Shown here piece after piece: positions 1 to 47,656 of a DNA stretch of 47,656 nucleotides. The DNA comes from Paramuribaculum sp. (GTDB lineage: Bacteria > Bacteroidota > Bacteroidia > Bacteroidales > Muribaculaceae). The stretch spans positions 1 through 47,656 of the forward strand of contig JAIDTT010000081.1 of assembly GCA_029060545.1 (NCBI GenBank). The letters run 5' to 3'. Each line of letters begins with the position of its first letter. Positions within the stretch are counted from its first letter, which is position 1. Below the pieces are notes generated by a model, which saw nothing but the letters and a program-made list of their open reading frames with translations, did not search any database and had not been told where the DNA came from. Made by a program: the position numbers and the translations under genes.

Positions 1-1
1 T

Positions 2-856
2 AATAAGGTCGTGCTCGACTTCGCATTGCCTGCAGCCTTGTTTGTATCAATCGTACAGGCTACCCGAGAGGACCTCGTTAAAGATGCCACACTGACATTA
101 GTGTCTACCATTGGTATCATGGCCTGTTTCATGCTGGTCTACTTCGTATTCCGCATGTTTAAGAAAAATACCGGCGCCGACGCCGCAGTGTCGGCACTGA
201 TCAGTGGCTCACCTACTATCGGCTTCCTCGGATTTGCCGTACTTGAGCCTATCTTCGGCACCAATGCTTCCGTAGCCCTCGTGGTTGCTATCGTGGGCAT
301 CGTTGTCAACGCCATCGGTATTCCGGTCGGTCTATCCCTGATGAATGCCTCACTTGCCAAGCAGAACCCCAACCACAAGTCGCAGTCGGCTTGGAAGCCG
401 GTACTTCACGCACTCGCACAGCCTGTGGCATGGGCTCCTATCCTCGCTGTCGTATGGGTACTCGCCGGTATTCCTTGGCCGAAAGAGCTCAGCCCCTCCT
501 TCGATCTTATCGCCAAGGCCAACGCTTCGATGGCCGTATTCTCAGCCGGTATCACCCTGTCGGCTATTAAGGTCACCATCAACTGGCAGGCCGTCCTCGG
601 TTCCATCATGAAGATGATCGTAATGCCTGCCGTAGTCCTGATTCTCGGTCTGCTCTTCGGTATGGATCCCTTCAATCTGAAGATGCTTGTAGTGGCAGCA
701 GCCCTTCCGCCGGCCTTCTCCGGTATCATCATCGCCGACGAATACGATACCTACGTGGCTACCGGTACATCATCGCTTACACTTTCGGTAATCCTCTTCA
801 TCGGATTCTGTCCGCTCTGGATATGGCTTACCGACCTTGCGATAGCAGCATTCTAA
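2..856 (+). CDS. AEC-family (auxin efflux carrier-type) transporter, 5' truncated
   Basis: The reading frame is open from base 2, so the gene begins before the window; the GTG at base 11 is only where the ORF caller started. About 284 residues are visible. They are strongly hydrophobic with roughly eight membrane segments, and the opening 'VLDFALPAALFVSIV' matches the first conserved helix of the AEC/membrane transport family (Pfam Mem_trans). The family consists of inner-membrane secondary carriers, often for organic acids or malate. The substrate cannot be read from sequence. The gene runs convergently into rho, with a shared hairpin between them. Confidence in the family is good; the true start is not visible. 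Confidence 0.85.
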   Translation, partial: NKVVLDFALPAALFVSIVQATREDLVKDATLTLVSTIGIMACFMLVYFVFRMFKKNTGADAAVSALISGSPTIGFLGFAVLEPIFGTNASVALVVAIVGIVVNAIGIPVGLSLMNASLAKQNPNHKSQSAWKPVLHALAQPVAWAPILAVVWVLAGIPWPKELSPSFDLIAKANASMAVFSAGITLSAIKVTINWQAVLGSIMKMIVMPAVVLILGLLFGMDPFNLKMLVVAAALPPAFSGIIIADEYDTYVATGTSSLTLSVILFIGFCPLWIWLTDLAIAAF

Positions 857-877
857 TCTATCCTTAGATACCTCACG

Positions 878-914
878 GAAGAGGCTCTCCGCCATAGTGG
901 TGAAGAGCCTCTTC
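878..914. terminator. Bidirectional hairpin terminator between the AEC gene and rho
   Basis: GAAGAGGCTCT (878-888) pairs perfectly with AGAGCCTCTTC (904-914), an 11-bp stem with a 15-nt loop. It lies 22 nt after the AEC stop and 27 nt after the rho stop, between convergent genes, so it can serve both strands. There is no long T-tract. Confidence 0.7.
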
Positions 915-940
915 TGTGTATAGTTGGGAGTGTGTGGGAA

Positions 941-2974
941 TCAGTCGCCCATAGTGCGGAGCAGTTCGTCGTTCGATGATGTGCGCTCCATACGGTCTTT
1001 GATAAATTCCATCGCTTCGATCGAGTTGCGGTCGGAGAGGAAGCGGCGCAGGATCCACATGCGGTTGAGAGTCTCGTCGCGGAGCAGGAGATCGTCGCGG
1101 CGGGTGCTCGAAGCCATAATGTCTACAGCCGGGAAGATGCGCTTGTTGGATAGTTTGCGGTCGAGCTGAAGCTCCATATTGCCGGTGCCCTTGAACTCCT
1201 CGAAGATCACCTCGTCCATCTTCGAGCTCGTCTCTGTCAGAGCGGTGGCGATGATGGTGAGCGAACCGCCGTTCTCGATATTTCGGGCTGCGCCGAAGAA
1301 TCGTTTGGGCTTCTGGAGGGCGTTTGCGTCCACGCCGCCCGAGAGGATCTTGCCCGATGCAGGAGCGCAGGTATTGTATGCGCGGGCCAAACGGGTGATC
1401 GAGTCGAGCAGTATCACTACGTCGTGACCGCACTCGACAAGGCGTTTAGCCTTCTCAAGCACTATGCCGGCAATCTTCACGTGGCGGTCGGCAGGCTCGT
1501 CAAATGTTGAGGCTATCACCTCGGCGTTCACACTGCGGCTCATGTCGGTCACCTCCTCCGGACGTTCGTCGATCAGAAGGATCATGATGTAGGTTTCGGG
1601 ATGATTGGCGGCGATAGCGTTCGCGATATCCTTCAGAAGTATGGTCTTACCGGTCTTTGGAGGAGCCACGATCAGACCGCGCTGACCCTTACCTATCGGC
1701 GAGAACATATCCACCACGCGGGTTGATATATTATCCGAGCGGCCACTTGTGAGATCAAACTTCTCGTCAGGAAAGAGGGGAGTGAGGTGCTCGAAAGGTA
1801 TTCGGTCGCGGATATATTGGGGCGAACGGCCGTTGACGCTCAGCACCTCCACCAGAGGATAGTACTTGTCGTTTTCACGTGGCGGACGGATTATCGCCTC
1901 CACCACGTCGCCGGCCTTCAGCGCATTCTGGCGGATCTGCTGCTGAGTGAGATACACATCATCGGGCGAAGCGAGATAATTGTAGTCACTTGAGCGGAGG
2001 AAGCCGTGACCCTCGGGCACAATCTCAAGCACACCCGTCGCACGCAGGCGGTTGTCGAAGCTATAAGCCTGTTCCTGCTGCTGAGGCTGCTGCTGATTAC
2101 CGTTGTTGTTGCGGTTCTTCTTATTGCGGTTTTTCTGATTCTGGTTCTGCTGCTGACGCGGATTCTGCCACGGCTCATTCAGGGTGATGGGCGCTACGGC
2201 AGCAGCTGCTGCTGCCTCTTCCTTCTCGCGCTGCGAGCGAGGCACGAATTTACGACCCTCGCCGCGGGGGAAGAATGAGCCGAACGATGAATCCCCGCCT
2301 CCGGGGCGGAAATCGCGCTGATTGTTGCGGCGCTGCTGCTGATTCTGCTGCTCACCCTGTTGCTCTTCCGTTGCAGGCTCAGTAGGCTGTTCGGGCACAG
2401 CCGGAACTTCAGGCTTGGTATGAGGCTGCTCGGGTGTGGCTGCTTCATGTGCGGGCACCTCCTCTATGGGTGCGTCGGCTGCAGCTTCTGCTTCTATCTC
2501 CGACTTGCGGCGACGGCCTCGGCGACGCTTCGGCTGTTCTTCGGCATCGGCCGCAGGCTGTTGTGCAGCAGCCTCGGCTGTCGGTTCGGCCGGCATTGAC
2601 TCGGATTCTGTCTGTGCTTCGACGGCAGGCGCTTCTGCCCCAGCATTCTTAGGCTTGCGGCCACGCTTTTTGGGCTGCTTCTGCTCGGCAGCCTCAGCCG
2701 CCGGCTTCGCTTCCGTCGGCGCGGTAGCCTCGGCAGACGTTTCTGCCGGCTGATCAGCCGTCTTTTTTGCACGCGGTTTGCGCTGCTTCGGTTCCTTAGG
2801 TTGCTTGGCTTTCTTTTCAGCCACAGATGTAGATGCATTTATGGCCTGCTGGTCAAGAATACCATAGATCACATCCTCCTTGTCGGAACTGTCGATTTTC
2901 TTAAGGCCGAGCGAGTCGGCGATGTTTTTGAGTTCGCTATCGTTCATCGACGATAGTTCATCGTACTTATACAT
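941..2974 (-). CDS. rho: Transcription termination factor Rho with a long disordered insert
   Basis: Hexameric RNA helicase that ends transcription. Residues 1-45 form a Rho N-terminal domain. Residues 48-300 are a low-complexity insert rich in Ala/Glu/Pro/Lys with two basic patches (KKRGRKPK near 101, KRRRGRRRK near 149) and Gln/Asn-rich stretches near 204-216 and 268-301. An RNA-binding cold-shock-like domain follows (about 305-385), then the ATPase with Walker A APPKTGKT (437-444), Walker B VVILLD (519-524) and the C-terminal ring contacts. At 677 aa it is much longer than the E. coli protein of about 420 aa; the extra length is the insert. Inserts of this type are known in Bacteroidetes, and the one in B. 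thetaiotaomicron Rho has been linked to condensate formation and gut fitness. The first ATG is preceded by an A/T-rich, SD-less leader. Confidence 0.97.
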
Positions 2975-3287
2975 ATTTATTAATTATACTGTATATATCT
3001 TTTGCAGATGTAGGTGGCTTCAGTTCAGCTGTTTGGCCGTATAGCCTCCGATGGCGGAGCATCAGTGTCGTATGTGATGTCTGGAATTTTGTGCGTTGGC
3101 CGCTAAGTAATATCTGTCGCGGACATATTTAGACGCAGTTCAAGCAAAACAAACTGAATTCTGGCTACCGAAGTATTCGAAAAAAATTATAGAATTGATA
3201 CGGAATGAATAAGTGAAAAAACCGTGAAGCAGGCCTAAATTTCAGGTATATAACCAAAAATCAGCAATACTGCTTCCCCTTATTCGA
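2975..3287 (-). promoter_or_regulatory. Long 5' leader of rho
   Basis: This 313-nt stretch lies between the predicted rho transcription start (near 3287) and the rho ATG and holds no convincing gene. A leader this long fits the autoregulation known for rho in other bacteria, where Rho terminates its own leader transcript. That mechanism is inferred here. I see no strong hairpin followed by a U-tract, which would favour Rho-dependent over intrinsic attenuation. Confidence 0.5.
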
Positions 3288-3290
3288 CCA

Positions 3291-3321
3291 CAAAGTTAAT
3301 AAAAAAATCCCAATTCCCAAA
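3291..3321 (-). promoter_or_regulatory. rho promoter, Bacteroidetes type
   Basis: On the minus strand, TTTG (3321-3318) is followed by 19 nt and TAACTTTG (3298-3291). This matches the Bacteroidetes -33/-7 consensus TTTG / TAnnTTTG. Confidence 0.7.
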
Positions 3322-3387
3322 ATTCCATACTTTATAACATCCGAACGGGAGGAAAATCGTCGTACACTAATGCGATGGTATCATATA

Positions 3388-3420
3388 TTGTGATTTATCG
3401 GATATAATTTGCTATATTTG
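3388..3420 (+). promoter_or_regulatory. Promoter of the radical SAM pair
   Basis: TATATTTG (3413-3420) fits the -7 box TAnnTTTG. A weaker TTGT (3388-3391) lies 21 nt upstream as the -33 element. The predicted start of transcription is about 20 nt before the ATG at 3444. Confidence 0.55.
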
Positions 3421-3443
3421 CGTATTATACATCCGACGGCATC

Positions 3444-4073
3444 ATGATTCAACCTCACGCAAAGATAATAGGTATATCACGCCACCGTATAGTGACGGAT
3501 GGCGATGGTGTCACTACGCTTGTGGCTTTTCATGGGTGCCAGTTGCGTTGTCTTTACTGCCTGAATCCACAATCGATAGGTCCCGGACGACGTTTTAGAG
3601 ACTTCACACCTCAGACCCTGTACGATTTCGTAAAAGTAGACGAACTCTATTTTTTAGCAACAAATGGCGGGGTGACCTTTGGCGGTGGAGAGCCGGCGAT
3701 GCATCCCGATTTCATATGTCAGTTTCGTGATTTGTGCGGTGGATCATGGCATCTTACAATAGAAACGTCGCTCAATGTCCCGACAGAGAATATTAAGGCT
3801 CTGTTGCCTGTAGTGGATTCATGGATTATCGACATTAAAGACATGAATCCGGATATTTACCGACGTTATACCGGTAATGATAATTCGCTTGTGGAAAGCA
3901 ATCTACAATTGCTTGCAACGAGTGGACGCACGAAAGATTGCCTTATGCGTCTGCCTCGGATTCCTAAATTTAACTCCGGTTCGGATTGTGAAAAGAGCCG
4001 GGATAAGCTTTCAGAATTGGGATTCAATAATTTTGATATGTTTAATTATCAACTACACCATAACGCATTATGA
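3444..4073 (+). CDS. Small PflA-like radical SAM enzyme
   Basis: A 209-aa protein with the radical SAM cysteines C32-x3-C36-x2-C39 (CQLRCLYC) and a SAM-binding GGVTFGGGEP motif (75-84), as in pyruvate formate-lyase activating enzymes. The start TDGDGVTTLVAFHGC follows the activase pattern. There is no second ferredoxin-like cluster domain, and no glycyl radical enzyme is encoded in the window. The stop codon overlaps the next ATG (ATGA at 4070-4073), so the two products are probably made together, which makes the neighbour the obvious substrate or partner candidate. From memory, similar coupled pairs occur in other gut Bacteroides with no assigned function. The reaction catalysed is unknown. 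Confidence 0.85.
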   Translation: MIQPHAKIIGISRHRIVTDGDGVTTLVAFHGCQLRCLYCLNPQSIGPGRRFRDFTPQTLYDFVKVDELYFLATNGGVTFGGGEPAMHPDFICQFRDLCGGSWHLTIETSLNVPTENIKALLPVVDSWIIDIKDMNPDIYRRYTGNDNSLVESNLQLLATSGRTKDCLMRLPRIPKFNSGSDCEKSRDKLSELGFNNFDMFNYQLHHNAL

Positions 4074-4993
4074 AACGAGGTAAACGTGTCTGTAAGATCC
4101 TTAAGGAGATACGTAGGCAGATAGCCGAGGCTAATGATATCGACTTAATAACTTCCGAATGTCGCTTCAAAGGTGATTGCATGGGCACGTGTCCTAAATG
4201 CGAAGCCGAGTTAGAATATCTGGAGCAGCAGTTACTTGAACGACAACTTGCCGGAAAATTCGTTAATCTGGCCGGTATTTCGGCCGGTGCGGTTGCAATG
4301 CTGTCGCCTTTTGCCATACAATCGCAGACTCCGGCTGATATCCCAACGGATGATATTGCAGTACAGTCGGTGATCAACGCAGATACTATAAAAGGAGTAG
4401 TCTCGTATAGCTATACTTTTAATGGGTCAACCGACTGCGACAGAATGCCCGGCGCTAATGTTTTGAACCTTCGTACGGGTAATAATGTATGGACAGATGC
4501 CGACGGGGAATTTATGATAGAGGCCAATATAGGAGATTATTTGGAAATTTCGTGTCATGGTGCTATTACAGAGGTAATAGTTGTTTCTGACAATACACCA
4601 TTGGATATAATCTTAAATGAAGATGCAAGCATGTTGAGCGATGAGATTGTCATGTTGGGTGCTATCCAGGATCCGCGCGAAGAGAATACGCTTGCGTTGC
4701 GGATTATTGATGCTGGCGGTAATCTGATTCCGAACGAGAACCTTACGTTGGAGTACGTGTACACCTACGCAAATGGCGAGACCAAAACTGTAAGGCCTAG
4801 ACTGTGGGCGATACGTGGTGATGATGTGCTCATTGATACTCGCAAGGGCGTTGGCGCGGATGGAAATCCGCTGAAAAGAGAAGTTTTACGAATCTATGCC
4901 GAGGGCTACGCAAAACCTATCACCTTGAAAATCAATCCGACAAAATGCTTCACTCGTAAAACGGTAAAGTTTAAGTCGAAAAGGAAAAAATAG
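4070..4993 (+). CDS. Cysteine-motif membrane protein with carboxypeptidase-regulatory-like domain
   Basis: A 307-aa protein translationally coupled to the radical SAM gene. Residues 1-60 are charged, with C8 and then C31-x5-C37-x3-C41-x2-C44; the last three have the spacing of a radical SAM cluster motif. A helical stretch (about 45-62) and a hydrophobic segment (about 63-87, ending near SPFAIQSQ) follow, which could be a membrane anchor or an internal signal. Residues from about 100 to 190 resemble the carboxypeptidase-D regulatory fold that precedes SusC-type receptors (GVVSYS, PGANVLNLRTG, DADGEFMIEA). The rest is beta-rich with no clear family. Cysteines on the cytoplasmic side before the membrane segment would be reachable by the cytoplasmic radical SAM enzyme. 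Function unknown. Confidence 0.75.
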   Translation: MKRGKRVCKILKEIRRQIAEANDIDLITSECRFKGDCMGTCPKCEAELEYLEQQLLERQLAGKFVNLAGISAGAVAMLSPFAIQSQTPADIPTDDIAVQSVINADTIKGVVSYSYTFNGSTDCDRMPGANVLNLRTGNNVWTDADGEFMIEANIGDYLEISCHGAITEVIVVSDNTPLDIILNEDASMLSDEIVMLGAIQDPREENTLALRIIDAGGNLIPNENLTLEYVYTYANGETKTVRPRLWAIRGDDVLIDTRKGVGADGNPLKREVLRIYAEGYAKPITLKINPTKCFTRKTVKFKSKRKK

Positions 4994-5096
4994 CAAGTTC
5001 CGACAGATTTAGCACATAATCCCATTTGAACTTTAGTAAGTCTTATGCTTGAGCTTTTAGATTTGTTTTACGGTTGTAATTCAAATTCTAAAGTTT

Positions 5097-6302
5097 ATGG
5101 CATCCATTAAAGTTAAGTTCAGACCTTCGAAGATTACGGATCGCGAAGGCTCAATCTATTATCAAATTATCCATGAGAGATGTGTGCGACACATCGCGTC
5201 GCGTTATCGCGTACTCCCGTCGGAGTGGTGCGATAGGCGAGCGACGGTCATTGCCGGTGCTACTACACCCGAGCGCGAACAGCATTTGCGTTCGATCCGC
5301 GAAGGGATACATTGCGATGTGGAGCGGCTGACTGTCATAATCCGCAAGTTCGACAGGAGTGGCAGGATTTATTCCATAGAAGATGTCGCCGAGGAGTTCA
5401 AGCGTTTTCGTGAGGAATATTCGCTCTTCAACTTTATGGAGCGGGTTATCGATAAGCTACGTGCCAACGGCAAAATACGCACATCCGAGACCTATACTGC
5501 TGCTCTAAGAAGTTTCCGGCATTTCAGGCAGGGGAGGGATATAATGCTCGACCGCCTCAGCACCGCCATAATGGAAGAATATGAGGCGTGGCACACCCGG
5601 CGTGGCATACAGCCCAATACCATATCATTCTACAACCGGATCCTGCGGGCCGTCTATAATCGGGCCGTCGAGGAGGAGGTTATCGAAAACCGATATCCAT
5701 TCCGTCATGTATATACGGGTGTCGACAAGACGGTGAAACGCGCGCTCCCGCTCTCGATAATAAGGAAAATCAACAACCTTGATCTGTCGGGAGTACCCGC
5801 CATGGCGTATGCCCGCGATATGTTTATGCTCAGTTTCATGCTGCGTGGGATGAGCTTCATCGATATGGCCTTTCTGCGAAAGTCAGATCTAAGAGGCGGC
5901 CGCCTGACCTATCGCCGGCGCAAGACCGGGCAGACACTTGTCGTGGCGTGGACCCCGGAAATGCAATGCATCGTTGACCGGTATCCACAAAACGCGATGG
6001 AGTATCTGCTGCCGATCATACGAAAGCCGGCTGAAAACCTCCATACCGTATACCGTAATATAGGCTACAACATCAATCACAATCTCCGAAAGATAGCCTA
6101 TGCAATAGGTCTCAGTGTGCCCTTCACTCTCTATGTAGCCCGACATAGCTGGGCATCAGTAGCCCGAGCCAAAGGAATACCGTTGAGCGTGATAAGCGAA
6201 GGTATGGGACACGATAGTGAAGCCACCACACAGATCTATCTCGCCAGCCTCGATGCCTCCGCCATCGACCGCGCCAATTCCCTCATCCTCCGCAGCCTTT
6301 AG
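5097..6302 (+). CDS. Tyrosine-type site-specific recombinase
   Basis: A 401-aa integrase of the Bacteroides phage-integrase-like type. It has an N-terminal arm-binding region (1-95), a SAM-like core-binding domain (about 105-210), and a catalytic domain with the first Arg in MLRGMSFIDM, a Lys in RRRKTGQ, the box VARHSWAS and the nucleophile Tyr in TQIYLASLD near the C terminus. The usual first His of the H-x-x-R box appears to be Tyr (LYVARH), as in many Bacteroides recombinases. It starts 103 bp after the preceding gene in the same direction. No att site, cargo junction or clear invertible promoter is visible nearby, so it could be a stranded integrase or a DNA invertase. The ATG follows an A/T-rich region without SD. 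Confidence 0.9.
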   Translation: MASIKVKFRPSKITDREGSIYYQIIHERCVRHIASRYRVLPSEWCDRRATVIAGATTPEREQHLRSIREGIHCDVERLTVIIRKFDRSGRIYSIEDVAEEFKRFREEYSLFNFMERVIDKLRANGKIRTSETYTAALRSFRHFRQGRDIMLDRLSTAIMEEYEAWHTRRGIQPNTISFYNRILRAVYNRAVEEEVIENRYPFRHVYTGVDKTVKRALPLSIIRKINNLDLSGVPAMAYARDMFMLSFMLRGMSFIDMAFLRKSDLRGGRLTYRRRKTGQTLVVAWTPEMQCIVDRYPQNAMEYLLPIIRKPAENLHTVYRNIGYNINHNLRKIAYAIGLSVPFTLYVARHSWASVARAKGIPLSVISEGMGHDSEATTQIYLASLDASAIDRANSLILRSL

Positions 6303-6315
6303 GTGGAGGGATGGG

Positions 6316-8433
6316 TTAGATCCAGTCGTTCCAGTGGTCGCACAGCGAGCGGACCATGTGGCCGATGGCGGTGTGGGGGTAGCGTTTGGTTATAGTCTTC
6401 AGATTGCCGAGGATGTACTGGGCTTTTGCACGAGCTTCATCGGTAGTCAGCATTGCCAGTGCTGCCTCCACTTCCTGATTGTATATCGCTTCGGTATGCT
6501 TATGACCCGTCGATGTGTTATAATCATAAAGAAATGCATATTTGCGCTTGGCAAAATCGTCGTCCCAGTCGTAACGGAGGTTAGGCGAGAATTTGCCGGG
6601 TATCACTCCTCTCCAATACTGTGTGAGTGCCCAGCACTCCTCAAATGAGTTGAAGCGGCCGATGGCGTACATCAAGCGTGCCATACCGCGATCGTCGGCC
6701 GTTTTGCCGCTTCGCATATCTTTCTGATAATCCAGCATCCGGCGTGCGAATGTGAGTTTGGCATTCTCCGACGATAGAGTTGGTTTTGCGCCGGCGGCAA
6801 ATTCATACTCCCATTCGTCATCTACCCTCCAGCGGCTCGGATAAATGACGAATGGCTCATATTGTAAATATCTGTATATATTCATAGTACGCAGGTATTC
6901 CGGGCTGACATCGGAGAGGTATAGCACTGCGCGAGCGTAGTTGCCTTCGCGCAGTGCTAACGTGCCGATTAATTCATAGTAATAGTCGGAGTCAGTACGG
7001 ATAGTATTGTGCAGGAAGTCGTTGAGCGGAGTCGATTTCATCATGCTGCTGTGGGCGGCGGCAAGTTGCGAGGAGTTGAGGCTGCCCATAAGTTGAAATG
7101 CCAGACCGCCATAATCCGTGGTGTTGCGTTTGTGCTCGATGGCCTTAAGCCAGTCGCTTGGTAATAGCAGACGCAGAAAGTCCATTATATTCCAGTTACA
7201 GCAGATATCTCCTTCCATAGCCAAAGGTTCTGGAGCCATGTTATCGGCATAGGCGCAGAGTGCAATAGCTGCGGCGTAGTCACCTTTTTTCCACAACTCC
7301 GGTACCCAATCCGCGTAGATTATGTTGCGTAACCGGCGTGTCCATTCTTGGGCATGAGGAGTATCAGGGTCGGCGGTGCATTTATCCTCGATCCATTGTA
7401 GATCACAGACCAGCGACCCGATTCGTCCGGAGTGAGCGTCAAGTTTCATCTTGTAGGCGTGGGCGAGGTCGGCGAGCTCCTCACATGAAAATCTTTGCTT
7501 CAATGCCCGCTGCATATAGCGGTCGGCAAGCCGGGTGTTGTGGCCGTATTCATTGTAATAGTAGGCAAGCAGATAGAGCCAGTCGCCACGGCCCGTGGTT
7601 TTCTTTCGCCGAACCATCTTTTGTGCAATCGGAACGATTTCGATGAGTTTGGCCGAGTCAGTGCAGTTGTGGCGTATATATTCCATAATCTGAGGCGCGT
7701 CGGGATTGAGTGTTGCCGTCAGAGCTACCGGATTGTCTGCTTTGATCGACCCGATGGCTCCGGCTTTGGCAAAGAGTGAATCGGCACGCCCTACTTCGCC
7801 GAGACGGCTCCAGCATCCGGCTACATATTTCGATGCCATACGTTTGAGCAGGTTGGAATCGGAAACGAGTGCAAATGCCGAATCGTAGTAGTTGATACAC
7901 TCCGAGTATGCGCGAGAGGCAAACATCGCTCTCACCGCTTGAAATGCGTAGCGGTCGCGGAGGCGCTCCCCGCTGTAGGCTTTGCAGCAGGCTATCTCTG
8001 CGTTGTATTCGCCGGTGGTGCTATGACCGTCTCTATTACGTGGAAAGTACCACGGCGATTTGGTTGATGCCCACTTCTCCTCGATAGCTTTGGCTACACA
8101 CATAAAATCGGCGATTTCATCGTCGCCATTATTATTAAGGTACGCGAAAAATGGATTTTCGCAATATGAGTAACTGCCGTTGACATAATTATTCCAGTCA
8201 CTGAGTGTGCTTGAATACACGGCTTCATTGATAGCGTCCAAGTCCATATCCTTGTATGTGACGGATTGCCATAGCCGAAGATTTTCCTCTCTATCGAAGT
8301 CGGTAGTGACATTGGTATTGAAGAATTCGGGTGTTGGGATGATAGGGAAGTATGGGCCGCAGGCGACGGCGCGATCAGCTACGGTGCTCAGGAGCACACT
8401 AATGGTCAGCAGAAAGAATATTCGAGATCTCAT
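6316..8433 (-). CDS. Large exported protein of unknown function, helical-repeat-like
   Basis: A 705-aa protein with an N-terminal signal peptide (hydrophobic core about 5-20, then AVACGPYF; the Cys could be a weak lipobox). The mature protein is rich in Trp, Tyr and Ala and has helical pairs that resemble TPR-like repeats (for example AGCWSRLGEVGRADSLFAKAG and LRKGNYARAV-like segments). The C-terminal third is compositionally well ordered and ends CDHWNDWI. I do not recognise a catalytic motif. It overlaps the upstream lipoprotein gene by 35 bp, so both come from one transcript that starts at the LytTR-site promoter near 9.5 kb. Probably periplasmic or outer-membrane-attached. It ends convergently with the integrase, 13 bp apart. 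Confidence 0.75.
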   Translation of the reverse strand: MRSRIFFLLTISVLLSTVADRAVACGPYFPIIPTPEFFNTNVTTDFDREENLRLWQSVTYKDMDLDAINEAVYSSTLSDWNNYVNGSYSYCENPFFAYLNNNGDDEIADFMCVAKAIEEKWASTKSPWYFPRNRDGHSTTGEYNAEIACCKAYSGERLRDRYAFQAVRAMFASRAYSECINYYDSAFALVSDSNLLKRMASKYVAGCWSRLGEVGRADSLFAKAGAIGSIKADNPVALTATLNPDAPQIMEYIRHNCTDSAKLIEIVPIAQKMVRRKKTTGRGDWLYLLAYYYNEYGHNTRLADRYMQRALKQRFSCEELADLAHAYKMKLDAHSGRIGSLVCDLQWIEDKCTADPDTPHAQEWTRRLRNIIYADWVPELWKKGDYAAAIALCAYADNMAPEPLAMEGDICCNWNIMDFLRLLLPSDWLKAIEHKRNTTDYGGLAFQLMGSLNSSQLAAAHSSMMKSTPLNDFLHNTIRTDSDYYYELIGTLALREGNYARAVLYLSDVSPEYLRTMNIYRYLQYEPFVIYPSRWRVDDEWEYEFAAGAKPTLSSENAKLTFARRMLDYQKDMRSGKTADDRGMARLMYAIGRFNSFEECWALTQYWRGVIPGKFSPNLRYDWDDDFAKRKYAFLYDYNTSTGHKHTEAIYNQEVEAALAMLTTDEARAKAQYILGNLKTITKRYPHTAIGHMVRSLCDHWNDWI

Positions 8434-9469
8434 CGGGCGTATAATTTGAAAGATTGCTTGTATCGAGGTGATAGAGTATGTTGGAATGAGGCTTGTCGGC
8501 GAGCCGTCGGTCGATCATCTCCTTTACGCGGATGATGTCGGTGTAGTCGGCTACTTCGGAGCGAATCATATCACCGGGCCAAATTATGATGTCGTTGTAC
8601 TGAATTTCATCCGTGGCAATATACCTGTTGGTGTGGCGGTACGAAAATCTGGTGGTGTCGGTAAGATCGAGGCCATTGAGCAGGCCGACGAACTGCCGCT
8701 GGCGGAAAAGCAGTTGCCAGTTATAAGTGGGGTAGGCTACGTCGAGGTGGATAGGATAGTCGGCAAGATGCTTGAGATACGGCTCCACATCGCGCACATC
8801 GATAATGGAATTATTGGTGTCGGGATCATTGAAACTGCCGGTGTTGTAGACCATGAGTACTCCGCGATCGACTGGAGGCACCTGACCCGACAGTTGATGC
8901 AGGCGTATGGTGGAACTTAGGCACCAGGGGAGTTGCTTACCGGCAATTACGGATTTTACCGAATCGCACAGGCGGAAATAGGACTGCTGAGTCGACGAAG
9001 TCCAGTCGCAATCAATCTGCAATTCAGCTACGTTGGGTATCCGGTAGTAGGAGCACATATTGCTTACACGGCTCACTATGTTGTTGGCCAGCATACCCTC
9101 ATTGTCGCTCATTGCTTTAAGGGCTTCCAGTGTGATATAGACCACGGGTACAAACTCGGTAGAGGCCAACGTATCAGCGAATAGAGCCACGGTGGCGTCG
9201 TCGATCTGCACCGAAGCATTAGGGTAAGTGGCATCTTCGGGGTGGTAGGCGTAGGGTTCCTGAGCCACATCGAACATCCGCAGATAGATGCGTCCGATGT
9301 TGTGACTGGCGAGAAATGCGAGGTCGATACTGTCGGGACTAAATACAGTCTTCCAATAGTAGACCGAATTCATTTCCTCGTGGGCAGGGCTTAGGGCCTC
9401 GGTCGAGGCAGCGCGGTCGCAGCATGAGTGGATGAACAGAAGCAGACAAGCGGAGATCAGATACTTCAT
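8399..9469 (-). CDS. Lipoprotein with TIM-barrel-like (DUF3142-like) domain
   Basis: A 356-aa protein with a lipoprotein signal (LLLFIHSCC, cysteines 16/17). The mature part has alternating strands and helices such as NIGRIYLRMFDVA, VPVVYITLEAL, VAELQIDCDWT, LPWCLSSTIR and GVLMVYNTG. These read like the successive beta strands of a TIM barrel with acidic residues at strand ends, similar to DUF3142 proteins that resemble glycoside hydrolases. The family match is inferred from pattern only. It is the first gene of a two-gene unit with the 705-aa exported protein (35-bp overlap). Its promoter carries the direct repeat described at 9536-9574, so it is a likely target of the LytTR regulator encoded 1 kb upstream. 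Confidence 0.7.
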   Translation of the reverse strand: MKYLISACLLLFIHSCCDRAASTEALSPAHEEMNSVYYWKTVFSPDSIDLAFLASHNIGRIYLRMFDVAQEPYAYHPEDATYPNASVQIDDATVALFADTLASTEFVPVVYITLEALKAMSDNEGMLANNIVSRVSNMCSYYRIPNVAELQIDCDWTSSTQQSYFRLCDSVKSVIAGKQLPWCLSSTIRLHQLSGQVPPVDRGVLMVYNTGSFNDPDTNNSIIDVRDVEPYLKHLADYPIHLDVAYPTYNWQLLFRQRQFVGLLNGLDLTDTTRFSYRHTNRYIATDEIQYNDIIIWPGDMIRSEVADYTDIIRVKEMIDRRLADKPHSNILYHLDTSNLSNYTPDEISNILSADH

Positions 9470-9493
9470 AATCGTGATTGGTTATAGTCGCTG

Positions 9494-9574
9494 CAAAATT
9501 GGCGGAAAGAAATCGCGCTGCAAAATTCTTTGCAACGCGATGTATGAAATGCCGGCCGTGGTGTATGAAATTAT
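9494..9574 (-). promoter_or_regulatory. Promoter with tandem LytTR-type operator
   Basis: On the minus strand, TTTG (9524-9521), 19 nt and CAATTTTG (9501-9494) form a promoter for the lipoprotein gene at 9469. Upstream lie two direct copies of TGTATGAAAT (9541-9550 and 9562-9571, as read on the plus strand), a 21-bp period, inside a 39-bp block 9536-9574. The same block recurs at 11722-11760. LytTR regulators bind pairs of roughly 9-bp direct repeats about one helical-turn pair apart, so this is a good operator candidate for the LytTR gene next door. Confidence 0.7.
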
Positions 9575-9581
9575 TTCTCGA

Positions 9582-10454
9582 CTATTTCCACACTAAATAA
9601 TTGATCTGATCGTAGGGCGAATCGTTGTTGACTCCGAACTTATAGCGGTTACCCTCAGTGTCAGTGTAGGTGCCCGCAGCAGTACTGCCTACGAGATAGA
9701 TGGCATTGCGCACACCGGCATCGACAAGTGCCTGAGAGAAGTCGTGGAAGGTGAGTCGCTCGCTACTCAGCACCACACGTATCCGACCGTCGATTTCTGC
9801 GAGGGCTTTCCGCAGGGATATACCTTTAGGCTTGTTCTCGACTATCTGTCCGCCTACCACGAGCGGGTATTGCCGGAAGAAATAGCCTTCTGATTCTATA
9901 GCTTGTTCGAGCATTGGTGTTGCATCGGCGGTGCCTATGGTCATCTCGCCGTTGATTATAGCGCAGAATCCTGCTTTGGCTTCGCCGCGGCTAACGAGAT
10001 TGCCGCTTACGACACAAGCTCCGGCTATCTGACCGTTGTCGCCTCTGACGTCGGCTGCCTGCACTATCAGCACGGCTGTGGTATCGGCCAAGGCTTCGGG
10101 ACCTATAACCAGAGCGGGGGTAGCCTGCTCGGGTGTGAGTATTCGCAATCCTACTCCATTGACCACCGTATCGGTCACCGACACATACCCCGGCTCATTT
10201 ACGATAATCGCTGTGTCGGTTGCTTCCCTATATACCTCAACCTGAACGGTCGGAATTTCTTCAATCTGCAGTGTGGTGTCGCTTACTTCTTTGTCGGAAA
10301 GCGCAAGATACGTTATAATCACGCCCAAGGTGAGTATAACTGCTATCGCACCATATATCAGGATTCTTTGTCGGGATTTGGGTTTCGGCTTTATGCCCGA
10401 TGGGGAAATGATGCGTATCTCATCATCGTTGATGTCGTGTCGTCGTATTGTCAT
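9582..10454 (-). CDS. Membrane-anchored NAGPA-like (phosphodiester glycosidase fold) protein
   Basis: A 290-aa protein with a basic cytoplasmic N terminus (1-29), one transmembrane helix (about 30-53) and an extracytoplasmic domain. The C-terminal part (about 120-285) has the order of motifs seen in NAGPA/DUF2233 proteins: GFCAIINGEM, PLVVGGQIV, ALAEIDGRIRVVLSS, the helix FSQALVDAGVRNAIYL, and a final turn. The usual Asp-Gly-Gly-Gly-Ser turn of active members is here LVGSTAAG, so catalysis is doubtful and a binding or sensing role is possible. It overlaps the LytTR gene by 4 bp (ATGA), so the two are co-translated. This suggests a membrane component that controls or is controlled by the regulator; that is inference. 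Confidence 0.7.
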   Translation of the reverse strand: MTIRRHDINDDEIRIISPSGIKPKPKSRQRILIYGAIAVILTLGVIITYLALSDKEVSDTTLQIEEIPTVQVEVYREATDTAIIVNEPGYVSVTDTVVNGVGLRILTPEQATPALVIGPEALADTTAVLIVQAADVRGDNGQIAGACVVSGNLVSRGEAKAGFCAIINGEMTIGTADATPMLEQAIESEGYFFRQYPLVVGGQIVENKPKGISLRKALAEIDGRIRVVLSSERLTFHDFSQALVDAGVRNAIYLVGSTAAGTYTDTEGNRYKFGVNNDSPYDQINYLVWK

Positions 10455-10816
10455 TTGACGTCCTCCTTTTCGATTAATTCTTTCAGGGCCTTCAGAGCAT
10501 CCTTCGAAGCCGATAATTCGTGGTGGAATGTGCGGCAGTCGGAAAGTACAAGTTTCTTGCGCTGCGGATGGATAAATACAATGAAGTCCCGGTTTACGAT
10601 CAGGCTCTTGCCAATGCGGATAAAACGATTGTCAGCTTCCGAAAGGCACTCGGCCAGATGGTCTTCGACATGCCCGAGTTGCAGCGTGACTACATATTCA
10701 CCAGCATCAATCGTATAAAGAGTGGAGTAGTTGCCGCCGGCCACGATGTAGACCACTGCATCGAACGGGATGCGGACGATTTCAGTAGTAGTGTTGAATA
10801 CGAGACGTTTTTCCAT
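10451..10816 (-). CDS. Stand-alone LytTR-domain DNA-binding regulator
   Basis: A 121-aa protein consisting almost only of a LytTR domain: an early strand pattern IPFDAVVYIVAGGNYSTLYT, the helix LGHVEDHLAE, and the conserved FIRIGKSLIVNRDFI motif (about 65-79), then the strand KKLVLSD. There is no receiver domain, so it is not a classical response regulator; activity is probably controlled by the co-translated membrane protein or by level. It binds DNA in the cytoplasm. Two copies of a LytTR-like direct repeat lie on either side of this two-gene unit, in front of the flanking lipoprotein promoters, and are its likely targets. The start ATG is 28 nt after a -7 box. Confidence 0.9.
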   Translation of the reverse strand: MEKRLVFNTTTEIVRIPFDAVVYIVAGGNYSTLYTIDAGEYVVTLQLGHVEDHLAECLSEADNRFIRIGKSLIVNRDFIVFIHPQRKKLVLSDCRTFHHELSASKDALKALKELIEKEDVK

Positions 10817-10844
10817 CTATAGCTTCGGAATCAAGAGCCTGTCG

Positions 10845-10852
10845 CAAAGTTA
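10845..10852 (-). promoter_or_regulatory. -7 box of the LytTR/NAGPA-like operon
   Basis: TAACTTTG on the minus strand, 28 nt before the LytTR start codon. No clear -33 TTTG and no copy of the TGTATGAAAT repeat is present here, so the regulator does not obviously control itself. Confidence 0.5.
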
Positions 10853-10876
10853 AGTAAATTCCGCGGAATATCGTGT

Positions 10877-11641
10877 TCATTTGAACGGTTTGTTAGGGAA
10901 TCGACGGATGATGTCGAGAAATTCTGCCTCACGCGATACCAGACTATCGGGGTAATAGATGGCGATGGAGAATTCACATTCGCGATCCTCAATGTCCTTT
11001 TTTAGAATGATTTTGCTCAGGCAGTAATCGGCTCTTGGACTTTCGGGCCGGCTGTGATCTATCGTGATGCGCGAGAGATCTTCTTTGCGTTGTGACTTGA
11101 GTGTCTCCACTTTTCCTAATTGGGCATTGTAATCACGATGACGCTGCATCACGCTATCGGCATAATGAGGATAATCGACGAGCAGCACATCGTAGAAAAG
11201 TGCGCCTGTGCTGATTATGAGTGAAGTATCGGCGTTGTAGAATTCATTGTAGTGACAGCCTATCTCAAATTCACCCGATTGGTGGTAGCCCATATTCTGC
11301 GGGAGTTTCACATAGAAGCCGTGGCGGAAATTGTAATAGAACGGGTGTCCATCAAGAGTGGAAAATGCCTTGTAGAACCCTTTGACCGAATCAGCATAGC
11401 AGAAATGCCATATAGCTCCTTTTATACCCGATATGGTGTCGGGGCTCATATACCAGTCAGGAACCGTATCGGGCTCACCGAGCTGCTCCTGCTCCAACGG
11501 GACTTCTGCGATAGGAATAGTATCGCTCGCGTGATTATCGACAACTTCGACGGCTTTGCCGGGGGGAGTGCAACTGATTATTGCCATCAAGCTCGCCGTC
11601 AGCAAAGCCGCACCGCACGTACTCATAATTACCTTCTTCAT
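10877..11641 (-). CDS. Lipoprotein of unknown function
   Basis: The ORF call begins at 11713, but the Met at 11641 starts a clean lipoprotein signal (MKKVIMSTCGAALLTASLMAIISC, cysteine about 24) and lies behind a -7 box at 11680-11687, so the shorter form of 254 aa is chosen. After an acidic linker, the mature domain (about 60-254) is beta-rich and polar, with no motif I recognise; it resembles small Bacteroidetes lipoproteins placed in domains of unknown function. It is a single gene whose promoter carries the same double direct repeat as the lipoprotein operon at 9469, which points to shared control by the LytTR protein encoded just downstream. Confidence 0.7.
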   Translation of the reverse strand: MKKVIMSTCGAALLTASLMAIISCTPPGKAVEVVDNHASDTIPIAEVPLEQEQLGEPDTVPDWYMSPDTISGIKGAIWHFCYADSVKGFYKAFSTLDGHPFYYNFRHGFYVKLPQNMGYHQSGEFEIGCHYNEFYNADTSLIISTGALFYDVLLVDYPHYADSVMQRHRDYNAQLGKVETLKSQRKEDLSRITIDHSRPESPRADYCLSKIILKKDIEDRECEFSIAIYYPDSLVSREAEFLDIIRRFPNKPFK

Positions 11642-11679
11642 CGTTATGAATTGTTGAGTTGGAATTATTATTTCGGCGA

Positions 11680-11760
11680 CAAAGGTAGTGGGAGCAGGGG
11701 AGTCGGTCAACAATTCGACTTCGCGATGTATGAAATGGCACCCTGGCTGTATGAAATTAT
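11680..11760 (-). promoter_or_regulatory. Promoter with second tandem LytTR-type operator
   Basis: On the minus strand, GTTG (11711-11708), 20 nt and TACCTTTG (11687-11680). Upstream are two TGTATGAAAT copies (plus strand 11727-11736 and 11748-11757, 21-bp period) within 11722-11760. The flanks CGCGATG... and ...AAATTAT match the site at 9536-9574; only the 10-bp spacer differs. The distance from the -7 box to the site is 42 bp in both cases. Confidence 0.7.
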
Positions 11761-11839
11761 ATTAGTTATGAGATTGTGGCTGAATATTGAGAACTGAGAT
11801 TAATTGCTGCAAAGTGTCGTATAATTGATGAAAAAGTGT

Positions 11840-11847
11840 TATATTTG
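11840..11847 (+). promoter_or_regulatory. -7 box of the two-gene surface lipoprotein operon
   Basis: TATATTTG fits TAnnTTTG; the -33 element is poor. It lies about 65 nt before the start codon at 11912. The direct-repeat block at 11722-11760 is also upstream of this promoter but more distant. Confidence 0.45.
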
Positions 11848-11911
11848 CAAGCAATAATGCTGATTTGCTATCATAATCATATTTTAATTATTATTCATTA
11901 TTAAATCAATC

Positions 11912-14086
11912 ATGCAAAAAATTCTGACTCGTCTGCTTCCTGCGGTAGTACTGCTGGGAGCTACGTTGCTATCTTGTAGCGACGATGACAATTCAAAGAC
12001 GAAGACTTACGAGCAGCCTACCCACCGAGTGACTGTAGATGCGCTGCAGCGTACAGCAGCTACTTTCACTATTGAAGCTCCGCAAGCTGCCGATTATGCT
12101 TATGTGGTGCAGGAGAAGGATGAAGCACCCGTAACCGATGCCGAGGAGCTGTTTAAGACCGGTACCGTCGGTCTGCTCGAAGAAGGTAAAGCTTCGGTAA
12201 CTACCCACGATATCGAGGGTGCGAAGGAGTATGTTGTATATTCGGCTGTGCGCCGTATCAACCCTTACGTCTACAGCGATGTTGTTGCTACCGATCTCTC
12301 TACCGATCTACCTTATACCGATATCGTGACTCTCGATAAGGTTGGCCTGACCGATGTGGCTTATCATATAGAGATGCCCGATGGTGCTACTAAGGTGAAG
12401 CATATCTTAGTGAAGAAGGCCGACTATATCGCTATAAAGAATATCATCGGCTCTCTCGGTGAGATCAACGAACAGTTGTATCTCAAGGTGTTCGGCTTCA
12501 CTGCGGAGGAGACCGGCGATTTCCAGTTTGACAAAATCGTGGAATATGACTTTGATGCACACTCTATTTTACACACTGGTACGACTTACTATCTGATGGC
12601 AGGTGTAGTTGGAGATGATGGCGAGATCGATCCGGATTCGTTCGAGCTCATCGAATTCGATACCCGCAAACCCGCAGAGGCACCTTATAATATTGATGTA
12701 GCTGTGACCACTACTTCTACTCAGGCTATCGTTTCGGTGATTCCCGATCCGGAAATAGTGGAATACCGTCTGCTGGTGGCAGAACGTGCGGAGTTTGATT
12801 ATGCTCTTGCCGAAGGTGAGGCGCAGATGCGAAATCTCATCGTGGGCCTTTGGGATGACGAGCAGAACTCTCCTCAGCGTGTGCATACCGGTACGATTGA
12901 ATACAAATCGTTAGGCCTCATCCCGAATTCGGAATATGTGGTCGGTATCGTTGGTTACGATAAGGATCGTCGCGAAAAGTTGATCCGCTTTGACTTCGTA
13001 ACCGGCGAACCTACCGGTCCAAAACCGACACTGACGATTACTGAGGTCGAGCCATCGGTAGCTGCTCCATGGTCGACCAAGGCATTCAACGTGAAGGCTA
13101 CCAATACCACCGAGGTGCGCTACGGCTTCTTCATCAAGTCGCAGATAGATCAGTTGCTCTACAATGGCTCAACTCTCGCCAATGTAGTCCGAGCCAATGG
13201 TAACGGTTGCTCGCCGTCGGTACTCCAGCAGATGCTCAGCGACGAAGGTGTGATATTTGAGACCAGCGATCTGCAGCCTCAGACCGAATATATGTTTGCT
13301 GTGTATGCCCGCAACGATGAATACGTGACAGCTGTCGAATATGAAGTATTCACTACCGAGGAGACACCTCTGGTAGGCGGTGCAGTGCGCAAGAATATGC
13401 CCGGTAAGTACATAGCCAGCACAACGATCGATGAAGACGGTACGGTAGCTACCTTCCCCGTGACTATCGCCACGGGCTACGATGCACTTTCCACCGGTAT
13501 GTATAAAGATCAGAACCGTCTCGTATGCTTCGGCTTCGGTCCCGAATCTGAATACCCATTTGTGTCACCCACCGACCTGATCAATGGCGGTATGAGCTCC
13601 GATGATGCATACGCCAAGTATGGTCCGAAGTGGTTTATTGAATTTGTCAGCGATACGGAAATCAGAGTACCCAACCCGACATCCGGTTCCAACCAGTGGG
13701 TGATGGGCTACGACTCCGACAAGGGTAAAAACATTATGATGTATGGCTATGGTATCAGTGCTCGTAACGGCCGTGAATTCAACCGCGCCGAGACCTTCCC
13801 GGTGGAAGTGTCTGACGATGGCCGGACGATTACAATCAAAGGATCATATCTTGAAGCTCAACTTCTTTACTACTATCCTACGATGGTGATTCCCGGATCG
13901 GGGTGGATGAGCCCCGCTGTAGAGCTGTTCCGCTGCTATTCCGAACTTGTGCTCACCAAGCAGGAATCGGCTACTACGGCTTCTTCACGCCCCGCTCCTA
14001 TGGTGGCTCCCCGCGTAGTGTCTGGTAAGGTTGGCACTAATCTTATGAAGTCGCAGCGCGAAGGCATAGCATCAAAACTGAAATAA
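11912..14086 (+). CDS. Surface lipoprotein with several fibronectin/Ig-like modules
   Basis: A 724-aa protein with a lipoprotein signal ending LLSC followed by SDDDN, which fits the acidic export signal that sends Bacteroides lipoproteins to the cell surface. The mature part has at least three similar beta-sandwich modules: about 35-130 (TVDALQRTAATFTIEAP), about 255-350 (VAVTTTSTQAIVSVIPDP) and about 370-480 (LTITEVEPSVAAPWSTKAF). These resemble repeated fibronectin III-like units. The C-terminal domain (about 495-690) begins GKYIASTTIDEDG and is probably a separate beta fold. No catalytic motif is recognised. A S41 protease lipoprotein follows 31 bp downstream and is probably co-transcribed; the two may act together at the surface, as binder and processor. 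Confidence 0.75.
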   Translation: MQKILTRLLPAVVLLGATLLSCSDDDNSKTKTYEQPTHRVTVDALQRTAATFTIEAPQAADYAYVVQEKDEAPVTDAEELFKTGTVGLLEEGKASVTTHDIEGAKEYVVYSAVRRINPYVYSDVVATDLSTDLPYTDIVTLDKVGLTDVAYHIEMPDGATKVKHILVKKADYIAIKNIIGSLGEINEQLYLKVFGFTAEETGDFQFDKIVEYDFDAHSILHTGTTYYLMAGVVGDDGEIDPDSFELIEFDTRKPAEAPYNIDVAVTTTSTQAIVSVIPDPEIVEYRLLVAERAEFDYALAEGEAQMRNLIVGLWDDEQNSPQRVHTGTIEYKSLGLIPNSEYVVGIVGYDKDRREKLIRFDFVTGEPTGPKPTLTITEVEPSVAAPWSTKAFNVKATNTTEVRYGFFIKSQIDQLLYNGSTLANVVRANGNGCSPSVLQQMLSDEGVIFETSDLQPQTEYMFAVYARNDEYVTAVEYEVFTTEETPLVGGAVRKNMPGKYIASTTIDEDGTVATFPVTIATGYDALSTGMYKDQNRLVCFGFGPESEYPFVSPTDLINGGMSSDDAYAKYGPKWFIEFVSDTEIRVPNPTSGSNQWVMGYDSDKGKNIMMYGYGISARNGREFNRAETFPVEVSDDGRTITIKGSYLEAQLLYYYPTMVIPGSGWMSPAVELFRCYSELVLTKQESATTASSRPAPMVAPRVVSGKVGTNLMKSQREGIASKLK

Positions 14087-14117
14087 TCCAATAATCATAT
14101 AGAAATACTGAAAAACA

Positions 14118-15911
14118 ATGACAAGCCTATATAGAATTAAAGCTTTCATAGTGGCCGCTGCCGTAGGTTGCCTGTCGGTCGGCTTCTCATCATGTAGCGA
14201 TGACGATCCGGCGCTTCCAGGTACGGGTATTGAGATGGCCCAGTGGACCGATGTCAACGATGTAGACATCAATGGTCAGATTCTTGTGTATGAATTTGAG
14301 GCTCCCGCCGATTGGAGTGCTACGGCCGCCGACGATGAGTGGGTGCACGTGCTCACTCCCGAAGGAGCCAAGGGGCTATCGTCGCTGCGTGTCAAGGTCG
14401 ATCCAAACGACGGTATTCTCGGTCGTTCGTCGACTGTGACCGTTAAGGTCGACGGTTATGCCGAACCTTGCGTATTGACGCTACGTCAGGGCGACGGTGT
14501 GCTCGAAAAGGGTGACGGTCGTTATCGCGAAGTCAACAAGTGGATCTACGAGTATATGGAAGAACGCTATCTATGGAACGACCATGTGCCAGATCTGCTG
14601 CTCGACTATACTCTGGATTATCAGCAATTCCTCAGTCGTATGCTCAATGGCATTGCTGAATTCGACAATGTTAATGCCGAAGATGGCCATTGGGCTGACG
14701 GCAAACGTCAGTATTGGTACACCAATATCGACAGTAGCGCCCCACTGTCACGTACGGCAGGCGATACCAACACCGACTCCGGCCTGCTTATAATGGGTGC
14801 GAGTCTTACCGGGGATGATGGTGCTGACCATGTAGGTCTCGCAGTGCTATGGTGCACCCCCGGTTCGCCTGCCGACAAGGAGAATATCAAGCGTGGCCAC
14901 TTCATCTCGAAGGTCAACAATACGGAGATCACGATGGAGAATTACCGGGAGCTAGGTACACGTGCGCTCAACGGCAACTGTACGCTTGATATAAATGATG
15001 TGGTATTCAGTAGCAGCGGTATAGCCACTATCACTCCCGTACAATCAATATTCATCGGTAAGTATTCCTATACGGATCCCTCGATCTATGCATCTAAAAT
15101 CCTTGAACTAAAAAATGGCAAGAAGGTGGCCTATATCAATTATATGGGCTTCTATATGACTTACGACAGCGAGCTGATCGACCTCTTCGGCCAATTTAAG
15201 GATGCCGGTGTAGACGACCTGATCATAGACCTCCGATACAATCCCGGCGGACACGTGCTGTCGTCGACCGTACTAGGTACTCTTGTGGCCGGTTCGGCTC
15301 ACAAGGGTGAGATCTATGTGCGCACTACCTACAATGCTACCCGTACGGCTGCCGGAGAAGTAGGTGACTACAAGATCGGCGAGGCTGCCAATCCCGAGCA
15401 GGTGGCAGGCTATGACAAGATACCCGAAGCACTCAATAAGGCTCTCGGCCTTAACACTGTATACGTGATCACTACAGAGAATACGGCTTCGGCCAGCGAA
15501 CTCCTGATCAATGGTCTGCGCGGCCTCGGAATCACTGTCAATACTATCGGTATGACGACCAACGGTAAGAACGTGGGTATGGAAGGCATACGGTATACGT
15601 ATCGCAACTACTCGTTTGAATTCTATCCCATCACATTCTATTGCCAGAACGCACAGGGATTCAAGGACTATTCGACCGGTTTCAAGCCCGATTTTGAATT
15701 CGATGATTCGAAGTTCTATCCCTGCGACTTCGGTACCGAAAACGATGCATTCACTTACTATGCTCTGCAGTGGATCAGTTCCGGTAGCAAACCCTCTGTT
15801 GCATCCGGCTCGCGTGCCGCTCATGGTAATATCACCCCGCTGAAGATGTCGAGCGATATGCTTGCTCCTATGACCCGCCGACTCGGTGGATCGATCCAGT
15901 GGCGAGACTGA
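14118..15911 (+). CDS. S41-family (C-terminal processing type) protease, surface lipoprotein
   Basis: A 597-aa lipoprotein: signal ending FSSC (C26) followed by SDDDP, again a surface-export type start. Residues about 50-124 form a BACON/Ig-like domain (APADWSATAADDEWV to VLTLRQG). A PDZ-like segment lies near 235-310 (VGLAVLWCTPGSPADKENIKRGHFI). The peptidase S41 domain spans about 335-545, with DLRYNPGG, the nucleophile region TENTASASE (Ser458/Ser460) and the probable catalytic lysine in NGKNVG (K484). It should cut peptides outside the outer membrane or in the periplasm. It follows the fibronectin-like lipoprotein by 31 bp, and a strong hairpin terminator ends the unit. Confidence 0.9.
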   Translation: MTSLYRIKAFIVAAAVGCLSVGFSSCSDDDPALPGTGIEMAQWTDVNDVDINGQILVYEFEAPADWSATAADDEWVHVLTPEGAKGLSSLRVKVDPNDGILGRSSTVTVKVDGYAEPCVLTLRQGDGVLEKGDGRYREVNKWIYEYMEERYLWNDHVPDLLLDYTLDYQQFLSRMLNGIAEFDNVNAEDGHWADGKRQYWYTNIDSSAPLSRTAGDTNTDSGLLIMGASLTGDDGADHVGLAVLWCTPGSPADKENIKRGHFISKVNNTEITMENYRELGTRALNGNCTLDINDVVFSSSGIATITPVQSIFIGKYSYTDPSIYASKILELKNGKKVAYINYMGFYMTYDSELIDLFGQFKDAGVDDLIIDLRYNPGGHVLSSTVLGTLVAGSAHKGEIYVRTTYNATRTAAGEVGDYKIGEAANPEQVAGYDKIPEALNKALGLNTVYVITTENTASASELLINGLRGLGITVNTIGMTTNGKNVGMEGIRYTYRNYSFEFYPITFYCQNAQGFKDYSTGFKPDFEFDDSKFYPCDFGTENDAFTYYALQWISSGSKPSVASGSRAAHGNITPLKMSSDMLAPMTRRLGGSIQWRD

Positions 15912-15936
15912 TCGATATAGGAAACCCGGTAAATAA

Positions 15937-15973
15937 CAATCAGCCATTTAGTTGTAAGCTAAATGGCTGATTG
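15937..15973. terminator. Hairpin terminator between S41 protease and DUF1846 genes
   Basis: CAATCAGCCATTTAG (15937-15951) pairs perfectly with CTAAATGGCTGATTG (15959-15973), 15 bp with a 7-nt loop. It sits between convergent genes and can serve both. A near-copy lies at 17558-17592. Confidence 0.8.
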
Positions 15974-15997
15974 CTTATATCTGAAAGATCGTTGTGG

Positions 15998-17461
15998 TCA
16001 ACTTTTGCGCTTGGGGTCGCAGGTGAGGCCTACACCGAGTTTCTTGAAGATCTTGCGGTCGACTTCGCCAAGCATTACGGTGGAGTGTACCTGACAGCCG
16101 TAGAGTTTTGGCAGCATCTCGAGCGCCCGGCGGCAATTCTCGTCGCGGGTAGATAGGACGGAGAGAGCCACCAGTACTTCGTCGGTGTGGAGGCGTGGGT
16201 TGTGACTGCGTAGATAGCTCATTTTTGTGTGCTGGATCGGTTCGATCATAGCCTGCGGAATGAGCTTTATCGAATGCTCTATGCCAGCGAGATGCTTTAG
16301 TGCGTTGAGAAGAAGGGCTGCACTCGGACCGAGCAGATCGCCCGACTCTGCCGTGATTATGGTGCCGTCCTCAAGCTCAATAGCCGAGCAGTAGCGGCCG
16401 CTTTGTTCGGCCCGCTCACGTGCGGCAACGGTGGTCTTTCGGTAGGCGGTGTTGATTTTGGCTTGCTTGAATAGCAGTGCGATCTTGCTGATCTCGCTAT
16501 CGTTAGCTTTTCCTACAGCAAGCTCGTTCAGAGCTGTGAAATATCGGCGGATAATCTCATCTTTAGAGGCTTCGCAGCATACTTCATCGTCATTGATACA
16601 GAAGCCGACCATATTCACTCCCATATCGGTAGGCGACTTATAGGGGTTTTCACCATAGATGCCTTCGAATAGGGCGTTGAGCACGGGGAATATCTCTATG
16701 TCGCGGTTGTAGTTGATAGCTGTCTTGCCGTATGCTTCAAGGTGGAAGGGGTCGATCATATTTACGTCGTTGAGGTCGGCAGTAGCAGCCTCATAAGCAA
16801 TGTTGACCGGGTGCTTAAGCGGAAGGCTCCATACGGGGAATGTCTCGAATTTGGCGTAGCCGGCTTCGATACCGCGCTTGTGCTCGTTGTAGAGCTGGCT
16901 GAGGCATACCGCCATCTTGCCGCTGCCGGGGCCGGGGGCGGTGACGATCACGAGCGGACGGGTCGTGGCGATGTAGTCATTGCGGCCGAACCCTTCGTCG
17001 GACGCGATCAGGTCAACGTTGGTCGGGTAGCCGTCGATGAGATAGTGGAAGTAGGTGGTGATGCCCATTCGCTCAAGGCGTTCACGGAAGGCGTCGGCAC
17101 TCTTCTGACCATTGTAGTGGGTCACCACTACCGAGCTGACGAGAAAACCGCGCTTCTGAAATTCGTTGCGAAGACGGAGCACATCCTCGTCGTAGGTGAT
17201 GCCCAGATCATTGCGCACTTTGTTTTTCTCGATATCGACGGCGCTGATCACGATCACGATTTCGGCGTGGTCAGAGAGCTGTGAGAGCATACGCAGTTTG
17301 CTGTCGGGCTGGAAACCGGGCAGTACGCGGCTTGCATGATAATCGTCGAAGAGTTTCCCGCCAAGCTCAAGATAGAGCTTGTTGCCGAACTGAGCTATAC
17401 GCTCTTTGATGTGTTCGGACTGAATTTTGAGATATTTCTCGTTGTCAAAACCGTATTTCAT
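15998..17461 (-). CDS. DUF1846 family protein
   Basis: A 487-aa protein of the DUF1846 family. The called start at 17473 is four codons early; the Met at 17461 (MKYGFDNEKYLKIQSEHI) is the usual family start and is behind a -7 box. Visible landmarks are ELGGKLFDDYHASRVLPGF near the start, the glycine-rich loop VTAPGPGSGKMA (about 195-205), which resembles a nucleotide-binding loop, and SLPLKHPVNIAYEAATADL. The C-terminal part (about 320-480) is mostly helical. The protein is cytoplasmic with no signal peptide. Its biochemical role is not established to my knowledge. The length agrees with the family (about 490-500 aa). Confidence 0.9.
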   Translation of the reverse strand: MKYGFDNEKYLKIQSEHIKERIAQFGNKLYLELGGKLFDDYHASRVLPGFQPDSKLRMLSQLSDHAEIVIVISAVDIEKNKVRNDLGITYDEDVLRLRNEFQKRGFLVSSVVVTHYNGQKSADAFRERLERMGITTYFHYLIDGYPTNVDLIASDEGFGRNDYIATTRPLVIVTAPGPGSGKMAVCLSQLYNEHKRGIEAGYAKFETFPVWSLPLKHPVNIAYEAATADLNDVNMIDPFHLEAYGKTAINYNRDIEIFPVLNALFEGIYGENPYKSPTDMGVNMVGFCINDDEVCCEASKDEIIRRYFTALNELAVGKANDSEISKIALLFKQAKINTAYRKTTVAARERAEQSGRYCSAIELEDGTIITAESGDLLGPSAALLLNALKHLAGIEHSIKLIPQAMIEPIQHTKMSYLRSHNPRLHTDEVLVALSVLSTRDENCRRALEMLPKLYGCQVHSTVMLGEVDRKIFKKLGVGLTCDPKRKS

Positions 17462-17470
17462 AACGGACAA

Positions 17471-17478
17471 CAAAGTTA
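17471..17478 (-). promoter_or_regulatory. -7 box directly before the DUF1846 gene
   Basis: TAACTTTG on the minus strand, 9 nt before the chosen start codon, leaving a leader of about 6 nt. No clear -33 element. Confidence 0.45.
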
Positions 17479-17557
17479 TGAAAAAAATGGAAAAATGCCC
17501 ATTAAAAAATACTCACAGCGCAAAATTTCCGCGCACTCATCCATGTCTCTCAAAATC

Positions 17558-17592
17558 AATCAGCCTTTTAGTATAGAGCTAAAAGGCTGATT
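17558..17592. terminator. Hairpin terminator after the HigBA pair
   Basis: AATCAGCCTTTTAG (17558-17571) pairs with CTAAAAGGCTGATT (17579-17592), 14 bp with a 7-nt loop, 8 nt after the antitoxin stop. It differs from the hairpin at 15937-15973 by one base in each arm, and the two changes keep the pairing. Confidence 0.75.
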
Positions 17593-17600
17593 ATTCAATA

Positions 17601-17894
17601 TTAGAACTCGAAACTAATTTTAAGCCGACCCCCTAATCCACGCTCTACGATGTCGTAAAGTGTGCGAAGGGTGATATTTTCGCCATCGTTTTCAACTTTT
17701 GAGATAAACGGGCGCTTCTTATCAACTCGCGCGGCTAATTGCTCCTGCGTGAGATTCAAACTCTCACGTGCAGTCCTGATTTTGTATCCAATGCGGAGAG
17801 CTTCAAGTTCGTTTTCCAGTCGGTCGCGTTCGGTCGTACCGATCTCTCCGTAGTATTTATCTTTAAGTTGGTCGAGTGTCTGTATGTTGTTCAT
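17601..17894 (-). CDS. higA: HigA-type antitoxin (XRE helix-turn-helix)
   Basis: A 97-aa protein with a coiled N-terminal region (1-35) and an XRE-type helix-turn-helix (about 38-90: KIRTARESLNLTQEQLAARVDKKRPFISKVEN). It is the second gene of a toxin-first pair and overlaps the toxin by 32 bp, the usual HigBA arrangement. It should neutralise the toxin and repress the shared promoter; a palindrome between the promoter boxes upstream of the toxin is a likely operator. The name rests on the arrangement and domain type; no similarity search was done. Confidence 0.85.
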   Translation of the reverse strand: MNNIQTLDQLKDKYYGEIGTTERDRLENELEALRIGYKIRTARESLNLTQEQLAARVDKKRPFISKVENDGENITLRTLYDIVERGLGGRLKISFEF

Positions 17895-18237
17895 CGCAAT
17901 TATTTTTTTCGTTATAGTATTCAGCCATAATTCTCACTGCCCGTGTAATTTCTCCCGGAGGGGTCTTCTGCGTTTTCTTTTGGAAAGCACTAAATAGTAC
18001 AACCATTTTTGCGCCGTCAAAACAACAGAATATTCGGAAGATATTGTTGCCTAATTGTACACGAACTTCAAAGAGGCCGTTGGTACCTTCGATATATTTT
18101 AAGTAGGTCGACGGTACACGCTCTACATGTTCAAGTATATCAAGTACTTTGATTATTTTGTCCTGGACCTTTCGGGTTTGTTCTTTGAAAAAATCCTCAA
18201 AGTAGTTTTTGTATACTATGACCTCTCTGACTTTCAT
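17863..18237 (-). CDS. higB: HigB/RelE-superfamily toxin (Gp49-like)
   Basis: A 124-aa protein with the Gp49-like (DUF891) pattern: LYEVRVQLGN-type strand (GLFEVRVQLGNNIFRIFCCF), VVLFSAFQKKTQKTP and a final helix EITRAVRIMAEY. Members are mRNA interferases acting on the ribosome. The C-terminal about 11 residues overlap the antitoxin gene. The promoter box lies only 4 nt before the ATG, so the message may be leaderless. Family identity is good; whether it is toxic in this host is untested. Confidence 0.85.
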   Translation of the reverse strand: MKVREVIVYKNYFEDFFKEQTRKVQDKIIKVLDILEHVERVPSTYLKYIEGTNGLFEVRVQLGNNIFRIFCCFDGAKMVVLFSAFQKKTQKTPPGEITRAVRIMAEYYNEKNNCDEQHTDTRPT

Positions 18238-18241
18238 GCAA

Positions 18242-18273
18242 CAAAGGTAATTAATAAATTACATCCATGCAAA
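18242..18273 (-). promoter_or_regulatory. higBA promoter with internal palindrome
   Basis: On the minus strand, TTTG (18273-18270), 20 nt and TACCTTTG (18249-18242), a full consensus match. Between the boxes, GTAATT-AATA-AATTAC (18247-18262) is a perfect 6-4-6 palindrome overlapping the -7 box, a likely antitoxin operator. Confidence 0.7.
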
Positions 18274-18311
18274 TATAACATTGTGCCGAGATTAAAAGTT
18301 TCATTAAACAA

Positions 18312-18336
18312 TAGGCTGCGCCATCGACGCAGCCTA
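18312..18336 (-). terminator. Hairpin terminator after the DUF1349 gene
   Basis: TAGGCTGCG (18312-18320) pairs with CGCAGCCTA (18328-18336), a 9-bp stem with a 7-nt loop, 32 nt after the DUF1349 stop. On the minus strand the hairpin is followed by a T-rich stretch (TTGTTTAATG). Confidence 0.7.
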
Positions 18337-18368
18337 CTTGGTAATTCGTATATGAGTGGGAGAGGTGT

Positions 18369-19028
18369 TTATTCGGCGTTTTCCTTGAGCCACTTGGTGC
18401 GGACGGCATCCGGAAGGTGCTTCACGGAGAAGTCGGAGAAGGTGACGTTAAAGCCGTCGCCGTCGGGGCAGGCTCCCATCATGCCGATCTTCACGGGGCG
18501 ATTGGCCTCCATCCAGGCATTGCGCATGAGGGTGTACTCCTTGTCGTCAAACGAGTAGAAGATCTCGATGGCATCGAGGCGACGCACAGCCTTGATCCAA
18601 ATAAATTCCACAGGGCGGTCGAGGGCTATCACGCTCCAGTCGGATGTGTGGTGAGTGACCACTGTGCTGAGATTGTACTTGCCGTCGACAAACTCGATAC
18701 CGGTCTTGATATAGTTCTCGTGGTCAATGCGAATCATCATACCGGCCTGATCGAAACGCACTTTATAGTCGCCGGATATCTTTACCTTGGCTTCAAACTC
18801 GCCGCCGTATTCAGCGAAGTAGAAGGGAGCATCGTCGACGGTGAAGCCATAGTGAGAGATACGCCAGTAGTCGCTTTTGGGGGTGACAAACATCGAGAGC
18901 TTGCCGTTGGAAATATTCCACTTTGCCGGTTCATTGAACCAGTTCATCTTCTCAAGAGTCTGTGCACCCGACGACTGGATGCAGAGGAAAGCGCATACGG
19001 CTGCAAAGAGTAATTTTTTCATATTCAC
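18369..19028 (-). CDS. Exported DUF1349 (beta-sandwich) protein
   Basis: A 219-aa protein with a cleavable signal peptide (MKKLLFAAVCAFLCIQSSGAQ, cut after Ala22). The start could also be the Met at 19022. The mature part matches the DUF1349 concanavalin-like fold: WNISNGKLSMFVTPKSDYW, EFEAKVKISGDYKVRFDQAGMMIR, KTGIEFVDGKYNLSTVVT, then VKIGMMGACPDG and VTFSDFSVKHL. Such proteins usually bind or remodel carbohydrates in the periplasm; no catalytic residue is evident. It is transcribed away from the LuxR-type regulator with back-to-back promoter boxes in between. Confidence 0.9.
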   Translation of the reverse strand: MNMKKLLFAAVCAFLCIQSSGAQTLEKMNWFNEPAKWNISNGKLSMFVTPKSDYWRISHYGFTVDDAPFYFAEYGGEFEAKVKISGDYKVRFDQAGMMIRIDHENYIKTGIEFVDGKYNLSTVVTHHTSDWSVIALDRPVEFIWIKAVRRLDAIEIFYSFDDKEYTLMRNAWMEANRPVKIGMMGACPDGDGFNVTFSDFSVKHLPDAVRTKWLKENAE

Positions 19029-19093
19029 GCGGTTGATTATTATGTTATTTGAATTTATTTCGTAGCAAAGGATGGATTAACCATAAATATTAT

Positions 19094-19109
19094 TACATTT
19101 GCAAAAGTA
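19094..19109. promoter_or_regulatory. Back-to-back -7 boxes for the DUF1349 and LuxR-type genes
   Basis: TACATTTG (19094-19101, plus strand) is directly followed by CAAAAGTA (19102-19109), which reads TACTTTTG on the minus strand. Two -7 boxes therefore abut on opposite strands in the 125-bp gap. The -33 elements are not clear. Confidence 0.5.
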
Positions 19110-19153
19110 ACACATTGCTACACATCGGGCAATAGTCATAAATAACCATTCTA

Positions 19154-19891
19154 ATGAGTACGATCAGAGAGCTTGAGGATATAATGTCGGCGCAGTCACA
19201 GCAGGCCGGAGAGCTTAATATTGATACTGATATCATTGCGTATGCGCAGACTATGGCCGATATCGAGAATGCGATAGTGGTGATAAGCGATATGGCTCAG
19301 AAGCGGAGCCGGATATTTCTGGGTACGTTCGCACGTGAGCTTGGCATCAATGACTACGATAGTGAAAACTCCATCTGGGAGAAGGTGATTCTATCTTATC
19401 TATCGGAGGCAGAGTTGGAGACCAAGATGATATCCGAATTGCGGTTTTACCACTTCATTAAGAATAAGCCGAAATCGCGGCGCAATTACTATCTGCTTAC
19501 GAAGTTGCGCTTCCAGACTCATGCGGGTCGGATGGCCGATGTGGCTCACAAGCTTTACTATATATATGATGATCGAGGCGATGCGGTGAAATATGCCGTC
19601 TGCCGATATGCTCCGCTCACATTTGATTTTCGTGGCAAAAGCGTCATTGTAAACTCTATCGACGGGTCTATGGAGGAGCTTACCACTTCTGACGGCAAGG
19701 GCATACTGAGCAGGCGCGAACGTCAGGTGATGTCGCTGATCGCCGAAGGTAAGAAGAGTGCGGAGATCGCTGAGTTACTCAGTGTGAGCATTCACACCGT
19801 AAGCCGTCACCGACAGGAGATATTGGCCAAACTTCAGGTAAAAAACTCTATCGATGCCTGCCGGCTCGCGCGCTCGATGGAGCTGATTTAA
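19154..19891 (+). CDS. LuxR-type HTH transcriptional regulator
   Basis: A 245-aa cytoplasmic protein. The C-terminal domain (about 183-240) is a LuxR/GerE helix-turn-helix: LSRRERQVMSLIAEGKKSAEIAELLSVSIHTVSRHRQEILAKL. The N-terminal 180 residues have no receiver signature; the segment YYIYDDRGDAVKYAVCRYAPL could be a PAS-like strand pattern. Such regulators are common in Bacteroidetes. Its stop codon overlaps that of the convergent MATE gene by 4 bp. Target genes cannot be named; the divergent DUF1349 gene is a plausible one. Confidence 0.85.
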   Translation: MSTIRELEDIMSAQSQQAGELNIDTDIIAYAQTMADIENAIVVISDMAQKRSRIFLGTFARELGINDYDSENSIWEKVILSYLSEAELETKMISELRFYHFIKNKPKSRRNYYLLTKLRFQTHAGRMADVAHKLYYIYDDRGDAVKYAVCRYAPLTFDFRGKSVIVNSIDGSMEELTTSDGKGILSRRERQVMSLIAEGKKSAEIAELLSVSIHTVSRHRQEILAKLQVKNSIDACRLARSMELI

Positions 19892-21237
19892 GTTCGGCTA
19901 CGATTATATAGATAGTAGCCTGTGATGCAAAGCGAAGTGAGCATCTCCGATACTCCAAGCGCAAGCCAAATTCCGCTTTCGCCTGCGATCATAGGCAAAA
20001 TGATAAAGGATGGGATGAGCAACACCGCGCCGCGAAGCAGTGCGAACACGATTGCCGGAGCTACCTTCTCGATACTCTGGAAGTAACCTATGGCAGTGAG
20101 ATTGAATATGAAAAATATGAACGCTACTGAAAAGAGCGGGAATCCTGATACGGCGATTCCTGCTGCAGCCGTATCGCCATTGAGGAAGAGGTGTACCATC
20201 AGATCGGGAATGAACACGAACGCTGCTGTTACGATCAGTCCGCACACTATAGCCGACATAATGGCGAGACGCTCGGTGGCTACGATGCGCGATTTGCTGC
20301 CCAGTCCATAATTGTAGCTTATAATCGGCTGGGCTGATTGCGCTATAGCATTGCCGATCATGAATGCAAAGGGGCAGTAGTAGCAGGCGATACTGAAAGC
20401 GCCTACACCATCGTCGCCGATATAGTGCATAAACACGAGATTGCCCATAAGCATTAGCATTCCCATGGTGGCTTCACCCAATAGAGCCGAGATACCAATT
20501 TTACACTGATAGCCGATATTGCGTAGCGTGAGCCTTAGACTCTTACTGCTCAATTTCAGGCGGATGATGCGAAGTGTATCAGCCATCCATCCAAGATAGC
20601 ACATCACCATAAGGCCTCCTACCGCGCAACTTATACAGGTGGCTATCGCTGCGCCTCTCACACCCATCTGCATCGGGAAAATCATCACATAGTCGAGCGC
20701 GACGTTGAGCAATCCGGGCAATACGTTGCACCACATCGCGTAGCTCGGTGAGCCGTCGAGCCGTACTACAAATAGTCCGATACCGCACCACGCCTGAAAC
20801 AGACAAGCCACGAATATCCAGGGCATATAGTCGGTGACGAGCGGAAGGAGTGTCTCGGAACTACCGAGCATACGGCCCGTGGCAGCAGGGGATACCAACG
20901 TAGTTGCAAGAAAAGCCAATACTATTATAGTGACAACAGCGAGAGCCTGAGTGATATTAAGCCGGGCGGCTTTCACATTATCGTTGGCCAGGTGGATCGA
21001 CGATACCACCGAGCAGCCCACGCCGAGCATCAGGCTTATTCCCATTATCACCATAGTGGGAGCGATGCAGATGTTTACGGCAGCAAGTCCGTCGCTGCCT
21101 ACGCCCTGACCTACAAAGATGCCGTCGGTAGCCGTTACGGCACAGAGCGAAAGCATTCCCAGCAGAGTGGGGATGAAGTAGATTCTGAACAGGCGTGGGA
21201 TTTTTACCTTCCCGAGATCGATAGAGTCGCGTTGCAT
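19888..21237 (-). CDS. MATE-family efflux transporter
   Basis: A 449-aa inner-membrane protein with about 12 helices and the MATE pattern: IDLGKVKIPRLFRIYFIPTLLGMLS near the start, TDGIFVGQGVGSDGLAAVN, and in the second half GDDGVGAFSIACYYCPFAFMIGNAIAQSAQPIISYNYG. MATE proteins expel drugs or metabolites with Na+ or H+. The substrate is not evident. The gene is preceded by a -7 box 9 nt from the ATG and, further up, by the structured RNA at 21293-21540, which ends in a terminator 56 nt before this start; the RNA could be a leader that controls it or an independent gene. Confidence 0.93.
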   Translation of the reverse strand: MQRDSIDLGKVKIPRLFRIYFIPTLLGMLSLCAVTATDGIFVGQGVGSDGLAAVNICIAPTMVIMGISLMLGVGCSVVSSIHLANDNVKAARLNITQALAVVTIIVLAFLATTLVSPAATGRMLGSSETLLPLVTDYMPWIFVACLFQAWCGIGLFVVRLDGSPSYAMWCNVLPGLLNVALDYVMIFPMQMGVRGAAIATCISCAVGGLMVMCYLGWMADTLRIIRLKLSSKSLRLTLRNIGYQCKIGISALLGEATMGMLMLMGNLVFMHYIGDDGVGAFSIACYYCPFAFMIGNAIAQSAQPIISYNYGLGSKSRIVATERLAIMSAIVCGLIVTAAFVFIPDLMVHLFLNGDTAAAGIAVSGFPLFSVAFIFFIFNLTAIGYFQSIEKVAPAIVFALLRGAVLLIPSFIILPMIAGESGIWLALGVSEMLTSLCITGYYLYNRSRT

Positions 21238-21246
21238 AATTCACTG

Positions 21247-21254
21247 CAAAGTTA
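21247..21254 (-). promoter_or_regulatory. -7 box directly before the MATE gene
   Basis: TAACTTTG on the minus strand, 9 nt before the ATG at 21237; it would give a very short leader. No clear -33 element. If real, the MATE gene does not need read-through from the RNA upstream. Confidence 0.45.
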
Positions 21255-21292
21255 CTACAAAGATTGAAGTACAGAAAACAAGAGAACAATGA

Positions 21293-21540
21293 AATAAAAA
21301 CCCTCAACCGCTGCAACGGTCAAGGGTTGGGGTTCAAGACAAAAGGCACTCAGTTTTGAGTTATACCCTTAGTGTTGTGCCAAATGCCTTACGATATGTT
21401 AATAAAATTCGTTAGCATTCGTTTCGGGTGGTTAGAGTTTACACTCTTAAGCATTAAGCGCTAACCACTGAGGAGGTTTTGCAAATTGCATGTAATTAGC
21501 TATTAAATAATAGCTTCCCTCTAAGGCTTTTTTAATTCAA
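21293..21540 (-). ncRNA. Unassigned structured RNA with own promoter and terminator (6S-like candidate or leader RNA)
   Basis: This is the only non-coding content of the 491-bp gap. A full-consensus promoter precedes it. The transcript of about 245 nt can form a closing helix (CCTTAG, at 21526-21521, with CTAAGG, at 21372-21367), a hairpin AGCTATTA/TAATAGCT (21515-21498), a stem formed by GTGGTTAG and CTAACCAC (21468-21428), a small hairpin ACTCA/TGAGT near 21348-21361, and an intrinsic terminator AACCCTTGACCG/CGGTTGAGGGTT followed by TTTATTT (21328-21293). It carries no SRP, RNase P or tmRNA signature. A Bacteroidetes 6S RNA is one possibility by size; the other is an attenuating leader of the MATE gene. 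Identity is open; a real structured transcript is likely. Confidence 0.6.
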
Positions 21541-21543
21541 CCG

Positions 21544-21575
21544 CAAAGATAAAACAAACTTTGCAAACAGACAAA
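21544..21575 (-). promoter_or_regulatory. Promoter of the structured RNA
   Basis: On the minus strand, TTTG (21575-21572), 20 nt and TATCTTTG (21551-21544): one of the best matches to the Bacteroidetes consensus in the window. Predicted start near 21540. Confidence 0.75.
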
Positions 21576-21728
21576 TAAAAATCCCCTGTGGTCTTGCAAT
21601 GTTTTGATCGTTAACATTCGGACAATTCTAAAATTTTGTTACGGGTGCGAAATTTTTAATGAAAAGTTTTTTCTTTTCAGATTTATCCTTTTTCTTTGCA
21701 TAGTTACTTATTCAAATCCTGAATTGCT

Positions 21729-21980
21729 ATGCTTGGATTATTAGTATGGGCTATCTTGATTTTTTTGATTGCATGCGCCTCTTGCCCTGGTTTTTTTACA
21801 ATGATTTGTACAATTGTAGGTGTAATTTTCGGTATCTTTATACTTCTTTGTATTATTGGCATATTTTGCGGTGAGCCTTATCCGGATATGAAGGAAACAC
21901 CAAAAGATCGCGAAAAAGCCATCGATGAATGGGAAAAATATACCGGCCGCACACATCCTACCCGTGAAAAGAATAAGTAG
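21729..21980 (+). CDS. Small membrane protein of unknown function
   Basis: An 83-aa protein with two hydrophobic segments (about 2-18 and 24-47) and a charged C-terminal tail (PYPDMKETPKDREKAIDEWEKYTGRTHP). The tail is probably cytoplasmic. I do not recognise a family. An A/T-rich region with a weak -7-like box (TTTTCTTTG near 21691) lies upstream. The MFS transporter gene follows 80 bp downstream in the same direction. The composition is more A/T-rich than the neighbours. Confidence 0.6.
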   Translation: MLGLLVWAILIFLIACASCPGFFTMICTIVGVIFGIFILLCIIGIFCGEPYPDMKETPKDREKAIDEWEKYTGRTHPTREKNK

Positions 21981-22060
21981 CTAGTTGATGTGAAGAGTAG
22001 AGAGGGGTATAGAACATAAGAGAACCGGCGGTTGTTGAAATAATAAAACGACTATTTGAA

Positions 22061-23296
22061 ATGACTTCCGCTCAGACCAACGGCACGGCTGGCTCGGCAA
22101 CTTCGCCGGCACCAAGACACTATGGCATATTCGTAGTTTTCATCGCCATTATCGGCGCATTCTCATCGCTCGTCAACGATATGTACCTCCCTACGATTCC
22201 GGCGATGATGCACCAGTTTCACACCACTCCGTCGATGACCCAGATGGGTATATCGATGGCGATGATCGGTATGGGTATCGGCTCTGTATTGTGGGGCTCG
22301 GCGAGCGATCGCTACGGTCGTAAACCTATACTGATTATATCGCTGATTATCTTTGTAGCGGCTACGGCGTTGTCACTGTTTTCGCAAAGCATTACCTTCT
22401 TTATCGTCTGCCGTCTGTTTCAGGGTCTCGGTGCCGGTGGCGCCATGGTGCTCTCCACATCTATTCCAGCCGACGTGTATATGGGACGACAGCTCGCCAA
22501 GCTGATGGCTATAGTCGGTGCGATCAATGGCGTGGCGCCGGCTCTCGGTCCGGTGCTCGGCGGATTTATGGCCGATTGGGTAGGTTGGCGGGGTATTTTC
22601 GTAGTGCTGCTTGTGATCGGTGTAGGCATGACTTTCTGGACCACACGCTATAGCGAGACGCTTCCGCCGCAGCGCCGTATTCAGGCACGCAGTTTCGGAG
22701 ATTATATCAAAGCATATCGGTCGCTGGTCGTCAACCGAAGGTTTATGATTTACGTCACAATCAAGGCTGTGGCAATCGGATTGCTCTATGCCTACATAGC
22801 ATCGGCTCCATTCATCATCCAGACGCATTACGGCTTCAGCGCATTGATGTTCGGATTGATATTCGGTGGAAATGCTTTAGCTATGAGCGTAGGATCGTGG
22901 CTGGCTCTGCGCTTCAAGGTGATGAAGCAGGGTATGATCGCGGGTTGTGTAGGTATGTTCGTTTTCGCGGTAGCGGAAGCAGTGGTGATGTGGGGCGGTG
23001 CCTCTTTTCTGCTCTATGAGTTGTGTGCAGTGCCGATGCTGCTCTTCTCAGGAATGATTTTTTCGAGTGCCAACACTCTGTCGATGGAGGTTGGCCGACA
23101 GGAAGCGGGCACGGCATCCGCCATACTCAGTGTGGTGAAGTATCTCTTTGCTGCCGTTGTATCGCCGCTTGTAGGCCTCGGGAATATGTTCCATTCGGCA
23201 GCGATCGCTTATGTTGCCGTCACATCCGTAGCCCTGATACTCGCATGGATGGCCTACCGCCTGCCTCCGCTTGCCGATATGGAGCGCTCCAATTGA
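22061..23296 (+). CDS. Bcr/CflA-type MFS drug transporter
   Basis: A 411-aa inner-membrane protein with 12 predicted helices. The Bcr/CflA hallmarks are present: NDMYLPTIPAM in helix 1, the loop GSASDRYGRKPIL between helices 2 and 3, and RLFQGLGAGGAMVLSTSIPADVY in helix 4. Members export drugs or metabolites by proton antiport. The N-terminal 20 residues are polar and variable. It ends convergently with the histidine kinase gene, 23 bp apart. Confidence 0.92.
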   Translation: MTSAQTNGTAGSATSPAPRHYGIFVVFIAIIGAFSSLVNDMYLPTIPAMMHQFHTTPSMTQMGISMAMIGMGIGSVLWGSASDRYGRKPILIISLIIFVAATALSLFSQSITFFIVCRLFQGLGAGGAMVLSTSIPADVYMGRQLAKLMAIVGAINGVAPALGPVLGGFMADWVGWRGIFVVLLVIGVGMTFWTTRYSETLPPQRRIQARSFGDYIKAYRSLVVNRRFMIYVTIKAVAIGLLYAYIASAPFIIQTHYGFSALMFGLIFGGNALAMSVGSWLALRFKVMKQGMIAGCVGMFVFAVAEAVVMWGGASFLLYELCAVPMLLFSGMIFSSANTLSMEVGRQEAGTASAILSVVKYLFAAVVSPLVGLGNMFHSAAIAYVAVTSVALILAWMAYRLPPLADMERSN

Positions 23297-23319
23297 AGAT
23301 TCACAGCCGGGACGACGGA

Positions 23320-24543
23320 TTAAAATTTGATGTCGAACACAGTGAGTCCGTTGCTCCGATCGGTGTACAGAGAGAATGCGGCTCCGTGGCTACGCAGTAT
23401 ATCCCCCACCAGCATCAGACCCAATCCTCTGTCGGGACGTTTGGTGGAGAAGAACGGCGTGAAAATCTTTGAAGAGACATCATCGGCTATGCCCTCACCG
23501 TTATCAATAATTTTAATCCCGGATTTCCTGATACGCACTACAATTTCGCCCCCGGCTTTATTGCCGATACTTTCGGCAGCATTCTTTACGATATTCACGA
23601 GAGCTCTCTCTATCAGCATGATGTCGATATCAAATATGATCGGGTCGGGATCAGTAACATCAACCTTTATCTTAATATTCTGACCGACAGTGGACTGCAA
23701 CATCGGTGCCATACGATTGATCTCAGCTACGATATCTACTGGAGTCTTGACGGGCGAAGGCAGCTTTACAACTCCGGCATAGCCACCGACGAAATCCACC
23801 AGATTACGGCAACTTTCACGTGTCCCGGTCAGGACTCGCTCCATTGATACATCTCCGCTGTGGATTTCATTGATGCTGTCGAGCACGGATATTACGGATC
23901 CGAGAGTGTTGTTGACCTCATGGCCTATGGTGCGTATAATGGTGTTGAATACCGTGCGCTCGGATTTGATGATGTCGTCGGTGAGTATTTCGATGATAAA
24001 AAATGTGCGTCGGAATCCGGAGTCCATAAACCATAGACGTGAGCATCGGTAGATTTGTGAAGAAGCCAGACGCACCACGCGTGTTTCATCAGCTTTCAAT
24101 GATGCAAGTACTGCAATGAGACCTGGATTCTGAATCTTTCGAAATATCGGATTGGATTGAATTATATTGTCGTCGAAATCGCAGATCGCGATTCCGAGAG
24201 GCGAGACCTCGATTAACTTGCTTAAAAACAATTCCTGTTCCATTAGTTTCAGTCGCTCAGCCTTCATCGTCGCCATCATCTGATTGAATATGTTGATCAC
24301 TTTATCGGCATCGGTTTGCCCTGTTTTTCGCAATCGACTGTTGAAATCCTGACTGCGAAGTAAGTCAAATCCGCTCTTTATGGCCTCAAGCGGTTTCATC
24401 ACAGCCCGAAAAGTTAATGCCAGCATAAGCATTAACGTAGCGCCGATAAGCGTTACCGTCAATATGGAAAAGCTACAGACGGTAGCGATAATCAGTGCGA
24501 TAGTCAATGCTATGGCCGACAAAAAGAATATCCTATAAGTCAT
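23320..24543 (-). CDS. NtrB-like sensor histidine kinase
   Basis: A 407-aa protein with two close N-terminal membrane helices (about 4-22 and 26-45) and almost no periplasmic loop, so it probably senses inside the membrane or cytoplasm. A HAMP-like linker (46-95) and a PAS-like region (about 108-190) follow. The phosphoacceptor is H208 in TIGHEVNNTLGSVISVLD; the ATPase domain has N321 in NIVKNAAES, DNGEGI (347-352), FTPFFSTK (361-368) and RGLGLMLV. It is the last gene of the export operon and overlaps its response regulator by 4 bp (ATGA). It probably tunes the exporter; the signal is unknown. Confidence 0.93.
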   Translation of the reverse strand: MTYRIFFLSAIALTIALIIATVCSFSILTVTLIGATLMLMLALTFRAVMKPLEAIKSGFDLLRSQDFNSRLRKTGQTDADKVINIFNQMMATMKAERLKLMEQELFLSKLIEVSPLGIAICDFDDNIIQSNPIFRKIQNPGLIAVLASLKADETRVVRLASSQIYRCSRLWFMDSGFRRTFFIIEILTDDIIKSERTVFNTIIRTIGHEVNNTLGSVISVLDSINEIHSGDVSMERVLTGTRESCRNLVDFVGGYAGVVKLPSPVKTPVDIVAEINRMAPMLQSTVGQNIKIKVDVTDPDPIIFDIDIMLIERALVNIVKNAAESIGNKAGGEIVVRIRKSGIKIIDNGEGIADDVSSKIFTPFFSTKRPDRGLGLMLVGDILRSHGAAFSLYTDRSNGLTVFDIKF

Positions 24544-25073
24544 AACCCGTATTTTTCAATCCGTCGATAAAGTGCCTGACGCGTGATACCGAGTTTCTGC
24601 GCCGCTACACTCATATTACCTTGGCTCATCTCAATAGCGTGGATGATCGCCTCGCGTTCGATTGATTCGAGCGGTTCGATCTTTTGTGATTCGGCTATCG
24701 ATAGGTCGGCGTCGGAGATCAATTTCCTCATTTTAGAGCGAAGATCATCGTTGTCCCATGGCTTTGTGATAAAGTCGGCAGCTCCATATTTCATCCCTTC
24801 TACAGCCAGTGGTATCGTACCCCAGGCGGTAATTAGAATCACGGGCAGTTCGGGGCGCAATATCTTTATCTTACGGAGTATTTCTATACCCTGAGAGCCG
24901 GTGGAGGATAGGGTGAGATTCATATCGAGCACCACTAATTTGATCTGAGGATTGCGTACACAGTCCAGTGCGTCGCGTTCGGTAGAGGCTTCGATGTATT
25001 CGTAGCCACACCGCTTTGCTACAAGGCCGATGGAGAGGCGTACAGCGCTGTCGTCGTCAATAATCAGAATCAT
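24540..25073 (-). CDS. Response regulator with receiver and Fis-type HTH, no AAA+ domain
   Basis: A 177-aa protein. The receiver domain (1-118) has the acidic pocket DDD (6-8), phosphoacceptor D50 in VVLDMN, T82-type switch region ITAWGT and K104. The C terminus (about 137-177) is a Fis-type helix-turn-helix (MSVAAQKLGITRQALYRRIEKYG), the DNA-binding end of NtrC proteins, but the sigma-54 ATPase domain between them is missing. This layout matches ActR/PrrA-like regulators, which bind DNA without needing sigma-54. It is 54 bp downstream of the TolC-like gene and has its own -7 box 4 nt before the start codon, so it may also be transcribed separately, possibly leaderless. Confidence 0.92.
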   Translation of the reverse strand: MILIIDDDSAVRLSIGLVAKRCGYEYIEASTERDALDCVRNPQIKLVVLDMNLTLSSTGSQGIEILRKIKILRPELPVILITAWGTIPLAVEGMKYGAADFITKPWDNDDLRSKMRKLISDADLSIAESQKIEPLESIEREAIIHAIEMSQGNMSVAAQKLGITRQALYRRIEKYGL

Positions 25074-25077
25074 ATCG

Positions 25078-25085
25078 CAAATTTA
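25078..25085 (-). promoter_or_regulatory. -7 box directly before the response regulator gene
   Basis: TAAATTTG on the minus strand, 4 nt before the ATG; a TTTC 19 nt upstream (25108-25105) is the best -33 element. It predicts a transcript with essentially no leader. Confidence 0.45.
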
Positions 25086-25127
25086 ACGAGTTTTTTGTTT
25101 TGCGGAAATTGCTGTCAGCATTAAAAT

Positions 25128-26603
25128 TTATTCGATGTATCGCGACACATCATTGTCGATAGGAGTATTGGCTTGATAGTCGAATAGTGTTATCGACCTG
25201 ATCTGATACCAGTAATTCCATAGCAGAAACAGTTCATTGATGTAATTGCGCATACTTTCATCTTTTCGTTGCTGCGAATCGTTTAGGTCAAGAGTGGAAA
25301 TCATACCGATCAGGTAAGTCTGTACATTTGTGTCGTAGCGCTGCTTGGCTATTTCATACGCTCGCGTGGCATTTTCCAGTTGGCGACCCTGATTGGAGTA
25401 GCGCTCTACCAATACGTAAAGCTCCTGACGGAAATCTGTAGCCTCCTGGCGCAGGCGGCTTTCGGTCACGCGCAGATTGCTTTCAGCTACCTTTACCTTT
25501 CCTTTTCGTTTGCCCCAGTCGACGATCGGTATTGAGAATCCTACTTCCACGAGCTGATTGCTCCGCAAGCGAGAATACGCCTCACCGATACGATTGTCCG
25601 TACCCGTGTAGCCAACCTGCACGAATAGGTTAACTTGTCGCATGTCGCCTTTGGCTTTGGCTACCTCATATTCTGCTTCGAGTTGCCGGCGACGGATGTT
25701 ATACGCAAATTTATTATTGGCCAAGGCTTCTGACAGTGCGTGATCGTAGCTTATTCTCGCTACCGGAATCGAGGATGGCACTACCGGGTATATCTCTATG
25801 TCTGAATCGATATTCAGATGCGAACGCAAAGCAAACATATTGCTTTTCATGGTAGTTTCGCTCTGGGTATACTGCGATTCGGCATCAAGTACATTGAGCT
25901 CCATCTGCAGCAGATCATTATTGCTTATCCTACCCATAGCTCTTTTCTCTTTCGCTACGGAGTAGAGTTTCCGCGCGTTTTCGAGATTCAGATTGGCTGT
26001 GACAAGATTTTCACGGCTTAAAATCAAGTTGAAAAATAGTCCTATGGTGGTCTGTGCTACATCCTCGGTCGCACTCATGAATGCGACCTTGGCTTCGGAG
26101 TACCTTACCGGTTCGATTTTGCCGCGCCAGCGCAGGGAATTTACTCCGAATATAGGCTGACTGAGCGAGAGGGCTACCGGTATAGTCATGAAGCGATTGC
26201 CCTTATCTGCTCCATACTGGTGCAGAAAGTCGAGGGTCGTAGAGAGGCGTAGCTGGCCTCCGGTAAGGGGAATGTTTTGCGTCACTGATAGTTTTGACTG
26301 GATATCGAGTGAGTGGGAGCGTACGAAGGAATAATTGCCATCGGCATCCATATAAGATGAATAACGGTCGGAATACGAAGGGGCTGTGGCCGTGAGTGCT
26401 ATCTCAGGGAGTCGATCGGCCTGGTACGTTCGCCATTCCCAATATGCGGTACGCAACTCATCTAAAGCCACCGCCGACCCTACGCTGTTTTTTCGAGCCA
26501 TCACTATGGCATCTTCAAGGGTGAGCCTTAACTCTTCCGACCGGCTCACCAATGGCACGGTCAGAAGTATGGCGGTACAGATTATGTATAGTTTGCGGTT
26601 CAT
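25128..26603 (-). CDS. TolC-family outer-membrane efflux protein
   Basis: The called ORF starts at 26828, inside the preceding permease; the Met at 26603 begins a proper signal peptide (MNRKLYIICTAILLTVPLVSRS) and gives the 4-bp ATGA overlap, so the protein is 491 aa. It has the paired OEP repeats of the TolC family: LTLEDAIVMARKNSVG near the start, LSLSQPIFGVNSLRW, LQMELNVLDAESQYTQSE, then the second repeat with VGFSIPIVDWGKRKGKVKVAESNL. It forms the outer-membrane channel of the exporter encoded by the next four upstream genes. Confidence 0.93.
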   Translation of the reverse strand: MNRKLYIICTAILLTVPLVSRSEELRLTLEDAIVMARKNSVGSAVALDELRTAYWEWRTYQADRLPEIALTATAPSYSDRYSSYMDADGNYSFVRSHSLDIQSKLSVTQNIPLTGGQLRLSTTLDFLHQYGADKGNRFMTIPVALSLSQPIFGVNSLRWRGKIEPVRYSEAKVAFMSATEDVAQTTIGLFFNLILSRENLVTANLNLENARKLYSVAKEKRAMGRISNNDLLQMELNVLDAESQYTQSETTMKSNMFALRSHLNIDSDIEIYPVVPSSIPVARISYDHALSEALANNKFAYNIRRRQLEAEYEVAKAKGDMRQVNLFVQVGYTGTDNRIGEAYSRLRSNQLVEVGFSIPIVDWGKRKGKVKVAESNLRVTESRLRQEATDFRQELYVLVERYSNQGRQLENATRAYEIAKQRYDTNVQTYLIGMISTLDLNDSQQRKDESMRNYINELFLLWNYWYQIRSITLFDYQANTPIDNDVSRYIE

Positions 26604-27832
26604 TGATCTTTGAGCGCTTGAGCAGGATCCACATTCATTGCTTTGCGTGCCGGCAGCCATATTCCGGCTATGATAAGTAGCATCATTAAAAGTACGGTGA
26701 TTGCCATAGCCTGATATATGGATGCGCTTTTCAGTGTGATCTCCGTGGGGGATATCATCATATCCGATAGCAATCCATAATGCACCATAAGCAGTTCGAT
26801 CGGTATGGCTATGATCGTGGATATGCAAAGCAGAAGCATACCCTCTCCGATGAATCTCCGGAATATATCGCGACGTGAAGCTCCGTTGACCATTCGGATT
26901 GCAATCTCATCCACTCTCTCCTGAGTGCGGAACCAGAAAGTACCGAGAAATCCAAGGAAGATCACAACGAGCAGAAACGTAGCGCAGATGAGAAAACTGC
27001 GGATAGTAATATTTATGCTCAGATGTGCAATCTCTCTGTAAGAAGCTAATGATTTTATCTCCGGCAGGTATACATTGCCGATGCGCTTATTGGCCGGTGT
27101 AAGCGATTCAAGAAACTCTTTGTCACGGCCGATGACAATCCGTATGATCATCTGCTCGGGCCAGTCATTGGTCGACAGTGGAGCATATATCACACCTCTC
27201 TGCGGCTCATAATCAGCCCGTCGCAGACCGTATGCCTCGGCGGCGATATGGCGCACACAGGAAGAATCCCGGCCTAATATCACATCTTTGCCTATAAACG
27301 GCTCCGGATTGTAAGCATCATTATCGTCATAGTCGCTTTTTGAGATTATCAGATCGCCGCGTTCGATAATTCCCGCCAGTTGGTCGGTGGTAGTACCGTC
27401 GGGTGCTCCCAGTTTGTAAGCCCGTATCACATCGGGGGATAGTTGACGCAGATTGCCGGGATACGTCAACGTATCGTAGGACAATTCCGTACCGTAATAA
27501 TTATAATTGTACGTGATAATATTTCTACCTACGCCGATAACTTCGATATTAGGATTTTCACGTAGATTACTGATGAGCAATTCCAGATCAGTGAAGGGTG
27601 AATGAAGGCTATCGTAAGGCTCGTAGAGTGAAGATTGGCTATCTACAATTTTTATCTTGGTGGCATATAGATCATCCACATCGTAGCCCTTATGCAGAAG
27701 CCTGACATTGAATAAGGACCAGAGCGATGAGAATAAGAACCATAGGATCAGGCTGACGATAGTAAGCTCTAAGGTCATCCATACGTTGCTGCGCCACTCG
27801 TTGCGCATTTGTTGCAATAGATTTCTTTTCAT
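26600..27832 (-). CDS. MacB-type ABC transporter permease (second)
   Basis: A 410-aa protein with one N-terminal helix (about 19-41), a large periplasmic domain (about 45-275) and three C-terminal helices with the FtsX-fold signature ERVDEIAIRMVNGASRRDIFRRFIGEGMLL and the closing GIWLPARKAMNVDPAQALKDQ. It is the second of two adjacent, different permeases, 6 bp after the first, so the transporter is probably a heterodimer. MacB-type exporters work by mechanotransmission, moving substrates from the periplasm to the TolC channel. The substrate is unknown. Confidence 0.92.
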   Translation of the reverse strand: MKRNLLQQMRNEWRSNVWMTLELTIVSLILWFLFSSLWSLFNVRLLHKGYDVDDLYATKIKIVDSQSSLYEPYDSLHSPFTDLELLISNLRENPNIEVIGVGRNIITYNYNYYGTELSYDTLTYPGNLRQLSPDVIRAYKLGAPDGTTTDQLAGIIERGDLIISKSDYDDNDAYNPEPFIGKDVILGRDSSCVRHIAAEAYGLRRADYEPQRGVIYAPLSTNDWPEQMIIRIVIGRDKEFLESLTPANKRIGNVYLPEIKSLASYREIAHLSINITIRSFLICATFLLVVIFLGFLGTFWFRTQERVDEIAIRMVNGASRRDIFRRFIGEGMLLLCISTIIAIPIELLMVHYGLLSDMMISPTEITLKSASIYQAMAITVLLMMLLIIAGIWLPARKAMNVDPAQALKDQ

Positions 27833-27838
27833 TTGTGT

Positions 27839-29107
27839 CTATTTGTTGTTGAGAGCCTCCACCGGATTCAGGCGCGATGCCTGCCAGGCCGGTACGGATG
27901 CACTGAGGATGTTTAGAATGAAGCAGACTACCAGAGATGTGACTATAGTAGACCAACTCAGCAGTGCCGTGAACGACGGGGTGTCACCATGGCCGATGTT
28001 GTCGACGGTTTCATATAATCCGCTATAGAAGGAAGCGAATATGATACCTAATATGACTCCGACGATGCCACCGGCCAATGTCACGATAAAATTTTCTGTG
28101 ATAATGTCGGTGATTATTCTACGGCGAGTGCATCCGAATGCCCTGCGTACACCTATCTCTCTGACTCTGCGACGCAAACGGCTGTGGAGCATACTGCTCA
28201 GATTGATTGCCGGCACGATCATCAATATTACATAAATGATAATACGCATCCGGCGCTCAGGGCCTGTGTCGGGGGTGACGTTGCTGCCACCTACGCCGGA
28301 GGCTATCGTCTCCTGATCGTAAGGTGCTTCATGGTATACCGTCTCCTGTCCTTCGGCCCGGAGTTGTGCATCCAGAATCGCATAGCGGCCCTTAACCTGA
28401 TCCCGCACATATTGAAAGTCGACACCGTCGGCTACCACCATAGCCACTGCGAGTTCGCCTAAATATTCTGTCCAGTGCCTCGGATCGTTGAGCCCGGTAG
28501 GCGTGAATACATCGCTATATGCCGACGTGGCGAGTGTCGATACATCACGGATCACACCTACTACGGTGTATGGATTATTATCGATCACAATATCCTTCCC
28601 GACATACGGTCTGCTATCGAATATTTTTCCGGCCGTGCTTTCCGAAATTACGGCCACCGGCATCATGGCATCTGCTTCCTCCTGAGTGAAGTATCTGCCT
28701 TCCACAAGGGTATAATCAAACACATCAAATATTCCTGCCGATACATTTCGCAGTGTCATATTCACAGCCTCACCTTTTGGGGCACTTACCTCTGCCTTAT
28801 CGGGCCAATAAGTGAAGCATCCCATACGCTCCACTCCGTCGAGACCTTCATAAAGCGTCTTGGCTGAGAAATAAGACATACCGGAGGAGGAATCGCCATA
28901 ATCGTTGAGCATCCTGATATGCAGCCCGACACCTACCAGCAACCGGTCACGGCAACTCTCAGGAGCGAATGGTACAGTTTTCACAACCTGCATCATCACC
29001 ACCACCATTATCAGAAATACCGATATGGCAGTAGCCAGAAATGTCACCCATGCAATCACCGGTTGGTGTCGCAGGTCATAATATATCTGTCGTAGTTTGG
29101 TTCTCAT
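27839..29107 (-). CDS. MacB-type ABC transporter permease (first)
   Basis: A 422-aa protein with one N-terminal helix (about 17-40), a MacB periplasmic core domain (about 45-275; for example VAVISESTAGKIFDSRPYVGKDIVIDNNPYTVVGV, quoted here in parts as PYTVVGVIRDV) and the FtsX membrane domain with RVREIGVRRAFGCTRRRIITDI and a final VPAWQASRLNPVEALNNK. It is paired with the second permease and follows the ATPase by 28 bp. The two differ clearly in sequence, so each probably forms one half of a heterodimer. Confidence 0.92.
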   Translation of the reverse strand: MRTKLRQIYYDLRHQPVIAWVTFLATAISVFLIMVVVMMQVVKTVPFAPESCRDRLLVGVGLHIRMLNDYGDSSSGMSYFSAKTLYEGLDGVERMGCFTYWPDKAEVSAPKGEAVNMTLRNVSAGIFDVFDYTLVEGRYFTQEEADAMMPVAVISESTAGKIFDSRPYVGKDIVIDNNPYTVVGVIRDVSTLATSAYSDVFTPTGLNDPRHWTEYLGELAVAMVVADGVDFQYVRDQVKGRYAILDAQLRAEGQETVYHEAPYDQETIASGVGGSNVTPDTGPERRMRIIIYVILMIVPAINLSSMLHSRLRRRVREIGVRRAFGCTRRRIITDIITENFIVTLAGGIVGVILGIIFASFYSGLYETVDNIGHGDTPSFTALLSWSTIVTSLVVCFILNILSASVPAWQASRLNPVEALNNK

Positions 29108-29135
29108 GATTCGATGTATATGATAGGGTTGGTAA

Positions 29136-29810
29136 CTATGAGATGACTCTGCCGTCGAAGAATCGGATTATACGATCTGTCTCGCGTGCTTGCGCTTCAT
29201 TGTGCGTAACCATTACAATCGTGGAGCCGTCCTCCTTATTCAGTTGATGAAGGAGCCCCATTACTTCGGCTCCCATCCGGCTGTCGAGATTGCCAGTAGG
29301 CTCGTCGGCGAGTATGATCGACGGACTTCCTACTATAGCTCGTGCTATAGCAACGCGCTGACACTGTCCGCCCGAAAGTTGCGAGGGCAGATGGTGCAGT
29401 CGATGTGTCATATTTAGACGTTCCAGTACGGCTTCCACCCGTTCGCGACGAGCGCGTGCGCTCATTCCGCTGCGATAGATCAGGGGCATCTCTACGTTGG
29501 CAGCCACATCCAGCGAGGGGATCAGGTGAAAACTCTGAAACACAAATCCGATGTTGGCATTTCGGAAGTGCGATAGCTCCGTATCCGATTTACCGACAAG
29601 TTCCTCTCCGAGAAGCTCTACCTTTCCGTCGGTGGGCTTGTCAATCAGCCCGATTATGTTGAGTAATGTGGACTTTCCGCAGCCACTTGGGCCCATAATG
29701 CTCAGAAATTCACCTCGCTCTACTTCAATATTTACATTTTCAAGAGCCGTGGTCTCTATCTCTTTTGTCTGATAGACCTTATTGATCTGAGTAAGTTTGA
29801 TTATTGCCAT
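29136..29810 (-). CDS. ABC transporter ATP-binding protein (LolD/MacB type)
   Basis: A 224-aa cytoplasmic ATPase with Walker A GPSGCGKST (about 38-46), Q-loop FVFQSFHLIPSL, signature LSGGQCQRVAIARA, Walker B IILADEPTGNLD and the switch histidine in MVTHN. The length and motifs fit the LolD/MacB group, which drives FtsX-fold permeases. It lies 24 bp downstream of the adaptor and energises the two permeases that follow. Confidence 0.96.
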   Translation of the reverse strand: MAIIKLTQINKVYQTKEIETTALENVNIEVERGEFLSIMGPSGCGKSTLLNIIGLIDKPTDGKVELLGEELVGKSDTELSHFRNANIGFVFQSFHLIPSLDVAANVEMPLIYRSGMSARARRERVEAVLERLNMTHRLHHLPSQLSGGQCQRVAIARAIVGSPSIILADEPTGNLDSRMGAEVMGLLHQLNKEDGSTIVMVTHNEAQARETDRIIRFFDGRVIS

Positions 29811-29834
29811 GATTAATATTATTATGTTGGGTAT

Positions 29835-31082
29835 TTATTTTATTTTCAGACTGCTGTACTTCTCGTATTGCGACATGTCGCCGATAGCCACTTTGTCGCC
29901 CGGGTTAAGCCCCGATATTACCTCTACATACTTACGATTGCCTTCGCCGAGGCGCACCTGCTTGCGTACGAGATGGTTGGGGCTCTCTTCTACATAGAGG
30001 TCGTAAGTCCCCGCTCCCTTATAGTACTGGCCCATAGGTAGGCGGACTACGGAGTCACAAAATCCGTAGGAGATGTATAGTTCGACCCTGGCTCCGGAGC
30101 GTAAGCGGGGATTACGTGGATCGTCGGGATTGACTATAAACTGTACGATGCCTGACTTCGACTGCGGGGTGATGTTAGTCACCATACCTTCCAGTTCTAC
30201 TTTGCCAATCCGTATCAGTACCCGCGCTCCTATCGACATCCGTTCGCTGGAGCCTTCGGCTATCTCGCCTATGATCTTAAATGATGAGAGATTTGACACT
30301 ACGGCCACCTTCTGCCCGGCGGAGATTTGTGAACCAATCTCATTGACGATAAACGTCAGCACACCATCGTGCGGCGCCGTGATTTTGCCTCGCTGTAAGG
30401 TGTTATGCATAATAGTCAGATCTTTGTCGATACTGCTCACTTGGAGTTGTCTCACTTTCTCGGCGGCACTGCAGCGTAGACGTTCGTTTTCTAATTGTTC
30501 GCGCAAACGCGACAACTCCAATTGGGCGGTTTGCAGTGCTGTTTCTGCTAATCTTACACGATCCCCGGTGCCGCTTCCCAGACTATCGAGCCTACGTTCG
30601 TTCATCACATCGATTTTCTTGCCGCTTACTTCCATTTCCTTCACGGCTATCTGCAGCGATAACTCGCTTATGGCGCTTTGTGATTGCAATTGAAGTTGAG
30701 CCAGCTCTTGTTCGCTTACTCGCTTTGAGTCTACCATCTTGTCGTAGTTGGACTGCTCGGATTCCAAATCGAGTTCGAGCAGTGGAGTCCCGGCCTTGAC
30801 ACTATCGCCTGCTATGGCATACACTCCCAGCAGACTTGTGGTGATCGGAGAATTGATGATCTCTTCGTAAGCCGGTACCACACTTCCGGTTGCCGATACT
30901 GTGGTCTCGATATCGCCTACATCTACTGTACCAAGTGTCACGCTTCGTGCATCAATACTTTTTTCGAGCATCATAAGTATGCCCAAAAGCACTGCGGTTG
31001 CGACAACGATCGCTAATCCAATTTTTACAAGTTTGCGTCTCCGACGACTTTGTAAAACTTTCGTATCAATTTTCTTATCCAT
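29835..31082 (-). CDS. MacA/HlyD-type periplasmic adaptor
   Basis: A 415-aa protein with a short cytoplasmic start, one membrane helix (about 20-42) and the adaptor layout: half lipoyl motif (VDVGDIETTVSATGSVVPAYEE), a long coiled-coil hairpin (about 110-215), the second lipoyl half (KITAPHDGVLTFIVNEIGSQISAG), a beta-barrel domain and a membrane-proximal domain ending GLNPGDKVAIGD. It links the permeases to the TolC-like channel. It is the first gene of the exporter operon; an inverted repeat lies 3 bp upstream of its start codon. Confidence 0.93.
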   Translation of the reverse strand: MDKKIDTKVLQSRRRRKLVKIGLAIVVATAVLLGILMMLEKSIDARSVTLGTVDVGDIETTVSATGSVVPAYEEIINSPITTSLLGVYAIAGDSVKAGTPLLELDLESEQSNYDKMVDSKRVSEQELAQLQLQSQSAISELSLQIAVKEMEVSGKKIDVMNERRLDSLGSGTGDRVRLAETALQTAQLELSRLREQLENERLRCSAAEKVRQLQVSSIDKDLTIMHNTLQRGKITAPHDGVLTFIVNEIGSQISAGQKVAVVSNLSSFKIIGEIAEGSSERMSIGARVLIRIGKVELEGMVTNITPQSKSGIVQFIVNPDDPRNPRLRSGARVELYISYGFCDSVVRLPMGQYYKGAGTYDLYVEESPNHLVRKQVRLGEGNRKYVEVISGLNPGDKVAIGDMSQYEKYSSLKIK

Positions 31083-31084
31083 AT

Positions 31085-31106
31085 CCCGAAAGTATAATAT
31101 TTCGGG
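31085..31106. promoter_or_regulatory. Inverted repeat directly upstream of the exporter operon
   Basis: CCCGAAA (31085-31091) and TTTCGGG (31100-31106) form a perfect 7-8-7 palindrome 2-3 bp before the adaptor ATG, with an A/T-rich centre. It may be an operator for the Fis-type response regulator or a hairpin in the leader. No clear -33/-7 pair is visible next to it. Confidence 0.5.
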
Positions 31107-31145
31107 ACGAATGTCAAGTGTTGCTGATTACCAGCGGTTTATGGC

Positions 31146-31685
31146 TTAGCGATTGTCCGTTTTCGTACATCGGACTTCGATTCGGGCAATTTTTCGTAGT
31201 ACTTGTCGGCGTGCGGAGGCCACTCCCGGCGACAGCTCGTTGCGGTCCATCATTTCAATCTCCCACCGTAGCTCTTGCATCAATTCCGAATAGTGTCGAC
31301 ACTGAGCAAATGCCTGTTTCAGGCACAGAGCCCGTATGCCGTAGGGGAGTGTGGAGTTGATTCGTGAAAGACAGAAGTCGAGGTAATCGGTGCGCAGATC
31401 GTCTTTAGCCGTTGGCATTCTGTCAAGAAGAGTGAGAATAAGTCGTTGCTTGCCAATGTGATTAGCAGCCAGTAGATAATCAATCAGATAGTTGCGCCTG
31501 GGGATGAGCCATCGCAGCTCCTCGGAATTGAAATGAGTGAATATCCATAGAGCATTATAGCCTACTCGATCGTCGGGATCATTGATAAGAGCGAATAGAC
31601 TCGCCCTGATGTTGTCATCAGCAGCCATATAGCGCATGTGGTTGATATCCCGCAAGCCGATACGTTTGCCGAGCACTTCTTTCAT
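31146..31685 (-). CDS. HEAT-repeat-like protein of unknown function
   Basis: A 179-aa cytoplasmic protein made of helix pairs: ADDNIRASLFALINDPDDRVGYNALWIF resembles a HEAT repeat, followed by further helices (LIDYLLAANHIGKQRLILTLLDRM, ALCLKQAFAQCRHYSELMQELRWEI). No catalytic motif. It overlaps the PH-like gene upstream by 4 bp (ATGA), so both are co-translated. It lies 63 bp before the exporter operon in the same direction and could be part of the same transcript. A scaffold or interaction role is plausible but unproven. Confidence 0.7.
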   Translation of the reverse strand: MKEVLGKRIGLRDINHMRYMAADDNIRASLFALINDPDDRVGYNALWIFTHFNSEELRWLIPRRNYLIDYLLAANHIGKQRLILTLLDRMPTAKDDLRTDYLDFCLSRINSTLPYGIRALCLKQAFAQCRHYSELMQELRWEIEMMDRNELSPGVASARRQVLRKIARIEVRCTKTDNR

Positions 31686-32146
31686 AAATCTTTGAATTTT
31701 ATGTTGGGGTTGACGGCGCGGAGTTGAGCTACGAATTCCTCCGGTCGCACCGGCGATATAATGAGCGGATCGCGGCTTTTCAATACCGATCGGTCGGTAA
31801 ACGTAATGGCAATCCTATGCTTTAGCGAAGCAGCCGGGCTTGAGAGTATCGATTTGGTTGGCTTTATCTCCGCAATCTTATTGATCGGAAATGCCGTGGA
31901 AATAAAAAATTGGTACACTATCAGTTGGTCGCCATCGATCTTGTAATAGACACTCAGTAAGGTCACTAATATGAAGAGAAAGGATCCGGCACATATTATT
32001 GTAGGCGCGATATAGTCGTCACACATCACCGGCCAGCTGCATAGCAGCAATGTGCCTGTCACAATACACCATGTGAAGGCATCCCATCTGGAACTATATC
32101 TCGTACTGCCGTATTTCTTCATAATCATCTCAATTAGCTTATGCAA
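31682..32146 (-). CDS. Membrane protein with bacterial PH-like domain
   Basis: A 154-aa protein. Two hydrophobic segments (about 25-41 and 47-66) are followed by a beta-rich domain (about 70-150) with the pattern INKIAEIKPTKS, RIAITFTDRSVL, LIISPVRPEEFVAQLRAVNP, as in the small bacterial PH-domain membrane proteins. The start may be the Met at residue 8 (MIMKKYG). Function unknown. It is coupled to the HEAT-like gene and is transcribed away from the small membrane protein at 32223. Confidence 0.65.
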   Translation of the reverse strand: MHKLIEMIMKKYGSTRYSSRWDAFTWCIVTGTLLLCSWPVMCDDYIAPTIICAGSFLFILVTLLSVYYKIDGDQLIVYQFFISTAFPINKIAEIKPTKSILSSPAASLKHRIAITFTDRSVLKSRDPLIISPVRPEEFVAQLRAVNPNIKFKDL

Positions 32147-32200
32147 TGTTAGAGAAAATTATTTGAATCCGCAAATACTTGAGTTATTATTGAAATTGAG

Positions 32201-32208
32201 TATCTTTG
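32201..32208 (+). promoter_or_regulatory. -7 box of the small membrane protein gene
   Basis: TATCTTTG, 14 nt before the ATG at 32223; the -33 element is weak. It supports the short start over the ORF track start at 32052, which would run through the promoter and the divergent gene. Confidence 0.5.
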
Positions 32209-32222
32209 TGTACAGATTAGTT

Positions 32223-32450
32223 ATGATCGTAATTATGAAACAGACCACCACCCGGACATTCACGATATTTGGCTGGTTCCTGGTAAAGATAGCCTTGCTT
32301 ACCGCCGTAGTTATAGCTATCCGCTACCTGTGTGGTACAAAAGGAGAGACACTCGATAGCGTCTGGATCATACCGCTCGGTATCGGCTACTATAACTCGT
32401 GGCGTTGCCTCTCCCGCGAACTCCGCCACCTCCACACCACCAACGGTTAG
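32223..32450 (+). CDS. Small membrane protein of unknown function
   Basis: A 75-aa product from the ATG at 32223 (or 71 aa from 32235). One hydrophobic segment lies near 15-33 (FGWFLVKIALLTAVVIAIRYL), and a second weak one near 45-55. The C terminus is polar (WRCLSRELRHLHTTNG). The track's longer ORF from 32052 overlaps the divergent gene and is not credible. No family is recognised. Confidence 0.5.
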   Translation: MIVIMKQTTTRTFTIFGWFLVKIALLTAVVIAIRYLCGTKGETLDSVWIIPLGIGYYNSWRCLSRELRHLHTTNG

Positions 32451-32541
32451 GGTAACCAAACCTGTATACTCAATAATCCTGTTCTATAAGGTCAGAAACA
32501 CCTATTTATAGTTAGAAATACCGCTTAGGAAGATATACCAT

Positions 32542-32565
32542 TGCATAATTGTATGCATAATTGTA
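32542..32565. repeat. Perfect 2 x 12-bp tandem repeat
   Basis: TGCATAATTGTA occurs twice in direct succession (32542-32553, 32554-32565), 87 bp before the next start codon. It could be a binding site or a replication-slippage product. Confidence 0.5.
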
Positions 32566-32651
32566 TTATTACCAAGTGATGACCAATACTCGGAGTATTT
32601 GGAAGATTATAAACAGGGAACCGAATTTGATTCCTAAAATGAAGATAAGTT

Positions 32652-33467
32652 ATGAAGTTGACCGATAACCCGATTTGGATTGCGATACAATACATTTGTG
32701 TGTTGTTTCTAACTTTCTGTTTTGCAGGGCTAATAGTAAGCAATTTTTTATTCATGTGGCTTATTGTTATATTCAGTGGGCTGTTTATTCCGGCAGTGGT
32801 TGTTGCGTGTATCTCATTTATTAGGTCGCTAAGATGCGACAGCAGGCATAAGAAAGTACTGTTAATCTTGAATGTGGTCAATATACTTTTGTTTTTATTC
32901 TCGTTTTTCAATCCGTCCGGCAAATGTGATGCTGATATAATGGAAAACCACTACACCAAATATGGTGGACGAATGGAGCAGATATATCATAATCTTTATG
33001 ATAAAATGACTCCCGGGTGTTATGTACATATTGAATTTGAACATGGCGATGTTGCAATGTTCCATTTCTCAAACGGTAGTGGTGAGCGGGAATCCAACTG
33101 GGATCCGAGTGAAGAAAAGATAGATTCTTTGCTCACACTGAGCGGACTCGACAGAAAATCTTTAGCATGGCTGGAAAAAGAGTTGGATAAAATAGGCTGT
33201 ATTTCTATTTCTATGCGGGCAGTTCCGGGTAATCCTTTTTGTATTGGCTTCCGACGTATTGGAATGGGAATGTACTCTTTCTGGTTTTACGACCATCCTC
33301 TATCTCCTGAAGAACAGAACCGCATAAACGCTAATGAAAATCTAATTGTCTTTAATGATTCCACTGTCTTTGAATATGGCGGTGGGGCTATTGGTTCGCT
33401 GAATTTCCCAGGTAAGGAGGAATATCTGAGAAAGAGAAAACAGATACATAATGAAATTGACAGATAA
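32652..33467 (+). CDS. Membrane protein of unknown function
   Basis: A 271-aa protein with three hydrophobic segments (about 10-30, 33-56 and 68-84), then a soluble domain of about 185 residues with a beta-rich pattern (PGCYVHIEFEHGDVAMFHFSNGSGE, CISISMRAVPGNPFCIGFRR, GMYSFWFYDHPLS). No family is recognised. The first residues, MKLTDNPIWI, are nearly repeated by the truncated ORF that starts 17 bp before this stop codon, which shows a partial tandem duplication. The region is more A/T-rich than the housekeeping genes around it. Confidence 0.65.
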   Translation: MKLTDNPIWIAIQYICVLFLTFCFAGLIVSNFLFMWLIVIFSGLFIPAVVVACISFIRSLRCDSRHKKVLLILNVVNILLFLFSFFNPSGKCDADIMENHYTKYGGRMEQIYHNLYDKMTPGCYVHIEFEHGDVAMFHFSNGSGERESNWDPSEEKIDSLLTLSGLDRKSLAWLEKELDKIGCISISMRAVPGNPFCIGFRRIGMGMYSFWFYDHPLSPEEQNRINANENLIVFNDSTVFEYGGGAIGSLNFPGKEEYLRKRKQIHNEIDR

Positions 33468-33645
33468 AAGATTTTGGATATTTGAGGCATTTACCATTTT
33501 ATATGCTATGGTATTGATGTCTCTTGCGTTGATAATCCTTGATAAATTAGGCCCTTCTGTTCTCCCCTTAAGCCCCCAAACAAAACATCCAGTCTCACGC
33601 CCAAAACTGGGTGTGAAATTGGGCGTTTGTTGTCTAAAAACTTGA
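33451..33645 (+). pseudogene. Truncated duplicate of the preceding membrane protein gene
   Basis: The ORF starts MKLTDKRFWIFEAFTILYAMVLMSL, matching the start MKLTDNPIWIAIQYICVLFL of the 271-aa gene in position and character, but after about 30 residues (one membrane helix) the frame enters the tmRNA 3' flank and terminator (from about 33540) and encodes a Pro-rich tail unlikely to be native. It overlaps the parent gene's end by 17 bp. It is best read as the 5' remnant of a second paralogue cut off next to ssrA. Confidence 0.5.
33597..33626 (-). terminator. Hairpin downstream of tmRNA
   Basis: ACGCCCAA (33597-33604) pairs with TTGGGCGT (33619-33626), with a 14-nt loop that can pair internally (CCCAG/CTGGG-like). 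It lies 36 nt after the tmRNA 3' end on the minus strand and is followed by a moderately T-rich stretch. Confidence 0.6.
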
Positions 33646-33661
33646 TTATCAAGTCTAATTG

Positions 33662-34061
33662 TGGAGCTGGAGGGGTTCGAACCCTCGTCCAAACGTGGAA
33701 CCAATAAGCTTTCTACATGCTTAGTTGCAACTTGGTTTTCGTGTATCGACAGGCAAGCAACAACCAATCGATGCCTTATCCTCTAAAGTTTCGGAGTCAT
33801 CGCGAGGCTTCCCGACTCCTATTTCCGATTTACCAGCACCGCCTGATCGATTAGCCTCGGAAAAAATACGGCAATCGGGCGATGTCTTGTCGGTGCAACT
33901 GTTGCGCCGATTAAGCTAATCTACTGTACTTCGATTAAGCAGCAAGAGCGTAGTTATTTTCGCCATTTAAATTGTCGACGTCGGAGATTATAGAGCGCCT
34001 TCCGTCATGGCTCTGCATGCTTACATACCGCCTCTACACGCTGTCAAAGCCAGTCAGCCCC
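33662..34061 (-). ncRNA. ssrA: tmRNA (transfer-messenger RNA)
   Basis: A one-piece tmRNA of about 400 nt. The 5' end GGGGCTGACTGGCTTTGACA (34061-34042) pairs through GGGGCTG with CAGCTCC at the 3' end. The T-arm GAGGGTTCGAACCCTC (about 33671-33690) is canonical. The tag reading frame, GGC GAA AAT AAC TAC GCT CTT GCT GCT TAA (33964-33935), gives GENNYALAA, a Bacteroidetes-type tag. CCA is not encoded in full (the genome reads CAA after the discriminator A), so the tail must be added. It frees stalled ribosomes and marks the product for proteolysis. A promoter box lies 16 nt upstream of the mature 5' end. Confidence 0.97.
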
Positions 34062-34076
34062 GAGTGGATGTGAATA

Positions 34077-34107
34077 CAAAGTTACAGAATTTATTTCAAA
34101 TCCGAAA
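34077..34107 (-). promoter_or_regulatory. tmRNA promoter
   Basis: On the minus strand, TTTC (34107-34104), 19 nt and TAACTTTG (34084-34077), with a predicted start about 12 nt before the mature tmRNA. The upstream element lies inside the 32-bp repeat that copies the end of the glycosyltransferase gene. Confidence 0.6.
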
Positions 34108-34120
34108 ATTTTTTGCGTCC
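34089..34120. repeat. 32-bp direct repeat, tmRNA-side copy
   Basis: Identical to 35075-35106 in 31 of 32 positions. Read on the minus strand it encodes the last codons of the glycosyltransferase (GRKKFSDLK-stop), although that gene ends about 950 bp away, so this copy is a duplicated gene end. It also supplies the upstream part of the tmRNA promoter. Confidence 0.85.
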
Positions 34121-34456
34121 ACATCCGTTACATCTGTCGTGTAAAAATATGTCGAATCTGTTGTAAAGCATATTAGTGCAATTTTTAGACCATATTCTGG
34201 TAATCAATATCTGCCATATACTTACGACTTTGAGTCATCTTTAATGGATAAAGATGATTGGGAATGTCAATTCGTATCTAACGTCCTAACCAAAATGTAA
34301 GCAATGAGCGAGACCATAATCTCTCTCTTTTTGTATCTTTGCGTTGACAAACAAGTGTAACTTTGTATGTAATTACCTTAATACTGGCGCAAACCATGGC
34401 CCAAATGCTCCCAACGGGGCGTTTCCTGGTTGCTCGCTCATACCGAGTTTTAGATA
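34121..34456. other. Non-coding part of the repeat-bounded segment
   Basis: An A/T-rich stretch with no convincing gene. It contains two -7-like boxes on the plus strand (TATCTTTG 34334-34341, TAACTTTG 34358-34365) and a 9-bp inverted repeat (ATGAGCGAG at 34304-34312, CTCGCTCAT at 34433-34441) enclosing about 140 bp. The 66-aa minus-strand ORF at 34278-34478 is basic and Arg/Lys-rich, with no family match that I recognise, and I do not call it. Confidence 0.4.
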
Positions 34457-35020
34457 ATGAAAAATTTAGTAATATCAATTATTAACCTTCTTCTGTCCGC
34501 ATTGAATGTTAATGCTCAACCGATGAGGTCTGATGCTATCTATGATGAACAACAGTTATGGATACAATCTCTGCTGAGTGAGCCTATTGGTGGTGACTAT
34601 TTGTTTTATTGCACTGGACACAATGGGAGGATTTGGTCGTTAGTATCAGTAGATTCAACTGGTATAAAGCTCTATAATGGTACAACAAGTCAATATACGA
34701 AATGCGACGAACCGACTTTGATTGATACACTTTCATTTATTAATGATAATATTCAGACAATTATATGGGGAATTGATTCTTTAGTAAAATTCAAGCATTT
34801 ATTAAAGCCGATTGAAAATAGGACGTATAATCCGATATATAATCAATTATATCTTATAAAAGATAACCGCATAGTTTTCAGTTATAACGATGCCATAGAT
34901 TATTATTCCGAAACTGATAGCTCAGAATTTAATCATAACCTAAATAAGCTTACTTTTCTAATGTTATGGTTGGCGGCACCATCGCTACGCACATTCATAC
35001 CAATTCCCTCTGACACATAA
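34457..35020 (+). CDS. Secreted protein of unknown function inside the repeat-bounded segment
   Basis: A 187-aa protein with a signal peptide (MKNLVISIINLLLSALNVNAQ). The mature part is polar, beta-rich and Asn/Asp/Tyr-rich (GGDYLFYCTGHNGRIWSLVSVD, NPIYNQLYLIKDNRIVFSYND). I do not recognise a family. The codon use is markedly more A/T-rich than in the flanking housekeeping genes, which fits recent acquisition. It is the only plausible gene between the two 32-bp direct repeats and lies on the strand opposite to tmRNA and the glycosyltransferase. The stop codon sits in the loop of a hairpin. Confidence 0.65.
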   Translation: MKNLVISIINLLLSALNVNAQPMRSDAIYDEQQLWIQSLLSEPIGGDYLFYCTGHNGRIWSLVSVDSTGIKLYNGTTSQYTKCDEPTLIDTLSFINDNIQTIIWGIDSLVKFKHLLKPIENRTYNPIYNQLYLIKDNRIVFSYNDAIDYYSETDSSEFNHNLNKLTFLMLWLAAPSLRTFIPIPSDT

Positions 35021-35029
35021 TTGTCAGAG
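35008..35029 (+). terminator. Hairpin at the end of the secreted protein gene
   Basis: CTCTGACA (35008-35015) pairs with TGTCAGAG (35022-35029); the 6-nt loop contains the stop codon. There is no clean T-tract. Confidence 0.5.
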
Positions 35030-35074
35030 AGAATATATCTCTATATCATAAGGATAAAGTTGGATAATAAAGAT

Positions 35075-35106
35075 ATTTATTTCAGATCCGAAAATTTTTT
35101 GCGTCC
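35075..35106. repeat. 32-bp direct repeat, glycosyltransferase-side copy
   Basis: The original copy: on the minus strand it is the real 3' end of the glycosyltransferase gene, including its stop codon (35079-35077). One mismatch to 34089-34120. The two copies bound a 954-bp segment (34121-35074). Confidence 0.85.
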
Positions 35107-36090
35107 GCGAAGGTAATATTGTATCAGCAGATTGGGTCGGCGAGGCCTGGTGTGGAGTAGATCGGACGTTGCCGATTCTATGCCTTCGTAGGCTTTCTTC
35201 ATCCTCCGGTATTCGCGATGGGCGCGCAAGATAGCTCCGGCGTGCCCCCACTTTCCTTTGGCTACAAACTGGGCCCAGGCCAGCGTGTCGAGCAATCGGC
35301 GCCGAAGCAGGGTAGCGGTGCGTGTGCGGCCATGAGGCAGGTTCTTATACAGCATCAGCAGGGAGTTGCGGAAGTTGAGCATCGTCTTCCGTGGATTCGA
35401 TGCATCGAGGCTCGCACCACCGAGATGATATACGTGCGATTGCGGCACGGCGGCTATCCTGTAGCCGAGCCGCTGCATTCGCCAGCATAAGTCAATCTCC
35501 TCCATATGAGCGAAAAAGGCTTCGTCAAGTCCGCCCGCCTTCCGGTAAGCTTCTACTGATACCATCATAGCGGCACCTGTAGCCCAGAATAGATCGTCGA
35601 CAGCGGTGTCGTATTGCCCGCCATCCGTTTCCACTGAGTCCATAATTCGGCCGCGGCAATACGGGTAGCCGTTACGGTCGATATATCCGCCTGCGGCCCC
35701 TGCGTATTCAAACTTCGTGCGGTCGCGGTACGATAGGATTTTCGGCTGACAGGCTCCGCATAGCGGATTGCTCTTCATATATTCGAGCAGGGGAGTGACC
35801 CAGTCGGAATCTACCGCCACGTCGGAGTTGAGCAGTACGGCGTATGGTGTATCACACATATCCAATGCTTTATTGTAGCCGCCGGCAAAACCGTAGTTCT
35901 GATCGAAAGCCCACACTTCCACCCGTGGAAACTCTTCGCGCAATACCTTCAGAGAATCATCAGTGCTACCGTTGTCGGCTACTATCACCTTGGCTGTGTC
36001 GGCCGGAGTATATTCCACTACCGATGGTAGAAACTCGCGCAGCAGTTTCTCGCCGTTCCAGTTCAGTATTATTACGCTTACTTCTTTCAT
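35077..36090 (-). CDS. Family 2 glycosyltransferase
   Basis: A 337-aa GT-A fold enzyme. It starts VSVIILNWNGEKLLREFLPSV, has the nucleotide-binding VIVADNGSTDDSLKVL, the metal-binding AVLLNSDVAVD (D-x-D type region near 93-98), and the acceptor-site motif MEEIDLCWRMQRLGYR. The C-terminal part (about 240-337) is basic and helical. It most resembles rhamnosyl- or other sugar transferases of surface polysaccharide synthesis (the WbbL-like group). It overlaps mtaB by 4 bp (ATGA). Its last 10 codons are duplicated near ssrA. Confidence 0.92.
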   Translation of the reverse strand: MKEVSVIILNWNGEKLLREFLPSVVEYTPADTAKVIVADNGSTDDSLKVLREEFPRVEVWAFDQNYGFAGGYNKALDMCDTPYAVLLNSDVAVDSDWVTPLLEYMKSNPLCGACQPKILSYRDRTKFEYAGAAGGYIDRNGYPYCRGRIMDSVETDGGQYDTAVDDLFWATGAAMMVSVEAYRKAGGLDEAFFAHMEEIDLCWRMQRLGYRIAAVPQSHVYHLGGASLDASNPRKTMLNFRNSLLMLYKNLPHGRTRTATLLRRRLLDTLAWAQFVAKGKWGHAGAILRAHREYRRMKKAYEGIESATSDLLHTRPRRPNLLIQYYLRGRKKFSDLK

Positions 36091-37397
36091 ATTATTCCGA
36101 TAATGTCAGTCGACCCTCCGGTCTTAGGCTTGCTGAGGTCAACATCAATGATCTCATTGTAGAACTCGGGACGCAGGGGTAATTCCACACGCAGATAGTT
36201 GTCGGTGAAGCCATACATGTGCCCGTCGTGCGCCGTATGTTCCACGAGCACCGGGCGTCGGCGTCCGCAGTTCTTGTCGATAAAGGCGCTAAGCTTCCGA
36301 TCAGATACCACTTGCATCTCGGCGGCACGGCGATGCTTTTCAGCCTGATCCACGCGTACCCACTCCGTCTCGGCTACGGCGCGGGTGCCGGGGCGTTCCG
36401 AATAGGGGAAGATGTGAAGGCGCGTGATGTCAAGGCTGTCGACAAATGCTTCTGACTTCTCAAACTCTTCAAGCGTCTCGCCTTTAGCACCAACTATCAG
36501 ATCCACACCAATAAAGGCATCGGGCATCACCTCGCGTATCTTCGCTATCTTGCCTGCAAATAGAGCGGTGTCGTAGCGGCGACGCATCAGTCGGAGCACA
36601 GCGTCACTTCCGCTCTGCAGTGGGATATGGAAGTGCGGCATGAAGGCACGCGACTGTGCTACCCATTCTATCATCTCGTCAGTGAGTAGATTAGGTTCTA
36701 TCGACGAGATGCGGTAGCGCTCTATACCCTCCACAGCATCAAGTTCCTTGAGCAGATCGAGGAAATTGTGATTCGTACCATGTCCGAAGTCGCCGATGTT
36801 GACGCCCGTAATCACGATCTCCTTGCCCCCGTCGGCAGCTGCCTTGCGTGCCTGCGCCACGATCTCTTCTATCTCTCCGCTGCGGCTCCTGCCACGCGCA
36901 AAGGGTATAGTACAGTAAGAGCAGAAATAGTCGCAGCCGTCCTGCACCTTGAGGAAGTATCGCGTACGGTCGCCGCGAGAGCATGACGGTGTGAACCGAC
37001 GTATATCCTTGGCAGGAATCACATAGCCACCCTGTGTGTCAGTAGTTTCATTTTCCAGACGGTCGATGATTTCTTTGACCATCCGTGTCTTATCGTCGTT
37101 GCCCCACACCACGCCCACTCCGGGAAGCGTGGCCACATCAGCCGGGCAGAGCTGTGCATAGCAGCCGGTCACGGCAATCATCGCCGACGGCCATCTGCGG
37201 TTGAACGCTCTGATCGCCTGCTGACATTTCTTCTGTGCCATCGACGTCACCGCGCACGTATTCACCACTACCACGTCGGGGATATCTCCTTCGCCGGCAC
37301 GTCGTACGCCCAGTGCATCAAGCGCTTCGGCTATCGTCGACGTCTCGGCGAAATTCAGTTTGCATCCGAATGTATGGTAGTGTGCGGTGTGAGCCAT
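36087..37397 (-). CDS. mtaB: tRNA t6A37 methylthiotransferase MtaB
   Basis: A 436-aa methylthiotransferase that adds a methylthio group to t6A37 of tRNAs read with ANN codons. The N-terminal cluster cysteines are in TFGCKLN, VVNTCAVT and AVTGCYAQ. The radical SAM cysteines are C-x3-C-x2-C in CDYFCSYCTIPFARG. A C-terminal TRAM-like domain starts near 375 (RRRPVLVEHTAHDGHMYGFTDNYLRV). Length and order are typical of MtaB rather than MiaB. It is divergent from the acyl-CoA ligase gene with promoter boxes close together, and it is followed by the glycosyltransferase through a 4-bp overlap. Confidence 0.95.
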   Translation of the reverse strand: MAHTAHYHTFGCKLNFAETSTIAEALDALGVRRAGEGDIPDVVVVNTCAVTSMAQKKCQQAIRAFNRRWPSAMIAVTGCYAQLCPADVATLPGVGVVWGNDDKTRMVKEIIDRLENETTDTQGGYVIPAKDIRRFTPSCSRGDRTRYFLKVQDGCDYFCSYCTIPFARGRSRSGEIEEIVAQARKAAADGGKEIVITGVNIGDFGHGTNHNFLDLLKELDAVEGIERYRISSIEPNLLTDEMIEWVAQSRAFMPHFHIPLQSGSDAVLRLMRRRYDTALFAGKIAKIREVMPDAFIGVDLIVGAKGETLEEFEKSEAFVDSLDITRLHIFPYSERPGTRAVAETEWVRVDQAEKHRRAAEMQVVSDRKLSAFIDKNCGRRRPVLVEHTAHDGHMYGFTDNYLRVELPLRPEFYNEIIDVDLSKPKTGGSTDIIGII

Positions 37398-37421
37398 CGG
37401 TATTTATATTGTTATTACTGT

Positions 37422-37454
37422 TTTGCAAAAGTACGAAAAAAGTAGCTACATTTG
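37422..37454. promoter_or_regulatory. Divergent, interlocked promoters of mtaB and the acyl-CoA ligase gene
   Basis: Plus strand: TTTG (37422-37425), 21 nt, TACATTTG (37447-37454). Minus strand: TACTTTTG (37433-37426) as the mtaB -7 box. The minus -7 box begins directly after the plus -33 box, so the two polymerases cannot bind together. Confidence 0.6.
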
Positions 37455-37546
37455 TAATTCCCATCTCGAATCGTTGCGTCGGAGCATTGAACATATTGTC
37501 CTTCCCGGGTGTAATACAAGTATATATCTATTCATTCATATCGCTT

Positions 37547-39208
37547 ATGCTCTCTGAAAACCTCATACAGATCTACGCCTCCTCCTTCCGTAAAAACTGG
37601 GATCTCCCGGCTCTTACCGATTATGGTACATCCAATACGCTCACCTATGGCGATATGGCTCGCCGCATTGCCCGCACGCATCTCTTTTTCGAGCTTATGG
37701 GTATCAAGCCGGGCGACAAGATAGCTGTGATGGGTAAGAATTCCGTCAACTGGGTGGTGAGCTATATGTCCACAATTACCTACGGAGCAGTAGTGGTCCC
37801 GGTGCTTCAGGACTTTAATCCGCAGGATGCCCAGCATATCATAAATCATAGCGGCTCCAGGATACTTATCGTCAACGATCAGCTATTCGAGCATCTCGAC
37901 TTCTCTCAGATGCCCGATGTGAAAATCGCCATCTCGCTCGACAATCAGGAGATTCTCGCTGAGCATTCCACCTCCGCTAAGGGTCATCGTATACTCAAGT
38001 CACTTCCTTCTGTTTTCGACAGGCGTTACCCCAAAGGCTATGGCCCCGACTCAGTGAAATACGCAGACTTTCCGCCCGGCAGTCTTGCGGAGATCAACTA
38101 CACATCCGGCACAACAGGCTTCTCGAAAGGCGTAATGCTTACGCTCAACAATCTGTGTGGCAACGTCGTGTTCGGTATGCGCTCCCACCTCCACTATCCC
38201 GGTTCGCGATGTCTGTCGTTTCTGCCTCTTGCCCATGCCTACGGATGCGCTTTCGATATGCTCACACCTCTGGCTGTCGGTACCCACGTCACCCTATTCG
38301 GTCGTCTGCCCTCGCCCAAACTTCTGCTTAAGGCGTTTGCCGAAGTGCGTCCTACGCTGATTCTGTGCGTACCCCTCATTCTTGAGAAGATCTATCGCAA
38401 GCAGATACTACCCGTCATATCCAAGCCATCGATGAAGCGACTTATGGCATTGCCGATCATCAAGAAGAGAGTGTATAAGAAGATACGCGACAAGCTCATC
38501 GACGCATTCGGCGGCGAGTTTGAGGAGGTGATCGTTGGCGGTGCGCCGCTCAATCCCGAAGTCGAGGCCTTCCTCTATAAGATCCGCTTCCCATTCACCG
38601 TCGGCTATGGCATGACTGAGTGCGGCCCCCTGATCAGCTATACTCCATGGCGCGAGTTTATACCCACGTCATCCGGACGCACACTCACCGGGCTGATGTT
38701 CTCCAAGGCCACATCGTCCAACGAGTCCTATATCCCCGGCGAACTCTGTGTGAAGGGCGAGAACGTTATGCTCGGATACTATAAGAATCCCAAGGCTACG
38801 GCCGCGGTGCTCGATTCCGACGGATGGCTCCACACCGGTGATATGGGCACGATATCCAATGCCGGTACCATCTTTATCAAAGGTCGATCCAAGACCATGC
38901 TCCTCTCGGCCAACGGCCAGAATATCTACCCCGAAGAGATTGAAGCTAAGCTAAACAATCTCCCATACGTGGCCGAAAGCCTTGTAGTGGAGCGCGGCAA
39001 CAGGCTCGTGGCGCTCGTTTATCCTGATTACGAGGCTATGGATCGCGCCCGACTCACTTCCGACATGATGCCGCCGGTGATGGAGAAGGTGCGCGAGGAG
39101 CTCAATCGTCAGCTCGCAGCCTACGAGCGTATCGACCGGATCCAGCTCCGGGCCAACGAATTTGAGAAGACGCCGAAGCGTTCCATCAAGCGTTATCTCT
39201 ATCAGTAG
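37547..39208 (+). CDS. AMP-forming long-chain acyl-CoA synthetase
   Basis: The track's ORF starts at 37235 inside mtaB; the ATG at 37547 (MLSENLIQIYASSF) gives a normal 553-aa protein. It has the adenylate-forming motifs INYTSGTTGFSKG, the VGYGMTECGP box, DGWLHTGDMGTI and the final lysine region EKTPKRSIKRYL. It activates fatty acids to acyl-CoA via acyl-AMP, cytoplasmic or at the inner membrane. It is somewhat shorter at the N terminus than FadD of E. coli. The leader is about 90 nt. Confidence 0.93.
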   Translation: MLSENLIQIYASSFRKNWDLPALTDYGTSNTLTYGDMARRIARTHLFFELMGIKPGDKIAVMGKNSVNWVVSYMSTITYGAVVVPVLQDFNPQDAQHIINHSGSRILIVNDQLFEHLDFSQMPDVKIAISLDNQEILAEHSTSAKGHRILKSLPSVFDRRYPKGYGPDSVKYADFPPGSLAEINYTSGTTGFSKGVMLTLNNLCGNVVFGMRSHLHYPGSRCLSFLPLAHAYGCAFDMLTPLAVGTHVTLFGRLPSPKLLLKAFAEVRPTLILCVPLILEKIYRKQILPVISKPSMKRLMALPIIKKRVYKKIRDKLIDAFGGEFEEVIVGGAPLNPEVEAFLYKIRFPFTVGYGMTECGPLISYTPWREFIPTSSGRTLTGLMFSKATSSNESYIPGELCVKGENVMLGYYKNPKATAAVLDSDGWLHTGDMGTISNAGTIFIKGRSKTMLLSANGQNIYPEEIEAKLNNLPYVAESLVVERGNRLVALVYPDYEAMDRARLTSDMMPPVMEKVREELNRQLAAYERIDRIQLRANEFEKTPKRSIKRYLYQ

Positions 39209-39254
39209 CCCGTATTAGTTGACACATCAGGCTCGCCGTGTGCGGAATAATTCC

Positions 39255-39262
39255 TATTTTTG
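39255..39262 (+). promoter_or_regulatory. -7 box of the TrmN6-like gene
   Basis: TATTTTTG, 33 nt before the ATG at 39296; no clear -33 element. Supports the shorter start. Confidence 0.45.
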
Positions 39263-39295
39263 CACTGCGTAACATCGATACGCGCCGTTACCGAT

Positions 39296-39997
39296 ATGAG
39301 CCGATTCGACTTCAAGCAATTCTCCGTATATCAGGATGCCTGCGCCATGAAGGTGGGCACCGATGGCGTATTGCTCGGCGCGTGGGCTGACCTCTCGGGG
39401 GCAGGAAGGATATGGGATGTCGGCACAGGTACCGGTCTCATTGCTCTGATGCTAGCTCAGCGCTCAGCATCCGCGCAGATTGCAGCAGTAGAGATAGAAT
39501 CTGCCGCTTGCGCTCAGGCGCGTGGCAATGTCGCTGTCTCTCCTTGGTCCGATCGCATAGACGTAGTGGAAGGTGATATTCGGTCACTGGCCGACACTCT
39601 GCCGCACCCGGATCTCATTGTCAGCAATCCGCCTTTTTTCACCAACGCCCTGCGTCCGGTCGATAATGCGCGTTCCACAGCACGCCACGATTCCACCCTG
39701 CCTGTGCGCGACCTCATGCTGATAGCTTCACAGGTACTCACTCCCAATGGATCGATTGCCATAATCATACCGGCCGACCGCAGTCAGGATGCAGTCGTAG
39801 AAGCAACCTTGGCCGGTCTGTCCCCGTGGCGTATCACAGCCGTGCGTACCACTCCGGTCAAAGCACCCAAGCGCATGCTTATGCAGTTCGGTCGCCGAGG
39901 TCGCGATATTTTGCGCGAGGATCATCACATACAGGATGCTCCCGGTTGCTATTCCGACTGGTACAGCCGTCTCACACACGATTTTTATTTACGATAA
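39296..39997 (+). CDS. trmN6: tRNA1(Val) A37 N6-methyltransferase-like protein
   Basis: The start MSRFDFKQFSVYQDACAMKVGTDGVLLGAW (ATG 39296) is the usual family beginning; the track's start is 12 codons early. The 233-aa enzyme has SAM-binding motif I in WDVGTGTGLIALMLAQ and the catalytic N-P-P-F tetrad in SNPPFFTNAL, which marks an N6-adenine methyltransferase of the TrmN6/YfiC type. It should methylate A37 of tRNA(Val). The CPBP protease gene follows 11 bp downstream in the same direction, so both may share a transcript. Confidence 0.9.
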   Translation: MSRFDFKQFSVYQDACAMKVGTDGVLLGAWADLSGAGRIWDVGTGTGLIALMLAQRSASAQIAAVEIESAACAQARGNVAVSPWSDRIDVVEGDIRSLADTLPHPDLIVSNPPFFTNALRPVDNARSTARHDSTLPVRDLMLIASQVLTPNGSIAIIIPADRSQDAVVEATLAGLSPWRITAVRTTPVKAPKRMLMQFGRRGRDILREDHHIQDAPGCYSDWYSRLTHDFYLR

Positions 39998-40008
39998 TAC
40001 CGATCAAT

Positions 40009-40893
40009 ATGTTTACTCAAAAGAATTTCTATAGCAGTCCCGCATCGCGCTACCTGATGTTGTTGCTCGCGTGGATGCTCTGCACCATAATCGGATCCTT
40101 TGTGATGGCTCTCGTAATGGGCGACGGCACTCAGACCGGGCGAATGCGCATCGCTATCGTAGTGCAGGACATACTTATGTTTATCCTTCCGGCTCTGCTC
40201 ACAGCCGTATTTATCACGAGCCGTCCCGCCGAACTGCTCGGCGTCACCCGCCGATTCCCCCCGTCGGCACTGCTTCTGGTATTTATGATTATGGTAGTGT
40301 CGGCCCCTGCCATGAATATACTTATCAGTTTCAATCAGTCGCTCACATTACCCGAGTCACTTAAACCGATAGAGGAATGGATGCGCCACTCCGAAGAGTC
40401 GGCTGCTCACTCCCTGTCGCTCGTCACCGGAAGCACATCGGTAGGTTCCCTTATCATAAGTATACTTATCGTCGGTATTCTTGCAGGCTTCTCCGAAGAG
40501 ATATTCTTCCGGGGCGCCCTCCAGCGCATCATGGCTACCGGTGGCGTTTCGGCACATGCCGCTATATGGATAGCTGCCTTCATATTCAGCGCGTTCCACA
40601 TGCAGTTTTTCGGCTTCCTGCCCCGACTGCTTCTCGGCGCATTCTTTGGGTATCTGCTATGGTGGAGCGGTTCCCTCTGGCTGCCTGTGTGCGCTCATGC
40701 GCTCAACAATACTATGGCTCTGATACTCGAATGGCAGCGTCAGCGCCAGGGAGCGCGTGTCACTCTCGACGCCTCGCTTAGCGACAATCCCGACTTCGCA
40801 TCGTGGTGCATTATTCTCCTGGGGGTTGCGCTTGCCGCGTGGATGATCATCACTCTCCGTTGGCGCCTGAAGAAAGCCGCCGCGAAGAGGTGA
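40009..40893 (+). CDS. CPBP-family intramembrane protease
   Basis: A 294-aa protein from the ATG at 40009 (MFTQKNFYSSPASRYLML); the track's earlier start lies in the preceding gene. It has about eight membrane helices and the CPBP (Abi/Rce1) motifs: EEIFFRG (about 163-169), F-x-x-x-H in FSAFHMQFFGF and HALNN near 230. Family members are membrane glutamate or metal-dependent proteases; some process prenylated or bacteriocin-type peptides. The substrate is unknown. A hairpin overlaps the stop codon. Confidence 0.93.
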   Translation: MFTQKNFYSSPASRYLMLLLAWMLCTIIGSFVMALVMGDGTQTGRMRIAIVVQDILMFILPALLTAVFITSRPAELLGVTRRFPPSALLLVFMIMVVSAPAMNILISFNQSLTLPESLKPIEEWMRHSEESAAHSLSLVTGSTSVGSLIISILIVGILAGFSEEIFFRGALQRIMATGGVSAHAAIWIAAFIFSAFHMQFFGFLPRLLLGAFFGYLLWWSGSLWLPVCAHALNNTMALILEWQRQRQGARVTLDASLSDNPDFASWCIILLGVALAAWMIITLRWRLKKAAAKR

Positions 40894-40908
40894 CTTTCGC
40901 AGCGGCTT
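40874..40908. terminator. Hairpin terminator between the CPBP and ROK genes
   Basis: AAGCCGCCGCGAA (40874-40886) pairs with TTCGCAGCGGCTT (40896-40908) with one mismatch, between convergent genes. It overlaps the CPBP stop codon. Confidence 0.65.
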
Positions 40909-40933
40909 ATGTGATGGGGATATGTACTGACGA

Positions 40934-42037
40934 TTATTCTTCGGCGTCGAGCATCGACAGTGCAAACGAATAAGCTCCGATCGAGATTGCTTTGCTTGCA
41001 CCGAGCTTGGATATGGCTACGCCGGTCGACTTCTGGGGATCGTAGATCACCGTCTTATCGGAGCCATACACCTTGATCGGACGAGCTGCACCGTGAGCAA
41101 ACTTCACGAATTCCTCTTCATTGTCGAGCTCGAATGCCATTTCGGGCATACGCGGGATCTCTTCGCCGCTCAGTGAGTGGAGTACTCCGCGGAGCTGCTT
41201 CATAAGAGCGGGCATAAAGTATTTGCGTGCGCCTACGAGACCGCCGCCGAGCACTACGAGCGAGTCAGTCAGAGTTACTGCCGTAGCGATAGCGTCGCCG
41301 GCCACTTCACCGAATTCCTCGAAGGCGGCAATAGCGGCCTCGCGGTTGCCGGGACGGGTACCGTCGGCTATCTCGCATATATCTTTAGGCTCGAGTTTCG
41401 ATTCGTGGTCGCCCGACTTCTCGGCGTAGACGCGCTTCACCGCACGGATAGCCACACCTTCCTCCACATACACCTCGGGGTGATTCTTGTGGCGCAGACA
41501 GAAAGTTTCGGCTGCCGAGTTGTTGCCGCGGTTGAGGTGATTGTCGATCACCATACCCATACCGAAGCCGGTGCCGAAGGTATATCCTAAGAGATTAGTG
41601 TACACCTTGGGGCTACCCAAAGCAGCGAGCTTGGCATTGATTTCGGGGAGCACACCGCCCAGAGCCTCACCGAAAGCGAATAGGTCGCCGTCGTTGTTGA
41701 TGAATACCGGAATGCCGAATTTATCCTGTAGGAACGGGCCGAGAGCCACACCGTTGCGGAACGACGGAAAGTTTGGCAGATAGCCGCCTATGATACCGTG
41801 AGGATAATCGGCCGGGCCGGGGAATGCGAAGCTGATAGCCACGGGCTTCTCCTCAAGCTTGTCTATTACCATCTGGAAGCCCTTCACCATAGTGGCGAGG
41901 CAGAGGTCGAGATCGGCCGCATTGGAGGGGAGGGTTATGGGGTCGATGATGAATTCATTGGACTGCATGGCGCCAAACACCAGATTGGTGCCGCCGGCGT
42001 CGAGAGTGATCACGATGCGTTTGTCGAACTTATACAT
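40934..42037 (-). CDS. ROK-family sugar kinase-like protein
   Basis: A 367-aa protein with the phosphate-binding loop TLDAGGTNLVFGA at the start, AISFAFPGPADY, the catalytic-site region VFINNDGDLFAFGEAL and the second glycine loop LVVLGGGLVGA. The usual zinc motif C-x-C-G-x-x-G-C of ROK kinases is not present in standard form, as is common for this Bacteroidetes subfamily. It probably phosphorylates glucose or an amino sugar; which one is not evident. It is 60 bp downstream of ruvC with a weak -7-like box (CAACTTTG, 42075-42068). Confidence 0.9.
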   Translation of the reverse strand: MYKFDKRIVITLDAGGTNLVFGAMQSNEFIIDPITLPSNAADLDLCLATMVKGFQMVIDKLEEKPVAISFAFPGPADYPHGIIGGYLPNFPSFRNGVALGPFLQDKFGIPVFINNDGDLFAFGEALGGVLPEINAKLAALGSPKVYTNLLGYTFGTGFGMGMVIDNHLNRGNNSAAETFCLRHKNHPEVYVEEGVAIRAVKRVYAEKSGDHESKLEPKDICEIADGTRPGNREAAIAAFEEFGEVAGDAIATAVTLTDSLVVLGGGLVGARKYFMPALMKQLRGVLHSLSGEEIPRMPEMAFELDNEEEFVKFAHGAARPIKVYGSDKTVIYDPQKSTGVAISKLGASKAISIGAYSFALSMLDAEE

Positions 42038-42097
42038 GATATCTTGGATTTAAGAATTAATATTTGGCAAAGTTGTCGGCTACAAAAATAATAATAA

Positions 42098-42676
42098 TTA
42101 CTTTATCCGCTGCGGATTTTTGGCGATAAATTCTTTCCAAGAGCCGCACTTGCCCGATTGAAGCGGTTTCGATGACTCATAGAAGTGGCAGAGAGCCGCA
42201 GCCAAAGCGTCGGTAGCGTCAAGTTTCATCGCCGTAGCTTCGGGCGAGAGCGATAGTATCCGGCGCAGCATCTCGCACACCTGCTCTTTCGAGGCGGCGC
42301 CATTGCCCGTTATGGCCATCTTGATCTTTCGCGGCTCATACTCCGTAATAGGTACGTCGTGGGCAAGTGCTGCCGCCATAGCCACCCCCTGCGCGCGTCC
42401 GAGTTTGAGCATTGACTGCACATTCTTGCCGAAGAAAGGCGCCTCTATCGCCATCTCGTCAGGCAGATACTGATCCACCAGCATAGCCACACGCTCGTAG
42501 ATACGGCGCAGACGCAGATAGTGGCTCTCAAACTTATTCAGCTCGATCACCCCCATTGCTATCATCATAGGCTTCTTGCCTATGATGCCGAGCAGGCCGT
42601 AGCCCATCACGTTTGTACCCGGGTCGATACCTATTATTATGCGGTCATATTGCTTCAGAGCTGTCGTATTGGTCAT
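42098..42676 (-). CDS. ruvC: Holliday junction resolvase RuvC
   Basis: The track's start at 42775 lies inside the upstream gene; the ATG at 42676 ([27 protein letters not shown]) overlaps the DUF4286 stop in an ATGA and gives the usual length of 192 aa. The catalytic acids are in [16 protein letters not shown] and the pair in [11 protein letters not shown]. It cuts Holliday junctions as a dimer with RuvAB. ruvA and ruvB are not in the window. Confidence 0.96.
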
Positions 42677-42984
42677 ACCTCTATCGGTTGCATTATAGTG
42701 GTGAAATATACCATATAGCGCTGCCAGTCGGGAAGCCATCTGCTGAATATTTCCGGCAGCGCGCATGGCTCCCACTCGCGTATGCCGTCTATCGAAGCGT
42801 CGGCATCAAGCTGCAGCGCCAGCCCCTCACCTTCGGGATTCGCAGGATCAGCAATACGCATAAGCCTCGGATTGCTCAGTATTGGATCATCCGTAAGCAC
42901 CTTGATACCTTCGTTGCCAAGCCATTTCAGCAGACTGTCAGCGTGGCCGAAGTCCACCATGAAAGTAATATTATATAAATGCAT
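42673..42984 (-). CDS. DUF4286 family protein
   Basis: A 103-aa cytoplasmic protein of the DUF4286 type common in Bacteroidetes (starts [22 protein letters not shown]; ends [14 protein letters not shown]). The fold resembles a small ferredoxin-like alpha/beta unit. Function unknown. It is translationally coupled to ruvC (4-bp overlap) and 11 bp after the glycosyltransferase, in one operon. Confidence 0.85.
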
Positions 42985-42995
42985 AGAGCGTAGAG

Positions 42996-43754
42996 TCAGT
43001 TATCAGATTGTTTCATCGCCTTCTTGTGGCGAAGGTAGCGCGGAATGAATCCTAAGTGTCGGATCACAGTAGGTACCAGTCCGTAGTAGTGGCTCATAAT
43101 GCGGAAACGCTCCTTGAGCGAAGCCTTGTGATTGGCCGTGGTCACCCCTTCAGAAAGATAGTCGATCAGGATATCGGGAATATAGATATTGTGGCGCGAA
43201 TGTTGCAGACAGCGGATACACCACTCATAATCGGCCGAATAGCGGTAGTCGAGATTATATAGCGGAGCTATGCGTGCCAGCACCACGAAAGCCTGGTGAC
43301 ATACCACCATACCCTTTGCAAAACTCTTGTAAGTCAGCACCTCCGGCGCACTCAGATGCCGATCGGCAATGCGATGGCGGTCGCTGTCCACGAGTTGCGT
43401 CTGGCCATATACAATACCCGGAGTATCATTCTCCACGATAGCCTTCGCTATTTCGGCCAAAGTATCGGGGGAGTGGAACGAATCACCCGCATTGAGGAAA
43501 ATATAGTATTGACCCGAGGCCATCATCATACCCTTGTTCATCGCATCGTAGATACCTTTATCCGGTTCCGACTTGTATATAATACGCTCCGAGCCGTTAG
43601 CCGCATTTCGGATAATATCGATAGTCGAATCCTTTGAGGCACCGTCCACGATAATATGTTCATAGTCTGTAAACGACTGTTCGGCCACACTGGCGATAGT
43701 CGGGGGGAGAGTCTTTTCAGCGTTGAAGGTAACAGTGATGATGGAAATTAGCAT
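42996..43754 (-). CDS. Family 2 glycosyltransferase
   Basis: The track's ORF begins at 43883, but the ATG at 43754 starts MLISIITVTFNAEKTLPPTIASV, the normal beginning of a GT2 enzyme, so the protein is 252 aa. It has IIVDGASKDSTIDII, SEPDKGIYDAMNKGM and YIFLNAGDSF, which place it in the WcaA/WcaE-like group of polysaccharide glycosyltransferases. The C-terminal end is basic (FIPRYLRHKKAMKQ), typical of membrane-associated enzymes. First gene of the operon with DUF4286 and ruvC. Confidence 0.9.
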   Translation of the reverse strand: MLISIITVTFNAEKTLPPTIASVAEQSFTDYEHIIVDGASKDSTIDIIRNAANGSERIIYKSEPDKGIYDAMNKGMMMASGQYYIFLNAGDSFHSPDTLAEIAKAIVENDTPGIVYGQTQLVDSDRHRIADRHLSAPEVLTYKSFAKGMVVCHQAFVVLARIAPLYNLDYRYSADYEWCIRCLQHSRHNIYIPDILIDYLSEGVTTANHKASLKERFRIMSHYYGLVPTVIRHLGFIPRYLRHKKAMKQSDN

Positions 43755-43942
43755 AGCGTTGGCAAGGATAATGATGTCAGCTACTGCAAAGATAATCAAA
43801 ATCTCCGAAACACCATCCGCCATCCTATTTCCACCCCTCAATAAAATTTTTCGAAAAATATGTGTTCCTCCACCCCAATCCACCCTTAACTTTGCATCCC
43901 CAAACCACCACTATATAGCCTCCCGAAAATCCATCCGCAAGC

Positions 43943-43969
43943 CTTGTAGGGCGGTTCATTTGAGCCGCC
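43943..43969 (+). repeat. 27-nt hairpin repeat, copy 1
   Basis: CTTGTAGGG followed by a palindrome; the 20-nt hairpin GGCGGTTC-ATTT-GAGCCGCC (43950-43969) has 8 pairs including one G-T. It has the same length and leading CTTGTAGGG as copy 2 but a different stem sequence. Confidence 0.6.
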
Positions 43970-44025
43970 GCCCCATTGCGTCAGCATGGCTCCGACCGCC
44001 CTTAAAATTTTGTCCTGGTGCATCG

Positions 44026-44052
44026 CTTGTAGGGAAGAATTTCAAATCTTCC
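44026..44052 (+). repeat. 27-nt hairpin repeat, copy 2
   Basis: CTTGTAGGG followed by a palindrome; the hairpin GGAAGAAT-TTCA-AATCTTCC (44033-44052) has 7 pairs and one mismatch. The stem differs from copy 1 but keeps geometry. Confidence 0.6.
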
Positions 44053-44245
44053 GCCTATAGCACCTGCCTCCGTCACCCTCAACTATTAGCCCTATTAGCC
44101 CCATCTTAATCTACCACCCTCAAATTTTTGTCTCGGTGCTTCGCTTCAGCGAAGCAAAAAGTTTACCGAATCGCTCGATCTCATCCGCCATCCTCACCAC
44201 CCAATAATTACTTTGTATCATAAGCTTTCTAATGGGGCATATAAG

Positions 44246-44280
44246 AAGAGAGCTGCATAAAATTCTTACGCAGCTCTCTT
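44246..44280. terminator. Terminator hairpin after the large lipoprotein gene
   Basis: AAGAGAGCTGC (44246-44256) pairs perfectly with GCAGCTCTCTT (44270-44280), 11 bp. It lies 20 nt after the minus-strand stop codon. The better T-tract (TTGTTTATTG) is on the plus strand, so it may also stop a rightward transcript from the region before it. Confidence 0.75.
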
Positions 44281-44300
44281 TTGTTTATTGTATAATTCGA

Positions 44301-47192
44301 CTACTCAAGATTGGTAACGCCTCTTACATACGGGGTACTAGCCTGGTTACTTAAATTACCGCCAGAACCGTATATGCAATTTGTGAAATAACCGGTCGAT
44401 GAAGAAATGGCTGTTGATTTAGTATAGTAATAGTATTTTGTATAACCGTCACCTGATTTTAAAGGTGCTCCACCAAAAGAACTCAATGCTGCATTTACGT
44501 CAGACCATTTCGCGCTTATAATCTTTCCCTGATTGGCGGTGGGCAAAATATCTTCATACATTGTCATAGCAGTCTCAACGGATGAAATCGAGCCGGATTG
44601 TGCATCGTTCAGATGTAAGGTAAACTTCTCGCCTCCTGCGATAACGACAATCCCCTCAACTGTCTCTATTTCTCCCATTCTATTGTTATATTCTTGTTTG
44701 CTTAAAAATTCACGAGTACCATTAATCATAACTGAGAGTTTTAAATCATCAGAATCTGTCCAATATATGGTAGAAGTAGAAGTCGTCGGCTTTACGCCTC
44801 TTACATACGGGGTACTAGCCTGGTTACTTAAATTACCGCCAGAACCATATATGCAATTTGTGAAATAACCGGTCGATGAAGAAATGGCTGTTGATTTAGT
44901 ATAGTAATAGTATTTTGTATAACTGTCACCTGATTTTAAAGGTGCTCCACCAAAAGAGCTCAATGCTGCATTTACGTCAGACCATTTCGCGCTAATAATC
45001 TTTCCTTGATTAGTGGTAGGCAAAATATCTTTATACATTGTCATAGCAGTCTCTACAGACGAGATGCGATCGGTTTGTATATCGTTTAGCGAAAGAATAA
45101 AGCTTTCACCTCCACTTATGATTGTCAATCCTTCAACGACTGCATTCGACAAATTGGCTTTGTCATATTCTTCCTTAGTAAGATAATAGCGAGTGTCATT
45201 TATCCATACAGCTAAAGAGAGATCTTTGGGAGTGGTTGAGTAAATCGTATTATCATTATCGCTTGGCTTGTCACCGGAGCCACTTTCACTATTAACGGCT
45301 TCATAAAGAGTATTAATAAAGTCCTTAGCATTATTCTGTGCTTTTGCAAAATCATTAGCAAGTGAACTAGAACAGTCAAGCACAAGCATTATAGCTGCGG
45401 ATCTGCGTTCTGTTACGACATGAAAATTTTCTTCTTTATCAGCCTCTGAGTTTTTCTGCCAATCATTATTGGATGTTATATAAGTCCACTCATCAGTAAA
45501 ATCAGGGGTTATTAGTTTGTTATTTTCAGTACGAACTCCCTCTAACGTAAAAGTTAAGAAGATACCATCCTGTTCACCCTTAAGTGTGGATCCGGAGGTA
45601 GATGTTAGCCCTATATATTTCACATTTTTAAGTGAATAGGTATTAGTGTAGGTATTAATGTCGGTATCGATGTCAAATGTACCTTCAATATAGCATGTTG
45701 ATTTATCTGCTTTAGCAACATTATCGAATGTGAAACGAACAATCGTACCCTTCGACAGACCGGGCATTCTCAAATCAATGGTCTGGACATAGTTACTTTG
45801 TGATAGTTGTTCGGCAATTTTCATAAACCCTGCGTTTACCTCCGACATATTTGCTGCCACGGTTGCATAGTCGTCAGACGAAGCAAGTTTTTTAAGATTA
45901 TCTCTGAACTGACTTACATCAGACACATCCTGCCCTCTGAAGCCGATAGAATAGGCAATAATAGGCTGATGACATATGGTCTCATTCTTTATTCGTTGGC
46001 TGAGAGCATTAAGATAGTCATTATCATTATCGTAAGGGACATTCATCATCATAGAACCTTGATCCAAACCGTCAGTAAACGTAACGATGGCTACTTTTGA
46101 GAGGTCGGATGGTAGAGGTACAGATTGCAGTTTATTGATTGCCTGATCTACCGAGTAGTACAACAAAGTACCATTCTTCATATTCAGACCGTTGATAAAT
46201 GAGTCGAATCCGGGTTTACTTCCTTGGCTAAGTTCAACAATGGGGTAAGAGTATAGCTCCTGGTTGAAGCCAACTATTCCGAGATAGATGCCGCTGTTTG
46301 TTCCGCCGCCGCCGGTTGTGGCGTCAGTCCATTCTGTCACTCGGGTATCCACATCATTAAGCACTCCGAAAGTTGAGCGCTCTATCACTACTGCATTATC
46401 CGACACAACCTTTCCCTCCTTCATTGCCGAGGTGCGGAATGTCATCGTATAGCCCGATGCTAATTGGGCTGGATAAGCTGCCATATAATACTCTGCACCG
46501 GCTTTGAAAGTACCTCCGTCGGGAGCGTAGATGATGATCGAATCCACACTCTCCACCACCTCATCAAGTACTTTGGGGAATTCGTTTTCATCAAAAGTCA
46601 CTTTTGCCGCTCCCGTAAGTCTTTCACCATTATTTCCCTTGAAGCATACGGACGTAATATCGTCGCGCGTAACGGTGAATTTCACACCGCCGCAGATATT
46701 ATAGAATGCTAAGTTATGGCTTTGTGCTCTGGCCATAGTCGGGAAAAGTCCGTTTTGAAACGATCCCTCTTCTGCTGTCTGATATGTCGGCAGGGTGATT
46801 GTTGCCACCCCGTCATTGAAACTGTTGCTTGCCGAGTAGGGATAAATGGCGTAGAGATACTTTCCATCGGTATAGTTTTCTCCGCCGGCCGATACCCCTG
46901 CTAATGTTCCCTTAAACTCTGCAATATCGGTTGTATCACTGTTCTGACAGGTGAATTTACTTCCACCATCAGTACCGGAGTTATAGAACACGCTGATTTC
47001 ATCGCCGGGTACCCACCTTACGGAGCCGTCGGGCAGGCGTACGGTACGGGAGTCTGCCCCCGCACCCTCGCGGGTAGCCGTTAAGGTTATTTCCACACCG
47101 GTTCCGGCGTAATTGTCAAAATCTTCATTATCGCATGAAAAGCACGAAAGTGCCGCACACGAAAGTGCTAAATATTTTAAGCTCTTAATCAT
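44301..47192 (-). CDS. Large lipoprotein: fimbrillin-like, vWA-like and duplicated C-terminal modules
   Basis: A 963-aa lipoprotein (signal ending SCFSC, C20, then DNEDFDN). Residues about 30-290 match fimbrillin-like proteins (RTVRLPDGSVRWVPGDEISVF, YAIYPYS, AAYPAQLASGY). A von Willebrand A-like domain follows (about 300-465; GIYLGIVGFNQELYSYPI, KVAIVTFTDGLDQGS) in which the usual D-x-S-x-S metal site at the first strand is replaced by GFNQEL. A separate strand with an intact motif, IMLVLDCSSSLANDF, comes much later (near 605). The last about 320 residues are two copies of a 159-aa module ending in SSTGYFTNCIYGSGGNLSN and STPYVRGV, reminiscent of the FISUMP/C-type-lectin-like endings of Bacteroidetes surface proteins. 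Likely a surface adhesin or pilus-associated protein. An Ig-like protein is encoded 21 bp upstream. Confidence 0.8.
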   Translation of the reverse strand: MIKSLKYLALSCAALSCFSCDNEDFDNYAGTGVEITLTATREGAGADSRTVRLPDGSVRWVPGDEISVFYNSGTDGGSKFTCQNSDTTDIAEFKGTLAGVSAGGENYTDGKYLYAIYPYSASNSFNDGVATITLPTYQTAEEGSFQNGLFPTMARAQSHNLAFYNICGGVKFTVTRDDITSVCFKGNNGERLTGAAKVTFDENEFPKVLDEVVESVDSIIIYAPDGGTFKAGAEYYMAAYPAQLASGYTMTFRTSAMKEGKVVSDNAVVIERSTFGVLNDVDTRVTEWTDATTGGGGTNSGIYLGIVGFNQELYSYPIVELSQGSKPGFDSFINGLNMKNGTLLYYSVDQAINKLQSVPLPSDLSKVAIVTFTDGLDQGSMMMNVPYDNDNDYLNALSQRIKNETICHQPIIAYSIGFRGQDVSDVSQFRDNLKKLASSDDYATVAANMSEVNAGFMKIAEQLSQSNYVQTIDLRMPGLSKGTIVRFTFDNVAKADKSTCYIEGTFDIDTDINTYTNTYSLKNVKYIGLTSTSGSTLKGEQDGIFLTFTLEGVRTENNKLITPDFTDEWTYITSNNDWQKNSEADKEENFHVVTERRSAAIMLVLDCSSSLANDFAKAQNNAKDFINTLYEAVNSESGSGDKPSDNDNTIYSTTPKDLSLAVWINDTRYYLTKEEYDKANLSNAVVEGLTIISGGESFILSLNDIQTDRISSVETAMTMYKDILPTTNQGKIISAKWSDVNAALSSFGGAPLKSGDSYTKYYYYTKSTAISSSTGYFTNCIYGSGGNLSNQASTPYVRGVKPTTSTSTIYWTDSDDLKLSVMINGTREFLSKQEYNNRMGEIETVEGIVVIAGGEKFTLHLNDAQSGSISSVETAMTMYEDILPTANQGKIISAKWSDVNAALSSFGGAPLKSGDGYTKYYYYTKSTAISSSTGYFTNCIYGSGGNLSNQASTPYVRGVTNLE
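44317..44577 (-). repeat. Intragenic direct repeat, C-terminal copy
   Basis: About 260 bp nearly identical to 44794-45054, exactly 477 bp (159 codons) apart. I count roughly ten differences, several synonymous. The upstream halves of the two modules are much more diverged. Confidence 0.85.
44794..45054 (-). repeat. Intragenic direct repeat, inner copy
   Basis: Partner of 44317-44577. It encodes the end of the first 159-aa module of the large lipoprotein. Confidence 0.85.
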
Positions 47193-47213
47193 ATTATTGA
47201 TATTTTTTGTTTT

Positions 47214-47655
47214 TTACCATTCTACTTCGCCGGTATCTTCCGAGCCTCCGGCGGCAGGCTTACCGGTCACAGCGATCTCTACACTACACGATGCACCCTT
47301 TACTGTTCGTGCGGTAATCGTTGCAGCTCCCTTTTTCGCTGCTTTTACCACTCCGTTGCTTACTGTGGCGACGCTTGTATCGGAGCTCACCCAAGTAATA
47401 CCGGATTCGGGTATAGATTTAGGGTTAAGTATAGCCCATAGATCTTTTTGTTCACCTCTGTTTAAAGTGATACTATTGATAGTAAACGATATCGATGCAG
47501 GCACAACATTAATCGTACATTGAGCCGACACACTGCCGGCTGTCACAGTAATCTGTGCTGTACCGGATGCTATGGCTGTCACAACTCCGTTGCTGCTTAC
47601 AGAGGCTACCGATGTGTTGGACGACTGCCAGCTCACGCTCTTGTCGGTGGCATTA
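47214..47655 (-). CDS. Ig-like (BIG2) domain protein, 5' part outside the window
   Basis: The frame is open to the window edge (the residues before the GTG called at 47636 read NATDKS, as expected in a BIG2 repeat), so the start is not visible. About 147 residues hold two bacterial Ig-like group 2 domains: WQSSNTSVASVSSNGVVTAIASGTAQITV and ITWVSSDTSVATVSNGVVKAAKKGAATITA. The C terminus is GSEDTGEVEW. Such domains are found in surface proteins and adhesins. The fimbrillin/vWA lipoprotein gene follows 21 bp downstream, so both are probably one surface operon. Confidence 0.88.
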   Translation of the reverse strand, partial: NATDKSVSWQSSNTSVASVSSNGVVTAIASGTAQITVTAGSVSAQCTINVVPASISFTINSITLNRGEQKDLWAILNPKSIPESGITWVSSDTSVATVSNGVVKAAKKGAATITARTVKGASCSVEIAVTGKPAAGGSEDTGEVEW

Positions 47656-47656
47656 T

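Follow-up and report, generated by a model that had tools for sequence, protein, structure and literature searches.

A PflA-like radical SAM enzyme paired with a cysteine-rich domain in gut Bacteroidales: a candidate protein-modification system

The stretch of DNA that was analysed (the window; 47,656 nucleotides of Paramuribaculum sp., contig JAIDTT010000081.1) carries a gene pair that is one example of a system widespread in Bacteroidales and also met with in a few Clostridia. The pair consists of a PflA-like radical SAM enzyme of 209 residues (3444..4073, plus strand) and a partner protein of 307 residues (4070..4993, plus strand); the features of both proteins given below are on the same strand. 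With moderate confidence the system is read here as one dedicated to protein modification, in which a Cys-rich domain would serve for docking and the enzyme would modify the glycines of a short motif before export. The N-terminal Cys domain would act as a leader-like recognition domain that brings diverse clients to one enzyme in the cytoplasm, and the PflA-like enzyme would abstract the alpha-hydrogen from glycines of a repeated phi-x-G-[E/D]-phi motif in flexible linkers or tails. The modified client would then be exported by Sec, the Cys domain and the signal peptide being removed together by signal peptidase I or II.

The two open reading frames overlap by ATGA (4070..4073), a start/stop overlap of the kind read as translational coupling, as had been noted in a preliminary description of this DNA. 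The pair is flanked by a minus-strand gene (941-2974) that appears rho-like from its translation and by a plus-strand tyrosine recombinase gene (5097-6302; Phage_int_SAM_5, Arm-DNA-bind_5) that starts about 100 bases downstream. The adjoining recombinase and the patchy presence of the pair within the genus suggest that the pair arrived horizontally. The host genome (2.1 Mb in 109 contigs, 98.6% complete) yielded the window partner as its sole Cys protein.

The window enzyme contains the sequences CQLRCLYC (C-x3-C-x2-C) and FGGGEP. Its cluster site, C32-x3-C36-x2-C39, is followed by N41 (3537..3566), the equivalent of Asn38 of PFL-activase, and a DGxG motif is formed by D19 to G22 (3498..3509), D19 being the equivalent of Asp16. 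The cysteine motif and GGE were found in 113 of 115 system enzymes, the other two being truncated, and the Asp16 and Asn38 equivalents were both kept in all 115. In PFL-activase these two residues anchor the target glycine (PMC9326890). When scored against curated models, the window enzyme reached 125 bits for TIGR02494 (cut-off 174, NCBIfam) and 88 bits for PFLA (cut-off 232), and matched Radical_SAM (Pfam) below the curated cut-off; its relatives likewise scored below the curated GRE-activase (glycyl radical enzyme activase) cut-offs. The top match among solved folds was 3cb8 (TM 0.73 by target length), PFL-activase with a bound glycine peptide. Because of this fold match and the kept Asp16 and Asn38 equivalents, glycine is the candidate target of the enzyme. 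The system enzymes share with PFL-activase and other GRE activases the radical SAM core, the CxxxCxxC-x-N site, the DGxG loop and a D-x-K strand. They differ from these activases in the missing ferredoxin insert, in the C-terminal end, which is shortened, and in the replacement of Asp104 by Glu and of Arg21 by Thr; at the Arg21 position of DGxGxR, the loop motif of the activase, Thr was found in 111 of the 115 and Arg in none.

Since its best matches, by profile as well as by fold, are to GRE activases, the enzyme might be an ordinary member of that family with the partner as a bystander, but we regard this as very improbable, and for PFL-type targets it is largely refuted. Neither PF02901 nor PF01228 had a match anywhere in the window's genome, so that the lack of a glycyl radical enzyme, first noted for the window, extends for the PFL type to the whole genome. 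PF02901 (the PFL-type enzyme) was likewise absent from 65 of the 66 enzyme-bearing genomes; a dedicated glycyl radical enzyme elsewhere in the genome, which the preliminary description had named as a possible true substrate, was rejected for the PFL type on these grounds. In 247 genomes from the family to which the window belongs, scores for the enzyme ran from 168 to 492 bits (66 genomes) and, after a gap, fell below 80 bits in four genomes, each of which holds a PFL-type enzyme with its own ordinary activase adjoining. The system enzyme is thus distinct from GRE activases (PFLA, TIGR02494) in having no PFL-type partner and in being tied genetically to the Cys domain, with which it co-occurs and to which it is sometimes fused.

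Distribution was examined in the same 247 genomes, with the N-terminal 95 residues of the partner as query. The Cys domain was found in 65 of them, in one to six copies each. Both genes were present in 61 genomes and neither in 177; a further 4 had the Cys domain without the enzyme and 5 the enzyme without the Cys domain (Fisher p about 1e-46), and several of the single-gene exceptions were contig ends or truncated or decayed genes (G248, G356, G416, G401, G286, G247). Pairing is therefore near-strict, and the frequent solo occurrence that the preliminary description had weighed against its proposal was not found. The genes also lie together: 78 of 113 unfused enzymes directly abut a Cys gene, and for 104 of the 113 a Cys gene is found on the same strand within 2.5 kb. 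Distance matrices of enzymes and neighbouring Cys domains were correlated (r 0.76, 0/2000 permutations), a result that a partnership would give but that joint inheritance would give as well. Natural fusions of enzyme and Cys domain were found in two ORFs, one enzyme-Cys (L077) and one enzyme-Cys-HIRAN (L095). As both genes recur together in many genomes, the pair is not there by chance. Genomes with a single enzyme may carry up to six Cys proteins spread over several contigs; in one of them (G330) one enzyme gene accompanies five Cys proteins on four contigs.

At least 338 relatives were recovered in a genome-wide contig scan; a separate scan with the full-length window partner as query gave no match. 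Their hosts include Bacteroides xylanisolvens, B. faecis, B. cellulosilyticus, B. ihuae, Butyricimonas, Prevotellaceae and Duncaniella muris, in keeping with the statement in the preliminary description that similar pairs occur in other gut Bacteroidales. Three loci named Clostridia carry the module (L181, L191, L193), and Gram-positive-type genes, e.g. for a SpoIID-like protein, were read beside two Clostridia loci. In 395 phylum-wide genomes, matches were found in two Bacteroidales only. An intact module is present on a Segatella copri plasmid record, where the enzyme is annotated as 'radical SAM protein' and two clients as 'energy transducer TonB'. No conserved third gene was found across the loci; the recurrent neighbours are two large genes resembling addA and addB, which encode DNA-repair helicase/nucleases, and these adjoin or flank the enzyme-client pair in 11-14 loci, including the Bacteroides-type L138, L142 and L166. 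A phage origin was rejected, as none of 419 pattern matches in viral contigs was confirmed; matches in two further 'phage' records, which are of 7-10 kb and unannotated, carry no weight either way. A defence system was also rejected, the PADLOC matches being explained by HIRAN, DUF3800 and general likeness to radical SAM proteins.

The Cys domain comprises residues 1-64 of the partner (4070..4261) and contains C8, C31, C37, G39, C41, C44 and E45; the cysteines are at the positions first reported. Their near-invariance, called for as a check in the preliminary description, was borne out in about 223 domains: C8 was kept in 222/222, C31 in 223/223, C37 in 221/223, G39 in 222/223, C41 in 222/223 and C44 in 223/223. 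In a model of the L077 fusion (pLDDT 89, pTM 0.85) the domain forms two helices flanking a Cys loop. The last three cysteines do have the C-x3-C-x2-C spacing that had been likened to a radical SAM site, but the likeness appears coincidental in view of this two-helix model and of the x4-x4-x2 spacing in one natural fusion. A remote homology search with the domain against solved structures, Fe-S proteins among them, gave nothing significant.

The five invariant cysteines might hold an Fe-S cluster or zinc, in which case the domain could provide the enzyme in trans with electrons or with an auxiliary cluster, much as a SPASM/twitch or ferredoxin domain would if moved to another protein. The closest activase relatives have a ferredoxin insert that is missing from the enzyme, and the natural C-terminal fusions place the Cys domain where auxiliary domains sit. 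However, up to six dispersed Cys proteins with diverse passengers per enzyme suit clients better, the cysteines number only five, and no relation to solved Fe-S proteins is detectable; we consider such a role improbable, and it would not exclude a docking role. The Cys domain resembles SPASM/twitch in being Cys-rich and, in the two natural fusions, C-terminal to the radical SAM core. It differs in its five cysteines and their spacing, in being mostly a separate protein and in occurring in several copies per enzyme; the seven or eight cysteines on the enzyme's own polypeptide that mark SPASM/twitch were not found.

In the docking reading, the domain behaves like a recognition tag, since it is carried by many different proteins that are served by one enzyme. 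Among 224 Cys ORFs, 118 matched TonB_C, 56 a carboxypeptidase-regulatory model and 4 both, and 43 ORFs matching neither were of 200 residues or fewer. Clients are mostly of 120-450 residues, the majority falling between 200 and 450, with 34 short ones of 115-200 residues. The window partner has, after the Cys domain and a signal-peptide-like segment, a CarbopepD_reg_2-like domain (residues 125-194; 4442..4651), matched below the Pfam gathering score and in agreement with the carboxypeptidase-regulatory-like domain described before, and then an unassigned C-terminal domain. Several clients are of other kinds. One is a cytosolic bacterial serpin fused to the Cys domain and a HIRAN domain, with no signal peptide (L091, 4936-6765), and three are stand-alone Cys domains of 79-88 residues (L092-L094). 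At L092 the stand-alone domain is adjoined by a 1250-residue Sel1/LRR_5 repeat protein (5721-9473) and a DUF3800 protein (3744-4856; PADLOC PDC-S51), and a relaxase-like gene lies close by; the locus may represent a mobile form of the module that carries other cargo. At L068, the Cys domain of a TonB_C-like protein (4036-4533) is reduced to its first 26 residues, and the protein has lost its Cys loop as well as the glycine motif.

A hydrophobic segment lies C-terminal to the Cys domain in 207 of 211 Cys proteins (about 98%). Of these, 110 have a lipobox, others ending e.g. in APAMAQ or ISTEAQ, the lipobox and signal segments having been called by regular expression and hydrophobicity rather than by a dedicated signal-peptide predictor. 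In the window partner the segment KFVNLAGISAGAVAMLSPFAIQSQ (4256..4327; about residues 63-83) was compared with those of relatives; as theirs end in AxA-Q or a lipobox, a signal peptide is the most likely reading. The partner, first described as a membrane protein, is thus probably exported rather than integral to the membrane. From its position ahead of the signal peptide, the Cys domain should be lost on maturation by cleavage.

What the clients would keep is a short glycine motif, [LIVMFTKE]-x-G-[ED]-[IVLMP] (phi-x-G-[E/D]-phi; e.g. LEGDV, LQGEP, KEGEI, LMGDI), located in the linkers and tails that follow the signal peptide. In the linkers of 83 dereplicated Cys-lipoproteins, which are acidic and related and in part still share ancestry after dereplication, 127 motifs were counted against 15.2 +/- 3.8 in shuffled sequences, and 70 of the 83 proteins had at least one against 13.7 expected. 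With the background measured on the retrieved loci only, 74 control lipoproteins of the same loci without a Cys domain had 21 motifs against 26 +/- 4.6 shuffled, i.e. no enrichment. TonB_C proteins with a Cys domain had 97 motifs against 12.7 by shuffling; ten without it had none, a sample too small for much weight. At the end of the carboxypeptidase-type domain, LxG[ED][VIL] was found in 21/37 proteins with a Cys domain and in 0/7 without. The motif is also carried by the cytosolic clients (L091, L113, L095) and is densest in the Clostridial ones (L191, L193, L181), at about five per 164-191 residues. No linker residue is better conserved than the motif glycine, which was identical in 74% of 628 comparisons that are not mutually independent, against 47% for other glycines and 24-41% for most other residues. 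Enzyme and motif are tied to each other by statistical association only, and the motif glycines are the putative site of the enzyme's action. The radical site of glycyl radical enzymes is RVxGY, which resembles phi-x-G-[E/D]-phi in being hydrophobic at the second position before the glycine. In an AlphaFold model of L095 residues 1-345 (enzyme, Cys domain and motif linker) the motif was disordered (pLDDT <50) and no docking was seen.

The motifs might instead be TonB-box-like or outer-membrane sorting peptides to which the enzyme is unrelated. The 118 Cys ORFs that match TonB_C agree with this, as does the carboxypeptidase-type motif, which sits at the position of the SusC-family LDEVVVVG stretch, a TonB-box-like element. 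But motifs are present in L091, L113 and L095, which have neither a signal peptide nor a TonB domain, they are densest in Clostridia, and the ten TonB_C proteins without a Cys domain have none; a sorting function of this kind is accordingly rated as quite improbable.

The Cys domain might also be the substrate itself, modified in its loop (e.g. at G39 or a cysteine), with tail motifs serving for sorting or proteolysis. Conservation is highest in the loop, where a G-[D/E]-C element recalls the motif of the tails, and no motif was found in the stand-alone Cys proteins (L092-L094) or in the L077 fusion. Against this, in nearly all clients the domain would be cut off with the signal peptide and a lasting mark lost, and the specificity of the motif to Cys-domain proteins, cytosolic ones included, is left unexplained. 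We hold this to be unlikely, though deserving some weight. In the window partner the loop holds such a [KEQ]-G-[DE]-C element (residues 33-37; 4166-4180), which is perhaps mimicry or a second site. The preliminary description had allowed only for an Fe-S cluster or a modification site at the N terminus. A cluster in the Cys domain may still exist, but the data agree better with an N terminus that serves for docking or as a leader and with modification farther downstream, because the domain would be removed on export, each enzyme has many passengers, and these have an enriched glycine motif of their own.

The window partner has no canonical motif. At the site of LxG[ED][VIL] in 21/37 dereplicated carboxypeptidase-type relatives it has ASMLSDEIVMLGAI (4625..4666), and it has MLSDEIVMLGAI where its relative L068 has LLGDVVFVGAM. 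As it is motif-free and the only Cys protein of its genome, the window copy may be degenerate or may be modified elsewhere. This partner, the other clients without a motif (the stand-alone Cys proteins, the L077 fusion and about 16% of Cys-lipoproteins), the disordered motif in the L095 model and the Thr in place of Arg21 all count against the docking reading.

Several known systems were compared. As in radical-SAM RiPPs, the N-terminal part is conserved, the C-terminal parts vary and carry short motifs in several copies, and a dedicated neighbouring radical SAM enzyme serves several precursors or clients; the RiPP-like combination of conserved leader and variable part with a recurring motif was found in the system, the window partner being without the motif. 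In contrast to the short precursor peptides of RiPPs, the clients here are mostly of 120-450 residues with Sec (lipo)signal peptides, and no PqqD-type recognition element, SPASM domain or C39-peptidase transporter was recognised. The sections considered of a survey of Bacteroidales RiPP clusters treat clusters of other kinds and do not describe this system (PMC10352776). The families TIGR04133/TIGR04134 were also considered; these are rSAM/lipoprotein pairs of Bacteroidetes, and they too have a radical SAM enzyme adjoining a lipoprotein. Neither model was among the NCBIfam matches listed for the proteins scanned. Scans of Pfam, NCBIfam, PADLOC and PHROGs gave no curated family for the Cys domain or the enzyme subfamily, and no description of the pair was found in the open-licence literature. 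The findings as a whole point to a protein-modification system that appears to be undescribed. More tentatively, a relative of the GRE activases may have been repurposed, in gut Bacteroidales and some Clostridia, for alpha-carbon modification of glycines in exported lipoproteins, with a disposable Cys-rich docking tag that precedes the Sec signal, which would set it apart from both GRE activation and RiPP maturation as they are known. The product at the alpha-carbon would possibly be a stable glycyl-derived radical, a crosslink or a cleavage.

What was an orphan gene pair can in this way be described as a defined system, which has a proposed recognition domain, many natural clients and a predicted site of modification and which occurs in common bacteria of the gut, among them Bacteroides, Prevotellaceae and Muribaculaceae. 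If the proposal is true, the GRE-activase family would have a second line of work, and lipoproteins of gut bacteria would carry a radical-made modification so far unseen, which standard proteomics could miss.

What the first reader, a model, noticed from the sequence alone, without database searches (positions are those of the whole stretch)
34089..35106. A 954-bp A/T-rich segment bounded by 32-bp direct repeats that duplicates the end of a glycosyltransferase gene next to the tmRNA promoter
Positions 34089-34120 and 35075-35106 match in 31 of 32 bases. The right copy is the true end of the glycosyltransferase gene; the left copy encodes the same last codons and stop but has no gene attached. 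It covers the upstream part of the tmRNA promoter (34077-34107). So in the simple ancestral state the glycosyltransferase would end directly at the tmRNA promoter, and a segment carrying one secreted-protein gene was added with duplication of the junction, restoring both the gene end and the promoter. This is like attL/attR formation, but at a gene 3' end/promoter border, with no recombinase inside.
Basis: partly seen in the sequence, partly recalled or inferred. Interest (0 to 1): 0.72.

Follow-up and report, generated by a model that had tools for sequence, protein, structure and literature searches.

The report
Orphan immunity gene inserted beside ssrA
A gut bacterium carries the leftover of a bacterial weapon-and-antidote gene set, with only the predicted antidote intact, inserted where a sugar-transferase gene overlaps the promoter of the ribosome-rescue RNA gene; the insertion copied that overlap, so both neighbours keep their ends.

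Summary
The 32-bp repeats match 31/32 and are the only copies in the genome. A sister species (G016) is an empty site: one copy, with the glycosyltransferase ending directly in the tmRNA promoter. The joined window flanks align to it at 78% over 520 bp.

The insert is not just "one secreted gene". It is the rump of a three-gene cluster found intact in other Muribaculaceae: A (secreted, unknown), B (signal peptide, Rhs-core-end motif, HExxH domain, toxin-like) and C (predicted periplasmic immunity protein). The window keeps about 50 codons of A, the last 27 of B, and intact C.

Two other loci (G222, shared with its sister G191; G296) have A-B-C clusters between direct repeats that copy the 3' end of the convergent neighbour gene (71 and ~130 bp). 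The repeats share no core and no recombinase lies inside, so attL/attR is not supported. The pattern matches "insertion with long target duplication", known for restriction-modification systems. In G191 A and B are also lost and A's start is fused to C, a parallel orphan antidote.

Most likely: a toxin-immunity module inserted with target duplication, reduced to its immunity gene. Immunity function and DNA-joining mechanism are inferred.

The parts
33661..34061 (-). tmRNA gene ssrA (tag GENNYALAA)
   Evidence: ARAGORN
34077..34107 (-). predicted tmRNA promoter: -7 box TAACTTTG (34077-34084) outside the repeat, -33 element TTTC (34104-34107) inside the left copy, spacer 19
   Evidence: sequence; G016 has TTTC-N19-TATATTTG at the same place
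34089..34120 (.). left copy of the 32-bp direct repeat (duplicated glycosyltransferase 3' end / tmRNA promoter upstream half)
34145..34297 (+). fragment of gene A (about codons 91-142 of a ~343-codon secreted protein); DNA-level homology clear from 34182 to 34288
34334..34365 (+). two -7-like boxes (TATCTTTG 34334-34341, TAACTTTG 34358-34365) that could drive the immunity gene
   Evidence: prediction only
34374..34457 (+). last ~27 codons and stop of gene B (Rhs-tip / HExxH toxin-like protein); its TAA overlaps the ATG of C by one base, as in the intact cluster of G072
34457..35020 (+). gene C: intact 187-aa secreted protein, predicted orphan immunity protein
35075..35106 (.). right copy of the 32-bp direct repeat, true end of the glycosyltransferase gene
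35077..36090 (-). glycosyltransferase family 2 gene

Best explanation
The 954-bp segment is the remnant of a patchily distributed A-B-C polymorphic toxin/immunity cluster that inserted, against the direction of its neighbours, at the overlap of a glycosyltransferase 3' end and the tmRNA promoter. The insertion made a long target duplication (32 bp here). Shown: the empty site in a sister species, the identity and order of the A, B and C pieces, and two other loci where A-B-C clusters sit between long duplications of the neighbour's 3' end. Inferred: C works as an orphan immunity protein in the periplasm against B-type toxins of competitors, which is why it alone stays intact. Also inferred: the DNA was joined by a non-site-specific process (staggered-break fill-in or illegitimate recombination, giving the pattern known for restriction-modification units) rather than by an integrase. 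At this particular site only an insertion that duplicated the overlap could leave both ssrA and the glycosyltransferase working, so selection would pick that product.
For: Empty site: in G016 the glycosyltransferase (79% aa identity) ends about 32 bp from the tmRNA with one repeat copy; the joined window flanks align to it at 78% over 520 bp. Polarity: the left and right copies differ at 1/32, but each differs from G016 at 8-9/32, so the duplication is younger than the species split, barring gene conversion. Module identity: C is 51% and 48% identical to proteins in G072 and G286 that follow directly on gene B with the same TAATG overlap; the B tail and A fragment lie upstream in the same order. 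B variants share a signal peptide and an Rhs-core-end motif but have different C-termini, all nine aligned HExxH versions keep GHEIxGHGR, and in G286 a displaced B tail plus second C follow the intact pair. Other sites: G222 71-bp repeat with the sua5-like 3' end, retained in sister G191; G296 ~130-bp repeat with a glycosidase 3' end. 3 of 20 tested modules have such repeats, against 1 of 275 control positions. Parallel reduction: G191 lost A and B, with A's first codons fused to C; G033:C7 keeps a few B codons plus C. Precedent: restriction-modification units insert with long, variable target duplications (PMC3874152; PMC3031569).
Against: Only one clean empty site exists (G016, a 70%-complete MAG), and only two genomes share the glycosyltransferase-tmRNA junction. 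Most A-B-C or orphan-C loci (16 of 20) show no flanking repeat now and one (G072) only dispersed repeats, so long duplication is not shown to be how the cluster usually inserts. C matches no curated family in Pfam, NCBIfam or PADLOC above cut-off and no solved fold convincingly, so 'immunity' rests on gene position and predicted export. The Rhs motif in B is below the curated cut-off (19.9 against 32.5 bits). All data are MAG-type assemblies.
Confidence: 0.66

Rival explanations
1. Site-specific integration: a tyrosine-recombinase island used the 32-mer as attachment core (attL/attR) and later lost its integrase and most cargo.
For: A 32-bp near-identical repeat beside a tmRNA gene resembles att sites; the window encodes one tyrosine integrase at 5097-6302; rAID immunity arrays carry such a recombinase (PMC12247911).
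Against: The site is the tmRNA 5' side and a protein gene end, not an RNA-gene 3' end. Repeats around related clusters share no core and range from 32 to ~130 bp. No recombinase was seen in the cluster neighbourhoods inspected. The window integrase is about 28 kb away.
Confidence: 0.12
2. Homology-assisted illegitimate recombination: DNA from a relative carrying the module next to the same glycosyltransferase recombined at the homologous gene end on one side and was joined illegitimately on the other, duplicating a short stretch.
For: Gives variable-length duplications of one neighbour's 3' end, which fits 32, 71 and ~130 bp.
Against: Needs a donor already carrying the module at the same gene; none was found in 34 genus genomes. 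It only moves the origin of the insertion to another strain.
Confidence: 0.17
3. Ancestral presence: the module was there before the split and G016 lost it by deletion between the repeats, leaving one copy.
For: Deletion between short direct repeats gives the same single-copy junction (pattern described in PMC3119063).
Against: Left and right copies differ at 1/32 but differ from G016 at 8-9/32, so they coalesce after the split unless gene conversion kept them alike. Gene conversion seems to have happened in G191, so this is not excluded.
Confidence: 0.12
4. Assembly artefact or chance repeat.
For: The genomes are draft assemblies; repeats are classic misassembly points.
Against: The segment lies inside a 95-kb contig, the pieces make a coherent cluster, and the two other repeat loci are in independent genomes, one of them shared by two species.
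Confidence: 0.03

Closest known systems
Insertion with long target duplication of restriction-modification systems (Nobusato et al. 2000; Furuta et al. 2010, as cited in PMC3874152 and PMC3031569)
   Same: Small self-contained conflict module without recombinase, inserted with a long and variable duplication of the target, single copy at the empty site.
   Different: Cargo is a secreted toxin/immunity-type cluster reduced to its immunity gene, not a restriction-modification system; host is Muribaculaceae; the duplications here are the 3' end of a convergent neighbour in all three loci.
Polymorphic toxin systems / orphan Rhs-CT-immunity pairs (PMC3482391, PMC7043789; abstracts only)
   Same: Constant N-terminus, variable C-terminal toxin, immunity gene directly downstream, displaced tails and extra immunity genes behind it.
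   Different: B carries only the end of an Rhs core behind its own signal peptide and is preceded by an uncharacterised secreted partner A; no known family for A or C.
Acquired interbacterial defence (AID) and recombinase-associated AID (rAID) of Bacteroidales (PMC12247911)
   Same: A+T-rich orphan immunity gene without its effector in a Bacteroidales genome.
   Different: Single gene, not an array; no tyrosine recombinase; remnants of the effector operon still attached.
Integrase-mediated genomic islands at tmRNA genes
   Same: Direct repeats at a tmRNA-adjacent junction (general knowledge).
   Different: 5' promoter side instead of the 3' end, no integrase, no common core among related insertions.

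Membership tests
Insertion with long target duplication | empty site with a single copy of the duplicated sequence | tested here: met
   G016: one copy, glycosyltransferase directly at tmRNA promoter; joined flanks align 78% over 520 bp
Insertion with long target duplication | long, variable duplications not sharing a core between sites | tested here: met
   32 bp (window), 71 bp (G222), ~130 bp (G296), no common core seen
Insertion with long target duplication | no transposase or integrase in the inserted unit | tested here: met
   no recombinase-like ORF in the segment or in the clusters inspected by ORF listing
Insertion with long target duplication | movement observed or strains polymorphic within a species | not testable with these tools
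   only one genome per species is held
Tyrosine-recombinase island (attL/attR) | integrase gene in the element | tested here: not met
   no integrase between the repeats or in related clusters inspected; nearest found is at 5097-6302
Tyrosine-recombinase island (attL/attR) | same attachment core used at different insertions of the element | tested here: not met
   repeats at three loci are unrelated in sequence
Polymorphic toxin / immunity system | constant N-terminus with exchangeable C-terminal domains | tested here: met
   B variants share residues 1-45 and differ after; type D and HExxH versions
Polymorphic toxin / immunity system | Rhs or other trafficking motif | tested here: inconclusive
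   TIGR03696 Rhs core end at E 8e-4 but below the curated cut-off
Polymorphic toxin / immunity system | toxin kills, immunity protein protects | not testable with these tools
   needs expression and competition assays
rAID | tyrosine recombinase plus array of two or more co-oriented low-GC immunity genes | tested here: not met
   single intact gene of 33% G+C and no recombinase (definition from PMC12247911)
Orphan immunity gene | cognate effector absent from the genome | tested here: inconclusive
   A and C have no further copy in G000, 98.6% complete; B was not searched separately in G000

The most novel reading that the evidence does not exclude
Secreted A-B-C toxin/immunity clusters of Bacteroidales are recombinase-free mobile units that spread by insertion with long target duplication at 3' ends of genes, and repeatedly shed their toxin genes to leave single orphan immunity genes. 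This would extend a movement mode known for restriction-modification systems to interbacterial weapons.
Probability: 0.3. Interest if true: 0.66.

Novelty: new variant of a known kind. Interest (0 to 1): 0.47.

Why it matters
Orphan immunity genes influence who survives in the gut, and how such genes are acquired is open (PMC12247911 calls the mechanism of rAID biogenesis an area of active research). Here the empty site, the intact parent cluster and two parallel reductions are all visible, so one route (insert the whole weapon cluster, then lose toxin and partner) can be tested directly. It also shows how an insertion can land on a gene end overlapping the ssrA promoter without breaking either.

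Tried and rejected
Relatives of C in viral contigs, phages and plasmids: none, so no phage or plasmid carrier is indicated. tmRNA loci of the genus relatives with enough flank: none but G016 has the glycosyltransferase next to ssrA. The segment itself is in no other of 34 genus genomes. Empty-site test for the G222/G191 insertion: sua5-like and tryptophanase-like genes were not found adjacent in other genus members, so no clean empty site. Empty-site test for G296: the nearest relative G154 has a different downstream region. The 46-bp repeat near the G315 cluster is a palindromic element, not a duplication of the junction; the long repeats around the G072 cluster look like G+C-rich interspersed repeats. 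Idea that gene A's own coding sequence matches the 32-mer (microhomology): the A frame can be read through the left copy, but the DNA of 19 relatives shows no convincing match there. Structure of C: AlphaFold2 mean pLDDT 81, but no reliable relative (Foldseek best E 0.02; VIA Z at most 5.8). Structure of B: poor model, not interpreted. PDB sequence searches: nothing significant.

Full report
What is there. The two 32-bp stretches at 34089-34120 and 35075-35106 match in 31 of 32 bases and are the only such sites in the genome, even with 3 mismatches allowed. The right copy is the end of a family-2 glycosyltransferase gene on the minus strand. The left copy lies just upstream of the tmRNA gene (33661-34061, minus). 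The tmRNA promoter, read by the usual Bacteroidetes consensus (my own knowledge), has its -7 box TAACTTTG at 34077-34084, outside the repeat, and its -33 element inside it. The segment between the repeats has 34.5% G+C, the glycosyltransferase 54%.

The empty site. Of the genus genomes searched with the tmRNA region, only one, G016, has the glycosyltransferase beside the tmRNA. [quoted passage not shown] Joining the two window flanks in a script gives a sequence that aligns to G016 without a break, 78% over 520 bp. So the duplication and the 954-bp segment were added together to a junction like that of G016. The two copies differ from each other at 1 of 32 positions and from G016 at 8 and 9, which places the duplication after the split of the two species unless gene conversion has kept the copies alike.

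What was inserted. The intact gene C (34457-35020) encodes a 187-residue protein with a signal-peptide-like start (sequence). Relatives occur in 24 of 397 genomes of the family (this count includes the window's own genome). In G072 and G286 the relative is the third gene of a cluster: A (343 aa, secreted), B (about 269 aa) and C, with the stop of B overlapping the start of C as TAATG. The window shows the same overlap. Upstream of C the window keeps the last 27 codons of B (70% identical, E 6e-6) and, before that, about 50 codons of A (54-75% identity to intact A proteins, best E 5e-13). The order A-B-C is kept. The segment is therefore the rump of such a cluster, not a single-gene cargo.

What the cluster looks like. 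B starts with a signal peptide and 'SPYSYCGGDPVNCVDPTG', which resembles the end of the Rhs core (TIGR03696, E 8e-4, below its curated cut-off). Its C-terminal part varies between genomes: one type has an invariant HExxH motif in nine aligned members, another is unrelated. Fragments of B tails with further C-like genes follow some intact pairs. These are the usual marks of polymorphic toxin loci with displaced cassettes (general knowledge; see PMC3482391, abstract). A and C match no curated family. The C model (pLDDT 81) has no reliable solved relative. 'Immunity protein' for C is thus inferred from its place behind B, its predicted export and its presence in multiple paralogs.

Other insertions of the same cluster. 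In G222 the A-B-C cluster lies between a sua5-like gene (3' end towards C) and a tryptophanase-like gene start, both on the strand opposite to the cluster, and the end of the sua5-like gene is repeated (71 bp, 85%) on the far side. Sister species G191 has the insertion at the same site with both repeats (across a contig break), but A and B are gone and the first codons of A run straight into C. In G296 the cluster lies between a glycosidase 3' end and the start of another gene (SusC-like by my reading), again opposite in direction, with a duplicated stretch of about 130 bp including a terminator-like hairpin, decayed in the far copy. Of 20 modules tested, three show such a duplication (a fourth lies among dispersed repeats), while 1 of 275 control positions gave a comparable match. 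The three repeats have different lengths and no common sequence.

How it most likely came about. A known pattern fits: restriction-modification units insert, without any transposase, with long and variable target duplications of the order of 100 bp (PMC3874152; PMC3031569; PMC1643837). The A-B-C cluster would be a second kind of conflict module showing the pattern. The DNA-joining step is not shown by any of the data here; staggered-break fill-in and homology-assisted illegitimate recombination are both open. At the window's site the glycosyltransferase end and the ssrA promoter overlap, so an insertion without duplication would have broken one of them; selection alone can explain why the surviving insertion is the duplicating kind. 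Before or after insertion, A and B were lost and C was kept, as in G191 and, with a few B codons left, in G033:C7. Keeping an immunity gene against toxins that neighbours still carry is the published reading for orphan immunity genes in gut Bacteroidales (PMC12247911); for this gene it is an inference.

What is not shown. No strain-level polymorphism could be examined because one genome per species is held. No function of A, B or C was tested. The cluster's usual way of inserting is not settled, since most loci show no repeat today; old non-coding copies would decay, but absence is also compatible with another mode.

Verdict. Observation confirmed; insertion with duplication supported; the attL/attR reading not supported; the cargo re-identified as a predicted orphan immunity gene with remnants of its toxin operon.

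Noticed in passing
L276 / L303 (G191:C41 and C68): A and B deleted so that the start and signal-peptide codons of A are fused to immunity gene C, between the same duplicated repeats as in G222; the contig break falls exactly in the left repeat.
   Followed up: yes
L176 (G033:C7:121-760): Another orphan C gene, preceded only by a short B-tail remnant, right after what looks like a peptide-chain-release-factor-3 gene.
   Followed up: partly
window 5097-6302: Tyrosine integrase (Arm-DNA-bind_5, Phage_int_SAM_5) next to large minus-strand genes without families (6316-9469); could be an invertible surface-protein locus.
   Followed up: no
window 32652-33590: 271-aa ORF without a family and an overlapping, apparently truncated ORF starting near 33450, directly downstream of the tmRNA 3' end; possibly another remnant of an inserted element.
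   Followed up: no
L348 (G455:C1, 1055-6569): Array of duplicated Rhs-tip toxin-like genes and several paralogous small secreted proteins behind a gene A relative, outside the Muribaculaceae.
   Followed up: partly
L174 3521-3983 and 8237-8668 (G072:C4): G+C-rich interspersed repeats of up to 370 bp (about 91%) on both sides of the A-B-C cluster.
   Followed up: no
L346 6838-8636 (G652): Three tandem near-identical 186-codon genes between two gene A relatives.
   Followed up: no
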